A stretch of DNA of 64,000 nt from Salinarchaeum sp. IM2453 (GTDB taxonomy: Archaea > Halobacteriota > Halobacteria > Halobacteriales > Salinarchaeaceae), in NCBI RefSeq assembly GCF_019693215.1, contig NZ_CP081183.1:1243226-1307225 (forward strand). Direction: 5' to 3'. The notes under the pieces were generated by a model, which was not told the origin of the DNA, did no database searches, and worked only from the letters and a program-made list of their open reading frames with translations. The position numbers and the translations under genes are program-made. This document shows positions 1 through 64,000 of the stretch, piece by piece (positions within the stretch are counted from its first letter, which is position 1; each line of letters starts with the position of its first letter).

Positions 1-138
1 TTCTTCAAATTCCGACTCAGGTTGACCAACGTCAACGGTAACTCCAATAACTTCATCATATCCATATTCTTCCTCTAACAGTGGTACGCAGACAGTCGTA
101 TCAAGACCACCTGAAAATGCTAATGCTACGCGTGACAT
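1..138 (-). CDS. argG: argininosuccinate synthase, N-terminal fragment cut by window edge
   Basis: The first 46 codons read out on the minus strand, starting at ATG 138, before the window ends. The N-terminus carries the ATP-pyrophosphatase P-loop AFSGGLDTT (residues 7-15) followed by [10 protein letters not shown]-like sequence, which is the signature start of argininosuccinate synthase. The enzyme joins citrulline and aspartate at the expense of ATP in arginine biosynthesis, in the cytoplasm. Only the P-loop end is visible, so the substrate assignment rests on the close match of this end to archaeal ArgG; argH would be expected downstream, outside the window. Confidence 0.9.
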
Positions 139-272
139 CCTTGATTGTGTAGCATCGGCCGTAGAGTATAAATCCTTCCATATTAATTACAAAAGATTTT
201 GACATAAAAGCAGCTAACCGACAGACAACACAGGGAAACAGTACAGCAAACCGGGAAGATTATAGTTAATTT

Positions 273-352
273 GGGCCTAGAAATCGGCCCGCCGCGGTCG
301 CCGCTGTCGGCCGAAGAAGTAGCTATCGGCGTGGCAGTCCGGATAATGGCCA
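273..352. ncRNA. candidate structured RNA (four tandem hairpins) in argG upstream spacer
   Basis: In the 329-base spacer between argG and the next gene, an 80-base stretch is far more G+C-rich than its surroundings. It contains four successive hairpins: 273-277 with 286-290, 294-297 with 301-304, 310-314 with 326-330, and 332-335 with 349-352. No coding frame, tRNA cloverleaf or known RNA family was recognised, and strand cannot be decided from the stems. It could be an sRNA, a 3' UTR of the gene at 468-1085, or a decayed mobile-element end. Confidence 0.25.
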
Positions 353-467
353 TTTTGCGGCATCTTGTGCCTATATATTACTGCTCGTTACTAAATAGTT
401 TCGAGTTGTTTCGGTTTTTTTGTCTCCTATATATTGAAAATTAAATAAAATTCTTAAATATCTATCA

Positions 468-1085
468 CTAGAAATTCTCCGGTGCCAGATCTTTTCCTTG
501 ACTTTCCCCTGGCAGTATATCGCCGATTGCTCCGCCAAAGGCAGCAGCAGCCCAGATAATCGTAATTCGCCCAATCACCTCTATATTAGTTGGATCTCCA
601 TCAAATGCTCTCCCCCAAAGGAGTGTCATGCCCGTTGCGACCATGAACGATATACATAATATCCCAAACAATCGGCGGGGAATAAATCCAAGAATTGGCT
701 TTGATACATCAACCCGTCGGAAGTCAGCCCAATATACTAATCCAACTGTCACGAGGACGATAAATAAAACATTTGCAATGAGAAATACCGGGACATTTAG
801 CACTTGAGTTGTTGTGAAATGCTCAGCGATATCAAACACTCCGTCTTCGACGAGCAGTGGGAGAGAAAATATTATTCCCCCCACAAATGTTTCAGCAGCG
901 TCTCGTGTTGTATACTTACCAATCCGACGACGAATCCTTTCTCTTCTCGGCAACTGTGTGACTAACGAAATAGTCTTATCCACTTGCTCACGCTGACGGT
1001 CGTCTTCAACAGAGTCACGAAGATCGGTTAACTCGTCGAGAACTTCATCAACATCAGGCTGGTCCTTTTCTGACCTATCCTCCAT
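468..1085 (-). CDS. DUF2391-like integral membrane protein
   Basis: 205 aa. The first ~75 residues are soluble and highly charged, then about four hydrophobic segments follow (around residues 85-105, 120-145, 155-175 and 185-200). The overall arrangement resembles the DUF2391 membrane-protein family common in haloarchaea; no catalytic motif is visible and the function is unknown. A TTG start seven codons upstream is possible but the ATG at 1085 is preferred. It lies downstream of hemB on the same strand with a 37-base gap, so the two may be co-transcribed. Confidence 0.65.
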   Translation of the reverse strand: MEDRSEKDQPDVDEVLDELTDLRDSVEDDRQREQVDKTISLVTQLPRRERIRRRIGKYTTRDAAETFVGGIIFSLPLLVEDGVFDIAEHFTTTQVLNVPVFLIANVLFIVLVTVGLVYWADFRRVDVSKPILGFIPRRLFGILCISFMVATGMTLLWGRAFDGDPTNIEVIGRITIIWAAAAFGGAIGDILPGESQGKDLAPENF

Positions 1086-1122
1086 AGTTGTATGTGCTTC
1101 ACGCAAGAAATATATTTACTGG

Positions 1123-2115
1123 CTACTGTTGTCCTGAATTTGAGATTTCTGTTGCGATGTCTTCTGCAAAATACGTCAAAATCAAATCTGCACCTGCTCG
1201 CTTAATTGACAATAGCGATTCATATGCTACTGCTTCAAGATCGAGCCACCCTTTTTCAGCTGCTGCGTGCAACATCGCATATTCGCCAGAAACATTGTAT
1301 GCAGCGACTGGATGGGTTGTTTTCTCTCTTACCTCTCGAATAATATCTAAATAAGGCAACGCTGGCTTGACCATCAGAATGTCTGCCCCTTGCTTGATAT
1401 CAGCTTCTACCTCCTTGATAGCTTCTTGCCGATTTGCTGGGTCCATCTGGTAATGTCGTCTGTTGCCAAATGCTGGCGCTCCGTCCGCTGCGTCGCGGAA
1501 TGGACCGTAGAAATTGCTGTGATACTTTGCTGCATAGCTCATGATTGGTATATCCGTATAACCTGATGTATCAAGCCTGTCTCGAATTGCCTTCACCATA
1601 CCGTCCATCATGCCACTCGGAGCAACCATGTCTGCTCCTGCTTCGGCGTGGGAAACTGCGATATCACCCAAATGTTCAAGAGTTTGATCATTTTTAACTG
1701 TCATCTCTGTATCAGTATCTGAGTTTACCACGCCACAGTGGCCATGTGTAGTATATTCACATAAGCAGACATCCGTGATGATGTATGCGTCCGTCTGCTC
1801 ATCTATAACCCGCGTTGCCCGCTGCACAACCCCACTTTCATCCCACGCACGGGATCCCTGACTATCTTTCTCCTCTGGAATCCCGAACAAAATGATCGCT
1901 TCTATTCCTGTTTCAAGAATCTCATTAACTCGATCAACAACCTCACTAACTGGTACTCGTGAATGTCCCGGCATTGATGAAATCGATGTTCTTGAATCCG
2001 ATGTTGCATCAACAAACACTGGTGCAATAAGATCATCTACCGACAACGTTGTTTCCTGCACCATCTGACGAATTCCATCTTTTCGAAGCCGCCGCGGGCG
2101 ATCGCGGAGATCCAT
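1123..2115 (-). CDS. hemB: delta-aminolevulinic acid dehydratase (porphobilinogen synthase)
   Basis: 330 aa, full length. HemB condenses two 5-aminolevulinate molecules to porphobilinogen, the second common step of heme, siroheme and cobalamin synthesis. The zinc-site cysteines (117, 119 and 127 in DVCLCEY..HGHCG) are all present, marking the Zn-dependent class. The two Schiff-base lysines are in YAAKYHSNF (Lys197) and MVKPALPY (Lys250). In-frame starts exist at 2130 (ATG) and 2136 (TTG), but 2115 gives the usual haloarchaeal N-terminus [11 protein letters not shown]. No other heme genes are adjacent. Confidence 0.95.
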
Positions 2116-2208
2116 ATACACTATATACATCGTCAAAACGCAATACAGTTGCTATTACAAACACATGGAGTATGAGTCTGGTAACGTCCAGTTGATCTCT
2201 TAGGTCAA

Positions 2209-3783
2209 TTACGGAAAAATCGAATAGATTTTTCGCCGCAATCTTGACGCAATACCAAGCCCTTCGCCGTATACTGCATTTGGGACCCATGAGGGCTTGG
2301 CAAATGGTCCAATGTTTGATTTGGCAATTGTTTTTGCCTGCGTATACTGGTAGAGACCTTCTTTACCATGTCGATAGCCCATGCCAGACTCTCCAAATCC
2401 ACCCATCGGTGCATCTGTGGCGGCCCAGCCAACGATGTACCCATCATTGATACAGACCGTTCCACAGTCGATTTGCCTTGCTACCTCTGCTCCACGATCT
2501 GTATCTGTTGTCCAAACACTTCCAATTAGTCCATATTTTGACTCGTTAGCTGCCTCAATTGCCTCTGATTCTCCACTTACTGACTCGACAAACACTACTG
2601 GTCCAAATGTTTCTTCGCTCATTAGCTCAGCACTCTCATCAACAGACGTGAGGATTGTTGGTTCATATATGAACGGCCCGATATCATCCCGGTGCTTTCC
2701 TCCTGTAAGGACAGTTGCTCCGTGTGACCGAGCATCTTCAACATGATCCTCTACCCGAGTTAGCTGACTGGGGCCAATCAGGGATCCAATGTCATATGAA
2801 TAATCGTATCCTGTCCCGAGTGTGAGCTTTTCCGTTTGTTTCACAAACTCATCAACAAACTCATCAAAGCGTGACTCTACTACATAAAATCGCTCTGCAC
2901 TGAGACATAATTGCCCAGCATTTGAGAATGCAGCAGCAACTGCCCCTCTTGCAGTCTTTTTGATGTCTGCGTCTTCAAGCACAACAAATGGATTTTTTCC
3001 ACCAAGCTCAAGTAATGAATCTGTTAACTGCCGACCAGCCTGCTCCGCAACAATTTTCCCAGTCTCCGTTCCTCCCGTAAATACAAGATAATCTGATTTG
3101 TCAATCACAGCTGATCCGATTTCCGCCCCAGGTCCGGTTACTACCATACACAATCCGGACGGGACTCCGGCCCGTTCTAATAGTTCTGCCAGCTTTAATG
3201 CTGAGTATGGCGTCTTTTCATCTGGTTTCAATAGAATTCCATTTCCTGCCAGCAGTGCTGGAATTGCATCGATTATCGAAAGTATCAACGGGTAATTCCA
3301 TGGTGAAATCACCCCGACTACTCCGTATGGGGAATAGGTAACGGTCGCTGTTGACAAGCCTGGAGCCATCGGCGTTCGCGATGAATCGGCAAGCAACTTA
3401 GGTCCCCGAGCTGCGTAGTATTCGCATGATTGTGTGATATCTGCAAATTCTTCTGCAGCGTGAATACGAGATTTTCCGGTCTCAAGCTGCACCAGATCAA
3501 GTAACTTGTGACGATTGTCTTCAAGAAGATCAGCGAATCGGCGGAGGACCGTTGCTCGATCTTCCACGGAGTATGATTCCCATTCCTGTTGCGCATTCCG
3601 AACTTGCTGAACTGCAGTCTCTACATCTTCAGGTGTACACTTTGGAATCTCTCCAATAGTGTCCATCGCCATTGGAGCGGTAACTCTAATAGGCTCATAT
3701 TCTGAATTTGCTATCACCCGATTGCTAAGTCTATCAATTTCTTCCCGGGTAATCAATGTATTCTTATATGTGAATTTTGACAT
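2209..3783 (-). CDS. NAD(P)-dependent aldehyde dehydrogenase (succinate-semialdehyde dehydrogenase-like)
   Basis: 524 aa, ALDH superfamily. Oxidises an aldehyde to its acid with NAD(P)+. The catalytic Cys293 (NAGQLCLSAER), general base Glu259 (LLELGGKNP), oxyanion Asn163 (SPWNYP) and cofactor loop FTGGTETG are all present. The sequence is most reminiscent of the succinate-semialdehyde dehydrogenase group, but the exact substrate cannot be read from sequence. The C-terminus extends about 40 residues past the core and ends RRKIYSIFP. It stands alone between hemB and the biotin transporter genes, with its own upstream region. Confidence 0.85.
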   Translation of the reverse strand: MSKFTYKNTLITREEIDRLSNRVIANSEYEPIRVTAPMAMDTIGEIPKCTPEDVETAVQQVRNAQQEWESYSVEDRATVLRRFADLLEDNRHKLLDLVQLETGKSRIHAAEEFADITQSCEYYAARGPKLLADSSRTPMAPGLSTATVTYSPYGVVGVISPWNYPLILSIIDAIPALLAGNGILLKPDEKTPYSALKLAELLERAGVPSGLCMVVTGPGAEIGSAVIDKSDYLVFTGGTETGKIVAEQAGRQLTDSLLELGGKNPFVVLEDADIKKTARGAVAAAFSNAGQLCLSAERFYVVESRFDEFVDEFVKQTEKLTLGTGYDYSYDIGSLIGPSQLTRVEDHVEDARSHGATVLTGGKHRDDIGPFIYEPTILTSVDESAELMSEETFGPVVFVESVSGESEAIEAANESKYGLIGSVWTTDTDRGAEVARQIDCGTVCINDGYIVGWAATDAPMGGFGESGMGYRHGKEGLYQYTQAKTIAKSNIGPFAKPSWVPNAVYGEGLGIASRLRRKIYSIFP

Positions 3784-3911
3784 AGGTACCGTTACATTAC
3801 ACTCTGTGACGTACAGACTAAGTTGTTCTGTACAGGTGGTTGAGGGGACTGCCAGAGGATTAACCGGGGTTACGTAACTGTTACTGAATTTGCCGGTAAA
3901 TTACTTTTATG

Positions 3912-4616
3912 CTAGACTATGACTGTGAGTACTAACAAGAAGGAAGCGGCAATAACCACATAGTCACGACAAGCGAATGTCAACTCTGGTAGTGTTGGAT
4001 TCCAAGCAAAACAGCGGGCTTGTAATGCCCGTGACAGCTGATCTGAACGATCCATTGCGGCCTGCAATCCCCCCACTCCAAGTGTCTGTGCTCGCTTAAT
4101 AATTGAACGCTCAGTTCCAAGACGTGCTGCCTCTGCTTTTCTCAGTGTCTGTATATCCCGTCGGATCGCTGGAAAGAGCCGAACAACAAGACCAAACCCG
4201 ACGCCGATGAATGTACCAATTCGGCCGGGAATTAACCGCTGTATGGCTGCTCGCGATTCACGCAGTGGTGTGGTTCGGATATATGCTGCACTTACAAACA
4301 AAACAAAAATGACGCGGACACCTGCTTTGGCAGGCTCAAGCGCTGATTGTGGGTCAATTGCCAGTGGTCGAAAAGAAATCATTGCGAACAACGGAGCAAG
4401 TGACAAAATAAGAAGCGGGAACCAAAAACCCCTGAGAGTCGCTAGAACTGAACAGCGGGCAAGATATAGACAGACAACGGCTATCGCTCCAAACAGCAGC
4501 AGCCATCGTGGTTCTGATTGAACAAATACGGCCAGAGCAAATGCACTTTGAAATATAATTTTCCCTCGTGGATCAAGTCGGTGAACAATCGTATCTGATG
4601 GCTCGTAGCTTATCAT
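3912..4616 (-). CDS. ECF transporter T component (BioN/CbiQ family)
   Basis: 234 aa membrane protein with about five to six hydrophobic segments and the family-typical cytoplasmic region containing the Ala-Arg motifs (KAEAARLGTE and ALQARCF) that couple to the ATPase. It is the energy-coupling transmembrane subunit of an energy-coupling-factor vitamin importer. Its start overlaps the stop of the ATPase gene by four bases (ATGA), so the two are translationally coupled. Together with the adjacent BioY it should import biotin. Confidence 0.88.
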   Translation of the reverse strand: MISYEPSDTIVHRLDPRGKIIFQSAFALAVFVQSEPRWLLLFGAIAVVCLYLARCSVLATLRGFWFPLLILSLAPLFAMISFRPLAIDPQSALEPAKAGVRVIFVLFVSAAYIRTTPLRESRAAIQRLIPGRIGTFIGVGFGLVVRLFPAIRRDIQTLRKAEAARLGTERSIIKRAQTLGVGGLQAAMDRSDQLSRALQARCFAWNPTLPELTFACRDYVVIAASFLLVLTVIV

Positions 4617-5314
4617 TGTGGAAACCAGACATCTATTCCCTGAATTATTTCAGCCACTTCGTCTGGGGAGCCATCAGCAACTATCTCTCCATTAGCTAAG
4701 CCGATTACCCTGTCTACTCTATCGACAAGATGGCGTAGGTCGTGTGTTACGATAATCACTCCTGTTCCAGATACAACGAGCTCGTCCAAGCGGGAAAGAA
4801 TAGAGTCTTTGGCTGCAAGATCTAACCCGACGAATGGTTCGTCTAAGACCAAATAATCTGGTCTCATTGCAAGCGCACCAGCGATTGCAACACGAGCCAT
4901 TTCACCACCTGAGAGTTCTTCTACCCGACTTTCCTTTTGATCTAACATACCCACGGCATCAAGTGCTTGGTCAACTCGCTGATTGATCTCTTCCCTTGGG
5001 AGCCCCAGATTTTCTGGGCCAAAGGCAACATCAGCACCCACTGTTGAAGCTACAAACATATCTGCTGGGTTCTGAAACACCATACCGATACTTGTCCGAA
5101 CAGCAACGAGGTCTTCTTCAACTGATGTTCCGTTTACGGTTACTGTACCAGAATCTGACGTTTGCAGCCCATTTAGGTGCTCAACCAGTGTAGTTTTTCC
5201 ACTCCCATTTGGCCCAGTGATCAGCACCCACTCCCCGGTATCAACACTAAATGACACCGTATCTAGAACCATATTTTCCCCTCGCTTAGCGGTTAATTCA
5301 TCGACGACGATCAT
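4613..5314 (-). CDS. ECF transporter ATPase (BioM/CbiO family)
   Basis: 233 aa ABC ATPase. Walker A GPNGSGKTT (around residues 34-42), Q-loop VFQNPADMF, signature LSGGEMARV, Walker B YLVLDEPF and the switch histidine VTHDLRH are all intact. It drives the biotin ECF importer; a single ATPase gene is present, consistent with the homodimeric BioM arrangement. It lies 3 bases after bioY and overlaps the T-component gene, forming one operon. Confidence 0.93.
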   Translation of the reverse strand: MIVVDELTAKRGENMVLDTVSFSVDTGEWVLITGPNGSGKTTLVEHLNGLQTSDSGTVTVNGTSVEEDLVAVRTSIGMVFQNPADMFVASTVGADVAFGPENLGLPREEINQRVDQALDAVGMLDQKESRVEELSGGEMARVAIAGALAMRPDYLVLDEPFVGLDLAAKDSILSRLDELVVSGTGVIIVTHDLRHLVDRVDRVIGLANGEIVADGSPDEVAEIIQGIDVWFPQ

Positions 5315-5317
5315 ACA

Positions 5318-5902
5318 TTATCGTACTTGTAACCTAGTACTACCGGTGATAATGCCAAGTACGGCAATAATTTTGATGATGTCTCCCGGTAGGAAAACTG
5401 CCGCCCCCGTGATTATTGCCTCAGTCCACTCGAACCCTGCAGCAAATTTTAGCCATGGTACTCCAACTCCATATATGATCGCCAACGCAATGACAAGCGC
5501 GATTGCCTGTGTCCAAACCGATACCGACGAAAGTGGTTGTGTCTCCGTACCTCTGTGAACAATAAGCCCGATCGCTATCGCCGCAAAGAAATACGCGATG
5601 ATGTAACCTCCAGTTGGTCCAAGAATAACTCCAAGACCTGCTGATGCATTTGAAAATATCGGTGCTCCCAGCGCTCCTGCGACAATATAGAGGAGTACCG
5701 ATCCTGCTCCCCAGACCGGCCCAAGCAAAATACCTGCAAAGTATACAGGAATGACCTGAAACGATATTGGTGCTGGGGAAAGCGGAATCGGAATCGAGAC
5801 TTGTGCTAACACGCCAGTCAATGCTGCTAATGCCGCTGCAAGCGTGAACCGCTTCACAACCTGATCAGAAACAAGAGCAACCTCCTCGTTGCTGTGACTC
5901 AT
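5318..5902 (-). CDS. bioY: biotin transporter substrate-binding component BioY
   Basis: 194 aa, six predicted membrane segments. Contains the BioY family hallmark stretches QVIPVYFAGILLGP and LGPTGGYIIAYF. BioY binds biotin in the membrane and associates with the ECF ATPase/T unit encoded immediately downstream. First gene of the three-gene operon 5902-3912. A haloarchaeon importing biotin implies biotin auxotrophy or salvage for its carboxylases. No clear BirA or BioR operator was identified in the 5903-6015 spacer. Confidence 0.94.
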   Translation of the reverse strand: MSHSNEEVALVSDQVVKRFTLAAALAALTGVLAQVSIPIPLSPAPISFQVIPVYFAGILLGPVWGAGSVLLYIVAGALGAPIFSNASAGLGVILGPTGGYIIAYFFAAIAIGLIVHRGTETQPLSSVSVWTQAIALVIALAIIYGVGVPWLKFAAGFEWTEAIITGAAVFLPGDIIKIIAVLGIITGSTRLQVR

Positions 5903-6015
5903 ATATTTGCGTTGTACTGTTAACTAATTTGTATTCTTTGGTTTACGAGATGCAAATACAGAAGTAAGACAGTAAGTTTATGTTTGTTGGGTGATCGAAC
6001 TTGTTTACTAGTCTT

Positions 6016-6615
6016 ATGGACAAAAAAACAGAGGAACTTCGTGATATTTTCATTGATGTTGCCGACTCAGACACGGTTACTGAGTCTCAGGAGGAATCTC
6101 GTGGCTCATTAGTCTCTGAGCCAGAAATCGAAGAGCGACTTGAGGAACTCATTTCGGAAATGCGCGACCGATATGGATTCAATACTGAGCTGACTGATGA
6201 AGAGTTGTGTTTCCTCCTTGAGGCCGTGTACGATGGATATACTGATGACGAAGTCGCAGACGAGCTTGACATCTCTGCTGACACAGTCCTTCGTGCCCGG
6301 CTTGATTTGCATCTCGTTCGAGAGTCAGATACTGAGACCGAGTTTAACGTTGAAGAATTCCGGCGTCGAGCAACCGCGGAAGATGTCTCAGATGAAGCAT
6401 TAGCAATAGAATTTAATCTTACCTCTGACGAAGTCTCCCATTATCGACAAATTGTCGAAGCACAAGATGAGTCCCGGCGGGCAAACGATCGGTACCGAGA
6501 TGAGTTTGCCTCACTCCTTGACGATGCTGATATTTCTGGCTCCTTGACCGGCCATGCAACAGAGGATGGACTCGATGATGCCACAGAAGGCATGGAAACT
6601 GATGTCTCGTTCTAG
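6016..6615 (+). CDS. haloarchaeal conserved protein of the 'conditioned medium-induced protein 4' type
   Basis: 199 aa, soluble and strongly acidic. Residues ~60-110 contain a helix-turn-helix-like stretch (DDEVADELDISADTVLRARL) and residues ~120-150 a second one (SDEALAIEFNLTSDEVSHYR), so it may bind DNA. I associate this sequence type with haloarchaeal proteins annotated 'conditioned medium-induced protein 4', from memory and without a search. ATG 6016 is chosen over the upstream TTG at 6001. Its N-terminal motif (IDVADSDTVTESQEE) recurs in the small protein at 60677-60889. Confidence 0.6.
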   Translation: MDKKTEELRDIFIDVADSDTVTESQEESRGSLVSEPEIEERLEELISEMRDRYGFNTELTDEELCFLLEAVYDGYTDDEVADELDISADTVLRARLDLHLVRESDTETEFNVEEFRRRATAEDVSDEALAIEFNLTSDEVSHYRQIVEAQDESRRANDRYRDEFASLLDDADISGSLTGHATEDGLDDATEGMETDVSF

Positions 6616-6656
6616 GGTCTATAGGTTCTTTACTGGTGAACAATAATTCTATCATA

Positions 6657-7460
6657 ATGACAGTCGTTACACTTGGTCCAGAGGGGACTTACTCTCATCG
6701 TGCTGCTAGTGCTGTTTCAGATGATATTGTGTTCCGTGAATCTGTTACATCAATCGTTGAAGCAGTTGGTGAAGGAACCTATCCTCGTGGCGTTGTTCCA
6801 ATCGAGAATAGCATTGAGGGCTCTGTAACAGAATCACTTGATGCAATGGGAGAACATGACGTCGCTGTCCTAAGAGAGATTATTACTCCTATTCGACATG
6901 CACTATTAGCTCAATCTGAGGAGTTTGATATGGTAGCGAGCCACTCACAGGCACTTGCTCAGTGTCGAACATATCTTGATGAAAATCATCCAGATGTTCA
7001 GTTGGAAGCAGTTGCTTCAACAGCACGGGGAGTAGAAGACGCTCGAAGCGACTCATCCATCGCAGCGATTGGCCATCCCGCGAATGCGGGTGAAAACTTG
7101 TCTGTTTTGGCTGAGGATATTCAGGACCGGACTTCAAATGCCACTCGATTTTTTGTTCTTGGTCCTGCAGCTGATCGGGAGCGAGCAGGTGGCAAGTCAA
7201 CGTTGATTATTTATCCGAATACTGACTATCCTGGACTCCTCTTAGAGCTTCTAGAATCGTTTGCGACGCGAGATATCAACCTGACTCGCATAGAATCCCG
7301 ACCAAGCGGCGAGCGGTTGGGTGATTATATTTTCCATGTAGACATTGCAGCTGGATTATACGAGGAGCGGACAAAGCAAGCGATTGAAGAAATCGAGGAA
7401 ATTGCCAGTGCTGGTTGGGTCAAGCAACTTGGGTCCTATGATGTTGAACACGTAGTGTAA
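6657..7460 (+). CDS. pheA: prephenate dehydratase
   Basis: 267 aa, monofunctional PDT plus C-terminal ACT domain. Converts prephenate to phenylpyruvate in phenylalanine synthesis. The N-terminus TLGPEGTYSH, the core VPIENSIEG, and the catalytic TRF motif (SNATRFFVLG) are present. The ACT domain begins near residue 185 and carries the ESRP motif (RIESRPSGERLGDY) that binds phenylalanine for feedback inhibition. No chorismate mutase domain is fused. ATG 6657 preferred over GTG 6636 because the protein then starts as MTVVTLGPEG. Confidence 0.93.
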   Translation: MTVVTLGPEGTYSHRAASAVSDDIVFRESVTSIVEAVGEGTYPRGVVPIENSIEGSVTESLDAMGEHDVAVLREIITPIRHALLAQSEEFDMVASHSQALAQCRTYLDENHPDVQLEAVASTARGVEDARSDSSIAAIGHPANAGENLSVLAEDIQDRTSNATRFFVLGPAADRERAGGKSTLIIYPNTDYPGLLLELLESFATRDINLTRIESRPSGERLGDYIFHVDIAAGLYEERTKQAIEEIEEIASAGWVKQLGSYDVEHVV

Positions 7461-7524
7461 TCAGTTATACCTCCAGTGGCTTTTTGTTGGAAGACAATGT
7501 ATATTTGAACAAGAGCTGATACAT

Positions 7525-7923
7525 ATGTCAACGAACCCGTTCGATGAACTCGAAAACTTGCTAGAACAGCTGGAAGAAGGCTTTGATTTCCCATCCTTAG
7601 AGACACTTTCCGTCGATATGCTTGATCAAGGTGATAAGTACGTCGTCAAGGCAGACCTTCCCGGCTATGACCCAAGTGATATTGATATCACATACTCTGA
7701 TGGTCAACTTACTATCACCGGCGAACGAGATGAAGAATCCATTGAAGAAGTCGATGGAACATATCTACGCCGAGAGCGTCGTCGTCAATCGGCTAGCCGA
7801 ACTGTAACAGTTCCGGGTGAAATTGATGAAGACGGTATTGAAGCAAATCACTCCCGAGGCGTGCTTTCGGTAACGCTACCGAGAACAGAGGCGGAAGAAG
7901 AGCGACAAATCGAAATTGAGTAA
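7525..7923 (+). CDS. Hsp20/alpha-crystallin small heat-shock protein
   Basis: 132 aa with a short N-terminal arm and one alpha-crystallin domain (about residues 28-125). The conserved KADLPGYDPSDIDI strand and the C-terminal ARGVLSVTLP-type motif (SRGVLSVTLPR) are visible. Acts as an ATP-independent holdase for denatured proteins. It is monocistronic, located between pheA and leuS. The C-terminal I-x-I anchor is only weakly represented (QIEIE). Confidence 0.9.
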   Translation: MSTNPFDELENLLEQLEEGFDFPSLETLSVDMLDQGDKYVVKADLPGYDPSDIDITYSDGQLTITGERDEESIEEVDGTYLRRERRRQSASRTVTVPGEIDEDGIEANHSRGVLSVTLPRTEAEEERQIEIE

Positions 7924-8008
7924 GCAGCCTCGAAGAAAGGACACGGGAGTTTTCCCTGTCATCTCACTATCGTAGTTGGTAGTTCTTTTAGTCTTCCCGC
8001 ATGAATAC

Positions 8009-10855
8009 ATGTCTATGAGCTACGAGCCCGCAAAAATTGAAGAGCGCTGGAGACAGCGATGGGCAGAAGATGGTAAGTATGAGGCTGACCCGGAAGACGG
8101 CGACGATGCCACCTTCATTACTGTTCCATATCCATATCCAAGTGGGGGGATGCATATCGGACATGCAAGAACATATACTGTTCCTGATGTATACGCTCGA
8201 TACCGGCGATTACAGGGAGACAACGTTTTGTTTCCAATGGGATGGCACGTTACTGGCACTCCAATCATTGGAGCTGTCGACCGGCTAAAAAAAGGAGAAG
8301 AAGAGCAACTATCCGTTCTTCGTGACACGTACAATGTGCCTGAATCCGAGATCAAAGACCTTGAAACTCCGATGGGATATGCTCGATATTTCATCGAGAA
8401 TCACTACAAGTCAGGCATGCAGCAACTCGGCATCTCTGTCGACTGGCGTCGGGAGTTCACAACAGAGGATGACCGATATGAAAAGTTCATCACGTGGCAG
8501 TATGAAACGCTGAAAGATCGAGGGCTGCTTGAGAAGGGGTTCCATCCGGTTAATTACTGTACGAATGAGGAACAACCAGTCACAACCCATGACCTGTTAG
8601 AGGGTGAAAATGCTGAGTTTCAGGAATACACACTCATTAAATTCAGTGATGAAGACGAGGTTTATCCGATGGCGACGCTCCGACCAGAAACAGTCCGCGG
8701 AGTAACTAATGCATACGTTGATCCTGACGCAACATACGTACGCGCAACAGTTGATGGAGAGACATGGATTGTTGCTGAACCAGCCGCTAAAAAGCTAAAA
8801 CTACAGGAACGGAACGTTGAGGTTCAAGAGCAGATTGGAGGCAAAGACCTGGTCGGTCGGGAAGTGACAAACCCTGTAACCGGGGACTCGTTACTTATTC
8901 TTCCAGCAAATTTCGTTGACGTTGATGACGGAACTGGTGTTGTCATGTCAGTTCCAGCTCACTCCCCGGACGACTACATGGCACTTCAGGATGCAAAAGA
9001 CCGAGCTGATTCGCTTTCTCAGTACGGTATTGATCCAGAAGAAGTGCGGGCCATTGAACCGATCCCAATCCTCACAATCGAAGGATACAGTGAGATTCCG
9101 GCTCGTGATGCCGTCGAAGAGCACGGCGTTGAAACACAAGATGATCCAGCGTTAGAAGAAGCGACAAAGGAACTGTATAACCGTGAATTCCACAAGGGAG
9201 TGCTTAACGAAGAATATGGCGAATTTGGTGGCGAGATTATTGAGGATGTTCGAGACAATATTAAAGCACACTACCAATCACGTGGGGAATTTGACTCCCT
9301 ATACGATTTTGCTGAGGAAGTTATCTGCCGATGCGGAGGTGAAGTTGAAGTTGCTAAACAAGAAACATGGTTCCTCCGGTACAATGATGAAGCATGGGAA
9401 CGCAAAGTCCGGAGAGTAATTGACCAACTTGACACTCTTCCTGAAAACACCCGCGACCAGTATTACCATACTGTTGATTGGCTTGAACAGTGGCCGTGCA
9501 TTCGAAACTATGGCCTTGGAACCCCGCTCCCGTGGGATTCAGACTTCATCATTGAACCGTTGAGCGACTCGACAATCTACATGTCCTATTACACAATTGC
9601 TCATCGACTACAGGACATCCCTGTTGAAGAACTGGATCGTGATTTCTTTGACACCTTATTCTATGGTGCGGATGCAGTAGATGATCCACACCAAGATGCG
9701 CTTGAACTCCGCGATGAATGGGAACACTGGTACCCAGTCGACTATCGATGTTCTGGTGAAGATCTGATTAGTAACCACCTGACATTCTTCTTGTATCATC
9801 ACGCAGAACTCTTTGATGAGTCAAAATGGCCGAATGGGATTACCATAATGGGTATGGGATTACTTGAGGGTAAAGCAATGTCTTCCTCAAGTGGTCATGT
9901 TGTGCTACCTGGTGAGGCAATTAATCGCTATGGAGCAGACACTGTCCGATTCTTCCTTTTGAATAGTTCCGAGCCGTGGCAGGACTTTGACTGGCGACAT
10001 GATGCTGTCTCATCAACCCGACAGCAACTTGATCGATTCTGGAACCGCGCAGTTGAGATTATTGAACTCCCAGATGGCAGTGAAGACGATTTACAGGATA
10101 TTGATCGATGGTTACTGACAAAACTCAATGAAACTGTACAAGCAACATCTGACGCTCTCGAGTCTTTCGAGACTCGAACAGCAAGTCAGGAAGCGTTCTA
10201 TCGGTTTGAAGAATATCTTCGATGGTATCGCCGCCGTACAAATACCGATCGTTCTGGCGCTCGATATACACTGAAGAAAGTGCTTGAAACTCGGCTCCGT
10301 CTGTTAGTGCCATTTATCCCTTATATGGTAAATGAGCTACATGAGCGTCTCACTGGTACTCCTGCAGAAGATGCCATGTGGCCATCAATTCAGTATGATG
10401 CTGAACCAGAAATTATTACTGGCGAGTGGCTTATTGAGCGACTTGTTGATGACATCTCCGATATCCTCGACGTAACTGGAGAAGATCCCGATACAATACA
10501 TATCTACACTGCTGCAGACTGGAAACACGATGTATTTGATCAGATTGTTGAGACTGGTCCAGATCAGGGGGCAGTGATGAGTCAAGTAATGCAGGACGAA
10601 TCACTTCGAGAGCGCGGAAATGAAGTCAATAAGCTAGTCAATGAACTTATTGACTTTGTTCGTGGCCAAGAAGACAGCCGACTTACCACACTCACTGCGA
10701 TCGACGAAACGAGCATCTACGATCAAGCGGTTGAGTTCTTCCAGACTGAGTTCGATGCAGACGTTGAGATTCACAAAGAGGATCAAGATCCAGTTGATCC
10801 AGAAAATAAAGCAACTCAAGCGGTACCTTGTCGGCCAGCGCTGTACGTCGAGTGA
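8009..10855 (+). CDS. leuS: leucyl-tRNA synthetase, archaeal/eukaryal type
   Basis: 948 aa class Ia synthetase. HIGH motif MHIGH (near residue 47), the long CP1 editing domain with PANFVDVDDGTGVV and VPAHSPDDY (the family's editing-site Asp is kept), and a KMSKS equivalent in GKAMSSSSGHV. Length and the editing-domain wording are of the archaeal/eukaryal class. It charges tRNA-Leu and removes mischarged amino acids. The KMSKS signature is degenerate (KAMSSSS), as is usual in archaeal forms. A bacterial-type LeuRS gene lies 3 kb downstream. An ATG at 8015 would shorten it by two residues. Confidence 0.9.
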   Translation: MSMSYEPAKIEERWRQRWAEDGKYEADPEDGDDATFITVPYPYPSGGMHIGHARTYTVPDVYARYRRLQGDNVLFPMGWHVTGTPIIGAVDRLKKGEEEQLSVLRDTYNVPESEIKDLETPMGYARYFIENHYKSGMQQLGISVDWRREFTTEDDRYEKFITWQYETLKDRGLLEKGFHPVNYCTNEEQPVTTHDLLEGENAEFQEYTLIKFSDEDEVYPMATLRPETVRGVTNAYVDPDATYVRATVDGETWIVAEPAAKKLKLQERNVEVQEQIGGKDLVGREVTNPVTGDSLLILPANFVDVDDGTGVVMSVPAHSPDDYMALQDAKDRADSLSQYGIDPEEVRAIEPIPILTIEGYSEIPARDAVEEHGVETQDDPALEEATKELYNREFHKGVLNEEYGEFGGEIIEDVRDNIKAHYQSRGEFDSLYDFAEEVICRCGGEVEVAKQETWFLRYNDEAWERKVRRVIDQLDTLPENTRDQYYHTVDWLEQWPCIRNYGLGTPLPWDSDFIIEPLSDSTIYMSYYTIAHRLQDIPVEELDRDFFDTLFYGADAVDDPHQDALELRDEWEHWYPVDYRCSGEDLISNHLTFFLYHHAELFDESKWPNGITIMGMGLLEGKAMSSSSGHVVLPGEAINRYGADTVRFFLLNSSEPWQDFDWRHDAVSSTRQQLDRFWNRAVEIIELPDGSEDDLQDIDRWLLTKLNETVQATSDALESFETRTASQEAFYRFEEYLRWYRRRTNTDRSGARYTLKKVLETRLRLLVPFIPYMVNELHERLTGTPAEDAMWPSIQYDAEPEIITGEWLIERLVDDISDILDVTGEDPDTIHIYTAADWKHDVFDQIVETGPDQGAVMSQVMQDESLRERGNEVNKLVNELIDFVRGQEDSRLTTLTAIDETSIYDQAVEFFQTEFDADVEIHKEDQDPVDPENKATQAVPCRPALYVE

Positions 10856-10860
10856 TCTAC

Positions 10861-11051
10861 GCTATCCTCTCCGCGTACTGAAGGACGCGGCTTGACGTAT
10901 GTACCAGGCGGTCGAGGCGACTGCTACAGGGCTTGACCCCGGAGAAGTTCACCGCAATCGTTGGGATATTGCCGGTCTAGTGAACTTACCCCGCCCACTC
11001 GCTCTCGTTGGTCGCTCCTTGAAGACGGGGATGTAGCCTACAAAAGTTAAA
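10861..11051. repeat. relic of IS200/IS605-like element behind leuS
   Basis: The 211-base spacer after leuS has no gene. On the minus strand, 10883-10861 matches the right-end-like motif found elsewhere in the window (CTTCAGTACGCGGAGAGGAT). 10871-10890 also forms a 6-bp hairpin just after the leuS stop and may double as a terminator. 10930-10955 resembles 52697-52722. 10981-11051 is about 70 bases that recur at 49324-49395 with roughly ten differences and one indel. Interpreted as decayed mobile-element ends; no transposase frame is left. Confidence 0.5.
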
Positions 11052-11058
11052 GAAAAAA
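11044..11058 (-). terminator. poly-T terminator after alanine dehydrogenase gene
   Basis: On the minus strand, immediately after the stop of the gene ending at 11067, comes a run of six T, then CTTT. Archaeal RNA polymerase terminates at such T-tracts, so this is a plausible intrinsic terminator. Confidence 0.45.
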
Positions 11059-11066
11059 TACGTTTT

Positions 11067-12068
11067 TTATACCTGTGTTCTCTCCGGATTAATCAACTCA
11101 AACTCCATTCCGGTATCTTGTTCTTCTGCTGCCTCATATACAACATGTGCGGCTGCGACATCTTGAATTGCCAAGCCCGTTGAATCAAATACCGTGATTG
11201 TGTCGTGCTCCTCTCGTCCAGTTTTTTCGCCTGTGACTATCTCTCCAATCTCAGCATCAATATCACTATCTGTCAACTCTCCTGTGTGCCATCCAGTATT
11301 AATCTCGCCAGAATGTGTACACTGTTCGTAGTCGTCTATTACTAGCTTAGCGTCTTTTAGTGTCGCAACCTCGTGTTCCTGTTTTCCTTCCGCATCTGCA
11401 CCCATGGCATTGATGTGTGTATGTTCTCCAACCATCTCTCGTTTTACAATTGGATCTTCTACTGGTGTTACCGTAGACAAGACATCGCAGCTAGCTGCGT
11501 CTGCTGGCGATCCTTCCCGTACGGTAAACTCGTCTTGGTGTGCTTCAATAAATGCATTGACCCGTTCGTCATCGACATCAACAATGACTACTTCTTCAAT
11601 TGGGCGAACCGAGGCAATCGCTGCAAGTTGTGAGTATGCCTGCACTCCAGCTCCGATTATACCTAACGTCCGAGCATCCTCAACTGCAAGATAGTCTGTT
11701 GCGACACCAGCGGCAGCACCAGTACGCATCAATGTCAACTCTGTTCCATCCATGAGCGCAAGAGGGAATGCTGTTTCAGGATCAGAATATATGACCGTTC
11801 CCATCACAGTTGGAAGATCAAATTTTTCTGGATTATCGGGATGGACATTTACCCACTTAATCGACGCTGCATCCCATGACTCGGCCTCAACGTATGCCGG
11901 CATTGATCGAAAATCCCCGTTGTACTGTGGCAAATCGATGTAACTTTTGGCAGGCATGAGCACATCATTGCGCTGATATGCCCCGAATGCATCTTCAACA
12001 GCACTGGTGATTTCTGCTATATCGGCTGCTTCAGCAACAGCATCACTATCAAGTATTCGAGTGTGCAT
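11067..12068 (-). CDS. alanine dehydrogenase / ornithine cyclodeaminase family protein
   Basis: 333 aa of the OCD/mu-crystallin family. The NAD-binding Rossmann motif LGIIGAGVQAYSQ (around residues 130-142) and family stretches LMPAKSYIDLP, IKWVNVHPDNP and SDPETAFPLALMDGTELT are present. Family members are ornithine cyclodeaminases, archaeal NAD-dependent alanine dehydrogenases or ketimine reductases; the archaeal alanine dehydrogenase reading is the likeliest but substrate cannot be decided here. ATG 12068 chosen over TTG 12074. Monocistronic. Confidence 0.82.
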   Translation of the reverse strand: MHTRILDSDAVAEAADIAEITSAVEDAFGAYQRNDVLMPAKSYIDLPQYNGDFRSMPAYVEAESWDAASIKWVNVHPDNPEKFDLPTVMGTVIYSDPETAFPLALMDGTELTLMRTGAAAGVATDYLAVEDARTLGIIGAGVQAYSQLAAIASVRPIEEVVIVDVDDERVNAFIEAHQDEFTVREGSPADAASCDVLSTVTPVEDPIVKREMVGEHTHINAMGADAEGKQEHEVATLKDAKLVIDDYEQCTHSGEINTGWHTGELTDSDIDAEIGEIVTGEKTGREEHDTITVFDSTGLAIQDVAAAHVVYEAAEEQDTGMEFELINPERTQV

Positions 12069-12128
12069 ACGCAATCATTATATGCGAACCGTCTTAGAAT
12101 AGGCGATTTAATCGAGTGCAACAGCTAA

Positions 12129-13079
12129 TCAATGGAATACAGTATTGAACGTCACACCGATCGTAATACCAATTGTCAGTACTATCCCTGCGTATATCGC
12201 AAGTAACCGACGGTCAAACAGTTTGTTCAGGAGAATTAAGTTTGGAATACTGACGCCAGCTCCTCCAATCACAAACGCCATCACTGTTCCAATTGGAATG
12301 CCTTGATCGAACAGTGAAGAAGCAATCGGTAACATCCCGCTCATTCCAATGTATACCGGTGCCCCAACAACCGCTGCAATTGGTGTTGCAAGTGGATTAT
12401 CCGGTCCGGCGACCTGCTGTAAGATGTCCTGCGGAACCGCCCCATGTATGAGCGCTCCGATTCCCATTCCGACAATCAGATATGGAAGGGTGTCCCAGAA
12501 AAAAGAGAGTGCTCCTTTCCCAGCCTTTGTGATCCGTGTTTTATGTGTCTTGCTGCTATTCGTCTCTATTGTTGAGTTATTTGTTCCTCCGTCTGTCGTG
12601 ATCTCTCTATCTTGCGTAGTTATCTTCACATCTTTCACGTACTTTTCCAAGTCCAGCCGTCCAATAATTATGCCACCAATGACAGCCGTCGTTAATGCAA
12701 GCATAATGTATGCAATTGTTATACTTGCTCCAAACAGCCCCAGTAGTAGCAAGATAGCAATCCAATTTACAATTGGAGAGGCAAGCAAAAAAGAAAATGA
12801 CAGTCCGAGCGGTGCTCCGGCACCTAGTAAGCCTGCTAAAATTGGGACCGTCGAGCATGAGCAGAACGGTGTTACCGCTCCAAGCCCAGCGGCTGCAGCA
12901 TTTCCTACCCCTCCATCATGTGCACGCAGGATGGATTCTACCCGCTCTGGAGGAAGGTACTCTTTTGCTAATCCAACAAGAAACGAAGCACCGATAAATA
13001 ACGGAACGAGTACGATAGCAAGGTCAATGAAATAGCTGCCAGACTCTGCTATTATATTCCAGTGTCTTTCAGCAATCAT
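12129..13079 (-). CDS. ArsP/DUF318-family permease
   Basis: 316 aa, about eight to ten membrane segments split by a hydrophilic loop near residues 145-185. The family motif [16 protein letters not shown] is near residue 70 and a second related half follows the loop ([17 protein letters not shown]). In bacteria, relatives export trivalent organoarsenicals (ArsP); others are uncharacterised. The ATG overlaps the stop of the arsR-type gene (TAATG), so the pair is coupled. The neighbouring regulator has an As(III)-type cysteine motif, supporting a metalloid export role, which remains inference. Confidence 0.75.
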
Positions 13080-13459
13080 TACTTTTCTTTTCCGAGCACA
13101 GCGGCAAGGTCAAGTAATTGTATGCTAGCTGTATCAGCAATTCGATAATATGTCCACTTTCCCTCTTGCCGGGTCCTTACGATCCCTGCATCTCGTAGTT
13201 CTGAGAGGTGCGAGGAGACTGTTGACTGCGGTGCGTCGAGTATCGTCTGTAGCTCACAGGCGCATAATTCCCCTTCCCTTAATGCCTCCACTATTCGAAG
13301 CCGATGACTATTGGATAGTGCCTTAAACACAGATAATTGTTCCTCTACGATGCTGTCGTCAGGTTTTCGCTCTGTAAGCAGCGATGTCTCTTCACAACAG
13401 TCCCCGTTAACTCGGCGTAAGGTTTTGCTGGCTGACTCTGATTGTGATGACTCAGTCAT
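13079..13459 (-). CDS. ArsR-family winged-helix metalloregulator
   Basis: 126 aa. The winged helix spans about residues 45-115: the recognition helix is in [19 protein letters not shown] and the wing is [11 protein letters not shown]. The motif ELCACELQ matches the As(III)-binding ELCVCDL site of classical ArsR, and an extra Cys-Cys pair (GDCCEE) sits near residue 15. Expected to repress its own operon until a metalloid or thiophilic metal binds. Alternative ATG at 13474. The start overlaps the preceding 41-codon gene by eight bases, and its stop overlaps the permease ATG. Confidence 0.85.
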
Positions 13460-13577
13460 CGGTATCGGATTCATCAACTTCTTCTATGGACATTTCACAA
13501 CAGCAGCCCTCTGATTCTTCTTTGTCTTCGCCTGTAACCTTATCAACAATCCGGCCGATAAATGAATCTGATGCCAT
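13452..13577 (-). CDS. small Cys-triplet protein leading the ArsR-permease operon
   Basis: 41 aa, too short for usual gene calling. Reads MASDSFIGRIVDKVTGEDKE then ESEGCCCEMSIEEV and an acidic tail. The cysteine triplet on an otherwise acidic small protein, plus direct overlap with the arsR-type gene, argues for a real product, perhaps a metal or metalloid carrier/sensor. No family recognised. A TATA-like sequence lies about 27 bases upstream of the ATG, consistent with a leaderless first cistron. Confidence 0.6.
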   Translation of the reverse strand: MASDSFIGRIVDKVTGEDKEESEGCCCEMSIEEVDESDTDD

Positions 13578-13581
13578 ATAC

Positions 13582-13597
13582 ATCGATAAATCTCGAT
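13582..13597 (-). promoter_or_regulatory. candidate ArsR operator
   Basis: Inverted repeat ATCGA-6 bases-TCGAT located between the TATA-like sequence (about 13598-13608) and the start codon at 13577 of the operon 13577-12129. The location, overlapping the expected transcription start of a leaderless mRNA, is where an ArsR repressor would block initiation. Further TCGA half sites occur near 13674 and 13692-13708. Confidence 0.35.
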
Positions 13598-13830
13598 ATG
13601 AATATACTTGAATCTTTCCAAGGGTGACAATAGATAAGACATATTACGCATAAATATATTCTTAGACCTTCTTCGATAGATCTTTTAATTCGAATCTTTT
13701 CGATATGATCCTAAATTCAACTCACATCCTTCCTGCTACTTGATCTGTTACCGTTTCTCCTGTATTTGCTCCGGGTCTTGTCCACATTGACAGCAAATGA
13801 TATACATTATCCTTAATAACATATCAGACG

Positions 13831-16458
13831 ATGGCACACGGATATGACCACGGACGCGTTCGCGAGTATTGGCAGTACGCTTGGGAACGTGAGAATGTCT
13901 ACGAACTTGATGAGGATGCCACTGATCCAACATATGTCTTGGGCATGTTTCCATACACTTCTGGTGCGTTACACATGGGGCATGTTCGAAATTACGCTAT
14001 CACTGATGCATACGCTCGATATCGTCGAATGCAAGGAGACGACGTGCTTCATCCAATGGGTTGGGATGCGTTTGGTCTTCCAGCTGAGAACGCAGCATTT
14101 GAGCGCATGACTGATCCAGAGTCATGGACCCGAACGTGTATCGACCGGATGCGTGATGAAATGGAATCGATGGGACTTGGTTATGATTGGAATAAAGAAA
14201 TCACTACCTGCGAGCCAGAATATTATCGATGGAACCAGTGGCTGTTCAAACGACTGTATGAAAACGATTTAGTTGAGTATCGAGCTGCAAACGTAAACTG
14301 GTGTCCGGACTGTGAAACAACGCTTGCTGACGCGCAAGTAGACACGGACGCCGATACCAACGTCTGCTGGCGTTGTGGAACTCCGGTTACTCAGCGTGAA
14401 CTTGACCAATGGTTCTTTAAGATCACCGAGTATGCCGATGAATTAGCTGAAGGTTTGGACGATCTTGATGGCTGGCAGGAAGGTGTTAGGGAAAGTCAAC
14501 GTAACTGGATTGGGAGACAAGAGGGAACCGCTATCACTTTTGATGTCCCTAACTTTGGTTCTATCGAGGTTTTCTCAACACGCGTTGATACGATCTATGG
14601 TGCCACATTTGTTGCTGTTTCTCCAATGCACGATCTCGCCGATAAAGTCGCAGCCGAGTCAGATACTATCTCGGAACAGCTTGAACAAATGCAGACCTCA
14701 AGCAGAACTGATGATGTTGATGCCATTGAAACTTCATACTATGCTCGACATCCTCTAACCGGTGAGGAACTCCCTGTCTATATTGCTTCATACGTCCTGG
14801 AAGATGTCGGTACTGGTGCTGTTATGGGCGTCCCAGCACACAATGAACGCGACCATCGTTTTGCTTTGGCACAAGACCTTCCGATCAAGCAAGTAATTGA
14901 GCCAGTCGATGGTAGTGAGACAAACTTACCACAGGAACCATACACGAAAGACGGGATGGTTACCAATAGTGAAGATTATACTGGACTTGCAAGTGAAGCG
15001 GCGAGAAATCGGATTCTCGACTATCACGACGAAGTCGAACCAACAACAACATATCGCCTCCGAGATTGGTTGATTTCTCGTCAGCGGTACTGGGGGACAC
15101 CGATACCAATTGTTCATTGCCCAGATTGTGGCCATGTGCCAATCCCTGACGAGGATCTGCCTGTTGAGCTTCCTGAATTTATCCAAACGACTGGGAATCC
15201 TCTTGAGGAAAATGATTCATTTGTTGAAACGACATGTCCTGAATGTGGACAACAAGCTACCCGAGAGACGGATACGATGGATACGTTTGTCGATTCGTCG
15301 TGGTACTATCTTCGTTTCCTTTCTCCAGAATATGAGGATGGTCCGTTCGACTCAGACCGCGCCTCTGATTGGATGCCTATCGATGTGTATGTTGGCGGCG
15401 AAGAGCACGCGGTATTGCACTTATTGTATATCCGATTTATTACAAAAGCTCTTGCTGATATGGGACTTCTCTCTGTTCGCGAACCGACTGAGAAGCTGAT
15501 CAGCGTTGGAACCGTACTATACAATGGTGAGAAAATGTCAGAAACTCAGGGGAACGTTATAGCTCCACATGAGTATGGACCTGAGACGACCCGTTTGTTT
15601 GTTTTGTCAGCTGCTCATCCGGAACAGAATTTTGAGTGGACAGCAAAAGATATCGGAGACGCATATGACTTCCAGCAGATGTTATATAATCTAGTTGTCA
15701 ACTTCAGTGAACGTTCTGAATTTCGCGATAATCGGATGCCTCATGACGATTATCTTGACCGCGCTCTTGACCGAGCTATTATCTCTGTTAGCAGAAATTA
15801 TGGTCAGTTCCGATTTCATCAAGTTTCGACTGAGCTACGTGAACTTGCGCAACTATTGAGACGTTATCGTGACTATATGACTCCAAATAAGGATGTATAT
15901 GAACGTGGTTTACAAACAATTGCAAAACTTGTTGCCCCCATTGCTCCACACTTGGGAGAAGAACTCTGGAATCGCCTCCGTGGTGGCGGATTAGTTGTCA
16001 ACTCTGATTGGCCTACTTCGGTTCGTAATATTGATCAATACGATGTAGAACGATCATTGATTCAGTCAACTCTCGCTGATGTCCGAGAAATCATTGATGT
16101 TGTTAATATCACAGATCTTGAGTCAATCGACATTGCCGTAGCAGAGGACTGGAAGTATGAAGCTCATGAATTGGCGCGAACTTCAGGTCGAGATGAAGCA
16201 ATTGTCGGCACAATTCTTGATGCCGACACCATCACAGCGGATAGAGAACGCCTTGCTGAATATGCTTCAGAGCTAGAACAATCACATCCTGGATTAGACC
16301 GCGTTCTTCCACCAGATCGTGAAAAGAAAATTCTGTCACAGGCCGCTTGGTTGTTGGATGACGAATTTGATGTCGATATTTCTGTTGATCAAGCAACTAA
16401 GAACTCTGATCTTTCAGCCCGAGCAAATCCCGGAAAACCAGCTATCCGGATTAATTAG
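13831..16458 (+). CDS. leuS: leucyl-tRNA synthetase, bacterial type
   Basis: 875 aa class Ia synthetase of bacterial organisation. HIGH motif as LHMGH (about residues 48-52), a zinc-like pair set CPDCETT..CWRCG near residue 155-180, editing domain with TGAVMGVPAHNERDH (editing Asp present), a second zinc-like module CPDCGHVP..CPECGQQ, and KMSKS equivalent GEKMSETQGN. It should charge tRNA-Leu. Coexistence with the archaeal-type LeuRS at 8009-10855 implies either redundancy or division of labour; this copy was probably acquired from bacteria at some point. Start ATG 13831 has a TATA-like sequence about 30 bases upstream. Confidence 0.92.
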   Translation: MAHGYDHGRVREYWQYAWERENVYELDEDATDPTYVLGMFPYTSGALHMGHVRNYAITDAYARYRRMQGDDVLHPMGWDAFGLPAENAAFERMTDPESWTRTCIDRMRDEMESMGLGYDWNKEITTCEPEYYRWNQWLFKRLYENDLVEYRAANVNWCPDCETTLADAQVDTDADTNVCWRCGTPVTQRELDQWFFKITEYADELAEGLDDLDGWQEGVRESQRNWIGRQEGTAITFDVPNFGSIEVFSTRVDTIYGATFVAVSPMHDLADKVAAESDTISEQLEQMQTSSRTDDVDAIETSYYARHPLTGEELPVYIASYVLEDVGTGAVMGVPAHNERDHRFALAQDLPIKQVIEPVDGSETNLPQEPYTKDGMVTNSEDYTGLASEAARNRILDYHDEVEPTTTYRLRDWLISRQRYWGTPIPIVHCPDCGHVPIPDEDLPVELPEFIQTTGNPLEENDSFVETTCPECGQQATRETDTMDTFVDSSWYYLRFLSPEYEDGPFDSDRASDWMPIDVYVGGEEHAVLHLLYIRFITKALADMGLLSVREPTEKLISVGTVLYNGEKMSETQGNVIAPHEYGPETTRLFVLSAAHPEQNFEWTAKDIGDAYDFQQMLYNLVVNFSERSEFRDNRMPHDDYLDRALDRAIISVSRNYGQFRFHQVSTELRELAQLLRRYRDYMTPNKDVYERGLQTIAKLVAPIAPHLGEELWNRLRGGGLVVNSDWPTSVRNIDQYDVERSLIQSTLADVREIIDVVNITDLESIDIAVAEDWKYEAHELARTSGRDEAIVGTILDADTITADRERLAEYASELEQSHPGLDRVLPPDREKKILSQAAWLLDDEFDVDISVDQATKNSDLSARANPGKPAIRIN

Positions 16459-16576
16459 TCTTCCTCTTCGTTTACGACTTCGTATTTTCGCGTCTGCTGA
16501 ACGTGAAGTCAGGCATTTATACGCTCATACAATAATGTGGTTCAAGAAACATCTCAAATCGCTGGTTTTGATACAT

Positions 16577-19360
16577 ATGACCAAAGATAAAACAAGTGAT
16601 CGTCGGTTTTCACAACTCGCTGTCGCATTGCTTCTTTTGGGAGCAATCATTTTAATTGCCAGTATACTGCCGGCGATCGGCGGACCTGGTCTTCCGGATA
16701 CAGAGAATCCATTTGACGGTCCACAGATGGGTGACAGCGAACTGCCGTTTAGTGACGGCTCTGGAACATCCCCTGTATTAGGTGCTGACCAGCAAACTTC
16801 TGCTGGAGCCGTAGACAATCCTTTCGAGGGGCTAAGTAGTGATGATGAGTGGACTGCATTCTACGCGGAATTAAGCGATCCTAACCCATACAAATCTAGT
16901 GTTGGTCCATATTGGCGTTCTGATGCTTATAATACATATGAAGACGGAGATTGGGTTCGTGAATCTGGCTCTGCCGACCCACCTCATCTTTCTTCAGAAG
17001 ATCGTTTTACCCAAGAAATTAACTTAGAATATCCAACAACTGTTCTTCCGGCAGCTTACCATGCAGATATAAGCTCAATCGAATCGTCGGAGATATCTAT
17101 CTCTGACTTAGAGTACAGTTCTGAGGGTGGCATTCACGTTGCTTCAACTCCTTCTGACGGATTCTCCTATGAGATAGACAGTGTTGCGCCGGCAGCCTCT
17201 ACGGACGATCTTGAGGATGCCCCGTCAGATTTACCTACTGACATCGAAGAGCGATATACTGATGTCCCTAGCTCGGTTCCTGACCGTGTTGAGAATTTCA
17301 TTGACAGAGAAGGCTTAGAAGGTGACTCACAGTATGAAACAGCCAAAAACGTAGAACAATGGATTCAGACTGAAAAGGAATACTCACTTGATGCTGCTCA
17401 TGAACGTGGTTCTGATCCAGTTGACCAATTCCTATACGAAATGGATGAAGGCTACTGCCAGTACGCTGCATCTAGTATGGCTCTTGTCTTGCAGGCAGAA
17501 GATATCCCGACTCGGTACGTAACCGGATATGCGACTGGTGATTATGTTGGCAATGATCGATATGAAGTAACCAATCAGCATGCGCATGCGTGGGTTGAAG
17601 TGTACTTCCCTAACCATGGTTGGATTGCATTTGAACCAACTCCCCCTGAAGCTGTCGGCGGTGGTGAATCAGTTGATGATGAAGACGAGCGGGATGAACA
17701 AGACGGAGACAGTGACCAGGATGAAGAGGACGAGCAGGATGAGTCTGATGACAGTGATGAACAGGACGAATCTGACGAAGGAGACGAACAAGATGAGTCC
17801 GATGACAGTGATGAACAGGATGAGTCTGATGACGGTGATGAGCAGGATGAACAAGACGAATCTGACGAAGGAAATGAACAAGATGACTCTGATACAAGCA
17901 ATAAGTATGATGTTATGTTTGACCCTGAAGACCCATCCGTTGGCGAAGACATAATCATCACAGTAAAGCAGAATAATGAGCCTGTTTCGAATACTGATGT
18001 GCAAATCGTCGATGGTGTTGATGATGACTGGTATGAAACCAATGAATCTGGTCAGATTGAGTATACTGTTCCTCCTACTGACAGTATTCAGGTTGTTGTC
18101 TCCGAAGAATCTGAATCATTCAACACATTTTCAGCGCAAACATACACAACTGAATCTGATCAGTCAACCTCTACGGAGACCTCTATTGGAGAACAGCCAG
18201 TTGATTCCCAGCTGAATATATCTGCACTTCGCGAGCCTCTTCTTGTCGGGGAACAGGCAAGTCTTGAATTTACGCTCGATGATGAGCCACTTGATACAGA
18301 ACAATTAGAGGAATATAATTTCACAGTCATGGTTGAGGGAAGCTCACAGGATCTTGAGGTACCATCAGAAGGCATTGGCATTGTCGACATCCCCTCTGAT
18401 GTCTCTGATTCAGCAGAGATAACAGCCAAATATGGTAATTTATCTTCGGAATCAATGTTTGATGCAGGCGAGCTTGAAGTGGATACATCGTATGAATATT
18501 ACTTTGCGCTACCTGGACAAGGAGTGACAATGGATTTGTATGTGGATGATACGCAACTGGAGAACGTACCTGTAGAACATGATGGAAACCTACTAACCCC
18601 TGATAGCAATGGAACAATAGCAACGACCCTGCCTTTCTCAAGCAGTGTAAGCTATACTGTTGCTTACGGCCCAAACCAAATCACACATGAGGTCAACATT
18701 CTCCGCGACTCAGCGATATTCCTTGGGGTTGCTCTTACTGGACTCCTCGCAAGTGGAGTTTTATATCGACGATCTAACCTCAGTGTAGCTTCTATCTACT
18801 CTACGCTTCGGTCCGGCGTATTCCACGCGATTAATCAGATGATTTCTGTTACCGCTCACATTGCTGGCTTGCTTCGAGTAATCGGAGAGCACTTGACAGG
18901 AGGTATTCAATCGATTCTTGCACTTCCCAACGAGCTGTACCAGCGGTGGCGTCAATGGAGACCGGATTCAATTCCACATGCCATCTGGATTCGCATTATT
19001 GCCGTGGGGCTGCTCTTCCGAAATCTCTTTTGTCGGTCGTCTGTCTCTTCGGACTCATCTTCCTTCGCGAAATCCAACTCAGAGCCAGTTGATCAATCAA
19101 TGCTAGATATTCGTGAGACTTGGGGTGCTTTTGTCCGGATGGTCCTTCCTCGTCGCTATCATACTAAATCCCCAGGTGAAGTCGCACGTAAAGCTGTCAG
19201 CATTGGGTTTCCAAAGACCCCGGTTCAAAAGCTGACATCAGTATTCCGTCAATCAGAATACGGTGGTGGGCCCGCTGAACAACACGTCACTGAAGCAAAC
19301 CAAGCCTTTGACTCGATTCAACAATCACAAGAAGACGATCCTAGTACTACTGATAAATAA
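16577..19360 (+). CDS. membrane-bound transglutaminase-like protein with acidic repeat and DUF4129-like tail
   Basis: 927 aa. A membrane segment is at residues ~12-32, then a long extracellular part with a transglutaminase-like domain: Cys294 in GYCQYAASS, His337 in HAHAWVEVY, and FEPTPP where the family's acidic residue sits (Glu rather than Asp). Next comes a Asp/Glu/Gln/Ser repeat (17677-17910), Ig-like beta regions, a second membrane segment near residue 715, more hydrophobic stretches and a cytoplasmic DUF4129-like tail. Likely a cell-surface peptidase or crosslinker. First gene of the four-gene unit to 22936. A longer frame from 16319 exists but overlaps leuS; ATG 16577 chosen. Confidence 0.8.
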   Translation: MTKDKTSDRRFSQLAVALLLLGAIILIASILPAIGGPGLPDTENPFDGPQMGDSELPFSDGSGTSPVLGADQQTSAGAVDNPFEGLSSDDEWTAFYAELSDPNPYKSSVGPYWRSDAYNTYEDGDWVRESGSADPPHLSSEDRFTQEINLEYPTTVLPAAYHADISSIESSEISISDLEYSSEGGIHVASTPSDGFSYEIDSVAPAASTDDLEDAPSDLPTDIEERYTDVPSSVPDRVENFIDREGLEGDSQYETAKNVEQWIQTEKEYSLDAAHERGSDPVDQFLYEMDEGYCQYAASSMALVLQAEDIPTRYVTGYATGDYVGNDRYEVTNQHAHAWVEVYFPNHGWIAFEPTPPEAVGGGESVDDEDERDEQDGDSDQDEEDEQDESDDSDEQDESDEGDEQDESDDSDEQDESDDGDEQDEQDESDEGNEQDDSDTSNKYDVMFDPEDPSVGEDIIITVKQNNEPVSNTDVQIVDGVDDDWYETNESGQIEYTVPPTDSIQVVVSEESESFNTFSAQTYTTESDQSTSTETSIGEQPVDSQLNISALREPLLVGEQASLEFTLDDEPLDTEQLEEYNFTVMVEGSSQDLEVPSEGIGIVDIPSDVSDSAEITAKYGNLSSESMFDAGELEVDTSYEYYFALPGQGVTMDLYVDDTQLENVPVEHDGNLLTPDSNGTIATTLPFSSSVSYTVAYGPNQITHEVNILRDSAIFLGVALTGLLASGVLYRRSNLSVASIYSTLRSGVFHAINQMISVTAHIAGLLRVIGEHLTGGIQSILALPNELYQRWRQWRPDSIPHAIWIRIIAVGLLFRNLFCRSSVSSDSSSFAKSNSEPVDQSMLDIRETWGAFVRMVLPRRYHTKSPGEVARKAVSIGFPKTPVQKLTSVFRQSEYGGGPAEQHVTEANQAFDSIQQSQEDDPSTTDK
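17677..17910 (+). repeat. acidic DEQDESD-type in-gene repeat
   Basis: Within the transglutaminase-like gene, short units related to DEQDESDDS and DEQDESDEG repeat about ten times at protein level, with matching near-identical DNA units (GATGAACAGGA / GACGAACAAGA type). It probably forms an unstructured, highly negatively charged spacer suited to high salt. The DNA repeat is expected to vary in length between strains. Confidence 0.85.
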
Positions 19361-19362
19361 TA

Positions 19363-20109
19363 ATGAGGTGGAGAACGGTATTTGGTATAATCGCTGGTGG
19401 ATCTCTTGTCGCTGTTGGTGGAATTCTTGCGCTCGCCCCCGAAATAGTTCCTTCAGATATCTGGCAGCAAGTTCTACTATATTCCTCTTGGATTGAAACC
19501 ATCCCGATCTCCTACGTCGTTGGTGGATTAATTGCCCTTGCAGCTCTTCTATATCTTCGAACTCAGACCGCTGGATCAGAATATAACCACCAGCTGTATT
19601 CCACAGATCCAACACAGGTGCATCAACCCTCCCCCGAAATTGGAGATGCATTTGATCAGGCTGTCGAGATGGAGCATCTGCATCCTTACATACCAGAACA
19701 GCGGGAGACGCATACAGGAAATGAATCGGAGTACTCACGTTTCCAGCAAACTCATATACCAGAACATTGGGATACACACCAGTCAGCGAACGATCCTCAG
19801 CAGACGTCGTTTAACCAATACCGACCATCTGTTAATCCAGCGGATTCACTCCAAGAAACACTTGAAAACGTATTACGACAAACTCATGACCCAAATAATG
19901 TCGATGAAATCATTGAGCAGGGTGAGTGGACCTCAAATCAAGTCGCGGCAGCAGCAATGAGCACACATCAGGATTTTCCACTCTCTCATCGGATCCTCCG
20001 GTGGCTTCAACCTGACCTAGCCCGACAGCGTGAATTCGAGCAAACCTCCTCAGAAGTCTATCGTACAGTTGCTGAATATGCTCCTGATTATGATGCTGGT
20101 GATCAATAA
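19363..20109 (+). CDS. haloarchaeal membrane protein between transglutaminase and DUF58 genes
   Basis: 248 aa. Two hydrophobic segments (residues ~5-27 and ~45-65) are followed by a Gln/His-rich soluble region and a helical tail. No catalytic motif seen. It starts two bases after the transglutaminase stop and its last base overlaps the next ATG, so it is part of the same operon and presumably the same surface process. Function unknown. Confidence 0.7.
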   Translation: MRWRTVFGIIAGGSLVAVGGILALAPEIVPSDIWQQVLLYSSWIETIPISYVVGGLIALAALLYLRTQTAGSEYNHQLYSTDPTQVHQPSPEIGDAFDQAVEMEHLHPYIPEQRETHTGNESEYSRFQQTHIPEHWDTHQSANDPQQTSFNQYRPSVNPADSLQETLENVLRQTHDPNNVDEIIEQGEWTSNQVAAAAMSTHQDFPLSHRILRWLQPDLARQREFEQTSSEVYRTVAEYAPDYDAGDQ

Positions 20110-21392
20110 TGTTTGAACGAATCCCTCGATGGAGGGCTGTACTGGGCAGCGCGCTAGTTCTTGCTGGTGCTGGTGTCATGCTTTCAACCCCCGAATTAGT
20201 TATCGGTGCTATCATCCCGATTGGATACATTACGTTCAGTGCTATCACAAGCGCTCGTCCTGTCGAATCCGATCTTGACATAACTCGCACAATCTCCCCA
20301 AAACCGGCACCCCCTGGCCGCGAAGTAGAAGTAACTTTACAGATTACAAATACTAGCTCTCGACCAATTGTTGATCTCCGGGTAACCGACTGTGTTCCTC
20401 CAGAACTTCCCGTTACCAATGGCACTCCAAAAGCAGCGTTTGGTCTCCGAGGTGGAGGATCAACAACAATATCATACTCCGTTCGAGCACGGTATGGTAC
20501 ATATCCATTTGATGGTATAAATGTTCAAACACGAAGCATGAGTGGGGCTAGTTTGTATTCCTCTACCCTTGACGCAGAAGGCGATCAGACAATTGAAACA
20601 TCCATCGTTGCTTCAAAGTGGCCTCGACAAGAACAAACAGTTGCATTCACTGGAATGCAACCAAGCGACTCTGGTGGGGAGGGTATTGAGTTTCATACAA
20701 CTCGCCAGTATCGTCCCGGAGACCCAGTTAATCGTATTGATTGGAGACGATACGCAAAAGAGGGCGAACTAACCACCATAAACTATCGGAAGAACGAATC
20801 CGTTGAGGTGCTTGTTCTTTTAGACCTCCGACCTCCCAATGATGTGGCTGCATCCAATGACTCCGCTACTGGAAGTGAGCTAACGGTGTATACAGCTGCA
20901 GAGGCTGTTCACGGAATCTATGCCGCCAAACAGGGCGTTGGACTAGCTACGATTGGTGTTGACGACCCTTCATCGGCGGATCATCCATATATTATCTCTC
21001 CAAGTCACGGAACTGATGTCCTTCCTCGTCTCCACCATGCGCTTGAACATATCGCCGAATGTACCACACCTACTGCTGATTATACCCTTTCAAAGGGGTC
21101 TCAGCAAGACATCAAATCCATTCGTCGATCCCTTGATTCACAAACACAGGTGTTAATCATAACTCCTCTTCTTGATGACTTTCCTCTTTCCATTATCCGC
21201 GAACTTCGGGTTGCTGGACATTCAGTTAACGTCTTTAGCCCCGATGTTACTACCACCGACTCCCCCGGAAAGACAGTCGCTCGAAGTGACCGGGCATTAC
21301 GATTAACCCAAGCGCGAGAACTAGCAAATACGGTTGTCAATTGGAATCCAAATAATTCACTGCGTGCTGAACTTGAGCGGGTGATGAAATGA
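20109..21392 (+). CDS. DUF58 domain protein
   Basis: 427 aa. Two N-terminal membrane segments (about 10-45), a beta-rich middle, and the DUF58 core HTTRQYRPGDPVNRIDWRR near residue 205-225 with its invariant Arg-Tyr..Gly-Asp and Asp-Trp. DUF58 proteins have a von Willebrand A-like fold and are nearly always encoded with MoxR ATPases and transglutaminases, as here (MoxR at 23022-23993). The set is thought to form a chaperone/assembly system for surface or periplasmic proteins. Confidence 0.88.
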   Translation: MFERIPRWRAVLGSALVLAGAGVMLSTPELVIGAIIPIGYITFSAITSARPVESDLDITRTISPKPAPPGREVEVTLQITNTSSRPIVDLRVTDCVPPELPVTNGTPKAAFGLRGGGSTTISYSVRARYGTYPFDGINVQTRSMSGASLYSSTLDAEGDQTIETSIVASKWPRQEQTVAFTGMQPSDSGGEGIEFHTTRQYRPGDPVNRIDWRRYAKEGELTTINYRKNESVEVLVLLDLRPPNDVAASNDSATGSELTVYTAAEAVHGIYAAKQGVGLATIGVDDPSSADHPYIISPSHGTDVLPRLHHALEHIAECTTPTADYTLSKGSQQDIKSIRRSLDSQTQVLIITPLLDDFPLSIIRELRVAGHSVNVFSPDVTTTDSPGKTVARSDRALRLTQARELANTVVNWNPNNSLRAELERVMK

Positions 21393-22936
21393 CCCGTAGA
21401 ATAATTTCTCAGCTTCTTTGTAAAATCACGGCCGACGAGAAACCTGTCTCAACGTATAGTGGTATCTTTGGAGTTGTCATTGCGATCAGTATCCTGTCAG
21501 TATATACATTGCTGACAGGAACTGCTCCTTCGGTGTACATCGGCCTTGCATTGGGAGGAATCATTGCCTTTTCTCTTGCCCTGTCCGGCAGTACTTCACG
21601 TGTACTCTCTGTTGTTGGACTGCTTATGTTCTTGTTTGCTGCTCCGCTTGCTCTCAGTTACGTAGTCTACAATACTGTACTTGAGGATATCGTGTTTGGG
21701 TTACTGGTTCTTGCAGGCACTCTTGCTGGCTTTGGTATCCTGCGACTACGACTTGATACATTCAGTCGTACTGCCCTTCAAACCACTTTATTGCGTGTCT
21801 CCGGCGCTGTTATCATCTTAGGAATCGTTGCTGGTATATTGGTAGTACGACAAGACGGCGTAGGTCTGCTTTTAGACACTGATTATACTGCGGTTATCTC
21901 AGAGAGTATATTGTATGCGATCTCTCCACCACAAAATACAGGCACAGTCTTAGATGGTAGTCAACTATCTGCAATTACTCTCGTTCTCCTTGGGGCTTAC
22001 GCGACAGCAGGGTCGTATCTTCTTATTATCGTCCTTCCAATTCTTGAGCTTGCTCCTCAATCTAAACAAGAATACTACAATCGCTATGTCCGCAGTGCGA
22101 AACTCCTTGCTGTATCGCTGCTTAGTGGAATTGCTTTTGTAGTCTCTGTCGGATATTTCTACGCGCAAACCGAATATCCAAATATTGGAACCTTCGAATC
22201 ACTTGTAACAACCATAGTCACAGCTGGTACCTTCCATCGAATTTTCCTATGGGTCGGTACGATTGGATTTATCCTCGCACTTCTATTTTGGATTGGATCA
22301 TACCTTGCTGCACTATATCTGTCTACTGATCACGTTCGTGGAATGGTCACAATCGTCAGTGCAACCATATTTGGACTAACTATTGCAGCTGCTGATAGGT
22401 TCTTGATCGATGAAATCTATGACCGTCTTCCAGTAGGACTGGAATCTGGATTTGAAAATATTATAACGAATATCGGTGTCACTCCTACAGCACTTTCAAT
22501 TGTAACCGTACTACTTGCTGTTACTGCCATTGTTTTTGCTATTGTGTATCTTCTGGCAATGACCGGATTTCTTCGGACCCGAACCGCGAGTGCTCGACTC
22601 TTACTGTATAGCCTTCTTATCGCTGTTATCGTTGCTGCTTTTGATGACGTAGCTAGCCCGTACCTATTTTTGGGCATTTTTGGTCTGGTTGTAGTCTGGG
22701 ATTTACTCGAATATGGTCTCGGCATCGGCGAGACACTCGGCAAAAATGCTCAGTCTCGTCACGGAGAGTTAATCCATGCAACTGGAAGTATATTCATCGG
22801 TGGTGCCCTTTTTATTGGAGTGCTTCTCACAGAAGATTATTTGCTCTCTGTTGAACCTGTCCCTGAGTTTTCCACGTACGCAATCCTTGTCACGGTTTTC
22901 GCAGCTATTGTCCTCACAATCTTTCTACGAGGATAG
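21389..22936 (+). CDS. polytopic membrane protein of the MoxR-DUF58 cluster
   Basis: 515 aa with roughly twelve hydrophobic segments distributed through the whole length; no soluble domain and no recognised transport motif. Overlaps the DUF58 stop by four bases (ATGA), so translation is coupled. A haloarchaeal family of unknown function by context; likely membrane partner of the surface-assembly system. Confidence 0.72.
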   Translation: MTRRIISQLLCKITADEKPVSTYSGIFGVVIAISILSVYTLLTGTAPSVYIGLALGGIIAFSLALSGSTSRVLSVVGLLMFLFAAPLALSYVVYNTVLEDIVFGLLVLAGTLAGFGILRLRLDTFSRTALQTTLLRVSGAVIILGIVAGILVVRQDGVGLLLDTDYTAVISESILYAISPPQNTGTVLDGSQLSAITLVLLGAYATAGSYLLIIVLPILELAPQSKQEYYNRYVRSAKLLAVSLLSGIAFVVSVGYFYAQTEYPNIGTFESLVTTIVTAGTFHRIFLWVGTIGFILALLFWIGSYLAALYLSTDHVRGMVTIVSATIFGLTIAAADRFLIDEIYDRLPVGLESGFENIITNIGVTPTALSIVTVLLAVTAIVFAIVYLLAMTGFLRTRTASARLLLYSLLIAVIVAAFDDVASPYLFLGIFGLVVVWDLLEYGLGIGETLGKNAQSRHGELIHATGSIFIGGALFIGVLLTEDYLLSVEPVPEFSTYAILVTVFAAIVLTIFLRG

Positions 22937-22940
22937 TGAC

Positions 22941-22994
22941 TTACGGAAGATTCGAGGCGAACGCCTCGCGCTTCAATGCGAAGAGGATGTCAAT
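22941..22994 (+). repeat. 55-bp relic repeat, copy A
   Basis: Directly after the stop of the membrane protein. Shares a perfect 16-mer with 34956-34971, then a hairpin (22953-22958 with 22963-22968) and the right-end-like motif CTTCAATGCGAAGAGGATGT. It sits between convergent genes. Interpreted as the decayed right end of an IS200/IS605-like element. Confidence 0.55.
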
Positions 22995-23021
22995 GGTTAC
23001 GACTTGTTTGTCAGTTGACTG

Positions 23022-23993
23022 CTATACAGCATCCATCGCAGGGACATTGACAGAATTAAGCACTGATTTGGTTACGTCTCGTTTGCTTATCCCTTCAACG
23101 GTAGCATCTGCTGTCAATACTAGCCGATGTGTAATCACTGGCGGTGCTATTGACTTTATGTCATCTGGAACTACATAATTGCGTCCAGAAATGACAGCTC
23201 GCGCCCGTGAAGCTTCTAGTAACCGTTGTATCCCTCGTGGGGATACGCCTGCCTTGACCGCTTGATGCTCTCTTGTCCTTCGTCCAAGATCAACAATATA
23301 ATCCTTGAGCTTATCATCCACCTGAACATACTCTGGCACCTCTTGTAGCTCATTGAATGTCTCACTGTCAACGACCTGTGTTGCCTCCGGAGTTGCTGTA
23401 CTCCTGCTTGTCCGACGATCCAATAACTCTCTTTCTCCTGCTGCATCCGGGTATCCAATTGATGTTTTGATAATAAACCGATCACGCTGTGCTTCTGGAA
23501 GCTCAAATGTGCCTTCCTGTTCAACCGGATTCTGTGTCGCAATCACAAAAAACGGCTCTGGAAGCGACTTTGTTTCTCCTCCGATACTGACCTGTTTCTC
23601 TCCCATGGCTTCAAGTAATGCTGCCTGTGTCTTTGGAGGTGCTCTGTTTATCTCGTCTGCAAGTACCACATGTGCAAAAATCGGACCTGGGTTGAATTCA
23701 AATTCTCCTGTCTGTTCATTAAATACATGCGACCCAGTGATGTCCGATGGTAGTAGATCAGGTGTAAACTGGATTCTATTAAACTCCAATCCAAGTGCTC
23801 TGGCTAATGACCGCGCAGTCAGTGTCTTCCCGGTTCCCGGTACATCTTCAAGTAGCACGTGACCTTTTGCAAGTGATCCTGTCAGAACCGTTTCTAAAAA
23901 ATCCCGATCGGCGATGACTGCTCGTTCAATCGTTTCAAGTACCTCCGAGCATGTCGTTGATGCTGCTTCAACTTCCATTGGCGACGGTGTCAT
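23022..23993 (-). CDS. MoxR-family AAA+ ATPase
   Basis: 323 aa. Walker A DVPGTGKT (residues ~53-60), Walker B VVLADEINR, sensor 1 IATQNP and a C-terminal lid domain. MoxR ATPases act as chaperones for assembly or activation of complexes, usually with DUF58/VWA proteins. Convergent with the DUF58 gene cluster rather than in the same operon; the two transcription units end 85 bases apart, around the relic repeat. Confidence 0.9.
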   Translation of the reverse strand: MTPSPMEVEAASTTCSEVLETIERAVIADRDFLETVLTGSLAKGHVLLEDVPGTGKTLTARSLARALGLEFNRIQFTPDLLPSDITGSHVFNEQTGEFEFNPGPIFAHVVLADEINRAPPKTQAALLEAMGEKQVSIGGETKSLPEPFFVIATQNPVEQEGTFELPEAQRDRFIIKTSIGYPDAAGERELLDRRTSRSTATPEATQVVDSETFNELQEVPEYVQVDDKLKDYIVDLGRRTREHQAVKAGVSPRGIQRLLEASRARAVISGRNYVVPDDIKSIAPPVITHRLVLTADATVEGISKRDVTKSVLNSVNVPAMDAV

Positions 23994-24164
23994 GCTAACT
24001 ATATACTTGCTTCAAGCCTTTATCAATTTTCTATCCCTTGCTTCTTGATCCATGTTGGCCTGATCGCACAAGTATATACCGATGATATGTCTCAGAAATT
24101 GGATAGTCTTGTTCCGAAATAAAGGATCGCAAACGTTTAACGCGCTGGCAGTATAGAAATTGCC

Positions 24165-24605
24165 ATGGCTGATTGTCCTCTTTCGGATGACTGCCCAAGC
24201 TTTTCAGAGCGTATTGAGGGGATGGGATGCCAACACTATGGCGACCGCGGTGGGAAAGAGTGGTGTAACCACTATAACCAGCCGATTGATGACCTCAAAA
24301 CACAGCCTGTAAAACCAGACGAGGAAATTGTAGTTGATATTGTTGACATCCACGAGAGTGGTGCCGGTGTTGGCCGCACTGAGGAGGGATTTGTCATTCT
24401 CGTTGATGGAGTACTTCCCGATGCTCGTTCCCGCGTTAGAGTAACAAACGTACACTCGAACCACGCAAGAGGTGAAGAACTGGAACGGCTCCCAATGGAC
24501 GATGATACAAGTGAAGATACATCTGACGACGACGATGATACTGCCGATGAGACTGATAGTCGCAATCCTCGGCTTGGTAGTCGCGAAGACTTTTGGGGGT
24601 CATAG
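24165..24605 (+). CDS. TRAM-domain protein with N-terminal Cys cluster
   Basis: 146 aa. Cysteines at positions 4, 9, 22 and 33 form a possible zinc or Fe-S site (DCPLSDDCPSF, GMGCQHYG, EWCNHY). Residues ~50-105 are a TRAM domain (EIVVDIVDIHESGAGVGRTE then LPDARSRVRVT), an RNA-binding beta-barrel. The tail is Asp/Thr-rich and acidic. In haloarchaea TRAM proteins serve as RNA-binding/chaperone proteins; no enzyme domain is attached. It is 61 bases upstream of mcm. Confidence 0.82.
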   Translation: MADCPLSDDCPSFSERIEGMGCQHYGDRGGKEWCNHYNQPIDDLKTQPVKPDEEIVVDIVDIHESGAGVGRTEEGFVILVDGVLPDARSRVRVTNVHSNHARGEELERLPMDDDTSEDTSDDDDDTADETDSRNPRLGSREDFWGS

Positions 24606-24666
24606 CGACGAATTCCATTCCGACAAAAACAACCATCCCGTATTCCAATACACATAATCACTGATA

Positions 24667-27600
24667 ATGGCCGGAGAGGACACCGAACTAATTGACTCGT
24701 TTGAATCATTCTACCGAGATTATTATCATAAAGAAATCGGTCAACTTGCCCGGAAGTATCCCAACGACAAGAAATCGTTGTATCTTAACTGGAGTGACCT
24801 CTATCAGTTTGATCCAGAACTTGCTGACAATTATCTTAGCAAGCCGGAACAATATCGACAATATGCTGAAGAGGCTCTCCGATTGTATGATCTCCCTGTC
24901 GACGTGAAACTAGGCGGAGCCCATGTTCGCATTCGGAACATACGAGAAGCGACTGACATTCGCGATATACGGGCGACTGATGTTAATCGACTAGTTTCTG
25001 TACAAGGCATCGTCCGCAAGGCGACTGATGTTCGACCAAAGATACAGAAAGCTGCGTTCAAATGCCAGCGATGTGAGACCCTTACCCATGTTGATCAGAG
25101 TGGTGGATCATTTCAGGAGCCACACGAGTGTCGTGCCTGTGAACGCCAGGGCCCATTTATTCTAAATGAAGACCAATCTGAATTTGTTGACTCACAACAA
25201 CTCCGAGTTCAGGAAAGTCCTGAAGGTCTCCGCGGCGGTGAGACACCGCAGAGTATTGATGTTGATATTGAAGACGACATCACTGGACAAGTATCGCCTG
25301 GTGATCGTGTCCGTGTGACTGGTATCCTTCGTCTCGATCAGGACGGAGGGAATGATTCTCCGATTTTTGATGTCTACATAGAGGGCCGGACTGTCGAAAT
25401 TGAAGAAGAAGAGTTTGAAGATATGGATATTACCGATGAAGACAAGCAGGCTATTGTCGAGTTATCAAATGATCCTGATATTTACGAGAAGATGGTTGAC
25501 TCCATTGCTCCCTCTATCCATGGATATCGAACGGAAAAATTAGCGATGACGCTTCAATTATTCTCCGGTGTTACAAAACATCTACCTGACGAATCTCGTA
25601 TTCGCGGTGACCTACATATTCTCTTGATTGGAGACCCCGGGACTGGAAAGTCACAGTTACTCCAGTATATTCGGAACATTGCTCCGAGATCAGTATACAC
25701 CTCTGGTAAAGGTAGCTCATCTGCTGGCCTTACCGCTGCTGCAGTTCGCGACGACTTTGGTGAGGGCCAGCAGTGGACGCTTGAGGCCGGTGCCCTTGTT
25801 CTCGCCGATCAGGGTGTTGCGGCAGTCGATGAGCTTGATAAGATGCGCTGTGTGACTGGAGATTCCTTAGTCCGACTCGGCGATAATAGTTTGTCTCGGA
25901 TTCGAGATTTATCGCTTGACGCGGCACAACACGGCCAAATTGAGGCGCTCCCGAATGGGCGTACCATCAGAGACGTTGACCTTACTGTCTGGACGTTGAC
26001 TGACAATGGGTCTCTTGTAAAACGCCCTGTTACGGCCATCCACGAGTATGATGCACCTCAAGAACTTACTCAAGTGACTTTAGAATCTGGAGAAACTGTT
26101 GTTACAACAGATGATCACCCATTCTTTGTGATTGACTCCGGGAAACGTACTACTTGTCCTGCCTCAGAACTACAATCAGGTGAGTGGGCATTAGTCCCAC
26201 AGAATATTCCAACCCACGTCACCGATGGTGGTGTAGCTACTTGTAGCCCTGCCTCACAATCCGATGAATTTGATACATCGGTCTCACATGGGAAACTCCT
26301 TGGCTACCTTCTGGCGGGTGGCAATGTATCATATAATGGCCAATTAGACGAGTATACACTCACATTCTCTGGTAGCAAGACGGAACTTTCTGATGCCTTC
26401 AGGCAAGCCAGTCAGGATGTATTTGGTATCTCTCAGATTGAAAGTTCACAGGCAAATGAATTAATCGTTCGCGTTCCTGCGTCACAATATGTTGATACTG
26501 TGTTTGACACGGTATTGACGCTGAACGCTAATTCAATTGAGTTGCTCCCACCGGACATTACCAGCCTGTCTCGCGACACACAAGCAGCATTTGTTCGTGC
26601 GCTTGCTGATGTCAACGGCTATGTCAATACGTCCACTCCGTCTGTTAATATTTCTTCTGAGAGCCGCGATCTTCTGCAGGGTATTAAATCGGTGCTACTT
26701 GATTTTGATATAACGAGCCAACTTCGCTCTTCATTCAACAATTCTGATTCGTATACACTCTATATTCCTTCTACAGAAATCCATCAATACCGACAGCAGA
26801 TTGGATTTAGCTGCCCACAGAAGCAGTCTGCCCTTGATGTAGCTTGTAACGAGACTGATTCTCACACCAATACTGAGCTAATTCCTGACATCGGTGACCT
26901 ACTCTCTGAGTATCGACAGTCACTGCGCCTACGAAGTAATGAATGTGGTGTCCCAGAATCAGTCTATCAAGAAGCTGAATGCGATGACATAGCAATCTCT
27001 CTCTATGACGCCAGACAAATACTAAATGCATTCAAACAGCGGACACAAGAAGCAGCCGCTGACCTTACCAGCATACAGAATGAGTGCACTTGGGATCAAA
27101 TCAATGCATACATTGAAAAATACGATATCGCGTGGTCTGACGTCATTGACGAGAGCCAGATCTCAACTGACCAATTGTCAACGCTGTGGGATACAGATGA
27201 AATGTTCCGCCAGACAGTACGAAATCAGGTAGCTGATATTATCTCTTCTGTTGCTGAGACCGATCTTTCTGCATTCTATTCGCTGGTCCATGGGGATGTT
27301 ACTTGGCGTCGTGTTCGTACCGTTGAAGCTGTTACTCAATCTGGTGCCACCAACCGATCTGGTACTCTTCGACGTGAGCTTGCAGATCTCGTTGATTATG
27401 ACGGTGACAACGTGGTTGATTACTGTTATCGTCTACTTACGCGTGAGATCAAGATCGAATCGTGGAGAGACTTTCGTGCTGAACTTGATAGATATAATAT
27501 TTCTGTCTGGGAAATCGCAGACGACCTTGAGGTCACAGAACCAGTCCTCCAACAGTGGGTATCGGAGAATGCACAATCTAAGCGATTTGAACGTGCTCGT

Positions 27601-28653
27601 GAATCTATAACATCACATATCCGCTCTACACAGCAACAAATCAAGGATCTCATCGGCCAGATACGGCAATCAGAACGATCAAAGGTCTATGATCTCACTG
27701 TTGAACAGACACACAACTTCGTTGCGAATGGGATGGTTGTGCATAATTCAGAAGACCGATCTGCAATGCACGAAGCCCTCGAACAGCAATCGATCAGTGT
27801 CTCAAAAGCGGGTATTAATGCCACGTTGAAGAGTCGATGTTCTTTGCTCGGGGCTGCTAATCCGAAGTATGGTCGATTCGATCAGTATGAACCAATTGGG
27901 GAGCAGATTGATCTTGAACCAGCGCTTGTCTCCCGATTTGATCTGATATTTACTGTGACTGATCAGCCAGATCCAGACGAAGACAGAGAACTCGCAGAAC
28001 ACATCCTCGATGCTAACTATGCTGGTCAGCTTAACACTCAACGACAGGAGCTACCAGCACCTGATATATCAAAGGCTGATGTGGAAAATGTCCAAGAGAC
28101 TGTTGAGCCAGAAATTGATGCTGAATTACTACGGAAATACGTTGCGTATGCACAGCAAAGCTGTTATCCTAGATTAACCGACGACGCCAAAAAAGAGATT
28201 GAAGACTTCTATGTTGACCTGCGATCAAAGGGTGCAAGTGAAGATGCTCCTGTCCCAGTTACCGCCAGAAAACTCGAGGCACTCGTTCGACTCACGGAGG
28301 CAAGTGCTCGTGTCCGACTGTCTGATAAGGCAACAAAAGAAGACGCTCAGAAAGTAATTAATATTGTTCGAACATCATTGCAGGATATCAGCGTTGATCC
28401 CGAGACTGGAGAATTTGACGCTGATGTCGTTGAAACTGGCCATTCAAAGAGCCAGCGAGACCGGAAGAAGAACATCACCGACATCATTGAAGACATGCAG
28501 GAGGAATACGAGAACGGCGCACCGGTTGAGGCAATCCTTGACCGAGCTGAAGAAGTCGGGCTGGAACGGTCAAAGGCAGAGAGCGAGATTGAGAAGCTCA
28601 AACGTAACGGCAGCCTCTACGAGCCTCAAAATGGGCATATCCGTGTTCCTTAG
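24667..28653 (+). CDS. mcm: replicative DNA helicase MCM, with intein
   Basis: 1328 codons; after intein removal 695 aa, the usual size for a haloarchaeal MCM. The N-terminal domain has a CxxC..CxxC zinc motif (CQRCETL..HECRAC), then the AAA+ core with Walker A GDPGTGKSQ (about residue 325) and Walker B VDELDKM. The intein interrupts right after DELDKMR and the sequence resumes SEDRSAMHEALEQQ, restoring the conserved block. Sensor 1 AANPKYG and Arg-finger region SRFDLIF follow, and a C-terminal winged helix ends the protein. It is the hexameric replication-fork helicase. Confidence 0.96.
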   Translation: MAGEDTELIDSFESFYRDYYHKEIGQLARKYPNDKKSLYLNWSDLYQFDPELADNYLSKPEQYRQYAEEALRLYDLPVDVKLGGAHVRIRNIREATDIRDIRATDVNRLVSVQGIVRKATDVRPKIQKAAFKCQRCETLTHVDQSGGSFQEPHECRACERQGPFILNEDQSEFVDSQQLRVQESPEGLRGGETPQSIDVDIEDDITGQVSPGDRVRVTGILRLDQDGGNDSPIFDVYIEGRTVEIEEEEFEDMDITDEDKQAIVELSNDPDIYEKMVDSIAPSIHGYRTEKLAMTLQLFSGVTKHLPDESRIRGDLHILLIGDPGTGKSQLLQYIRNIAPRSVYTSGKGSSSAGLTAAAVRDDFGEGQQWTLEAGALVLADQGVAAVDELDKMRCVTGDSLVRLGDNSLSRIRDLSLDAAQHGQIEALPNGRTIRDVDLTVWTLTDNGSLVKRPVTAIHEYDAPQELTQVTLESGETVVTTDDHPFFVIDSGKRTTCPASELQSGEWALVPQNIPTHVTDGGVATCSPASQSDEFDTSVSHGKLLGYLLAGGNVSYNGQLDEYTLTFSGSKTELSDAFRQASQDVFGISQIESSQANELIVRVPASQYVDTVFDTVLTLNANSIELLPPDITSLSRDTQAAFVRALADVNGYVNTSTPSVNISSESRDLLQGIKSVLLDFDITSQLRSSFNNSDSYTLYIPSTEIHQYRQQIGFSCPQKQSALDVACNETDSHTNTELIPDIGDLLSEYRQSLRLRSNECGVPESVYQEAECDDIAISLYDARQILNAFKQRTQEAAADLTSIQNECTWDQINAYIEKYDIAWSDVIDESQISTDQLSTLWDTDEMFRQTVRNQVADIISSVAETDLSAFYSLVHGDVTWRRVRTVEAVTQSGATNRSGTLRRELADLVDYDGDNVVDYCYRLLTREIKIESWRDFRAELDRYNISVWEIADDLEVTEPVLQQWVSENAQSKRFERARESITSHIRSTQQQIKDLIGQIRQSERSKVYDLTVEQTHNFVANGMVVHNSEDRSAMHEALEQQSISVSKAGINATLKSRCSLLGAANPKYGRFDQYEPIGEQIDLEPALVSRFDLIFTVTDQPDPDEDRELAEHILDANYAGQLNTQRQELPAPDISKADVENVQETVEPEIDAELLRKYVAYAQQSCYPRLTDDAKKEIEDFYVDLRSKGASEDAPVPVTARKLEALVRLTEASARVRLSDKATKEDAQKVINIVRTSLQDISVDPETGEFDADVVETGHSKSQRDRKKNITDIIEDMQEEYENGAPVEAILDRAEEVGLERSKAESEIEKLKRNGSLYEPQNGHIRVP
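25849..27747 (+). mobile_element. MCM intein (633 aa) with degenerate LAGLIDADG endonuclease
   Basis: Protein-splicing element at residues 395-1027 of the MCM precursor. Splicing blocks are intact: Cys1 in CVTGDSLV, block B TTDDHPFF, block F VYDLTVEQTHNF, terminal His-Asn (VVHN) and Ser as +1 residue. A homing-endonuclease region is recognisable by LLGYLLAGGN (precursor 544-553) and FVRALADVNG (642-651), but the acidic catalytic positions read Gly551 and Asn650, so cleavage activity is probably lost. An extra helical stretch of over 300 residues lies between the endonuclease and block F. Confidence 0.92.
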
Positions 28654-28799
28654 TTTTGCCCGACTTTTGAGGAGACATCGCTTTTGTCAGCCCCCGAATA
28701 ATAGACAGATACACAAGCATTGTATCTGATATTGACAGCTAAACTGCTCTCAAATCATTTTAGAAGACGGAAACTAAATCATCAATAAGCTCATAACAA

Positions 28800-29066
28800 A
28801 TGGACCGGATCTCTACACTTCGTAACATCGAAGACGCTCTTACCGAATTTGAAAACGGTAATATCTCCTTTGAGGAGTTAACTCAGCGAGTTTCAACAAT
28901 ATTACAGACATTTGCGACTGATTTTGAAGATGAACTACAAGCCGTATATCAGGTTGACTCTGTAATTGTGGTTGCTGAGTCCCCGAGCGCAGCAAGAGAT
29001 CAGGCTGCTGAAATAGCTGACATTAACCCAGAGAGTGCATCTGTTCACCGCTTGTCTGATAACTAA
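28800..29066 (+). CDS. haloarchaeal small protein of unknown function
   Basis: 88 aa, acidic and mostly helical. Residues 1-55 look like a helical pair (RNIEDALTEFENGNISFEEL), then a beta strand VDSVIVVAESPSAAR. No recognised family. It leads a run of same-strand genes (28800-31613) behind mcm that ends in a MinD-like ATPase; the 146-base gap after mcm suggests its own promoter. Confidence 0.65.
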   Translation: MDRISTLRNIEDALTEFENGNISFEELTQRVSTILQTFATDFEDELQAVYQVDSVIVVAESPSAARDQAAEIADINPESASVHRLSDN

Positions 29067-29136
29067 TGACAATACATACGCCGTACGTTATTTTTCGTAG
29101 CGTTTATTGGCGAAATAATATCTAACTATACACATT

Positions 29137-29475
29137 GTGCTATTGGTCGTCACCTACTCACAGGAGGCGCGACAGACACTTCGAAATATCTGTAACGCAC
29201 ATGAAGACGCCATCGTTCGCCGTTTTGGACGTGCGGCACTGCTTGAAAGTACACAACGGGGCGCACTTCTTGGCTTACGACTAACTGAAAAACACGGAGC
29301 AGATGTTCAAATTGAACGAACTGAGCCTTTCAACAAATACAGGGATACTCCAGAACGCGTACGTAAGGCAGCAACTGCCTACGAAAACCAGGCACATGCA
29401 AATACTCCGTATCATCAGTTTGTAGCGGGAACTGAATATCCGTCCCTCGATGAACTTCAAGATAAAGAGATATAG
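29137..29475 (+). CDS. haloarchaeal conserved protein, operon with MinD-like ATPase
   Basis: 112 aa starting with GTG. The first strand LLVVTYS and the stretch RRFGRAALLESTQRGALLG suggest a small alpha/beta nucleotide- or metal-binding fold, but no catalytic signature was recognised. Its stop codon is followed immediately by the next ATG with no gap, showing translational coupling to the coiled-coil protein. Confidence 0.68.
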   Translation: MLLVVTYSQEARQTLRNICNAHEDAIVRRFGRAALLESTQRGALLGLRLTEKHGADVQIERTEPFNKYRDTPERVRKAATAYENQAHANTPYHQFVAGTEYPSLDELQDKEI

Positions 29476-30309
29476 ATGGTCTCTATTATCATAGAAGACA
29501 CAACGTTTTATGGGCCAACAATTGATCTCACGGCCTATAATATAACGCCAAATGACGTTCTTACAGCTTTGCATACCAATTCTCCCGAGATTAGTATATC
29601 GACCACTCCCCCCGGACCTGTTCATAACCGACTGGGTTGTGTACACGAGGAGAAGTCGTATCAAATTCGCAGTGCTTTAGCGGCTGTTGCTCGTCAACGT
29701 GGATATACAACTGCGTATGATTCACAACTTGAGCGCGTTCAAGAACGATTATCCTCTATAGATCTCCCAGAAGTGACATTTGACCATGAACACCAGCGAC
29801 TAGCTCAGAAGGATAACATCGAACAACTTCAAGAGGAAATATCTGCCCTCCGTGGCCGGATTCAGGAACTTCGACAGCAAAACAAGGATCCTGAAGGAAA
29901 AATCCAGCAATTACAACAGCAAGCCGGGGAATTATCCGCCAAGCAGACCGAATATACTGCAGCAAAACAGGCATTAGAGCAAAAACAAAAACAACTCCGC
30001 GATATGCGTGATAAGCGCGAAAAAAGACTCAAGCTGCAGGATAAACAGCAAAATCTTCGTAGGAAATCTCGAAGGATCCTTACAAGAAAAATACGGCCTC
30101 AGTTCATCCGTTCACTTGACTCTATCCCGGGAGAATATGAGCTGTCTGATACCCCCGGTACCGTCGAAACTGGTGAAACAACGGCTGCATTAGCAATCTA
30201 TCGGCTTTCCCGATCTTCTGCGCCTGTCGTTCTGGCCAGCTCCCGGTTTCCTAATTTGACTGCCGCAACTGCTGCTCTTGATGCCCCGGTTATCCGATGC
30301 TCTCCCTAA
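29476..30309 (+). CDS. coiled-coil protein, operon with MinD-like ATPase
   Basis: 277 aa. N-terminal ~75 residues are globular; residues ~95-205 form a long Gln/Glu/Lys-rich coiled coil (for example EQLQEEISALRGRIQELRQQ); a C-terminal ~70-residue domain follows with SSAPVVLASSRFP. No known family recognised. Directly abuts the upstream 112-aa gene. Coiled-coil partners are typical of MinD/ParA ATPase systems, so a structural or positioning role is a reasonable guess, not shown. Confidence 0.68.
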   Translation: MVSIIIEDTTFYGPTIDLTAYNITPNDVLTALHTNSPEISISTTPPGPVHNRLGCVHEEKSYQIRSALAAVARQRGYTTAYDSQLERVQERLSSIDLPEVTFDHEHQRLAQKDNIEQLQEEISALRGRIQELRQQNKDPEGKIQQLQQQAGELSAKQTEYTAAKQALEQKQKQLRDMRDKREKRLKLQDKQQNLRRKSRRILTRKIRPQFIRSLDSIPGEYELSDTPGTVETGETTAALAIYRLSRSSAPVVLASSRFPNLTAATAALDAPVIRCSP

Positions 30310-30341
30310 TATTCAAGGGCGAATACGGAGCTATTCCCGCC

Positions 30342-30944
30342 ATGGTTTCACTTAATTGGCGTACAACAGTTCAGGACGATGCTACCTTCATTACAGCCAT
30401 CTTAGATAACCGGCGACAGATCTCTGGTGTTGAAGCACACCTTGCCACGATCTCTGTTGATTTTAGTGGCAAACTCCACCGCCCACAATCTGGTTCAATT
30501 CAACAGTGGGATCACGAACAGGACACGTTTCAAGTCCGTATCCCAGTGAACGAACGTACTGGCGTTGGCATTGTTGGAACTGGAGCGGATCCGTCTCCAA
30601 CGCTCTCTGTAACTTCCGTTGCTCCGGAATCTGATGATTTTGATGATACTTCACCCACCAGATCAGAGCTTATTCACCGGCTTGCCGATCCTCGTCCGAC
30701 TAGAGATGCTGTTGACGATTCATCTCTTCTAGCTGTAGAATGCCAGTTTAATCATGCCGATGGTGATCCTAGCGCCTGTGACGTACAGAAAGTTCCCAGA
30801 GAACTCCAACAATGGGCTACTGATATTGAATCTCGTGCCGGGGATGGCCCTCAAGCGCAGCAAGTAGCTGATGAAATACAAGTCAATGCGGTTCGACAGC
30901 GTTCTAAAACGCTTCTTGAACAAATCGAAGCAAGCAATCCTTGA
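30342..30944 (+). CDS. haloarchaeal conserved protein, operon with MinD-like ATPase
   Basis: 200 aa, beta-rich N-terminal half (VSLNWRTTVQDDATFITAIL) and acidic C-terminal half with CDVQKVPRELQQWATDIE. No recognised domain. The start is chosen at ATG 30342; an ATG at 30297 would overlap the upstream gene by 13 bases and add 15 residues. Ends 15 bases before the MinD-like gene. Confidence 0.65.
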   Translation: MVSLNWRTTVQDDATFITAILDNRRQISGVEAHLATISVDFSGKLHRPQSGSIQQWDHEQDTFQVRIPVNERTGVGIVGTGADPSPTLSVTSVAPESDDFDDTSPTRSELIHRLADPRPTRDAVDDSSLLAVECQFNHADGDPSACDVQKVPRELQQWATDIESRAGDGPQAQQVADEIQVNAVRQRSKTLLEQIEASNP

Positions 30945-30959
30945 TTCTTCAACAATACA

Positions 30960-31613
30960 ATGATTCTCGCAATTGTCAGTGGTAAGGGAGGTGTCGGCAA
31001 ATCAACTATCGCCTACAACCTTGGAGCTCTTGTTAATGGTGTCGTCGTTGATGCCGATATTGGTGCACCTGATCTACCGTATGGAACTGGACCGACGATA
31101 CATGATGTGTTGGGTGATAGAACCTCTGTTTCTGATGCCGTTATCAGACGGTCGTCTGTAAGACTATTACCTTGTGGCCGATCGTTACACGGAGCTCGGG
31201 CCTGTGACATTACACAACTTCCAGATGTTCTTGATCAATTGGAAGCAGCGCATGAAACAGTGATTGTTGATTGTCCAGCAGGTATCTCTGCTGTTACTGG
31301 ACTCGTATTACAGGCTGCTGATCGATGTCTGATTGTTACAACTGGAACTGACCGAGCCCTTAGCCAAACTCTTCGAATCCGAGAGCTCGTGCGATCACTC
31401 AACGTTGGTATTGACCGTGTAGCTGTAAACAACATCTCTGGCGATAGCACGCCTGGCGATGCTCGCCGACAAACCGGTGTCCCTGTGACAACTATCGACC
31501 ACAGTGAGAAACTCAAGACTGCACAACAATCCGAGACGCCTATAACAGATTCAGCTCCTGGGTGTTCTGCGGCAAACCAGCTTAAACAACTCAAAACAGA
31601 ACTTTCAATTTGA
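30960..31613 (+). CDS. MinD/ParA-family ATPase
   Basis: 217 aa. Deviant Walker A SGKGGVGKST (residues 7-16), switch I DADIGAPDLP and Walker B-like VIVDCPAG identify a MinD/ParA P-loop ATPase. Shorter than canonical MinD (~260 aa). No clear C-terminal amphipathic membrane-targeting helix is evident. Last gene of the 29137-31613 operon and 16 bases from the convergent TFB gene. It probably positions or loads a partner; the three co-transcribed unknown proteins are the obvious candidates. Confidence 0.85.
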   Translation: MILAIVSGKGGVGKSTIAYNLGALVNGVVVDADIGAPDLPYGTGPTIHDVLGDRTSVSDAVIRRSSVRLLPCGRSLHGARACDITQLPDVLDQLEAAHETVIVDCPAGISAVTGLVLQAADRCLIVTTGTDRALSQTLRIRELVRSLNVGIDRVAVNNISGDSTPGDARRQTGVPVTTIDHSEKLKTAQQSETPITDSAPGCSAANQLKQLKTELSI

Positions 31614-31629
31614 TACTTCGATCCAATCG

Positions 31630-32499
31630 CTATTTGAGATCATAATATGTCTTCCGCAGTGTTACGGGTGAGACATCAGCAACATCTGCAACTTCCTCCT
31701 GTGTGATTGTATGTCCCTCCTTTTTTGCAGTCGTATATATGCACCCGGCGGCAACTCCTGTTGGGTCCCGTCCAATTGAAATTTGCTCTTCTTCTGCCTC
31801 TTTCGCAAGCTGTAGTGCCTTTGCCTCAATGGCATCTGAAACCGATAGTTCGGATATGAATCGCGGAATATATTCCTGTGGTGCAATTGGCCCAACTGGA
31901 AGTCCCAGCTCGCTGTTGAGCGCACTGTATGCAGCCTCCAGTTCATTTTGACTTGCACGAGCATGTTCGACAATTTCATCAATTGTTCGAGAGATGGATC
32001 GAACACGGCAGGATGCATACACACATGCCGCAGCAAATCCTTCCAGTGAGCGACCGCGCAGCAAATCCTCTGACTGTGCTGAATCAAAGAGCGTACAGGC
32101 TGACTCTCGAATATCTCGAGGTAAATCAAGTGTGCTGATGATTCGCCGGATCTCGGTAAATCCGTACACCTGGTTACGCTCGGCCTTTGAACTAATTTGT
32201 GCTCGATTGTGTTCTCTGCGCATCCGTGCAAACTGACGGCGTTTTCGACCGGTCATTCGAACATTACGGTCACTACCAATCTCTGTAGAAAGCCCTCTGT
32301 CGTGTCGGGACCGAGTTAGTGGCGCACCTGTTCGTTCACGGTTTACTTCGTCATCTTCAAATGATCGCCATTCTGGCCCACGGTCAATCCGGTCTTCAGA
32401 AACGACAAGACCGCACTTTGAGCAAATAGTTTCATTTCCTTCCTGTGCTAATGAGCCGTTACATTCTGGACATCCAGTTTGTTTCTGTGTTGTCGCCAT
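31630..32499 (-). CDS. tfb: transcription initiation factor TFB
   Basis: 289 aa. N-terminal zinc ribbon (CPECNGSL..CSKCGLVV, residues ~10-32), B-finger/linker PEWRSFEDDE, then two cyclin repeats (about 105-195 and 200-285). Recruits RNA polymerase to TBP-bound promoters. Haloarchaea carry several TFBs that serve different gene sets; which one this is cannot be told. ATG 32499 replaces a GTG one codon upstream. A TTTAAAT box at 32527-32534 lies about 30 bases upstream, so the mRNA is probably leaderless. Confidence 0.95.
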   Translation of the reverse strand: MATTQKQTGCPECNGSLAQEGNETICSKCGLVVSEDRIDRGPEWRSFEDDEVNRERTGAPLTRSRHDRGLSTEIGSDRNVRMTGRKRRQFARMRREHNRAQISSKAERNQVYGFTEIRRIISTLDLPRDIRESACTLFDSAQSEDLLRGRSLEGFAAACVYASCRVRSISRTIDEIVEHARASQNELEAAYSALNSELGLPVGPIAPQEYIPRFISELSVSDAIEAKALQLAKEAEEEQISIGRDPTGVAAGCIYTTAKKEGHTITQEEVADVADVSPVTLRKTYYDLK

Positions 32500-32526
32500 C
32501 ACATTTGGAACTTGGTGCTGGATGAG

Positions 32527-32534
32527 TATTTAAA
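32527..32534 (-). promoter_or_regulatory. TATA box of tfb
   Basis: TTTAAAT-type sequence on the minus strand, centred about 30 bases before the tfb ATG, matching the haloarchaeal TATA position for a leaderless transcript. The GC-rich inverted repeat 32535-32540/32558-32563 lies directly upstream, over the expected BRE. Confidence 0.5.
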
Positions 32535-32577
32535 GGCCGGTCAAACCCCGGGTTTTCCCGGCCATTTTGCAATTGTT

Positions 32578-32598
32578 ACCTACCGATAAACGGTAGGT
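32578..32598. promoter_or_regulatory. 8-bp perfect inverted repeat in tfb-crcB divergent spacer
   Basis: ACCTACCG (32578-32585) and CGGTAGGT (32591-32598) with a five-base spacer. It lies in the 167-base divergent region between tfb and the fluoride channel genes and could be a repressor operator or an RNA hairpin. It does not match the fluoride riboswitch consensus that I know. Confidence 0.4.
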
Positions 32599-32666
32599 GG
32601 ATATCGCAAACCCGTTAACACTTTATCTGATTAGCTGGTTATCTCGATTGACTCTCTTCAATCTCT

Positions 32667-33044
32667 ATGTCAAAACTATCTCGACTTTATGCAGTGCTTC
32701 TTGTTGCAGGTGGCGGATTCCTCGGTGCTAGCACCCGGTACGCTGTTGATCTGTTATTTGGATCCACGCTGATGTCTACACTTTTTACAAATGTCCTTGG
32801 AAGCTTTGCGCTTGGATTGCTATTGTATGAGTCTCTTAACATCGGTCACACACCAGAATACGTCCGCCTTGCTGCTGCCACTGGTTTTCTGTCCTCGTTT
32901 ACAACATTTAGTACGTTTATTACCGACTTAGTCGTCGTTTCTCCGCTTTCAGCACTTGGTTATCTTATCGCGAGCTATGTACTTGGATTTACTGCAGTAA
33001 TCGTTAGCAAGACAATTATCGACCAGCTTTTAGTTCAAACATGA
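32667..33044 (+). CDS. crcB: fluoride ion channel FluC/CrcB, subunit 1
   Basis: 125 aa, four membrane segments. Carries the family marks GGFLGASTRY, the pore Asn in TNVLGSF, and SSFTTFSTF (phenylalanine box). FluC channels are dual-topology dimers exporting fluoride; two adjacent genes usually give an obligate heterodimer of opposite orientation. It overlaps the second gene by four bases. Confidence 0.92.
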   Translation: MSKLSRLYAVLLVAGGGFLGASTRYAVDLLFGSTLMSTLFTNVLGSFALGLLLYESLNIGHTPEYVRLAAATGFLSSFTTFSTFITDLVVVSPLSALGYLIASYVLGFTAVIVSKTIIDQLLVQT

Positions 33045-33400
33045 ACTTCGAAAACACACTTCTTGTCGGTGCTGGTGGAGCTGTTGGGGCATTGGCCCGA
33101 TATAGCGTGGGAGAAATCATTCAACGAGAGAGATTTCCACTCTCAATTTTGGTTGTGAATCTCCTCGGGAGTTTTATTGCTGGTCTTCTTCTTTTTGTCA
33201 GCCCGCGTGACTCTATTCTGTTGTTCGTTTCTGTTGGATTCTGTGGAGCATTCACGACATTTTCATCATTTTCGTTCCAGACTGTTTACCTCTGGTCTAA
33301 TGATAACAAGCAAGGGGCGATTATTCACGCTGGCAGCAACCTGATTCTGTGTCTTATCGCCCTTGCCTTGGCGTGGCTGATTGTTGGCGTACTCGTATAA
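33041..33400 (+). CDS. crcB: fluoride ion channel FluC/CrcB, subunit 2
   Basis: 119 aa, four membrane segments, with GGAVGALARYS, VNLLGSF and GAFTTFSSFSFQT. Paralogue of the upstream gene and translationally coupled to it (ATGA). Presumably the antiparallel partner in a heterodimeric fluoride channel. Confidence 0.92.
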   Translation: MNFENTLLVGAGGAVGALARYSVGEIIQRERFPLSILVVNLLGSFIAGLLLFVSPRDSILLFVSVGFCGAFTTFSSFSFQTVYLWSNDNKQGAIIHAGSNLILCLIALALAWLIVGVLV

Positions 33401-33758
33401 ATATGGAAAATTACAGCTCGTTTGTCTTATTCACTCTGCACTCGAATTGTGTGTATAGTTGTCAGTTGTTCTACGACTCACAGCAAACTCGAGGAATACC
33501 AGATAAACTGTATGGTCTGTCTCGCAAGTTTGGCTGGTATCAATCCGTAGGACACTGATTTACTCGAATCGTCCGGTGACAAGTGTCGTCACCGGAAGAG
33601 ACCTCTAGCCCCGTCCCTGGTTTTCGTCGTTGCTTGTCGTTTGCTAGAACATACTTACAACTAACCGTACTACACTAGCATAACCGCACTAACATGATCT
33701 AGTTACTTCCGTGAGAGATTAACCCTTCTCAGGGGTGGAATTTGCCCCGGGGACATCT
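33401..33758. other. gene-poor start of probable accessory island
   Basis: No convincing gene. A 51-codon frame at 33403-33558 has no recognisable features. The stretch holds one arm of a 24-bp inverted repeat (33573-33596), an imperfect direct repeat TAACCG(T/C)ACTA near 33664-33692, and a 10-bp inverted repeat (33746-33755 with 33777-33786) across the stop of the next gene. Confidence 0.5.
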
Positions 33759-33785
33759 CTATCCGGTGACGACACTTGTCCCCGG
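33573..33785. repeat. 24-bp inverted repeat pair
   Basis: 33573-33596 (plus) and 33785-33762 (minus) agree at 23 of 24 positions, separated by 165 bases. Each copy is itself dyad-symmetric: copy one has the perfect 9-bp stem 33572-33580/33588-33596. The right copy overlaps the last codons of the coiled-coil gene. Possible roles are binding sites for that protein, a bidirectional terminator, or the ends of a miniature mobile element. Confidence 0.65.
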
Positions 33786-34646
33786 GCCAGACTGATTGTC
33801 TGTCGGAGATGATTCACCGGGAATCTCTGCATCATCCGGGATAATGATCCGTCGCTCTTTGTAGGTCAACCCATCCGTTCGACGCGTCTTTTTCTTCACC
33901 TGAATTCGATTTCGGGTCAGCATGTGCATCACGTCAATAATCCGTGACACTAACTTCTTCGCGTATTCCTGCGATACATCTGATCGCTCCCGGATGATCC
34001 ACATCTTGAGATCAGATGCAGACACATACTCACGAACGTTTTTACACCCACGTTTCCACGGACTATGTCGCTCTCCACGGGAAGCCCACAGTTCCGCTGC
34101 CAGTTCTTCAGCGTCCGAGTTTGTCGTGCGATTAAACGTATCCTCGTCCATTCGATTTAATTTCTGAATTGGTAGTAGATCCTCGTATGGAAGGGCATCA
34201 GGGCCATTCGCTTCGATATCATCTGGAAGGTCTTTGGCTTTATAGAAGACTTCACCGTCTCGCTTGATTGTTTTTAATTGGTCAGGTCCATCTGGCAGCA
34301 GATCCGGCATAACGTGGTCTTTCCGGAGTTTACTGCCCTTCTGGAGTTCTTTACTGTGCAGTTCACAGAGCATGTCTCGGTATTGGTCGATCCAATCTGT
34401 GACCCAACCTTCTTGCTTGGATTCAAGATCAATGATTGTCGAATTGAGCTCATCAACTTCTTCATTCGTTTCCTCAAGTTCATCGCGTAACTCGTCGTTT
34501 TCTTCGCGTAATTCCTCGTTGGCCTCTTTGAGTTCTGCAATCTCGTCTTTCAGCGAGTCAATTTGAGCGTCTTTGGCTTCAAGTTGATCAGATAGCTTGA
34601 TCACTTGCGATTCAAGGGAATCAACTCGTGAAACAAGATCACTCAT
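33759..34646 (-). CDS. coiled-coil protein with C-terminal DNA-binding-like domain, unrecognised
   Basis: 295 aa. Residues ~1-80 are an almost uninterrupted coiled coil (KDEIAELKEANEELREEND and so on). A middle region (100-170) follows, then a helical/winged-helix-like section around residues 195-260 (VSASDLKMWIIRERSDVSQE then a basic QVKKKTRR) and a flexible Ser/Thr/Pro tail. Layout resembles plasmid partition or replication accessory proteins. ATG 34646 preferred over GTG 34655. Flanked downstream by the 24-bp inverted repeats and upstream by a multibranched RNA-like structure. Function unknown. Confidence 0.7.
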   Translation of the reverse strand: MSDLVSRVDSLESQVIKLSDQLEAKDAQIDSLKDEIAELKEANEELREENDELRDELEETNEEVDELNSTIIDLESKQEGWVTDWIDQYRDMLCELHSKELQKGSKLRKDHVMPDLLPDGPDQLKTIKRDGEVFYKAKDLPDDIEANGPDALPYEDLLPIQKLNRMDEDTFNRTTNSDAEELAAELWASRGERHSPWKRGCKNVREYVSASDLKMWIIRERSDVSQEYAKKLVSRIIDVMHMLTRNRIQVKKKTRRTDGLTYKERRIIIPDDAEIPGESSPTDNQSGPGTSVVTG

Positions 34647-34704
34647 CACAACCACCTCGAATTCCCGAAAAATTTGGCTGCTGTGCTGGGTTGATGGCGA
34701 TGGT

Positions 34705-34880
34705 ATATGCTAGCGATACACCTGTTCGTGCGAGACTTTGATAGTCTCGTAGTGTATTTCTCTGCATGGCTTCCGTACTTGCCTACGGGAGCCGCCGCAG
34801 GTCGGTGCGACGACACCGGCCTGCAACTTCTCACTGATTCTGATCTACTATCAGAAGCAAGTGTCTCCCGATAGCTTAAT
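34705..34880 (+). ncRNA. candidate multibranched structured RNA
   Basis: Six helices can be drawn: closing stem 34709-34715/34869-34875 (one mismatch), 34716-34721/34752-34757, 34731-34737/34743-34749, 34768-34776/34785-34793, 34797-34807/34814-34824, and 34838-34844/34850-34856 with outer 34832-34835/34860-34863. Two stems contain a T-G pair that is a wobble only if the plus strand is the RNA; on the minus strand it would be an A-C mismatch. It lies in the 356-base spacer upstream of the coiled-coil gene, on the opposite strand. Not tRNA, RNase P or SRP RNA as far as I can tell. Confidence 0.5.
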
Positions 34881-34955
34881 TTCTATTTTCCGACAGTATA
34901 AAACTACCTGAAGCCGCCGGGAAGGTCACATATTATACTGACTGCGTAAGTGTCA

Positions 34956-35007
34956 TTACGGAAGATTCGAGACAAAAGCCTCGCTTCAGGGCGATAAGGG
35001 GGTCAAA
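34956..35007 (+). repeat. 55-bp relic repeat, copy B
   Basis: Homologous to 22941-22994 (identical first 16 bases) and ends in the right-end-like motif CTTCAGGGCGATAAGGGGGT. The final bases overlap the stop codon of the M42 peptidase, so an old insertion appears to have reached or remodelled that 3' end. It marks the right border of the 33.4-35.0 kb island. Confidence 0.55.
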
Positions 35008-36061
35008 GGTCAACACTAAACGACGTGTCACTATCTGTACTTGCAACTGCTTCGACAAGCACCTCTACGGCAGCATCCAGATCTTCCGTATCGATAACTT
35101 CGACTGGGGTGTGCATGTATCGGTTTGGGATCCCCAAGTTTAGTGAGGGAATACCTCCAGCCTGTGTGAAAAATGCATCTGCATCTGTTCCCGTTCGAAT
35201 CCCGGCAGCCGAAAGCTGAATGTCAATTTCAGTTTCGTCTGCGGCAGTGCGTACGGTATCAACGACTTTTGGATGGTTTGCACTTCCCCGTCCGACAACC
35301 GGTCCTTCTCCTAATGCAACATCACTTGCTTTGTCACCCGGTGCGGATGGATAGTCAGTCGCGTGGGTAACATCAACTGCGACTGCAGCATCCGGTGCGA
35401 GTTCTTCGCCAATCATCTGTGCACCTTTCAGGCCTACCTCTTCTTGTACTGTTGAAACAGCGTATACTGTTGCGTCAACATCACGCTCTGCAGCGCGGCG
35501 AAGTGTCTCTGCAGCAACCCATGTCCCAACTCTGTTGTCAAGACCTCTTGCTGCGATTCGTGTTGATTGCAATTTGTTGACTGTTGTTGCTATTGTTACA
35601 GGGTCCCCGACTTCGACAAGCTCTTTTGCTTCTTCTTCATCTGCAGCGCCAATATCGACTTGCTGCTCTGCGATTGAGTCGTAGGTTTCGTCGTCCTTGT
35701 CTCGGAGATGAATCGCTGTCTGACCAATTACGCCGTGTATTGAGTTGTCCCCGTTATGTATCTTGACGTGTTGACCACGTGAGACCGTTTTATCTGACCC
35801 TCCAATTCGACCGAGATGGATGTATCCCTCATCATCGATCTTCCGAACAATATATCCAATCTCGTCTGTATGCCCGCCAATTGCAATTGCTGGTCCTTCA
35901 CCGTTTAGCACACCTACTGCATTTCCATACTCGTCTGTCCGAACTTCATCGGCAAACGTCTCAACATAGTCAATCCACCGCCGCTGTGCTTGAGTTTCAT
36001 ATCCAGATGGACTCGGTGTTTCAAGCAGGTCATACAGGAACTCTTGTTGTGAATCCTCCAT
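35003..36061 (-). CDS. M42-family aminopeptidase
   Basis: 352 aa, full length. Dinuclear metal ligands appear in order: GGHTDEIGY (His, near 63), RGLDNRVG (Asp), VQEEVGLKG (catalytic Glu-Glu), VDVTHATD (Asp) and MHTPVEVID (His). The family comprises self-compartmentalised tetrahedral (TET) aminopeptidases that finish peptide degradation in the cytosol; some members were misnamed endoglucanases. Its TGA stop lies within the relic repeat 34956-35007. Confidence 0.93.
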   Translation of the reverse strand: MEDSQQEFLYDLLETPSPSGYETQAQRRWIDYVETFADEVRTDEYGNAVGVLNGEGPAIAIGGHTDEIGYIVRKIDDEGYIHLGRIGGSDKTVSRGQHVKIHNGDNSIHGVIGQTAIHLRDKDDETYDSIAEQQVDIGAADEEEAKELVEVGDPVTIATTVNKLQSTRIAARGLDNRVGTWVAAETLRRAAERDVDATVYAVSTVQEEVGLKGAQMIGEELAPDAAVAVDVTHATDYPSAPGDKASDVALGEGPVVGRGSANHPKVVDTVRTAADETEIDIQLSAAGIRTGTDADAFFTQAGGIPSLNLGIPNRYMHTPVEVIDTEDLDAAVEVLVEAVASTDSDTSFSVDL

Positions 36062-36185
36062 ACCTTCATATTATTCCACGCAGGTAAAGAGACCACCGCT
36101 TGGACGAGGTGCCGAACTATATATGTGTGTATGTGAGGAAAATTTGTGTGGTTATCTTTTCTTGAATCACAGTGACAGTGAGGCG

Positions 36186-36219
36186 AAACTCTATGACTTC
36201 AGCCGTGGGAGGTGGTTAA
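36186..36219 (+). repeat. right-end-like relic motif
   Basis: CTTCAGCCGTGGGAGGTGGT at 36197-36216 followed by TAA matches the consensus shared with 48294, 58245, 34984 and others. Located in a spacer between the peptidase promoter and the RHH gene end. No adjoining transposase sequence. Confidence 0.45.
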
Positions 36220-36226
36220 TTGTGCG

Positions 36227-36409
36227 TCAACTGTCTGTTTCCTTATCCATCCGTCCGTGCCTCTGATCAATTTCGTCCAACAAATCGAGATTCTTGCGGA
36301 TGGATGCCCGGATTGCCTCACTTCGATTGACATACTTTGCATCATTTCCAACGTGGTTGTCTAAATCCTCAAGCAATTCCTCTGGAATCTCAACGCTAAT
36401 TTTTGGCAT
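36227..36409 (-). CDS. ribbon-helix-helix (CopG-type) protein
   Basis: 60 aa. The N-terminal strand PKISVEIPEELLEDLD and helix pair NRSEAIRASIRK form a classic RHH/CopG DNA-binding fold; a charged tail follows. Such proteins are dimeric repressors, either antitoxins or free-standing regulators. No toxin gene is adjacent, so a regulator is more likely. Confidence 0.85.
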   Translation of the reverse strand: MPKISVEIPEELLEDLDNHVGNDAKYVNRSEAIRASIRKNLDLLDEIDQRHGRMDKETDS

Positions 36410-36561
36410 ATCTGTTACTTATTTTTCGGCCTACTTTATTCAACCTGCTATGTAATGTCTCAGTTTATGTTCTGATTGTTCGTAATATGCTTACTATTTC
36501 TCGAAGCAATTGATGAGCCAAACAATAGCTTTGATTATCTCTGTGTGTATGATAGTCATTC

Positions 36562-37536
36562 ATGGAGTATACAACTCTTGGCTCAACTGGGATGAGTGTC
36601 AGCCGTATTTGTCTTGGGTGTATGAGCTTTGGCGATCAATCTTGGCGTGACTGGGTCCTTGAGGAAGAAGAGAGCCACGAAATCATCAACCGAGCAATTG
36701 ACCTTGGCATTAACTTCTTTGACACAGCCAATATGTACTCGCTAGGTGAAAGCGAGCGTATCTTAGGCAAGGCACTTGAGGGATACCGTGATCGAGCTGT
36801 CATTGCCAGTAAGTGCTACTTTGAAATGGATGAATCAAATCCTAATTCTCAGGGTCTCTCCCGAAAGGCAATTGAGCAGGAACTAGCTGCCAGCAAGGAA
36901 CGCCTTGGGGTTGATACGATTGACCTATATCAAACCCACCGATGGGATTACAACACACCAATTGAAGAAACACTGAAGACTCTTGATGATGCGGTTCAAC
37001 GTGGTGATATTCGATATCCTGGAGCATCCTCAATGTGGGCTTATCAGTTTGCCCAGTCTCTCTCCAAAGCAGACTCAGTTGATGTTCAGCCGTTTGTCTC
37101 CATGCAGAATCACTATAACCTCGTCTATCGTGAGGAAGAACGTGAAATGCTGCCACTGTGTGAGGAGGAAGGCATTGGTGTGCTACCGTGGAGCCCACTT
37201 GCCCGAGGATATTTGACACGTCCGTATGAACAAATCGACGCTACATCTCGTGGGGAAGCAGAAGAATATCTTTACGAACATCCTTACAGAGAGGGAGGTG
37301 GTGACACTATCAACGAGCGTGTCGAAGAGCTTGCTGCTGAGAAAGGCGTCTCAATGGCACAGATTGCACTCTCATGGCTGTTGCACCAAGATGTAGTTGA
37401 CGCTCCAATTATTGGCGTCACAAGTGTTGAGCATCTTGAACAGGCAGTAGAAGCACTTGATATCGATCTTACAAGCAGCGAACAAGAATACTTAGAAGAA
37501 CCGTATGAGCCCGTCCCGGTCTCTGGCCATGAGTAG
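36562..37536 (+). CDS. aldo/keto reductase
   Basis: 324 aa TIM-barrel oxidoreductase. The catalytic tetrad is visible: Asp and Tyr in FDTANMYSLGES, Lys in IASKCYF, His in YQTHRWD. C-terminal NADPH-binding part contains PIIGVTSVEHLEQA. Resembles the YajO/potassium-channel-beta-like AKR group; substrate unknown. The usual IR+IGVSN motif reads IRYPGASSM. Monocistronic. Confidence 0.9.
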   Translation: MEYTTLGSTGMSVSRICLGCMSFGDQSWRDWVLEEEESHEIINRAIDLGINFFDTANMYSLGESERILGKALEGYRDRAVIASKCYFEMDESNPNSQGLSRKAIEQELAASKERLGVDTIDLYQTHRWDYNTPIEETLKTLDDAVQRGDIRYPGASSMWAYQFAQSLSKADSVDVQPFVSMQNHYNLVYREEEREMLPLCEEEGIGVLPWSPLARGYLTRPYEQIDATSRGEAEEYLYEHPYREGGGDTINERVEELAAEKGVSMAQIALSWLLHQDVVDAPIIGVTSVEHLEQAVEALDIDLTSSEQEYLEEPYEPVPVSGHE

Positions 37537-37623
37537 TTATTCTTCGATAATACAGTTTTGCGCTTAGCTGGATTATAGTATTCTATAACTCTCTCAGGTT
37601 GGTGCCTCCCCTGCTAACTACTG

Positions 37624-38373
37624 CTATAGTTTTTTGTTCCACTGATCGGTTCGGAACTTCTCCTCAGCTAGCTCCTCTGCCCTATCAACAGTCTCTTTGT
37701 CGACCGCAGCCGTATCTCCACCATACTTTTCCTTGAATTTGGCTATCATTTCATCGATTACTGTTGCTCGGTCATGATCAATGTAATCTTGCATAATAAC
37801 AACACGCTTTTCTGCTGATTTAACGGCTTTATCTGATACTTTCTTTTCTCCAATTCGCAATGCACGGAGCATTTCTTCGATATTTAGACTGTAACTCAAT
37901 GTAGCGTGATGTAATACTGCGTTCTTTTTACGGAGTTGTGCTGCACCTCCGATTTTTCCATCTGCATGTGAAACATCATTTAGTGGTTCATGATGTGCAT
38001 CTAATCCAACATTGTCCAGTGCATCAATTACCCACTGATTTAGCATCCGATAGTTCTCTCGGACATCCTCCGGTACTTCTTCCCGAGGTAAATACATTGA
38101 GAACGTGATGACGGCCCCCGGCTCAACAAACATTGCACCACCACCAGTTACCCTCCGTATCACTGGAATATCATTTTGCTCAACGTAGTCTGTGGCTACT
38201 TCGTCTTTGTATGCCTGAAACCGTCCTAGGGGGACTGCTGGCGTTTTTCGATACCAGAACCGAAGTGTCGGTTCCCCATCACCTTGATCCATATTGTCAA
38301 GTAATGTTTGGTCGAGAGCGTGGTGTACTGCTTCCGGCCGCCTCTCTCTGGTGTTGATAATATTCCAAGTCAT
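37624..38373 (-). CDS. lplA: lipoate-protein ligase A, catalytic domain
   Basis: 249 aa BPL/LPL catalytic domain. The RRVTGGGAMF motif (lipoyl-AMP site) near residue 75 and the lysine motif DGKIGGAAQ are present. Attaches free lipoate to E2/GcvH lipoyl domains. It lacks the accessory C-terminal domain, which is encoded by the separate upstream gene (38370-38639) with a four-base ATGA overlap, the bipartite arrangement known from Thermoplasma. Confidence 0.92.
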   Translation of the reverse strand: MTWNIINTRERRPEAVHHALDQTLLDNMDQGDGEPTLRFWYRKTPAVPLGRFQAYKDEVATDYVEQNDIPVIRRVTGGGAMFVEPGAVITFSMYLPREEVPEDVRENYRMLNQWVIDALDNVGLDAHHEPLNDVSHADGKIGGAAQLRKKNAVLHHATLSYSLNIEEMLRALRIGEKKVSDKAVKSAEKRVVIMQDYIDHDRATVIDEMIAKFKEKYGGDTAAVDKETVDRAEELAEEKFRTDQWNKKL

Positions 38374-38639
38374 GCTGTTGCCTCTTCGATCGCATCAGCC
38401 AGGTCAGCTGCATCGAATCCAATCAAATCGGCATCTACGCTGTTTATTTGCCTAATCAGTATATCCCTTTCAACATCTGTCCGATATCCACTGAGTACTG
38501 ATTCAAGTTGCTCTCTAGCTTCTGGTGGCTCCAAAAAGAAGTCTCCAGTGATCCTCACGTCTTTGATTTCTTCATCATATTTCACTGCAACTTCCAATAG
38601 TTTGCCTTCTGGTGGTTTTACTGAGGCCGTTGATTCCAT
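38370..38639 (-). CDS. lplB: lipoate-protein ligase accessory (C-terminal domain) subunit
   Basis: 89 aa. Begins with a strand-rich section KPPEGKLLEVAVKYDE..ITGDFFLEPPE and continues as a helical Lpl C-terminal-like domain ending DLADAIEEAT. In bipartite ligases this subunit is needed for lipoate adenylation by LplA. First gene of the two-gene operon. Confidence 0.85.
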   Translation of the reverse strand: MESTASVKPPEGKLLEVAVKYDEEIKDVRITGDFFLEPPEAREQLESVLSGYRTDVERDILIRQINSVDADLIGFDAADLADAIEEATA

Positions 38640-38746
38640 ATCACTCTATATATGCTTGAGAGATCCTTTTGCTTTCTGGTTATTTATTCCCATCAAGTAT
38701 ACTATAAATAACTATCCGATCAGCGGTTGCATACTCTGTTCATTTG

Positions 38747-40012
38747 TCAGTCCCCGTAATCAGGCAACTGGTGTGCACACTTTGGACAGTATTTTGGACT
38801 GTCAAATGAACTTAGATCTGTAGAACAATTCGGACAATTCATGATTTCTGCGTCTGTCATCACTTCATCTTCCTCGATCTCCTCGTTCTCTTTGCTCTCA
38901 CTAAGGTCCTGATCCGTTCCAATCGCTTCTAGATGCCGCTTAATCGTCCGATACACTTTAGCTGGATCTGTTGCTGTGCGAACGCTGTGATGACCAAGTG
39001 CAGCCAGTAATACTCGTGTATCTCGACTTGACTTGGAGTGACCAGTGTCTAATGCATGTAGGTCCTTCGACTCTGATGCGACATACAGTGTTCCATTCAC
39101 TACTATCGGAGATGTTAGAACTTTTCCTGTGACACGATATCTCCAGTCTGTGTTCCCCGTCCCAGTATCAATTGCATATATCTGACTATCTGAGCTCCCA
39201 ACATACAGTGTGTCTCCAGCTACCGTTGGGGAGCTTCGAATCTGTCCTGACGCTTTGTGTGTCCACTTTTCTGCACCTGAGTTCACATCATACGCACTTA
39301 GCTTATTGTACCCCGACGCGAAGACTGTCCTATCAACAACAGTTGGGGAACTGTGGCTTGGTCCCGCTAGCTTCGCTGACCATTCTTCGCTTCCTGTCTT
39401 CGCATTTACTGCGTACAAATTACTGTCCCAACTCCCGACGAACAACAATCCATTACTCACTGTCGGTGAAGATGTAACACTCCTCCCTGTCTCAAATTTC
39501 CACTGTTTTCGCCCTTCGTCAATATTGATCGCATATAATCCGCCATCGTTACTCCCAACATACAACATATTATCCACAATTACTGGTGAAGATTTCACAT
39601 CACGGCCCGTTTTTACTGCCCATTGTTCTCCACCGCTATCGATGTCTAATGCTCGCAAATAACCATCAGAGTCGCCAATATAGACCGTTTCATCAAGAAC
39701 TGAAGGTGAACTTCGAATTTGATCACTGACCGAATTGCTCCAGAGTTCTTCTCCATCCTTAACATCAATGGCATACACTGTCCCATTCTCACTCCCAATG
39801 TATGCTACCTGATTAAGTACTGCTGGAGATGTTTCTACACCTCCAGCAATCTGTGTTCGCCACTTTTGCTCGCCTGTCTCCGCATCAATAGCATAGAGCC
39901 CGGATCCACTACCGATATAAACCGTCCCATCAACGACCGTTGGAGAAGATTCTCCCCAGTTATGTGCACCAAACTTCCATGTTGCCGACCCGGAGGATTT
40001 GCCTTCACTCAT
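38747..40012 (-). CDS. cytoplasmic PQQ-like beta-propeller protein with C-terminal zinc ribbon
   Basis: 421 aa. About eight repeats of the type SSPTVVDGTVYIGSGSGLYA..TGEQKW (residues ~15-325) form a PQQ-like/quinoprotein beta-propeller. Unlike most relatives it has no signal peptide or membrane segment. A helical stretch (~330-390) and a CPNC..CPKC zinc ribbon end the protein. No quinoprotein active-site residues are evident, so it is more likely a scaffold than a dehydrogenase. Confidence 0.82.
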   Translation of the reverse strand: MSEGKSSGSATWKFGAHNWGESSPTVVDGTVYIGSGSGLYAIDAETGEQKWRTQIAGGVETSPAVLNQVAYIGSENGTVYAIDVKDGEELWSNSVSDQIRSSPSVLDETVYIGDSDGYLRALDIDSGGEQWAVKTGRDVKSSPVIVDNMLYVGSNDGGLYAINIDEGRKQWKFETGRSVTSSPTVSNGLLFVGSWDSNLYAVNAKTGSEEWSAKLAGPSHSSPTVVDRTVFASGYNKLSAYDVNSGAEKWTHKASGQIRSSPTVAGDTLYVGSSDSQIYAIDTGTGNTDWRYRVTGKVLTSPIVVNGTLYVASESKDLHALDTGHSKSSRDTRVLLAALGHHSVRTATDPAKVYRTIKRHLEAIGTDQDLSESKENEEIEEDEVMTDAEIMNCPNCSTDLSSFDSPKYCPKCAHQLPDYGD

Positions 40013-40191
40013 ATCCTTCTTTTAGTGGTGTCTTTCCTTAACTCTTGTAGCCTTGGATTGCGTCTGTCATACAAGTGTAAAATATACAATATTTATCACT
40101 AGTAGAATCGCCACAACGCAGTCAAAACAACTCACACCAGTTGTCGATAATAGTGCTAATCTCTGGAGCTGTGCTATTGTTGCTGCGCTGT

Positions 40192-41616
40192 CTACCGGTC
40201 TATTACGTGAATCGGTCGGCCCAATGCCTTTTCACAGGCTTCCATTACTGACTCTGCAAGAGTTGGATGGGTATGGATCGTCTCTGCTACCTCGTCCAGT
40301 GTCGCTTCCATCTCAACGGCGAGCGTGAGCTCAGCGATTAATTCTGAAGCTTCTGGCCCAACGACCTGGCCGCCGATCACACGTTCGTTTTCGTCGGCTA
40401 CTACACGGACAAATCCGTCTGTTTCATCCTGCGCCATTGCCCGACCTGAAGCCCGGAATGGGAATTTCCCGACAATCGGATCGATACCAGCTTCCTTTGC
40501 TTCATCTTCAGTCATCCCGGTAACAGCAATTTCAGGGTCCGTGAAGCATGCTGCTGGAACTGTTTTATGATCTAGCTCTGAATCCATCCCTGCAATCACT
40601 TCTGCTGCGACAACTCCCTGATGGGAGGCACGATGCGCTAGCATTGGCTCTCCAAGCACATCCCCAATCGCATAAATTCCATCAACCTCTGTCCGCAGCT
40701 GGTCATCTACATTGATGCGTCCCCAGTCATCTGTTTCGACCCCCGCTGCTTCGAGATTTGCAGTATCTGTGCGGGGTGACCGGCCAATGGCAACCATAAT
40801 TTCTTCGCCGGTGTATTCACGGAATTCGTTATCGTCTTCGTCTTCAACTGGCATTGCAGCGACGGTCACGGTTCCATCGTCATTTTCCCACCATTCTCGC
40901 GCTTCCATACCGAAGTGGAAGTCAATACCAATCTTTTCTCCCCGCCGCATTACCGGCTTCACAAGATCATCTTCATAGCCTCGCAACGCTGTTGGTGGAC
41001 GACCGATCAGTGTTACATCACATCCAACCTTTGCAAGCACGTCTGCGGTTTCCAGGCTGATGTATCCTCCACCGATAATAATCATCGAATCTGGCAGTTC
41101 GGTTTTGTTGAGCACATCACGAGAATCAAGAATTGGATCAGCATCAAATGAGAAGCCCGGGATCTCAGTAGGAACTGATCCTGTCGCAATGATTGCATCA
41201 TCAAACTCAATTCGTTCTGTTACGTTTCCGTCTTCGTCAAAAATTTCTACTGAACTGTCGTCGATAAATTCTGCCCGTCCGTTTACTTCCCGGACACCGT
41301 TTGCCTTGAATAATTTCCCAATACCGCCTGTAAGACGTCGAACAACGCGATCTTTCCATCGCGAAAGTTTCGCATAATCAAACTCTGGATCTGCGTGGAT
41401 TCCCATATGCTCAGCATTGCCAACTCGATGGGCCATTGTTGTTGCTTTAATTAGTGCCTTTGATGGGATACATCCTCTATTTAGACACGTTCCTCCGACG
41501 TCTTCCATCTCTACAACTGTAGTATCAAGACCTAGCTGTCCCGCCCGAATAGCCGCAACATAACCGCCTGGGCCAGCACCGATGACGAGCACCTCTGTTG
41601 AGTTCGTCTCAACCAT
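40192..41616 (-). CDS. lpdA: dihydrolipoamide dehydrogenase
   Basis: 474 aa flavoprotein disulfide reductase. FAD motif VIGAGPGGYVAA (N-terminus), redox pair Cys-x4-Cys in GGTCLNRGCIPSKAL, NAD motif IIGGGYISLETA, and C-terminal His-Glu base HTHPTLAE. E3 component that reoxidises lipoyl groups of 2-oxoacid dehydrogenase or glycine-cleavage complexes. E1/E2 genes are not adjacent in this window. Confidence 0.95.
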   Translation of the reverse strand: MVETNSTEVLVIGAGPGGYVAAIRAGQLGLDTTVVEMEDVGGTCLNRGCIPSKALIKATTMAHRVGNAEHMGIHADPEFDYAKLSRWKDRVVRRLTGGIGKLFKANGVREVNGRAEFIDDSSVEIFDEDGNVTERIEFDDAIIATGSVPTEIPGFSFDADPILDSRDVLNKTELPDSMIIIGGGYISLETADVLAKVGCDVTLIGRPPTALRGYEDDLVKPVMRRGEKIGIDFHFGMEAREWWENDDGTVTVAAMPVEDEDDNEFREYTGEEIMVAIGRSPRTDTANLEAAGVETDDWGRINVDDQLRTEVDGIYAIGDVLGEPMLAHRASHQGVVAAEVIAGMDSELDHKTVPAACFTDPEIAVTGMTEDEAKEAGIDPIVGKFPFRASGRAMAQDETDGFVRVVADENERVIGGQVVGPEASELIAELTLAVEMEATLDEVAETIHTHPTLAESVMEACEKALGRPIHVIDR

Positions 41617-41666
41617 GCACTGTTGGTTGTAATCCTACTACTTAAAATCGGATGAATCGGAATTTT

Positions 41667-42884
41667 TTAATTTTCACGGGCAACATCGTATCCCGCATCT
41701 TGAATTGCTGAAATTATCTGCTCTGCGTGTGATTCACCACTTGCAACTACACGGAAGATCAGATATGCCTCTCCAACGCCGAGATCTTCCACAGCTCGCT
41801 CGTGACGAACTGTCCTGATATTTGCATCTTGCTCGGCCATAATTTCCGAGATTTCTGCCATTTTTCCTGGTCTGTCATCAATGTGAATCTTGAGCTGTAG
41901 CAACTGATACATATCAGCCATTGCATGCTGTAGTACTGTCTCTAACATTGACATATCGATATTGCCTCCACATAACAGCGGCACAACTGTCTCATCTGTT
42001 ACGTTGAGGTCATCGGATAACATCCCAGCAACGGAAGCAGCTCCCGCTCCTTCGACCAACTGCTTGGCACGTTGCAGTAGTACCAAAATCGCTTCAGCAA
42101 TCTCATCATCGCCTACGGTAACTACTTTATCAACATTTTCTTCTATCAAACTGAGTGTTAGTTCTGAGATTCCACCTGTTGCAATCCCATCAGCAATTGT
42201 GTCTGGGTTTTCATGATCAACTGGAATCCCTTTGTCAAGGCTTTGGGGGACAGTTGCTGCATCTTCTGCTTGTACTCCAACAACTCGTATATCTGGAGCG
42301 ACCGCTTTCAGTGCAGTTGAAATTCCCCCGATCAGTCCACCACCTCCAATAGGAACGATTACAGTATCAACCTCTGGCACCTGCTCATAGATCTCAAGAC
42401 CAAGTGTCCCCTGTCCAGCAACAATATCTTCATCATCGTATGCATGCACAAATACCGAGTCTTCGTCAGCCATTTCTTGTGCGTGATCCATCGCCGCCTG
42501 GAAATTTCGTCCGTGTAAAATGACTTCTGCTCCGTATTCACTTGTCGCATCCACCTTCGCTTGTGGCGCGTCGTTTGGCATTACGATTGTCGAGTCGAGT
42601 CCTGATTTTGTTGCGGCAAGTGCCACACCCTGTGCATGATTGCCAGCACTGGCCGCAACTGCATGAGTTGGCCCTCCTTCTTCGACTACCCGCTGCATTT
42701 TGTTGTATGCACCTCGTGTCTTGAACGAGCCAGTCCGCTGCAAATGTTCCATTTTTAGTCGAACTGTCCCATCACACATCGAACTTAAAGAACGACTGAT
42801 CTCAATTGGTGTCCGAGTAACAACTGACTCGTCATCAATCCGAGACCGAGCAGCTCGTATGTCTTCTATTGTCACGTCAGCCAT
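41667..42884 (-). CDS. ilvA: threonine ammonia-lyase (threonine deaminase)
   Basis: 405 aa. PLP lysine in GSFKTRGAYNK (near residue 55), phosphate loop GGGGLIGG, and a C-terminal ACT-like domain from about residue 325 (HIDDRPGKMAEISEIM). Converts threonine to 2-oxobutyrate, feeding isoleucine synthesis or catabolism. The single ACT domain is the short form also seen in catabolic TdcB-like enzymes, so biosynthetic versus catabolic use cannot be settled. Confidence 0.92.
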   Translation of the reverse strand: MADVTIEDIRAARSRIDDESVVTRTPIEISRSLSSMCDGTVRLKMEHLQRTGSFKTRGAYNKMQRVVEEGGPTHAVAASAGNHAQGVALAATKSGLDSTIVMPNDAPQAKVDATSEYGAEVILHGRNFQAAMDHAQEMADEDSVFVHAYDDEDIVAGQGTLGLEIYEQVPEVDTVIVPIGGGGLIGGISTALKAVAPDIRVVGVQAEDAATVPQSLDKGIPVDHENPDTIADGIATGGISELTLSLIEENVDKVVTVGDDEIAEAILVLLQRAKQLVEGAGAASVAGMLSDDLNVTDETVVPLLCGGNIDMSMLETVLQHAMADMYQLLQLKIHIDDRPGKMAEISEIMAEQDANIRTVRHERAVEDLGVGEAYLIFRVVASGESHAEQIISAIQDAGYDVAREN

Positions 42885-43080
42885 AACAACCGGATTTGAG
42901 ATAATAATGTAAAATAGTTTCCCCGAATGGCAAACACATGATATATTTTACAGCAACAAATTCCGCTAAGGCAAGCAGAAGCCCTCATAGAATTTTGCAT
43001 GAGTTAGTATAGAAATGAATCCCTCCGCTAATTATCAAATGAACAAAAGAATTATTATTCTCAAGAATGTAATCAATCTT

Positions 43081-43284
43081 ATGAGTATTGTTAGTAAAGT
43101 ACTCGCTGCCTTCTCTTTGAAGTCGGTCAATACTTCATCTTCAGAGTCTGGCGGCTACTGGTGTCACGACTGTGACTGTCGTATCCCAGCAAGTGATGTG
43201 CCTGACGATGAGAGCCCATTTTGTCCTTCTTGTGGAGAACAAATGAAGTTCGAACGTTCCTCTCTTCCTAGCTGTGCGTGCTGA
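43081..43284 (+). CDS. small zinc-ribbon protein
   Basis: 67 aa. Zinc ribbon WCHDCDCRIP..FCPSCGEQM (about residues 28-55) follows a Ser-rich N-terminus and the protein ends in PSCAC. ATG 43081 preferred over 43015 because upstream residues are poorly composed. Function unknown; such proteins are abundant in haloarchaea. Confidence 0.65.
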   Translation: MSIVSKVLAAFSLKSVNTSSSESGGYWCHDCDCRIPASDVPDDESPFCPSCGEQMKFERSSLPSCAC

Positions 43285-43379
43285 ATTACAGCGGTCGCAG
43301 ACAAAATTCTCAGGTTAACTATGGAAAGAGATCAAACTCTGTCTGTGACCGGTATATAAGAGCATCTCTATATTCGTGA

Positions 43380-43556
43380 TTAGCGGACAATTACACTTGT
43401 TAATGCCACCAAAATAATGACGACTAGTACGTATCGGGTCAGGGTAAACTCAAGCATATCAATAAAGTCCATCCCCCAAAGTGCAATATACCCAATGATG
43501 GCTGATCCAATCACGTTGATAATGAAGTGAACCCGTGGATCACCTTTTGACTCCAT
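43380..43556 (-). CDS. small two-helix membrane protein
   Basis: 58 aa, below usual calling length. Starts MESKGDPRVHFIIN and has two hydrophobic segments (residues ~11-30 and ~42-57) separated by GMDFIDMLEFTLTRY. The charged start, clean frame and hydrophobic spacing support a real gene. No family recognised. Confidence 0.6.
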   Translation of the reverse strand: MESKGDPRVHFIINVIGSAIIGYIALWGMDFIDMLEFTLTRYVLVVIILVALTSVIVR

Positions 43557-43651
43557 CTCATTCTTAACTTTGGCATGTATCCGTATAAGTACTTAGTTAA
43601 CTACCGACCAATACCACGCTATTTAGGTTACAAGGCTTCTTAAATTCAACA

Positions 43652-44227
43652 ATGGATGATCCGTCTGAATCTGAATTCCCTGAGTGGGGACGAGACTATC
43701 TTAACCGATTAGCTGGGAGAATTGTTCACAGCTATGATCTTGAGAAAAACAAACACATTCGTGGATTCGATTTTACATTGTATGCATCATTCGAAGCTCA
43801 GCGGCACAAGCAGCTATTTCACCCCGCTATTTCATATGCAGAACACAACCTATACGAATATCTGTTCGTTAACGAATATGACACTGTCACAATCGAAACT
43901 GTTGATCAGCTAATTGATCTTGGACACGAACTAGCTGATGATTGGATTGATGCAGATGATGATCACTATGCGACAGAATTCTCTTTTGGGCTCATCGTAC
44001 CCTCAATCCCTGATGATATACGACAATACGTTTCTCGTATAGACGAACGGACGATGCTTCGGTATGGATTTGATGGTCACTATGATATTCACATCATTGT
44101 TGTTGCCCCAGAAGAACAATCTATTGTTGCGACTGACCGTGCTGAAATTCAGGCAGCATTTATTGAATGGGATACTCAGTCACGGTCAACTGGGATATTT
44201 TCATCGCTTCTTGATCAACTTCGATAG
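43652..44227 (+). CDS. hypothetical acidic protein
   Basis: 191 aa, soluble, rich in Asp/Glu and aromatic residues. Secondary structure looks alpha/beta; no motif recognised. Begins MDDPSESEFPEWGRDYL and ends SSLLDQLR. It is convergent with cstA and has a 95-base upstream gap to the small membrane protein. Confidence 0.65.
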   Translation: MDDPSESEFPEWGRDYLNRLAGRIVHSYDLEKNKHIRGFDFTLYASFEAQRHKQLFHPAISYAEHNLYEYLFVNEYDTVTIETVDQLIDLGHELADDWIDADDDHYATEFSFGLIVPSIPDDIRQYVSRIDERTMLRYGFDGHYDIHIIVVAPEEQSIVATDRAEIQAAFIEWDTQSRSTGIFSSLLDQLR

Positions 44228-44273
44228 CGTCCCGCTTTGCACACCCAGAAATAAGTAAAATACTCAAACGTCG

Positions 44274-46124
44274 TTAGTCGTCGTCTGCTCCGCCATCCGT
44301 GACTGTCGTTCCTGACTCTTGTCTAATATCCTTAATGTGGTTGTAACCGATCCACACAAGGCTTAGTGCCAATGTAATCAGTGTTAGCGCCACACCGATC
44401 TGGACAACAGCTGCAAGTTGTTCTACTATTTCCGTTTCAGCGTCAGCTGTAATTCCAAGTAGTCGTCCTCCAAGGATTGTGTATCCTGCTGTCCAGATCA
44501 AGCTCGCTATAGTAATGAACAACATAATGACCATTGGAATTGTCATCGAGTACGTTTGTTTTGTTTTGTCCCAGTTTGTAATCCAAACTGTGACAGCCAA
44601 GAACGCAAGCGCAGCGAGTAACTGATTTGCACTTCCGAACAGTGTCCAGAGGTCCTCCCAGCGTCCCGTTCCAAGGAGGAAGAATGCGAGTACAACAATA
44701 ATTGGCGTATTGATGAACCGGTTGACACTATATTCTTGAACGGTTGTCTCAGGTGTTTCTACAATCTCTTCGACCATATACCGGCTAAGCCGGGTTGCTG
44801 TATCCAAACTTGTTAGAAGGAATGCAACGAGCACGAGTGCCATAATTGCTTGCGCTTCAGTAAACCCAATCCCTAAGGCTGTTAGGATGGCACCTCCGCC
44901 CTCAGCAAAGTTCGGCAGCGCATTTGCAATGCCTCCGCCCGGATCCGCTGGAATTGCAACGATAACCACCGCACTAATCGCGACGATGGAGAGCATCCCC
45001 TCCAGTAGCATCGTTCCGTATCCAATCAATCTTGCGTCACTTTCCTTGTTTAGCTGCTTTGCGGTTGTTCCGGACGAAACAAGAGAGTGGAATCCACTGA
45101 TAGCTCCACACGATATTGTCACAAAGAGCAGCGGGAAGAGAGGCATCAGCGGCAGTTCATCGTATGGGCTGTCTCCACCAAAGAACCCATACCATGCATC
45201 GGCTTCAAATGAGTACGTGATGCCTTCCCCGGTGTCCATCCCTGTAATGAACGTACCAACAATGACGGCTAGTACTGCACCCCCAACCCCTGCATACAGA
45301 AGGAATGATGAGAGGTAATCTCGCGGCTGTAGAAGTGTCCACACGGGAAGCACGCTTGCGATGGCCGAATACACCAGTAATACGAGGACCCATGCCCCTA
45401 TATTAGGATCCCCCAGTAGTTCTGGAACAAATCCGGGTGCCTCAGCAAACAGTGTGTATACTCCATTTGAAATTCCCTCTGTTTCTACCATCGCGATTGG
45501 GTATTCAATCCCAAGCCAGACCGAAGCGAATACACCTCCAACAAAAATGACTGTCCCGACTGAGAATGGGAGATTCAACTGATATAACCAAACACCAAAC
45601 ACCAGTGCTAACCCGATGTATAGAATGCTGGCAGTCGCTGTTTCTGGATACGCATTGAATACGACTGCGGTTACCAGTGCAAACGCAGCTACAACTAGAA
45701 TTAGCGTTAAGAATGCGAACCAGAGAAGCATGTGTTTTCCACGCGTGCCGACGTACTCACCAATCACATAGCCAATCGACTTACCCTTATGCCGTACGCT
45801 GCTTGTTAGTGACGTAATATCATGAACAGCACCAATCAATGGGTTACCAATGATAATCCAAAGTAATGCCGGTAACCAACCCCAAATAAGCGTTGCAGTA
45901 ATTGGTCCAATTATGGGTGCCCCTCCAGCAATGCTCGAAAAGTGATGCCCAAGTAAGACTGGTTTCTTTGCCGGTACGTACTCTTGCCCATCCTGATACT
46001 TGTGTGCTGGTGTTTCTCGACTATCATCCAACTCAAGATATCGTCCCATATAACGCCCGTAGACCAAGTATGCGGACGTGAAAACCACTACACCAATCAA
46101 CACTAGCCATATAATATGGTCCAT
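44274..46124 (-). CDS. cstA: carbon starvation protein CstA family peptide/pyruvate transporter
   Basis: 616 aa with about 16 membrane segments. Family stretches FTSAYLVYGRYMGRYL, GHHFSSIAGGAPIIGPI and ISCGAISGFHSLVSSGTTAKQ are present. CstA proteins import peptides or pyruvate, coupled to ion gradients, under carbon limitation. A UspA gene lies upstream on the same strand with a 154-base AT-rich gap. Confidence 0.93.
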   Translation of the reverse strand: MDHIIWLVLIGVVVFTSAYLVYGRYMGRYLELDDSRETPAHKYQDGQEYVPAKKPVLLGHHFSSIAGGAPIIGPITATLIWGWLPALLWIIIGNPLIGAVHDITSLTSSVRHKGKSIGYVIGEYVGTRGKHMLLWFAFLTLILVVAAFALVTAVVFNAYPETATASILYIGLALVFGVWLYQLNLPFSVGTVIFVGGVFASVWLGIEYPIAMVETEGISNGVYTLFAEAPGFVPELLGDPNIGAWVLVLLVYSAIASVLPVWTLLQPRDYLSSFLLYAGVGGAVLAVIVGTFITGMDTGEGITYSFEADAWYGFFGGDSPYDELPLMPLFPLLFVTISCGAISGFHSLVSSGTTAKQLNKESDARLIGYGTMLLEGMLSIVAISAVVIVAIPADPGGGIANALPNFAEGGGAILTALGIGFTEAQAIMALVLVAFLLTSLDTATRLSRYMVEEIVETPETTVQEYSVNRFINTPIIVVLAFFLLGTGRWEDLWTLFGSANQLLAALAFLAVTVWITNWDKTKQTYSMTIPMVIMLFITIASLIWTAGYTILGGRLLGITADAETEIVEQLAAVVQIGVALTLITLALSLVWIGYNHIKDIRQESGTTVTDGGADDD

Positions 46125-46278
46125 ACGTTACGACAAAGGATATTCTTATGATCTTAATAAAGTTAACTTTATGTTCATCTTTATTAATTCGATTATTAGT
46201 TAAAAATATATTATACTATTATAAATAGTAGCTGAAATATTCTATCATACTACTGTTTATCCTAAATATATCATATCT

Positions 46279-46728
46279 TTAGTTTTCTTTCGTTCCAACT
46301 GTCGTAACTGGAACCGGGCTTTTTCTGACAACTTTTTCTGCTACACTTCCAAGCAGAATACGATCTGTCCCCGATCGTCCGTGTGTTCCAATTACAATCC
46401 CGTCAATATCATTTTCCTTAGCGTACGCGATAATTTCTTCATGTGGTTGTCCAACCCTCGTGTCTGTAATTAATTCAACGTTGTATTTCTCTGCTTTTGT
46501 ACCGAGCTGGTCCAGTGCCTTCTCCGCAGTTTTTCGTTGTTCATCTACAACATCGTGATGAGCGCTTGCTGGCTCCATCCCCGCTGAAAAGCCTCCCAAT
46601 CGGACTGGTTTGATCACATATAGTCCATGGATTGTTGCACCATGGTTTTTGGCTAGTTCAAGCCCAAACTCAGCGGCCTCATAGGAAGGGTCGCTCCCAT
46701 CAATTGGAATGAGAATCTGGTTGAACAT
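46279..46728 (-). CDS. universal stress protein UspA family
   Basis: 149 aa. The ATP-binding signature GTHGRSGTDRILLGSVAE near residue 120 and the N-terminal IDGSDPSYEAAEFGLELA are typical. ATG 46728 preferred over 46746 since the family starts with the first strand (MFNQILIPIDGS). In haloarchaea such genes are often paired with transporters, here cstA downstream. Confidence 0.9.
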   Translation of the reverse strand: MFNQILIPIDGSDPSYEAAEFGLELAKNHGATIHGLYVIKPVRLGGFSAGMEPASAHHDVVDEQRKTAEKALDQLGTKAEKYNVELITDTRVGQPHEEIIAYAKENDIDGIVIGTHGRSGTDRILLGSVAEKVVRKSPVPVTTVGTKEN

Positions 46729-46869
46729 TTCAGAGTGTATATTCACGGAGCAAGAATTTATATTTCAGCCTCTATCCTCAAATGCTTTGTATCCGAAGTA
46801 GTTTTGTATAGTAATCACATTATCATGTAATACTATGGTCACATCCTGTTTACCTTCGAGGTGTTTGGC

Positions 46870-47880
46870 ATGATACAAAACGTTTTAATCGGGCTCAAGG
46901 ACCGACTGATATACATTGTAATTCTTGCCTTAGCGTCTGGTATTATCGCCGGCCAGTTTACTGGCGATCAGATTAATACTTATCTCGAACTTGCTGTTGT
47001 CCCTGCTCTGTTCGTGATGATTTATCCGATGATGATCAACCTTAATATTCAGAAGGTTCTTCACGTCAAACGGCATCTTCGGCCTGTTACTCTGACCCTG
47101 TTGGTTAATTTTGTATTTGCTCCGGTCATCGCTGTCAGTCTTGCGTGGCTGTTTTTCAACGGCTCTCCGACATACGCGGTCGGTTTATACCTCATTGCTC
47201 TAATTCCAACTTCTGGTATGACCGCCGCATGGACTGGCCTTGCTGGTGGTGACCTAGAAGCTGCTCTCGTTGCCATGGCCGTTAACCTGTTAGCTGCTGT
47301 TGTTATTCTTCCTCTATACCTATCTGTTCTTGCAGGGAACTCTGTCACGTTTGCTCCCATGGCATTATACGAGCAGTTGCTTATTGTTGTTGTCCTCCCA
47401 ATGATTGCTGGAATGCTTACTCGACGATATCTTATTCGACGGTACGATGCTGATGGATTTAACCGTCTTAAGCCGATGTTTGGAGGAATCAGCACTATTG
47501 GCGTTATGCTAATTGTCTTTATTGCAATGACAATGCGGTCAAGCGATATTCTCGCCGATCCAGTTACCTCTGCCATTACTGTTGTCCCCCTCGTCATATT
47601 TTACGCGCTTGTGTTTCTGACAGGACTTGGGGTCGGACGTCTTCTTCTTAGTACTGAACAGTCAGTAACGCTTATTTATGCAACCAGTATGCGAAATCTT
47701 TCAGTTGCCCTCGCCATTGTAATTGCATCCGATACAATTGGAGCAGAAGCTGTACTGCCTATTGCTATTGCGTATGTCCTACAACCTCCGCTTGGTGCTG
47801 TCTATATGCACTACAGGCAGGACATTGCTAATAACAATCAAACCGTAACTGCCCTCCTTCGAGAACGTATTCTAACATAA
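46870..47880 (+). CDS. ACR3 / bile acid:Na+ symporter superfamily transporter
   Basis: 336 aa, ten membrane segments in two five-helix repeats. The region IPTSGMTAAWTGLAGGD corresponds to the ACR3 substrate site, where arsenite transporters have Pro-Cys-Thr; here Ser replaces that cysteine. The protein therefore belongs to the superfamily but an arsenite role is doubtful. ATG 46870 is chosen; GTG 46861 also possible. Confidence 0.8.
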   Translation: MIQNVLIGLKDRLIYIVILALASGIIAGQFTGDQINTYLELAVVPALFVMIYPMMINLNIQKVLHVKRHLRPVTLTLLVNFVFAPVIAVSLAWLFFNGSPTYAVGLYLIALIPTSGMTAAWTGLAGGDLEAALVAMAVNLLAAVVILPLYLSVLAGNSVTFAPMALYEQLLIVVVLPMIAGMLTRRYLIRRYDADGFNRLKPMFGGISTIGVMLIVFIAMTMRSSDILADPVTSAITVVPLVIFYALVFLTGLGVGRLLLSTEQSVTLIYATSMRNLSVALAIVIASDTIGAEAVLPIAIAYVLQPPLGAVYMHYRQDIANNNQTVTALLRERILT

Positions 47881-47906
47881 TATCTTAATATCTTTTACAG
47901 CGGTAG

Positions 47907-47947
47907 TGAGGGGAATTCCCTCCGGCTTTAGCCGTGTCGTGGGATGA
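47907..47947 (+). repeat. right-end-like relic with hairpin
   Basis: GAGGG-GAATT-CCCTC hairpin followed by CTTTAGCCGTGTCGTGGGAT, directly downstream of the transporter stop. Matches the dispersed right-end motif; may now function as a terminator. Confidence 0.45.
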
Positions 47948-48028
47948 AGCAACATGATGTGCCACGAACCACTCAACACAGAGGATCTATAATTCTAATA
48001 TTTATTCTATCTGATCGGTTATAAAATA

Positions 48029-48317
48029 GCGGCATGCGACATACTGCTGCGGGAAACGCGCTTGCGCTCAAGATGGAGCCGAGTACGTCTTAAATTTTCT
48101 AGTTGGGCGATGGCCCCTGACGGCCGCTCACGGTCCTGGACGATCGTGAGCGTTATTCTCGGTTTGGAAGACACCACCGAGTGGATCTTCAACCTACCAC
48201 ACCCTCAGCGTGAGGGCTGAAGGTGATCGGATGTCCAGTAAGTTCACAGCCAAGGGAACCAACTGGCTGGATTTCCACGAAATAATCCAACGACTTCAGT
48301 CGCGTGGAGGAGATCAA
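48029..48317 (+). ncRNA. candidate structured RNA ending in a right-end-like motif
   Basis: Part of a 447-base gene-free spacer. Successive stems: 48029-48034/48045-48050 (with a G-T pair, favouring the plus strand), 48105-48108/48113-48116, 48125-48132/48145-48152 (perfect 8 bp), 48158-48163/48176-48181, 48202-48207/48211-48216. At 48294-48317 comes CTTCAGTCGCGTGGAGGAGA. This order (structured RNA, then right end) is how TnpB-associated omegaRNAs are arranged, so a stand-alone omegaRNA-like relic is one possibility; an unrelated sRNA is another. Confidence 0.4.
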
Positions 48318-48327
48318 AATCGGTAAC

Positions 48328-49263
48328 TTAGTCGCCTCTAGCGGTAGCTCGTGCGTCTTCTATATCTCGTCCTTCTCTTAACAACGCCTCAACAAATAAT
48401 TCTCCTGCTTTATATGAAGAGCGAACCATAGGACCAGATGCACAGTAGAGGAATCCAAGTTCTTCTTCTGCAACCTGTCGCCACGTTTCGAATACATGTG
48501 GGTGGACGTACTCTTCGACCGGCAAATTCGGTGCACTTGGGCGCAAGTACTGTCCAAAGGTAACAATATCTACATTTGCTTCACGTAAATCGGTCAGTGC
48601 CTGGTAGACTTCGTGATCATACTCTCCCAACCCAAGCATAATTGACGTTTTGGTATGGATATCAGAAACTTGATCGACATATTCGAGTACATTGATTGAT
48701 TGCCAGTAGCCCGCTCGCGGATCACGAACCCACTCTTGTAATCGCTCAACTGTTTCGACGTTGTGTGCAATTACGTCTGGATTGGCGTCAATTATCTTAT
48801 CGAGTAATCGTTTTTCGCCCTGAAAATCAGGAATAAGTACTTCTACCAGTGTGTCTGGCTCTCTTCGTTTGATTGCTCGAATTGTATCTGCAAAGTGGCC
48901 TGCCCCCTGATCATCCAGGTCGTCTCGATCAACTGATGTTAATACCACATAGTCAAGTCCGATTTCTGCAACTGCACTGCCAACCTTCTCTGGTTCTTTT
49001 GGGTCAAGTGGCTCTAAATCACCGGTCTGAACGTCGCAAAAGCCACAACTTCGGGAACAATTATCGCCCATGATCATGAACGTCGCTGTCCCTCCATCTT
49101 CTGTTGTTCCGTCCTCAGACCAGCACTCGCCAAGGTTTGGACAGTTTGCTTCTTCACAAACAGTGTGTAAGTCGTGTTCTTTGAGTGTCTGCTTGATCTC
49201 AACGTATTCCTGCCCACTAGGAGCCTGTGTACGTAGCCATTCTGGCTTCCGCGAGCGACTCAT
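48328..49263 (-). CDS. lipA: lipoyl synthase
   Basis: 311 aa radical SAM enzyme. Auxiliary cluster motif Cys-x4-Cys-x5-Cys (CEEANCPNLGEC), radical SAM CxxxCxxC (CSRSCGFC) and C-terminal RSSY are all present. Inserts two sulfurs into octanoyl groups to form lipoyl cofactors. ATG 49263 gives the expected MSRSRKPEWLR start; the longer frame from 49311 is unlikely. With LplA/LplB at 38 kb, both synthesis and salvage of lipoate are represented. Confidence 0.95.
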   Translation of the reverse strand: MSRSRKPEWLRTQAPSGQEYVEIKQTLKEHDLHTVCEEANCPNLGECWSEDGTTEDGGTATFMIMGDNCSRSCGFCDVQTGDLEPLDPKEPEKVGSAVAEIGLDYVVLTSVDRDDLDDQGAGHFADTIRAIKRREPDTLVEVLIPDFQGEKRLLDKIIDANPDVIAHNVETVERLQEWVRDPRAGYWQSINVLEYVDQVSDIHTKTSIMLGLGEYDHEVYQALTDLREANVDIVTFGQYLRPSAPNLPVEEYVHPHVFETWRQVAEEELGFLYCASGPMVRSSYKAGELFVEALLREGRDIEDARATARGD

Positions 49264-49323
49264 AACATAGTAGTGTATATCCATTCGGAAAAAACATTCC
49301 GGTCGATACACCTCTTAGTATCG

Positions 49324-49532
49324 TGAGCTTACCCCGCTCTACTCGCTCCCGTTGATCGCTCCTTGAGGACGGAAACGTAGCCTGTAAGAGTTAAACTGCC
49401 TGATACATAGAATCCGACGTGGAACTCAGATCCGTGAAGCCTCTCGTGACAGTCTGATTGTGAACCTTCCCGTCGTACTCCGCTCGGAACACGGCTTTGC
49501 TCCGGAGCTTGAACTTAGACTGTAAAAGCCAA
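49324..49532. repeat. relic repeats upstream of TPR gene
   Basis: 49324-49395 is homologous to 10981-11051 over about 70 bases. A weaker related unit follows at 49463-49532 with a similar ending (TAGACTGTAAAAGCCAAA versus TAGCCTGTAAGAGTTAAA). The 261-base gap from lipA to the TPR gene is otherwise empty. Interpreted as mobile-element remains. Confidence 0.45.
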
Positions 49533-49572
49533 ACACACAATGCTTACCTCTTTACAACAGCAGTATACTAGT

Positions 49573-50301
49573 ATGGAAGATCCAGACGATCATCGTTTTT
49601 CAGAAGGGCAAGGATTTGAAGACCCGTATGAGGGTTTTGACATTGACCCGCCTGAGATGGCTGTTGATCCTGATAAAGTCGATCCAGTTGACTCCCGCGT
49701 TATCTCTGATACTCTTGATCGCGAACATATTCCGAGTGACCAAGTCGACGCAGAATCACTTGTCGATGTTGGCCTTGAGTATATTCGTATCAATCGGTAC
49801 GAACAAGCTACAGACGCACTTGAACGTGCCGCTCAATTTGCTGATGACGCTAATGTTGAGCAAGAAGCATGGATCAACAAGGGAGTTGCCCACGGTGAAC
49901 TAGAGGAATGGGATCAGGCTATCGGTGCGTACCAAGAAGCTCTTGATATTGATGATGAGTCTGAACATGCAGCGACCGCGGAAACAAATCTTGCCCACGC
50001 ACTATGGGAGTCTGGGCGTACTGCTCAGGCACTTGACCATGCGGAACGAGCTGTCGAAATTGATCCACGCTTTGCTCGCGGTTGGTATAACCGTGGATTC
50101 TTCCGCTTAGAACGTGGGATTGCGGAAGATGCGCTCGATTGTTTTGATAATGCTATCCGCTTGGGTATGCGAACACCTGAGTTGCTTGAAGAAAAGGCAA
50201 CGGCACTTGAGGAACTTGGGCGGTATGATGAAGCCGAAGAAATGGTCGATGAGGCCGAAGAACTACGAGCAGAAATTGAGGAAGAAATTGTAGGGGAATG
50301 A
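49573..50301 (+). CDS. tetratricopeptide-repeat protein
   Basis: 242 aa. An acidic N-terminus of ~65 residues precedes about five TPR units (VDVGLEYIRINRYEQATDAL, NKGVAHGELEEWDQAIGAY, NLAHALWESGRTAQALDHA, NRGFFRLERGIAEDALDCF, EKATALEELGRYDEAEEMV). A protein-interaction scaffold; partners unknown. ATG 49573 preferred to 49540. Overlaps the DUF424 start by four bases. Confidence 0.85.
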   Translation: MEDPDDHRFSEGQGFEDPYEGFDIDPPEMAVDPDKVDPVDSRVISDTLDREHIPSDQVDAESLVDVGLEYIRINRYEQATDALERAAQFADDANVEQEAWINKGVAHGELEEWDQAIGAYQEALDIDDESEHAATAETNLAHALWESGRTAQALDHAERAVEIDPRFARGWYNRGFFRLERGIAEDALDCFDNAIRLGMRTPELLEEKATALEELGRYDEAEEMVDEAEELRAEIEEEIVGE

Positions 50302-50591
50302 TTGTTCAGGAACGAGAAACTCCGGAAGGACTCTTAGTGTCGGTGTGTGACCAGGATATCCTTGGCGAGACATTTGTTGACGGAGATGTTTCGATTACTG
50401 TCACAGAAGAGTTCTATGGCGGTGAAAAAAAGAGCGAAGAAGCAGTCATTAACAGCCTACAGCGGGCAACTGTTGCGAATATCGTCGGTACCAAATCAGT
50501 GAATCTAGCCATTGAGAATGATATCATCGAAGAGACAAATGTTCTTGAGATTGATGAGACCCTTCACGCACAATTACTCCGAATGCGCTGA
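50298..50591 (+). CDS. DUF424 family protein
   Basis: 97 aa archaeal protein: CDQDILGETF and NIVGTKSVNLAI match the DUF424 pattern. Function is not established; genome context in archaea ties it to translation-related genes. Translationally coupled to the TPR protein by an ATGA overlap. Confidence 0.82.
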   Translation: MIVQERETPEGLLVSVCDQDILGETFVDGDVSITVTEEFYGGEKKSEEAVINSLQRATVANIVGTKSVNLAIENDIIEETNVLEIDETLHAQLLRMR

Positions 50592-50763
50592 TCTTCTTTC
50601 CACGGCTATCCCTGTGGAATTTCATCTCACAGCCGCTGTAAGATAGTGATTGACGCGGACATCTCTTCTGAACAGTGGTATTTTACTCTGATTGCCAGAA
50701 ATATACTGACAGATACATCGGTGACCGAAGAAGTGTTTGTTCTCCAGCCCCATCTATACAATA

Positions 50764-52014
50764 ATGGGAGTTCAAGACGCTGCGCCGCTTGATGTCGACA
50801 GTATTCGAGAAGACTTTCCGATCATCAACCGGCGAGTTGACGGCGATAAACAGGTCATTTATCTCGATAACGCTGCGACAAGTTACACCCCTGATCCGGT
50901 AGTTGACGCGATCGGTGAATATTATCGATCATACAATGCAAACGTCCACCGAGGTATTCATCATCTCAGTCAAGAGGCTTCAATTGCGTATGAAGAAGCA
51001 CATGATCGTGTAGCTGAATTTATCGGGGCAGACGGTCGCAAAGAGATCATATTCACAAAGAACACCACTGAAGCCGAAAATCTCATTGCGTATTCGTGGG
51101 GACTTGAGAATCTCGGTCCAGAAGATACTGTTGTACTGACTGAGATGGAACACCATGCGTCGCTGGTCACTTGGCAACAGATCGCTAAACGAACTGGAGC
51201 GAATGTTCGGTATATTCGGATCACCGACACCGGCGAACTGGATATGGAACATGCAAAAGATCTGATTGGTCCAGAGACAGCAATAGTATCAGCGACTCAT
51301 GTTTCCAACACTCTTGGCTCAGTCAATCCTGTTTCTGAACTCGCTACTTTAGCGCATGAGCATGATGCCTATGCGTTCATCGATGGAGCACAGGCGGTCC
51401 CGAACCGTCCAGTCGATGTCCAAGAAATTGGAACTGATTTCTATGCCTTTTCTGGACACAAAATGCTTGGACCAACTGGTATCGGCGTACTGTATGGAAA
51501 ACAGGAACTACTGGAATCTCTCCAGCCATACCTTTACGGAGGAGGTATGATTGAGAAGGTTACATTTGAGGACAGTCGTTGGGGAGAATTACCGTGGAAA
51601 TTTGAAGCCGGAACTCCTCCAATTGCTCAGGGTGTCGGGCTTACTGCGGCCATAGACTATCTTGAAGATATCGGAATGGAGAATGTTAGAAAACACGAAG
51701 AGTATCTCGCTAGATATGCATACGAGCAGCTTAGTACCGTTGACGGCGTTGAAATATATGGCCCACCAGCAGAAGATGATCGCCGAGCTGGATTAGTTTC
51801 GTTTAATCACGAAGCTGTCCACGCTCATGACTTAGCTGCAATTATGAATGACTACGCTGTTGCAATTCGCGCCGGTGACCACTGCACACAACCTCTACAC
51901 GATAAACTTGGAGCTCCAGCGTCTGCCCGAGCTTCATTCTATATTTACAATACAACAGCCGAAGTAGATCAACTCCTCTCTGCTATTGACAGCGCAGAAG
52001 AACTCTTTGCGTAG
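50764..52014 (+). CDS. sufS: cysteine desulfurase, SufS type
   Basis: 416 aa. PLP lysine in FSGHKMLGPTG, PLP histidine in EMEHHASLV, and the active-site cysteine in RAGDHCTQPLHDKLG (the group II pattern R-x-G-x-H-C-x-Q-P). Supplies sulfane sulfur for Fe-S cluster assembly. No sufU/sufE partner gene follows; the downstream 768 bases are mobile-element debris. ATG 50764 preferred to 50737. Confidence 0.93.
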   Translation: MGVQDAAPLDVDSIREDFPIINRRVDGDKQVIYLDNAATSYTPDPVVDAIGEYYRSYNANVHRGIHHLSQEASIAYEEAHDRVAEFIGADGRKEIIFTKNTTEAENLIAYSWGLENLGPEDTVVLTEMEHHASLVTWQQIAKRTGANVRYIRITDTGELDMEHAKDLIGPETAIVSATHVSNTLGSVNPVSELATLAHEHDAYAFIDGAQAVPNRPVDVQEIGTDFYAFSGHKMLGPTGIGVLYGKQELLESLQPYLYGGGMIEKVTFEDSRWGELPWKFEAGTPPIAQGVGLTAAIDYLEDIGMENVRKHEEYLARYAYEQLSTVDGVEIYGPPAEDDRRAGLVSFNHEAVHAHDLAAIMNDYAVAIRAGDHCTQPLHDKLGAPASARASFYIYNTTAEVDQLLSAIDSAEELFA

Positions 52015-52782
52015 CTCACATCTCCGGATTAGGTGGTGAAGTACCTCGGGGTCAAGCCCCGAGGCTTCCGTGTTTGGGTCTGCACCGCACTGCACCGGCA
52101 ACGGAATTTAATTCCGCCCGACCTTCTCTGTGAGGAGTCGGCTGGAATTCACACCCGAACACTCGTTGTGTCCGTGGGAGTCGGCGGCTCCACCACCGCC
52201 CGACAACTCCCGTCTCACGCCCAATGGACGGTGTTGAGAGGAGTCGCAGTTCCAAACTACTCCAACGACCAGCAACGGAAATGAGGTCTTCATTTCCATA
52301 CGTTGAGCAGTTTGTTTCTGGTCGTTGTCAGTGTATTATAGCTTGAAAATCTTAAATTTGTATAATATTTCGACGGCATTCACCCTCGGGGTCAAGTGGT
52401 TCGAGACGCAAAGCGTCTCGTCATCATGGAAATCTCCGATTTCCAAACGACCCCGAGGCACTCTGCCTGTTCTTCTGTAGAGGCGGATACTCCGAGACTT
52501 GCCCTGGGAAGAAGTCGATACTTGGGCATAACAGTAGTTGGCAATATGACCAAGGTTTATCTTCGAATTCGCACTAATCGGAACTGGAACGACAACTTGC
52601 ACGTTCCAGCTTTGAATAAAATAAATCACCTTGCCAACAACTGATAACCCAGTAAAGAAACTAATTCAACTATTTACATAAAATCGAGGCGAATGCCACG
52701 GAGCTTGACCCCGAGGCAGTTCATAAGATGGTTAGCCTCCTGGAAAGATACTGTATGATATTTTGTCCTTCGGTTTTTGTGC
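52015..52782. repeat. gene-free block of IS200/IS605-like debris
   Basis: 768 bases with no gene, more G+C-rich than flanks in parts. 52049-52066 is a CCTCGGGG-TC-AAGCCCCGAGG dyad starting a 250-base segment (52049-52300) whose wording I associate with non-coding parts of haloarchaeal IS1341-type elements. 52385-52475 carries another CCTCGGGGTC and its inverted partner CGACCCCGAGG. 52456-52473 (minus) matches 59484-59501 (plus). 52697-52722 matches 10930-10955. The last part of the block leads into eif1A. Confidence 0.5.
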
Positions 52783-53076
52783 TTAGGCCATATAGCCTTC
52801 TTCTCGAAGGGTTTCAGCCTCTGCTTTTTCATACCTCCACGTGATATCTGCCTTCTCGTCCTGCCAGTCCCAAGGCTCGACGAGCACGATATCATCTTCT
52901 CGAATCCAGATTCGCTTTTGCATTTTTCCTGGAATTCGAGCTGTTCGTTCCTTTCCGTCCGCGCATCGGACTTTAACTCGGTTTGCGCCAAGCATTGTTA
53001 CTACCTCTGCAAACACCTCATCATCATCTGGCATCCGAAGGTCAGACACATCTGTAGCTTCCTGATTATCGCTCAT
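52783..53076 (-). CDS. eif1A: translation initiation factor aIF1A
   Basis: 97 aa S1-like OB-fold protein. Nearly canonical [38 protein letters not shown] and [12 protein letters not shown] stretches. Binds the ribosomal A site during initiation. ATG 53076 gives the expected [10 protein letters not shown] start; the frame extends further upstream but without family support. Confidence 0.95.
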
Positions 53077-53167
53077 GGTTGTATGTTGGTTCGGGAATGG
53101 TATAAACTCGCCGACAAGCAAAGGCAAATCGTCGGCCTTTTTCATTGTCACCTCCAGACACTAGTAT

Positions 53168-53356
53168 ATGCTTGACAAGCTAGGCGCAACCGGTATCGTC
53201 GGTATTCTCGTGGTCTTTGCTGGTGTGGGCGTTATTGCGTGGGAGAATTGGATCATCGCTGTCGGATTAGCGCTCGTCATTATCGGAACTGCATTGCTCG
53301 TCAAATCCCTGGTAAGTGCCGTCGTTAGTGCAATGGGCATGGGCGGGATGTTTTAG
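53168..53356 (+). CDS. small haloarchaeal membrane protein
   Basis: 62 aa with two hydrophobic segments (residues ~8-25 and ~29-50) and a Gly/Met-rich end AMGMGGMF. No known motif; probably a conserved haloarchaeal small membrane protein given the clean composition. Divergent from eif1A. Confidence 0.75.
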   Translation: MLDKLGATGIVGILVVFAGVGVIAWENWIIAVGLALVIIGTALLVKSLVSAVVSAMGMGGMF

Positions 53357-53366
53357 CAAATACTGA

Positions 53367-55340
53367 TTATTCCCGTTCGTCGGCTCGGTACTCGCTTATA
53401 AGCTGATCTACCATCTCTGCCTTTTGTTCACGCTCGCGCTCTTTTGCTCGTTCTTTCCACTTCTCAATTACAGACTCAACTTCTGACTCCCGGGCAACCG
53501 CTAACTGATCGACCTCCTGTATCGTCACATCATCTGCTGGTCCAACTGGAATCTCTCGCTCAAAGAGAATTTGGTCTGCAATGTCTGATAGTTCACCACC
53601 ATCTCGTAAAACTACTCGTGGCTCAATGTCAACAAGCATCTCTGCTGTTGATCTTCCTGCACCAGATGCATCTCGAAGGTATATAATGTCATCTTTCGCT
53701 AGCCCATATTCACGATCTGCATCACGAATTGCTGACTTTGTAAACTTATCAATTGGTTTGACCGGTACAAGTCCTTTTTTCTCCTCAGCAACGTCGCTGA
53801 AATTTGAATGATCAAGTCGCCATAGTGCTTTGAGCCGCTCAAGCTTCTCCTCAAGCTCTTCGTTTCGTTCTCGTTCGTGCTCAAGGTCGCGTTCCAATGC
53901 ATCTGCACGGCGGCGAATTCGCGTTACTTCTCGTCGAGACCGAGCTTTCTGTCGTTCCTTCCGCTTGGATTCGCTTAGTTTTGATTCTAACTGGTCGATC
54001 TTATCGTCTTTTTCTTCAATTGTGTCCTCTAATTCGTCGATATACGACTTGAGCCGATCGACCTGCTGCTCAAGATCTCGAATTCGCTTTTCTTCTTCTG
54101 ATAACTCTCTCGGATCGTGCGTTGTTGACTCTGATTGCTCCTTTTCTTCTTCCTCTAAGTCTGCTAACACTGCCTCGACTGATGTCTCTTCACTGAGCAC
54201 TCGTCCCGTGATCTCACCTCGGTCATATTCGGGTGGTACTTTTCGCGCAATGCGGTCAAATTGGTTTTCATGATTATCGTACGCGAATAATGCAGCAGCC
54301 ACAGCATCCCGCTCATGATCGTTTTCATACGCGTGATCTGGCACTCGATGTTTTTTAGTATCAACTGGCAGGTCTTTTTCTGGGTTCCAGCCAGCTGCGT
54401 CGAAGCTTCTCCGATATTGTTCAACCGTTTCTGGCATCGGAGTTACATCTGCGGCAACCAGTATTGGTCGCCCTCGTTCTACAATCCATTCTATAATTGC
54501 GGCTGTATCCGCTGTTCGCGTCGAATAAACATCTAATATCTCTCCATCCAAATCAATTATTCCAACTGCTGTTGTTGTTCCCGGATCAATGCCAACCAGC
54601 ACATAGTCCCGACGTTGCGCAATTGGTTTAAATTCAATTCCGTCACGACGTTCTTGCTCAATTTCTATTCGAGTGTCCCCTGACCTTTCCTGTGATACTG
54701 GAATTTCTTCTGGTGCTGCCTTCACCTTGAACTTTGCCTGTGAATAGCCGCCGTATTTCTCTGTGACTGATTGCTCATAGTCTAATCCAGCTCCGTCAAG
54801 CTTCTTTTTAACCTCCTTTGATTTCCGCTTAACAGCACCATGTATCCGCCGAGTATATCTGTCTTCACTCCAACCTCCAGAGCCAGTTGATCGGCCTCGT
54901 GAAACTTTGACTTGTGTAGTATCTTTGAATGCAGACACAACATACCCGACATTCTTAGCAGCAAGTCTAGCAGCCGCTTCAGCTTCTCTCATCGGCTCTT
55001 TTTCATATGGAACATCATGTCTAGATGCAACTCGAGAGAGTGGTTCTGGTTGCTCATCTCCAGTGACCTGAACCAATCGCGTTTGATCTGGTATTTCCCG
55101 AAGAAACCTAACTAAGTCATCTGAGTCTGTTGCTAACTCGTAGATATTATCTGTCGCAACAATCGCAGGGGCTTCAGCGTTGATCTTTCGACGTAACTTT
55201 CGATATGTAACAACACTCCGCTCTATCGATTCTTCAGAGAGGACTACAAGTGCGAATGATGGGGCATCCCCCCGAATATCTCCACTTTGTACGTCGACAC
55301 CAAAAACAACTGAATCAAGTGCCCGTGTTCGCGAACTCAC
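53367..55340 (-). CDS. DUF460 family RNase H-like protein
   Basis: 657 aa. An N-terminal region (1-230) precedes an RNase H/RuvC-like core with VGIDPGTTTAVGIIDL (near residue 248) and DHERDAVAAALFAY, keeping the acidic residues. A long coiled coil (~410-510) separates this from a C-terminal domain with DIIYLRDASGAGRSTAEML. The family is archaeal and uncharacterised; nuclease activity on structured RNA or DNA is likely by fold. Confidence 0.85.
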   Translation of the reverse strand: MSSRTRALDSVVFGVDVQSGDIRGDAPSFALVVLSEESIERSVVTYRKLRRKINAEAPAIVATDNIYELATDSDDLVRFLREIPDQTRLVQVTGDEQPEPLSRVASRHDVPYEKEPMREAEAAARLAAKNVGYVVSAFKDTTQVKVSRGRSTGSGGWSEDRYTRRIHGAVKRKSKEVKKKLDGAGLDYEQSVTEKYGGYSQAKFKVKAAPEEIPVSQERSGDTRIEIEQERRDGIEFKPIAQRRDYVLVGIDPGTTTAVGIIDLDGEILDVYSTRTADTAAIIEWIVERGRPILVAADVTPMPETVEQYRRSFDAAGWNPEKDLPVDTKKHRVPDHAYENDHERDAVAAALFAYDNHENQFDRIARKVPPEYDRGEITGRVLSEETSVEAVLADLEEEEKEQSESTTHDPRELSEEEKRIRDLEQQVDRLKSYIDELEDTIEEKDDKIDQLESKLSESKRKERQKARSRREVTRIRRRADALERDLEHERERNEELEEKLERLKALWRLDHSNFSDVAEEKKGLVPVKPIDKFTKSAIRDADREYGLAKDDIIYLRDASGAGRSTAEMLVDIEPRVVLRDGGELSDIADQILFEREIPVGPADDVTIQEVDQLAVARESEVESVIEKWKERAKEREREQKAEMVDQLISEYRADERE

Positions 55341-55425
55341 TGTCTATTAATTAGCTTTGCGTGGGTAAAAATCCATGGCGAATTTCGTCATATTGCCTAT
55401 CCTCACTTGTGACTAGGTTTTATGC

Positions 55426-56358
55426 CTATCTGTCGCTATTAGGATACGGTATCTCAATTGTTGTCCCATCATCTGGAACAACTACTTCGCCATCAAATGG
55501 CTCCTGTGCTTGTTTCTTATGATCATGTACTCTTTCGCCATACCGCGAGGAGATGTGTACAAGAGCAAGTTGCTTGACCGATGCGTCGGCCGCTATTCGA
55601 CCGGCTTCACGGGCTGTCGAATGTCCGGTCGCTGCAGCACGATCTGCATGCTCATCTTGAAATGTACCGTCATGTACTAGTAACTCGGCTCCAGTAGCAA
55701 CTTCTTTCGTCATTTTTGCTGGTCGAGTGTCCCCAGTATATACAAGTTTTCGCCCTGGGCGAGGTGACCCTACGACTTGCTCTGGTTTGATGATTCGTCC
55801 ATCTTCAAGCTCAACTGGATTTCCATTGTGTAGCTCTGAGAACTTAGGACCAACTGGGACTCCCAACTCTTCGGCTCGTTCCCGATTAAACTTCCCTTTT
55901 CGGTCGTACTCAGTTAATATATACCCGACTGCTTCAGATCGGTGATCGACGTCGAATGTTCTAATTTCATATTCTTCTGTCTCGTATACTACTTCATCTG
56001 GCCGAACTCCTATTATTTCCACTTGGAATCCAATGTTCTTGACAGTTCGTTCAAGAAAACTCTCCAGATACGACCTCTTTCCAGCAGGTACGCATATGGT
56101 CAGCGACGCCTCCCGGTCATTAAAGTCGAGCGTCTCAAGCAATCCGGGAAGTCCATAAATATGGTCCCCATGAACATGTGTAATAAACACGTGTGAGATA
56201 TCAAATCCTGTTCCAAACCGCATCATCTGCTGCTGGGTACCCTCTCCACAATCGAAGAGAAGACGGTCTCCCTCTCTGTTGATCAGTATCCCACTTGGAT
56301 TTCGATCAACCGTCGGAACCGCACCACTAGTGCCTAAAAAAGTCACGCGCAACGTCAT
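55426..56358 (-). CDS. rnz: ribonuclease Z
   Basis: 310 aa metallo-beta-lactamase-fold enzyme, short form. FLGTSGAVPT N-terminus and ITHVHGDHIYGLPG metal motif, later Asp and His ligands in HDGTFQDEH and GHSTAREAG. Removes 3' trailers from tRNA precursors. ATG 56358 preferred to 56379. 54 bases downstream of endA, on the same strand, so tRNA processing genes are neighbours. Confidence 0.93.
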   Translation of the reverse strand: MTLRVTFLGTSGAVPTVDRNPSGILINREGDRLLFDCGEGTQQQMMRFGTGFDISHVFITHVHGDHIYGLPGLLETLDFNDREASLTICVPAGKRSYLESFLERTVKNIGFQVEIIGVRPDEVVYETEEYEIRTFDVDHRSEAVGYILTEYDRKGKFNRERAEELGVPVGPKFSELHNGNPVELEDGRIIKPEQVVGSPRPGRKLVYTGDTRPAKMTKEVATGAELLVHDGTFQDEHADRAAATGHSTAREAGRIAADASVKQLALVHISSRYGERVHDHKKQAQEPFDGEVVVPDDGTTIEIPYPNSDR

Positions 56359-56432
56359 ATCTATCTGTGTCGTACTCACCTATCTGCGCTTATAACGTCT
56401 GCGAGGTTCTATTCGTTTGATTGAACTATGTC

Positions 56433-57476
56433 TCAGGGAGTTAGTCGCTTCAGCACCCGAAAGGATACGCTATCATTCTCAACCCAAGCGTAGACCATGT
56501 CTTTTCGAACTCCGTGAGCCATTCGTACATCCAACGACAAATCACGAGGCAGTATCGCATAATCGGTTGGCACGACTCGAATTAGTCGCTCAGAATGTCC
56601 CAAGTCATTAACCGATTCTACTTGACTGTATGTCCGAAAATCAGCTCCAAATTTAAACCCAGTTTTTGGCGCTACTCCCTGTTCTCTCAGGCTTGCGTAT
56701 ATCTGTAGTCGTCGGTCAAATCGTTCACCTTCTACTGACCGCCCTCGATCGACAATTTGCTCATATCCCCCGGGAAGTGATAGGATTCCTTGTGCCACAA
56801 GCTGTGCTGCCTCAATTATCGACAATTGCAATCCAGCGGTTGTTTCACCACGATCTATCAATGGCTGCCCGTAAAATGCAGGATCATATAGTGACTTCGG
56901 ATACTCCCAGCAAATAACTCTGTCAGACAAAAGCTGTCCAGTAGCTGTCCCATCGAAATCTGTTGTTACTGTTCCCGTAATCTCTGGAATATCTGTTTTG
57001 AAATACGTTATTTCGCCTTCCTCGTCCGCAACTGCCAGTTCATACTCCCCTAACTCGGCAATGTCTATCGTTTCTCGTTCTCCAAGAACCCGAAGTTGAT
57101 ACGCAACAGCATCTCTGTCTTCTGGGCCTTTTCCTCGCTTGTACACAACAAAGTCTGCTTTTGAATGGAATTCTTCAACCCACTTGTCACGGGCCGGCGA
57201 GAGGTAAAATCCTCTGGAGCGGAGATCTATGTACACCGCTAAACGAGCAGCAAACTTTGCGTTTTCGACCATTTTGATAAATGATGCTAAGTCGTGTGCG
57301 GTCCCTTCGTCGTGAATCGCTGAGATATCTCCTCGGAGTAGCAAATGTGCTGCCTCTACCGGCGTTAACTCAATAGCGTTCCCTTCAACCGGATGTCCGT
57401 ATCCTCGAGCGTCATAGAACTGCTGTCTAGCATTCCCTGTTGCGATCACTGTGCCATCTTGGAGGTAGACATCCAT
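56433..57476 (-). CDS. endA: tRNA-splicing endonuclease
   Basis: 347 aa, the fused two-repeat architecture of haloarchaeal EndA. The C-terminal repeat holds the catalytic set: Tyr in FRTYSQ, His in LGHSERLIRV and Lys in GVRKDMVYA. The N-terminal repeat is degenerate at the catalytic sites and is structural. Cleaves bulge-helix-bulge introns in pre-tRNA and pre-rRNA. ATG 57476 (MDVYLQDGTVI) chosen; the longer frame reaches 57548. Confidence 0.92.
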   Translation of the reverse strand: MDVYLQDGTVIATGNARQQFYDARGYGHPVEGNAIELTPVEAAHLLLRGDISAIHDEGTAHDLASFIKMVENAKFAARLAVYIDLRSRGFYLSPARDKWVEEFHSKADFVVYKRGKGPEDRDAVAYQLRVLGERETIDIAELGEYELAVADEEGEITYFKTDIPEITGTVTTDFDGTATGQLLSDRVICWEYPKSLYDPAFYGQPLIDRGETTAGLQLSIIEAAQLVAQGILSLPGGYEQIVDRGRSVEGERFDRRLQIYASLREQGVAPKTGFKFGADFRTYSQVESVNDLGHSERLIRVVPTDYAILPRDLSLDVRMAHGVRKDMVYAWVENDSVSFRVLKRLTP

Positions 57477-57570
57477 TATTTCGAATGTCTCTATCAATCC
57501 AGAAAAGCATCGCGGTCTTCGGACCTTTTCTTCTCCTCCGTATGACACGGTTGGAGCGGAAGACCATCCC

Positions 57571-57592
57571 CTTCAGGGGAGGGTCTGAGCGG
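57571..57592 (+). repeat. right-end-like relic upstream of endA
   Basis: CCCCTTCAGGGGAGGGTCTG: a CCCC-TTCA-GGGG hairpin and a shortened version of the right-end motif. In the 167-base gap between endA and the wHTH gene. Confidence 0.35.
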
Positions 57593-57643
57593 GAGACAGA
57601 GAGACACAATCCACCGTCCGACACTCTGGCCGTGATTCCCACG

Positions 57644-57874
57644 TTACGATTCTTCTGTCGGCCACCAGACGACAGCCCGACTACCAACTTTCCACCGTTC
57701 AACACGTCCTTGTTCTTCCAGTTCCTGTAACCGCCGGAGTACAGACTGTTTCGATACCTCCAGCATTTCAGCCAACAGTTTCCCAGTCGCTATTGGTTTA
57801 TCAACATCGGCAAACGCTGTCAACACGTCCTCACACGTTACCTCCCTCGGTCGTCCGATCCCGTCTTTTGCCAT
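57644..57874 (-). CDS. small winged-helix protein
   Basis: 76 aa. GRPREVTCEDVLTAF starts it; GKLLAEMLEVSKQSVLRRLQ is the helix-turn-helix and GRVERWKVGSRAVVWW the wing. A single-domain haloarchaeal regulator type, often near mobile genes. No toxin partner adjacent. Confidence 0.78.
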   Translation of the reverse strand: MAKDGIGRPREVTCEDVLTAFADVDKPIATGKLLAEMLEVSKQSVLRRLQELEEQGRVERWKVGSRAVVWWPTEES

Positions 57875-57958
57875 ACGCTATCGTATCCATTCCTCGAACA
57901 AAAACAACAGTATCCCACAGGAGTTATACTTTTGAAACACGAGTAACTAAACACGACG

Positions 57959-58267
57959 ATGGCGGCCATAACCAAAGCAGAGCGAACACGAACGAACACC
58001 TTTGCACTCGCTCCGAAAGCGGAGTGGAAGAAGGTGTGCCTCATCGAGTTGCTGGACTCGGGTCAGAACGGGCCTGAGAGGGGATACCACAAGGTGTCTC
58101 ACCTTGAGTGGGACGACCACTGCTGGCGACAGCGTGGTCATGCAATCAAAGAGGAGCCCACGAACCGGAGTACCACGCGTGAGCGTGAGAACCTTGCCTC
58201 AGATTCGGCCCCGGCCTGAATCACCCACCGAGGAATTCAACGGTCTTTAGCCGTGGAAGGGTGTCAA
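57959..58267 (+). pseudogene. probable TnpB-type transposase remnant with right end
   Basis: The segment is visibly richer in G+C than its neighbours. Two overlapping frames are open (57959-58219 and 58002-58250). The second ends EEFNGL with its TAG stop inside the motif CTTTAGCCGTGGAAGGGTGT at 58245-58264. A stop codon embedded in the right end is the arrangement I would expect for IS200/IS605 tnpB. No RuvC or zinc motif remains, so this is at most a short, frameshifted C-terminal relic. Confidence 0.4.
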
Positions 58268-58341
58268 ATATTTTCTATGGGCTTATGTACTTGGATTCAG
58301 TAATACTACGCATAGTTCTTACCCGACGTAAATCTCTACCC

Positions 58342-59409
58342 ATGAATGCACGCACCTCTCTCATTCTATGCCTGTTTATTGTGCTTTTTGCTGGATTGCT
58401 GTTCTTCCCTCCGTCTGTAACAGCTAATGAGTTATCATCATTTTCTGTACAGGCAGCAGAAGAAGAGATAGATGATGCCGACTCTATTCATGTCAACATT
58501 GATTTACACGAGGATGGGTCTGCTACATGGACAATCGCATACCGATATGAGCTGGATGATGATGTAGACCAAGACGCGTTTGACAACTTGTCAGCCGACA
58601 TCGAAGAAAATCCTAATGACTATTTGAATCCATTCCAAGACAGAATAAATAATACCGTTGCTCTTGCCAGCGAAGAAACCAATCGCGATATGAGCGCAAC
58701 ACAATTTGCGATTTCGACTAGCGTCGAAGATGATGTGCTTCGCGATATTGGTGTCGTTGAGTATACATACCAATGGAACGGGTTTGCAGCAGCGGATAAT
58801 GGTGAAATTAGAGCAGGCGATGCAATTACCGGATTCATCTTAGATGACGAGATGCGAATGCTAGTACAGTGGCCGGAGCAATATAGTCTTGAATTAATTA
58901 ATCCCGACGCTGATGAAGAACTTGAGAATGGCATTGTCTGGTACGGAGATGAGACTGAGTTCATTGCCGAAGAAAATCAACCACAAGTTGTTCTTAGCGA
59001 AGATAGCCTTCTGTCCACTGCTCTACTCATTCCGATTCTGATTGTCATCTTGGCAATCGTCGGTTGGATATTATACCGCCGAGAAGAGTTATCTGAAGCT
59101 AGTTCCTCTACAGAGTCTACCCCTGTATCCACTACTGAGTCCACGGAACAAGATGATGAACCTGACTGGTCGCTCCTCAGCAACGAGGAAAAAGTAATAC
59201 AGCTTTTAGAGCAACACGACGGCAGAATGAAACAACAAAAAATAATTGAAGAATTTGACTGGACAGATGCAAAGACAAGTAAGGTTGTTGGGAATCTCCG
59301 AGACCAAGGAGAAATTGAAACTGTCCGAGTCGGCCGAGAAAACGTGCTCACACTTCCTGATACTGATGTTCTGTCAGGTGGTTCGTCATCGGATTCCTCA
59401 CCTGAATAA
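58342..59409 (+). CDS. membrane-anchored protein with cytoplasmic winged helix
   Basis: 355 aa. Signal/anchor at residues 5-30 (LCLFIVLFAGLLFFP), an extracellular beta-rich domain (~45-225) beginning VNIDLHEDGSATW, a membrane segment (STALLIPILIVILAIVGWIL) near 230-255, a Ser/Thr linker and a C-terminal winged helix (NEEKVIQLLEQHDG..DAKTSKVVGNL). Likely a one-component surface-to-DNA regulator. ATG 58342 chosen; an upstream ATG at 58285 would hide the anchor behind extra residues. Confidence 0.8.
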   Translation: MNARTSLILCLFIVLFAGLLFFPPSVTANELSSFSVQAAEEEIDDADSIHVNIDLHEDGSATWTIAYRYELDDDVDQDAFDNLSADIEENPNDYLNPFQDRINNTVALASEETNRDMSATQFAISTSVEDDVLRDIGVVEYTYQWNGFAAADNGEIRAGDAITGFILDDEMRMLVQWPEQYSLELINPDADEELENGIVWYGDETEFIAEENQPQVVLSEDSLLSTALLIPILIVILAIVGWILYRREELSEASSSTESTPVSTTESTEQDDEPDWSLLSNEEKVIQLLEQHDGRMKQQKIIEEFDWTDAKTSKVVGNLRDQGEIETVRVGRENVLTLPDTDVLSGGSSSDSSPE

Positions 59410-59483
59410 TCTCCTCGGGAACAAACTCTCAATGTCTCTGTCTTTGCTTAATTTCATTCTCTAAGGGCTATGATCTACAGAGA

Positions 59484-59630
59484 AAACAGGCAGAGTGCCT
59501 CGGAGATTGACCCCGAGGTCGTTGACGGAGAAAGTAGACGGAGATACTTCAATACAATCTTGTAGGACTTGGAACGAAGGCCTCTAGCTAAAGCTCCGGG
59601 AAGAAGCCGAAAAGTATGGAGTGTATACCA
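59484..59630 (+). repeat. mobile-element relic upstream of pyrF
   Basis: 59484-59501 (ACAGGCAGAGTGCCTCGG) matches 52473-52456 on the other strand, followed by GACCCCGAGG and a CTAGCTAAAGCTCCGGGAAG stretch. No coding sequence. In the 281-base gap before pyrF. Confidence 0.4.
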
Positions 59631-59659
59631 TGATTTTAGTCCGCTGAATCAAAGAACGG

Positions 59660-59670
59660 AATTTATATTT
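59660..59670 (+). promoter_or_regulatory. TATA box of pyrF
   Basis: TTTATATTT centred about 25 bases before ATG 59691, as expected for a leaderless haloarchaeal mRNA, and supporting that start over the TTG at 59670. Confidence 0.5.
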
Positions 59671-59690
59671 TGAAAGAGTCCACACGTAAT

Positions 59691-60491
59691 ATGAACTTCT
59701 TTGATCGGCTTGAACGTCGTATTGAAGCGACTAACAGCATTGTTTGTATTGGTTTAGACCCTGATCAATCTCGCCTCCCTAATTCAGTGCTTGATCATGA
59801 TCTCCCTCGGTGGGCTTTTAACCGACAAGTCATTGACGCGACGCATGAGTATGCAGCAGCATATAAGCCGAATGCGGCATTTTACGAAGATTCTGACGGG
59901 TGGAAAGCACTTAAAGAGACTATCGCATATGCTCAAGGAAAAAATGTTCCTGTGATTGTTGACGCTAAGCGTGCTGATATCGGAAACACTGCTCGCCAAT
60001 ACGCGAATCTGCTTGAAGACGCAGACGCAATCACAGTCAATCCGTATATGGGAAGAGATTCCCTTCAGCCATTCCTCTCAAATCGCAACTCTGGCGTTTT
60101 TATTCTCTGTCGAACGTCAAACTCTGGGGGTGCAGATATCCAAGAACAAGAGCTAACCGATGGTCGCCGGGTATTCGAACTTACTGCGGATCTCGCTGCA
60201 TCGTGGAATAATAATGACAACGTTGGACTCGTTGTTGGCGCAACCGCTCCAGATGAATTGGAAATGATTCGAGAACGTGTGCCTGATCTTCCATTTCTTG
60301 TTCCGGGAGTTGGGGCACAAGGCGGCGACATGAAAGCGGCCGCTACCTATGGCCCTGCACATGAAGTTGGACTGGTTAATTCGACTCGTGGAATAATTTT
60401 TGCGTGGGAGGAATATGGAGAACAAGCGTTTCCTGATGCTGTAGCCAGTGCTGCCCGGTCATTAAAACAGAATCTTAATCAATATCGGTAA
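59691..60491 (+). CDS. pyrF: orotidine 5'-phosphate decarboxylase, type 2
   Basis: 266 aa. N-terminus SIVCIGLDPDQSRLP and catalytic VDAKRADIGNTA (the Asp-Lys-x-x-Asp set) place it in the longer subfamily 2. C-terminal phosphate loop VPGVGAQGGD and NSTRGI. Last step of UMP synthesis. ATG 59691 agrees with the TATA box position. Confidence 0.94.
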   Translation: MNFFDRLERRIEATNSIVCIGLDPDQSRLPNSVLDHDLPRWAFNRQVIDATHEYAAAYKPNAAFYEDSDGWKALKETIAYAQGKNVPVIVDAKRADIGNTARQYANLLEDADAITVNPYMGRDSLQPFLSNRNSGVFILCRTSNSGGADIQEQELTDGRRVFELTADLAASWNNNDNVGLVVGATAPDELEMIRERVPDLPFLVPGVGAQGGDMKAAATYGPAHEVGLVNSTRGIIFAWEEYGEQAFPDAVASAARSLKQNLNQYR

Positions 60492-60676
60492 AACGAATCT
60501 CTTGTCCTGAGATACTTTCTGATTTTCCCCCATAACAGCCTGTCTTTTCCTTTCTTATGTTGTCGTATCAGGAGTAGTTACAACTAATAATAACATATAC
60601 CATGGTAACTTGTTTACAACGTATTGTTTTGAAAAACAAAGAAAACTTTTTGTTTATAGAAAACTTCAACACAGAT

Positions 60677-60889
60677 ATGACCGATAAGAATGACCTTGGT
60701 GACCTCTTTGTTGATGTCACTGGAACGGAAGAGACGGTAACTGAGCGAGAAGAAGAACCATCCCGAGACCCAGTTGAAGCAGATGATCTTAAGATGGCAG
60801 AAGATGTTGCTTCTGTCGCAGAAGAAAATGGTCTTGATGATGCAGTTGCCGGATCCGAAGCCGATCAGTCTGCACAGGCGCCAAACTAA
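60677..60889 (+). CDS. small acidic protein sharing N-terminus with 6016-6615 product
   Basis: 70 aa, very acidic and probably unstructured. DLFVDVTGTEETVTEREEEP near the start resembles IFIDVADSDTVTESQEESRG of the 199-aa protein at 6 kb, but the helix-turn-helix-like part is missing. ATG 60677 preferred over 60602. Its end overlaps the convergent zinc-finger gene by four bases. Confidence 0.6.
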   Translation: MTDKNDLGDLFVDVTGTEETVTEREEEPSRDPVEADDLKMAEDVASVAEENGLDDAVAGSEADQSAQAPN

Positions 60890-61059
60890 AATCGATGTAT
60901 ATCCGACTGGTTTTCGCCCTGTCCTAAGTCACGTGCGCACTCCATACAGTAACCTGTTTTTTGATCATAGTGGTCTCTGCAAACAATACTCCCACAGCGC
61001 TGGCACCGATCTGTCGCTGTTGCGGACTGACAGATTTCACAGAGACCCGTGATACTCAC
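60886..61059 (-). CDS. small four-CxxC zinc-finger-like protein
   Basis: 57 aa starting at GTG 61059 (MSITGLCEICQSATATDRCQ) and ending SDIHRF. CxxC pairs at GLCEICQ, RCQRCGS, VCRDHY and YCMECAR form a compact double zinc site, the layout of haloarchaeal small zinc-finger proteins such as the HVO_2753 type. It was found by reading the minus strand and is below normal calling length. A TAG stop in frame just upstream confirms the start region. Confidence 0.75.
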   Translation of the reverse strand: MSITGLCEICQSATATDRCQRCGSIVCRDHYDQKTGYCMECARDLGQGENQSDIHRF

Positions 61060-61175
61060 AATCTATGATGACCGTGCCAGCGTGTTGAAAGTAACGGCAA
61101 ATTGGGGTCTTATCGACGGCAAAAGTAGGCACAAATCGGGACCGTTATGCATGTGGGAGAATAACTGTCGTACTG

Positions 61176-62774
61176 ATGAGCCCGAATAGGGCCGTACTCG
61201 AAGATGCAATTGATCGTGGGGAAGAAGAAGGTGGCAATGTCGAGTTTAAAGAGCGACTAACGCGGGATACCCACCTCCAAGATGGGCGACGCGCCAGTCT
61301 TGCTGCACAGCTACGCCACCGTGTCCTTTCTGGTGATGGACAGGCGACATATGTTCTCGGTGTAACTGATGATGGAGGAATTGCAGGCGTGTCCCCGGAG
61401 ACGTTCTCAGAAACAATGGATGTTCTCTCTCTTTTGGCAGACGAAGCTGATGTTTATATTGACGATGTTCAAACATGGGGTGTAGAAGACGGCATTGTAG
61501 GTGTAGCTCAGCTAAAAGAGGGATCTGTGTTTGACGGCGATGACAAACATATCGTCGTTGGCACCGCTGGCCATGTTGATCATGGTAAATCGACATTAGT
61601 TGGCTCACTTGTTACAGGCCAACCGGACGATGGAGAAGGTGGAACTCGCTCGTACCTTGATGTTCGGCCGCACGAAGTTGAACGGGGGCTATCTGCAGAT
61701 TTATCCTACGGCGTATATGGATTTGATGACGATGGTCCAATTCGTATGAACGATCCAACTCGAAAAAGCGATCGGGCACAGGTCGTTGAGGCTGCAGACC
61801 GACTTGTGTCGTTTGTTGATACAGTCGGACATGAACCATGGCTTCGAACGACAATCCGAGGTCTTGTCGGTCAAAAGCTTGATTACGGCCTCCTAACGGT
61901 TGCTGCCGATGATGGGCCAACTCGAACAACGCGTGAACACCTTGGCGTACTGCTTGCTACTGAACTACCAACCATCGTTGCTATCACGAAAACTGACCTT
62001 GTCGATGAATCTCGGTTAGCAGAGGTAGAACGCTCTATCGAACGGCTACTTCGAGACGCGGATCGCACTCCGCTGTTAATTAGGCGACATGGCATCCAAG
62101 CAGCTATCAATGAAATTGACTCGTCTGTTGTCCCAATTGTCCGAACAAGTGCAGTTACAATGGATGGAATTGATACCCTCGATTCACTCTTCCGCCAACT
62201 CCCAAAAACTACCGATGAAACAGGCGAGTTTCGGATGTATATTGATCGTACATATTCTGTCACCGGCGTTGGCGCAGTTGCCTCAGGAACTATCAAACGG
62301 GGTGAAGTTGAGGCAGGCGATAAATTACTTGTCGGTCCCTTTTCGGACGGATCGTTTAAAGAGGTCGAAGTTCGATCAATCGAGATGCACTACCACCGCG
62401 TTGATCGCGCTAAAGCAGGTCGGATTGTAGGGATTGCTCTCAAAGGAATTAGAGAGGAAGAAATCGAACGTGGCATGGTTCTTCTTCCTCGCGATGCTGA
62501 TCCGCAACCTGTTCGTGAATTCGAAGCTGATGTTATGGTACTAAACCATCCGACTAAGATTGACTCTGGATACGAACCCGTCGTACATCTTGAAACGATT
62601 AGTGAAGCTAGTGCGATTTATCCCGATGATGGACATCTTCTCCCGGGAGATACTGGTACTGCAACTCTCCGATTTAAATTTAGACCATATGTGGTTGAGG
62701 AGGGCCAAAGATTTGTGTTCAGGGAAGGGCAGTCAAAAGGTGTTGGGACAGTTACATCCCTCCACTCTAGCTAG
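61176..62774 (+). CDS. GTPBP1-like translational GTPase
   Basis: 532 aa. An N-terminal ~115-residue domain (NVEFKERL..YVLGVTDDGGIAG) precedes an EF-Tu-like G domain: G1 GHVDHGKST (near 131), G3 DTVGHE, G4 TKTD, then domains II and III (TYSVTGVGAVASGTIKRGEV and later). Resembles archaeal/eukaryal GTPBP1 rather than EF-1alpha or IF2. Probably acts on ribosomes or aminoacyl-tRNA; exact role unclear. Confidence 0.88.
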   Translation: MSPNRAVLEDAIDRGEEEGGNVEFKERLTRDTHLQDGRRASLAAQLRHRVLSGDGQATYVLGVTDDGGIAGVSPETFSETMDVLSLLADEADVYIDDVQTWGVEDGIVGVAQLKEGSVFDGDDKHIVVGTAGHVDHGKSTLVGSLVTGQPDDGEGGTRSYLDVRPHEVERGLSADLSYGVYGFDDDGPIRMNDPTRKSDRAQVVEAADRLVSFVDTVGHEPWLRTTIRGLVGQKLDYGLLTVAADDGPTRTTREHLGVLLATELPTIVAITKTDLVDESRLAEVERSIERLLRDADRTPLLIRRHGIQAAINEIDSSVVPIVRTSAVTMDGIDTLDSLFRQLPKTTDETGEFRMYIDRTYSVTGVGAVASGTIKRGEVEAGDKLLVGPFSDGSFKEVEVRSIEMHYHRVDRAKAGRIVGIALKGIREEEIERGMVLLPRDADPQPVREFEADVMVLNHPTKIDSGYEPVVHLETISEASAIYPDDGHLLPGDTGTATLRFKFRPYVVEEGQRFVFREGQSKGVGTVTSLHSS

Positions 62775-62807
62775 AAATATTCCATCAGTAACAGGTACGT
62801 TTTCGCT

Positions 62808-63728
62808 TTATTCAATTTCAAATGGAATCTCTGTAGACACTTCCTCGTCCGCAATGTTATCTTGCAACTCAACTTGTACTGTATACTCCCCTGCTTCCCC
62901 GTCAAATTTACCAAGGTCTACATCTGATAGCACGTCAACTAACTCTCCCGACGGATTACTACTAAACTCTTCAACCGAGGACTCTTCACTGTCTATCTCT
63001 TCGTCTGATAAGACAGTATTTCCATCGTTGTCTTCAATTGTAATCTCAAAGTCTACGTCTTTATCCTCATCTTCGTCTATTTCGAAGAAAGTGTACGCAA
63101 ACTGTACTTCTACTTCGTCCCCAGATCCGAACGTCGGTACGTCATCGTCTCCGTGTTCGCGGAACTCGGGCAAGACTATTTCTTCAGCAACCCTTGTATC
63201 TAGAATCTGTAACTCTTCATCGAAATTATTCTCGACAATATTGAATTGGGCTTCTTCGTTAATGATGTCTGGTTCTCCTTCAAAGTCCACATCGTGATCA
63301 ATCCCTAAAAATGACGTATATTCTCCCTCTGAAAACCCAGGACGTGGTCGGATTGGCTCCCAAAGTTCTAGATCAGGCAGTCCTGTAATACTGTCCAGTG
63401 TGCCCCCATCGTCAGGCGTAGTAAATGGTCGTCTAATCATTTGCCATTCTTCTTCGAATTCCTCTTCATCTTCATTTTCACCTTCTCTCACTGCGTCTAT
63501 TATCATGAATACAGGAACTCCACCAGAGTGTCCGCTAATCTGAACATAAGCATACATCTGGCTCTCTGCGTCAACTGTATAATCAGGTGTTCCGTCTGGC
63601 AATTCCCCATCTTCTTTCACAAATCCAAACTCTTCGATCTCTACATCATCCAAGAAACCACAACCTGCTAGTGATGCACTTCCAGCAACCGCACCGGCAC
63701 CAATGAGCACTGATCTCCGTTTTACCAT
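62808..63728 (-). CDS. Tat-exported lipoprotein of unknown function
   Basis: 306 aa. The N-terminus KRRSVLIGAGAVAGSASLAGC has a twin-arginine start and an LAGC lipobox with lipid-anchor cysteine at residue 23. The mature protein is acidic and beta-rich, with clusters such as DEDEDKDVDFEI. No recognised domain. Haloarchaeal secreted proteins of this design commonly bind ligands or structure the cell surface. Confidence 0.8.
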   Translation of the reverse strand: MVKRRSVLIGAGAVAGSASLAGCGFLDDVEIEEFGFVKEDGELPDGTPDYTVDAESQMYAYVQISGHSGGVPVFMIIDAVREGENEDEEEFEEEWQMIRRPFTTPDDGGTLDSITGLPDLELWEPIRPRPGFSEGEYTSFLGIDHDVDFEGEPDIINEEAQFNIVENNFDEELQILDTRVAEEIVLPEFREHGDDDVPTFGSGDEVEVQFAYTFFEIDEDEDKDVDFEITIEDNDGNTVLSDEEIDSEESSVEEFSSNPSGELVDVLSDVDLGKFDGEAGEYTVQVELQDNIADEEVSTEIPFEIE

Positions 63729-64000
63729 GTTCTCGGCTAATCTGTGTACCGTTATGGGCCTTTCTAAACCATTCTATAAGTTTAATCTGCTATTTTGACC
63801 CTTATACGGCTGTATTTCGGCTATTTCTAATTCATGTATAATCAGCATAAACCGAGTGATTTAATACCTATTCTGGCGGTGGTCCACACCTGCCTTCAGA
63901 ATATCTGATCTTATCTGATAACTACAGTATTCTTTTTATAGGTTGAAATCTTTGGCTTGGTAGCTGTGTCTCTTAGTATAACCCACGCAAACTATGCTGC
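63729..64000. other. A+T-rich spacer without visible features
   Basis: 272 bases at the window end. No frame, hairpin or relic motif of note; it probably contains the promoter of the lipoprotein gene near 63760. Confidence 0.5.

Follow-up and report, generated by a model that had tools for sequence, protein, structure and literature searches.

A structured, probable leader RNA on a repeated haloarchaeal element belongs to a widespread family and may act as a translation switch

A repeated element with one conserved protein gene

The window examined here, a 64,000-nucleotide stretch of the Salinarchaeum sp. IM2453 genome, carries on its minus strand a dispersed element of about 1,341 bp (33572 to 34912), one of six full copies in this genome (2.66 Mb, one contig) that are 87-91% identical, 1341-1346 bp long and all intergenic; comparison of the six defines the 3′ end exactly and the 5′ end to within a few bases. 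The element consists of a structured stretch, one protein gene and a 3′ region that ends exactly at a hairpin-like inverted repeat. Flanks of the copies are unrelated, though two share about 45 bp upstream, and the G+C content of the copies is close to that of the surrounding DNA. Synonymous divergence between the six is 0.3-0.8 and the dN/dS of the protein 0.03-0.06, a sign of strong purifying selection, so the copies are old and their protein has stayed functional.

The gene (33759 to 34646, minus strand) encodes 295 residues, for which the predicted model (mean pLDDT 81) gives a coiled coil of about 100 residues followed by a winged-helix-like C-terminus. Foldseek returned no match at E<0.001, the coiled-coil matches in Pfam and the PDB were composition hits, and, with no family or fold match, the idea of an already described transposase, nuclease or replication protein was rejected. 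Of 392 haloarchaeal genomes, 100 encode relatives, in many cases several per genome and on both chromosomes and plasmids; a contig scan detected such relatives with an alignment query and not with a single-protein query, and in a phylum-wide sample the family was confined to the order of the window genome. Five loci (L120:3793-4821, L095, L096, L112 and L145) have, just before the coiled-coil gene, a protein that by eye resembles Mrr-type restriction endonucleases and has no Pfam match, which suggests that the operon carries exchangeable cargo.

Behind the gene, inverted repeats of 23-24 bp (33573-33785) flank a conserved region of about 165 bp. One arm (33762 to 33785), recognized from the repeat and from homologues, lies over the last codons of the gene, and the other (33573 to 33596), placed by comparison of copies and homologues, forms its precise 3′ terminus, that of the element. 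Nearly all loci of relatives of the protein end in the same inverted repeat about 170 nt past the protein match. As the pairs have no clear strand preference (64 versus 53), this repeat looks strand-neutral, as expected of a DNA site. It may be where the coiled-coil protein binds as well as where the element ends.

From the dispersed copies with sharp ends we infer that the element is, or formerly was, mobile. This mobility is supported by a second subfamily, whose copies share about 90-95% identity across 2.3 kb although they lie in different species and contexts, and which again stops at or near this inverted repeat. No target duplication was seen at the element copies, and an empty-site comparison of Natribaculum breve with N. 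longum was confounded by a separate rearrangement. Just outside the element, at 34956-35006, lies a repeat of about 50 bp (GGAAGATTCGAGRC..GCCTCG..) that recurs at five other sites in the genome; there is no TnpB gene here, and the repeat appears similar to the right ends of TnpB elements of the IS200/IS605 type in haloarchaea.

A conserved structured RNA

The structured stretch (34705-34880, 176 nt) folds well on either strand, with -72.8 kcal/mol (z -6.2, equalled by 0 of 200 dinucleotide shuffles) for the plus strand and -71.1 kcal/mol (z -6.3 against such shuffles) for the minus strand. A first-pass annotation, made from the letters of the window, had described here one closed multibranch structure with two long stems. 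Both stems were recovered at the sites it gave, as hairpins hp3 (34768-34793) and hp2 (34797-34824), whereas the outer closing helix is present in the centroid fold and absent from the minimum-free-energy structure. Read on the minus strand, to which we assign all of these features, the first of them is motif 1 (CGGGAG, 34865 to 34870), defined by alternative-helix analysis as able to pair with an arm of hp3, followed by hp1 (34838 to 34856), placed by fold and wobble analysis, and by hp2, placed by covariation. Within hp3, covariation and alternative pairing identify an arm, GCTCCCGTA (34784 to 34792), which can pair with only one of motif 1 and motif 2 at a time, and homologue alignment places motif 2 (TACGGAAGC, 34769 to 34777), the other hp3 arm, beside a start codon. 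This codon opens a 42-codon leader ORF (MQRNTLRDYQSLART..., 34639 to 34767) whose end overlaps the start of the coiled-coil gene and whose first codons contain hp4 (about 34729 to 34751, from covariation). The ORF is apparently a remnant of the ORF1 of relatives (M-x-x-D-D-S-R-G...); the six local copies give no sign of coding selection on it, with 72/48/76 differences by codon position.

A search with 4,227 Rfam models at the gathering threshold found no match in the window, in line with the earlier remark that the RNA resembles no familiar family, and three other members of the family described below gave no relevant match even at E<=5. Homologous leaders were aligned, 30 at first and then 44, which yielded hp1-hp4 with compensatory changes, and the 44-leader alignment was made into a covariance model, R1, which matches the window at 34718-34880 with an E-value of 3e-32; R1 E-values are rough, and the window sequence was part of the training set. 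With genomes sampled one per species, R1 had hits in 85 of the 195 haloarchaeal genomes searched (about 44%), with up to 11 copies of the RNA in each. Across 95 aligned copies (86 distinct sequences), both partners vary in 22 of 25 pairs, compared with 8.3 in shuffles; covariation cells number 126, where shuffles give 29.6 and slid versions 23 at most. As the structure guided this alignment (A5), its counts are biased in favour of that structure, and the unfitted alignment of the 44 leaders, with 53 covariation cells versus 22.8, is the safer count. Homologues show compensatory changes in the stems that the first-pass annotation had pointed to, hp2 and hp3, and the stretch is not the decayed coding sequence that would have refuted its proposal; its claim of a genuine, unannotated RNA is borne out, and this RNA is conserved and physically linked to the coiled-coil gene.

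Gene context and relatives in viruses

The leader RNA is a widespread haloarchaeal family, outside Rfam, that heads mobile-element and virus operons. Downstream of the 95 copies lie, in categories that overlap, the coiled-coil gene (35), a small ORF1 protein (33), a PadR-like protein (24), an SNJ2-type integrase (22) and a mini-TnpB (7). A divergent winged-helix regulator is encoded upstream of 84 of the 95, a frequent feature and not a family-defining one; the window copy is without it and has as its 5′ neighbour an M42 peptidase gene on the same strand. A seventh copy of the RNA in the window genome stands in front of a PadR-like gene.

This distribution bears on the proposal of the first-pass annotation that a separate plus-strand non-coding RNA acts together with the coiled-coil protein. 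RNA and protein do adjoin in all six copies of the element, but for 60 of the 95 RNA copies the 2.6 kb downstream contain no coiled-coil gene, and the RNA is also found in genomes that lack the gene altogether, which largely refutes such a pairing and leaves it very improbable.

Two further arrangements were seen among the loci. A TnpB-like protein of about 240 residues, with a Cas12f1-like zinc-binding domain and apparent RuvC motifs and without the N-terminal half, adjoins either the leader RNA, downstream of it, or the coiled-coil gene, directly before it (L110:4094-4816, L157:5167-5886, L285, L288 and others, with Natrialba magadii pNMAG01 among the genomes concerned). At L144:6644-8450, up to three leader RNA copies stand in tandem upstream of one coiled-coil gene, perhaps as nested or stacked elements.

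Two viruses carry the RNA as well, and a third has a weaker match. In the betapleolipovirus SNJ2, which was not in the training set, R1 matches positions 1797-1963 (E 2e-30); the match overlaps the start of orf3 and heads the orf3-orf2-int operon. Pleolipovirus Humcor2 has a match before its int operon (E 4e-21), and the tailed virus Humcor1 a weaker one (E 6e-5) right at the start of its PadR gene. According to passages of a review that make no mention of a leader RNA, SNJ2 orf1-3 form one operon, transcribed from two alternative start sites (PMC8371274); its direction is that of the leader. In the Halobacterium phage PhiH1, transcripts T1-T3 start at 38582, PadR at 38733 and the antisense transcript T_ant at 38732, with a divergent imm gene (sequence record; PMC6210493). 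Humcor1 is a possible intermediate between the family and the PhiH leader.

Strand and promoter

The first-pass annotation had taken T-G pairs in the two long stems as proof of a plus-strand RNA. Across homologues, in alignments fitted to neither strand, the balance of G-U against A-C at the pairs of hp2 and hp3 does lean towards the plus strand, which counts against the reading as a minus-strand leader, while hp1 wobbles lean towards the minus strand (53 versus 30). With the helices in disagreement, wobble asymmetry was rejected as a strand test and does not bear out the argument built on it. Folding energy was likewise dropped: the plus strand folds better in 39 of 44 cases, yet shuffled sequences give nearly the same bias from composition alone (plus-strand advantage -6.6 kcal/mol, versus -5.3 in shuffles).

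Signals outside the helices are one-sided. A TATA box (TTTTATA, 34898 to 34904, minus strand), at a position conserved in 43 homologues, would place the start of the transcript of leader and coiled-coil gene about 27 nt further on, at 34875 to 34877, as predicted from TATA spacing. Relative to motif 1, which lies at the 5′ end of the RNA, this gene-strand box lies at -34 to -30 in nearly all of the 43 loci; on the opposite strand, TATA-like words occur in 4 of the 43, with only 37% A+T. For the wider set, the counts are 72 of 95 on the gene strand versus 2 of 95 on the other. Moreover, a start codon directly follows hp3 in 88 of the 95 aligned copies, which puts hp4 within the first codons, and the window copy has both the gene-strand TATA box and the start codon right after hp3. 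Because of the one-sided TATA box and the start codon behind hp3, we read the RNA as an mRNA leader: most likely, the minus-strand message of the coiled-coil gene itself has the structured stretch as its 5′ leader. The same two signals, together with the direction of the SNJ2 operon, run counter to the separate plus-strand RNA, head-to-head with the gene, that had been proposed before.

A plus-strand antisense partner of the leader is conceivable, since the corresponding leader of phage PhiH has one. In its strongest form the acting molecule would be that antisense RNA, which, like PhiH T_ant, would fold and base-pair with the mRNA leader, leading to processing or a translation block, with variable loops giving copy specificity. 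PhiH1 has the same layout, with its antisense transcript from 38732 (PMC6210493); the hp2 and hp3 wobble pairs lean the right way, and the loops of hp1-hp3 differ strongly among the six local copies while the stems hold. Against this, a plus-strand promoter is not conserved (the 4 of 43 and 2 of 95 above), hp1 wobbles lean to the other strand, the PhiH leader is no significant R1 match (E 2.5), and the loop variation may be mere drift; we consider it possible, though unlikely, that the antisense RNA is the acting molecule.

The inverted sequences might instead be DNA sites and not RNA, either operators of the divergent winged-helix repressor or single-stranded DNA hairpins used in recombination. 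The motif TACGGAAGC / GCTCCCGTA does occur three times near the promoter, the elements appear mobile, and the inverted repeat at the 3′ end of this element, being strand-neutral, resembles a DNA site. However, the pairs vary freely on both sides without a fixed sequence, including those of hp4 inside coding sequence, the placement of the start codon relative to hp3 is kept, and no HUH or Y1 nuclease was recognized in the window element, all of which makes this explanation improbable.

A proposed two-state switch

We return to the minus-strand leader. The RNA structure, its family, the gene-strand promoter, the start-codon position, the operon context and a three-way covariation were computed, and we put at roughly two in three the probability that this is the leader of the mRNA of a small repeated element, a member of a widespread family, with a two-state translation switch. 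Transcription would be driven from the TATA box, in relatives probably under the control of the divergently encoded winged-helix repressor, and the leader would fold into hp1-hp4 around the first start codon. In one state, the arm GCUCCCGUA would pair with UACGGAAGC just before the AUG, forming hp3 and holding the start site in a helix; in the other, the arm would instead pair with a copy or variant of that motif at the very 5′ terminus, and hp3 would be opened. The choice of state would switch translation of the first ORF and of coupled downstream genes, which encode an integrase, PadR or mini-TnpB and, in the window copy, the DNA-binding-like coiled-coil protein. For the window copy, the overlap of the 42-codon ORF with the coiled-coil start may carry this control to the coiled-coil gene by translational coupling. 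Like the operation itself, the trigger is inferred, and it could be an antisense RNA, a protein or the ribosome.

The alternative helix between motif 1 and the arm is conserved in the 44 leaders, the two pairings have nearly equal predicted energies (-45.1 versus -44.1 kcal/mol, mean of 40), and the 5′ motif co-varies with the arm (6.05 versus 5.77 when permuted; maximum of 200 permutations 5.90), as in GCTCGCGTA with ACGCGAG and GCTCTCGTG with ACGAGAG. A second leader class (L204:1700-1860 and related loci), which belongs to the second subfamily and does not clearly resemble the first in sequence, is laid out alike, with a motif 1, a shared arm and a motif 2 next to an ATG (GAAGC/GCTTC/GAAGC and GGAC/GTCC/GGAC, noted by eye and uncounted). 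Together, the two conserved pairings, their near-equal energy, the covariation of arm and 5′ motif and the repeated layout support a two-state switch. Points against the reading are that in the window copy motif 1 pairs over only 6 bases, that the upstream repressor gene of relatives is missing there, and that the leader ORF of the local copies shows no coding selection. The two-state translation switch is our preferred, as yet unproven, mechanism, and the leader RNA probably controls whether the genes of mobile-element and virus operons are translated.

Many haloarchaeal mRNAs are leaderless, and to our knowledge structured regulatory leaders are scarcely known in this group. Leaders of one family in about 44% of the genomes sampled, heading virus and mobile-element operons that include one of the cultured virus SNJ2, would offer a directly testable RNA step in the control of archaeal lysogeny and integration and would link to the long-unexplored antisense RNA of PhiH; also exposed are a protein family that about one in four of the haloarchaeal genomes sampled encodes, and a repeated element without a recognized transposase. 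More speculatively, and in our judgment rather doubtful as a whole, one ancient RNA switch, possibly worked by antisense RNA, may govern the decision to integrate or stay silent in haloarchaeal pleolipoviruses, tailed viruses and integrated elements, a minimal element having coupled it to a coiled-coil winged-helix protein that mobilizes the DNA encoding it, in a way not yet described, via the 23-bp 3′ inverted repeats.

Comparison with known systems

Like insertion sequences and MITEs, the element has dispersed similar copies with sharp ends and unrelated flanks; unlike them, it has no recognized transposase (no significant Pfam, NCBIfam or PHROGs match outside the coiled coil), and all of its copies are intact and under purifying selection. 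The omegaRNA of IS200/IS605 TnpB elements lies at the 3′ end of tnpB on the same strand, whereas here the RNA lies 5′ of mini-TnpB (7 of 95 copies).

RNAI, CopA and RNA-OUT are examples of antisense control in plasmids and transposons. With bacterial two-state leaders, attenuators and antisense control, the haloarchaeal leader shares stem-loops around a start codon, predicted mutually exclusive helices and probable control of mobile-element genes. It differs in being archaeal and in its structure, and any ligand, antisense RNA or terminator would be hypothetical. Compared with ligand riboswitches, the genes downstream are those of mobile elements and not metabolic ones.

The early lytic T1 leader of PhiH, with its equivalents in PhiCh1 and BJ1, resembles the family in having a divergent small winged-helix immunity gene, a TATA box, a leader of about 150 nt and a PadR-like gene, whose N-terminus in PhiH (MPNHDSQGNKG) resembles that of the family (MSNDDSRGNES), the corresponding codons forming a hairpin as well. 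Its sequence and helices, however, are too diverged: the best R1 match in PhiH1 is correctly placed and oriented, with an E-value of 2.5 that is at chance level. The leader of the SNJ2 int operon is a clear family member that shares the divergent regulator and a PadR-like first gene, orf3; that operon carries an integrase, where the window element carries the coiled-coil protein instead.
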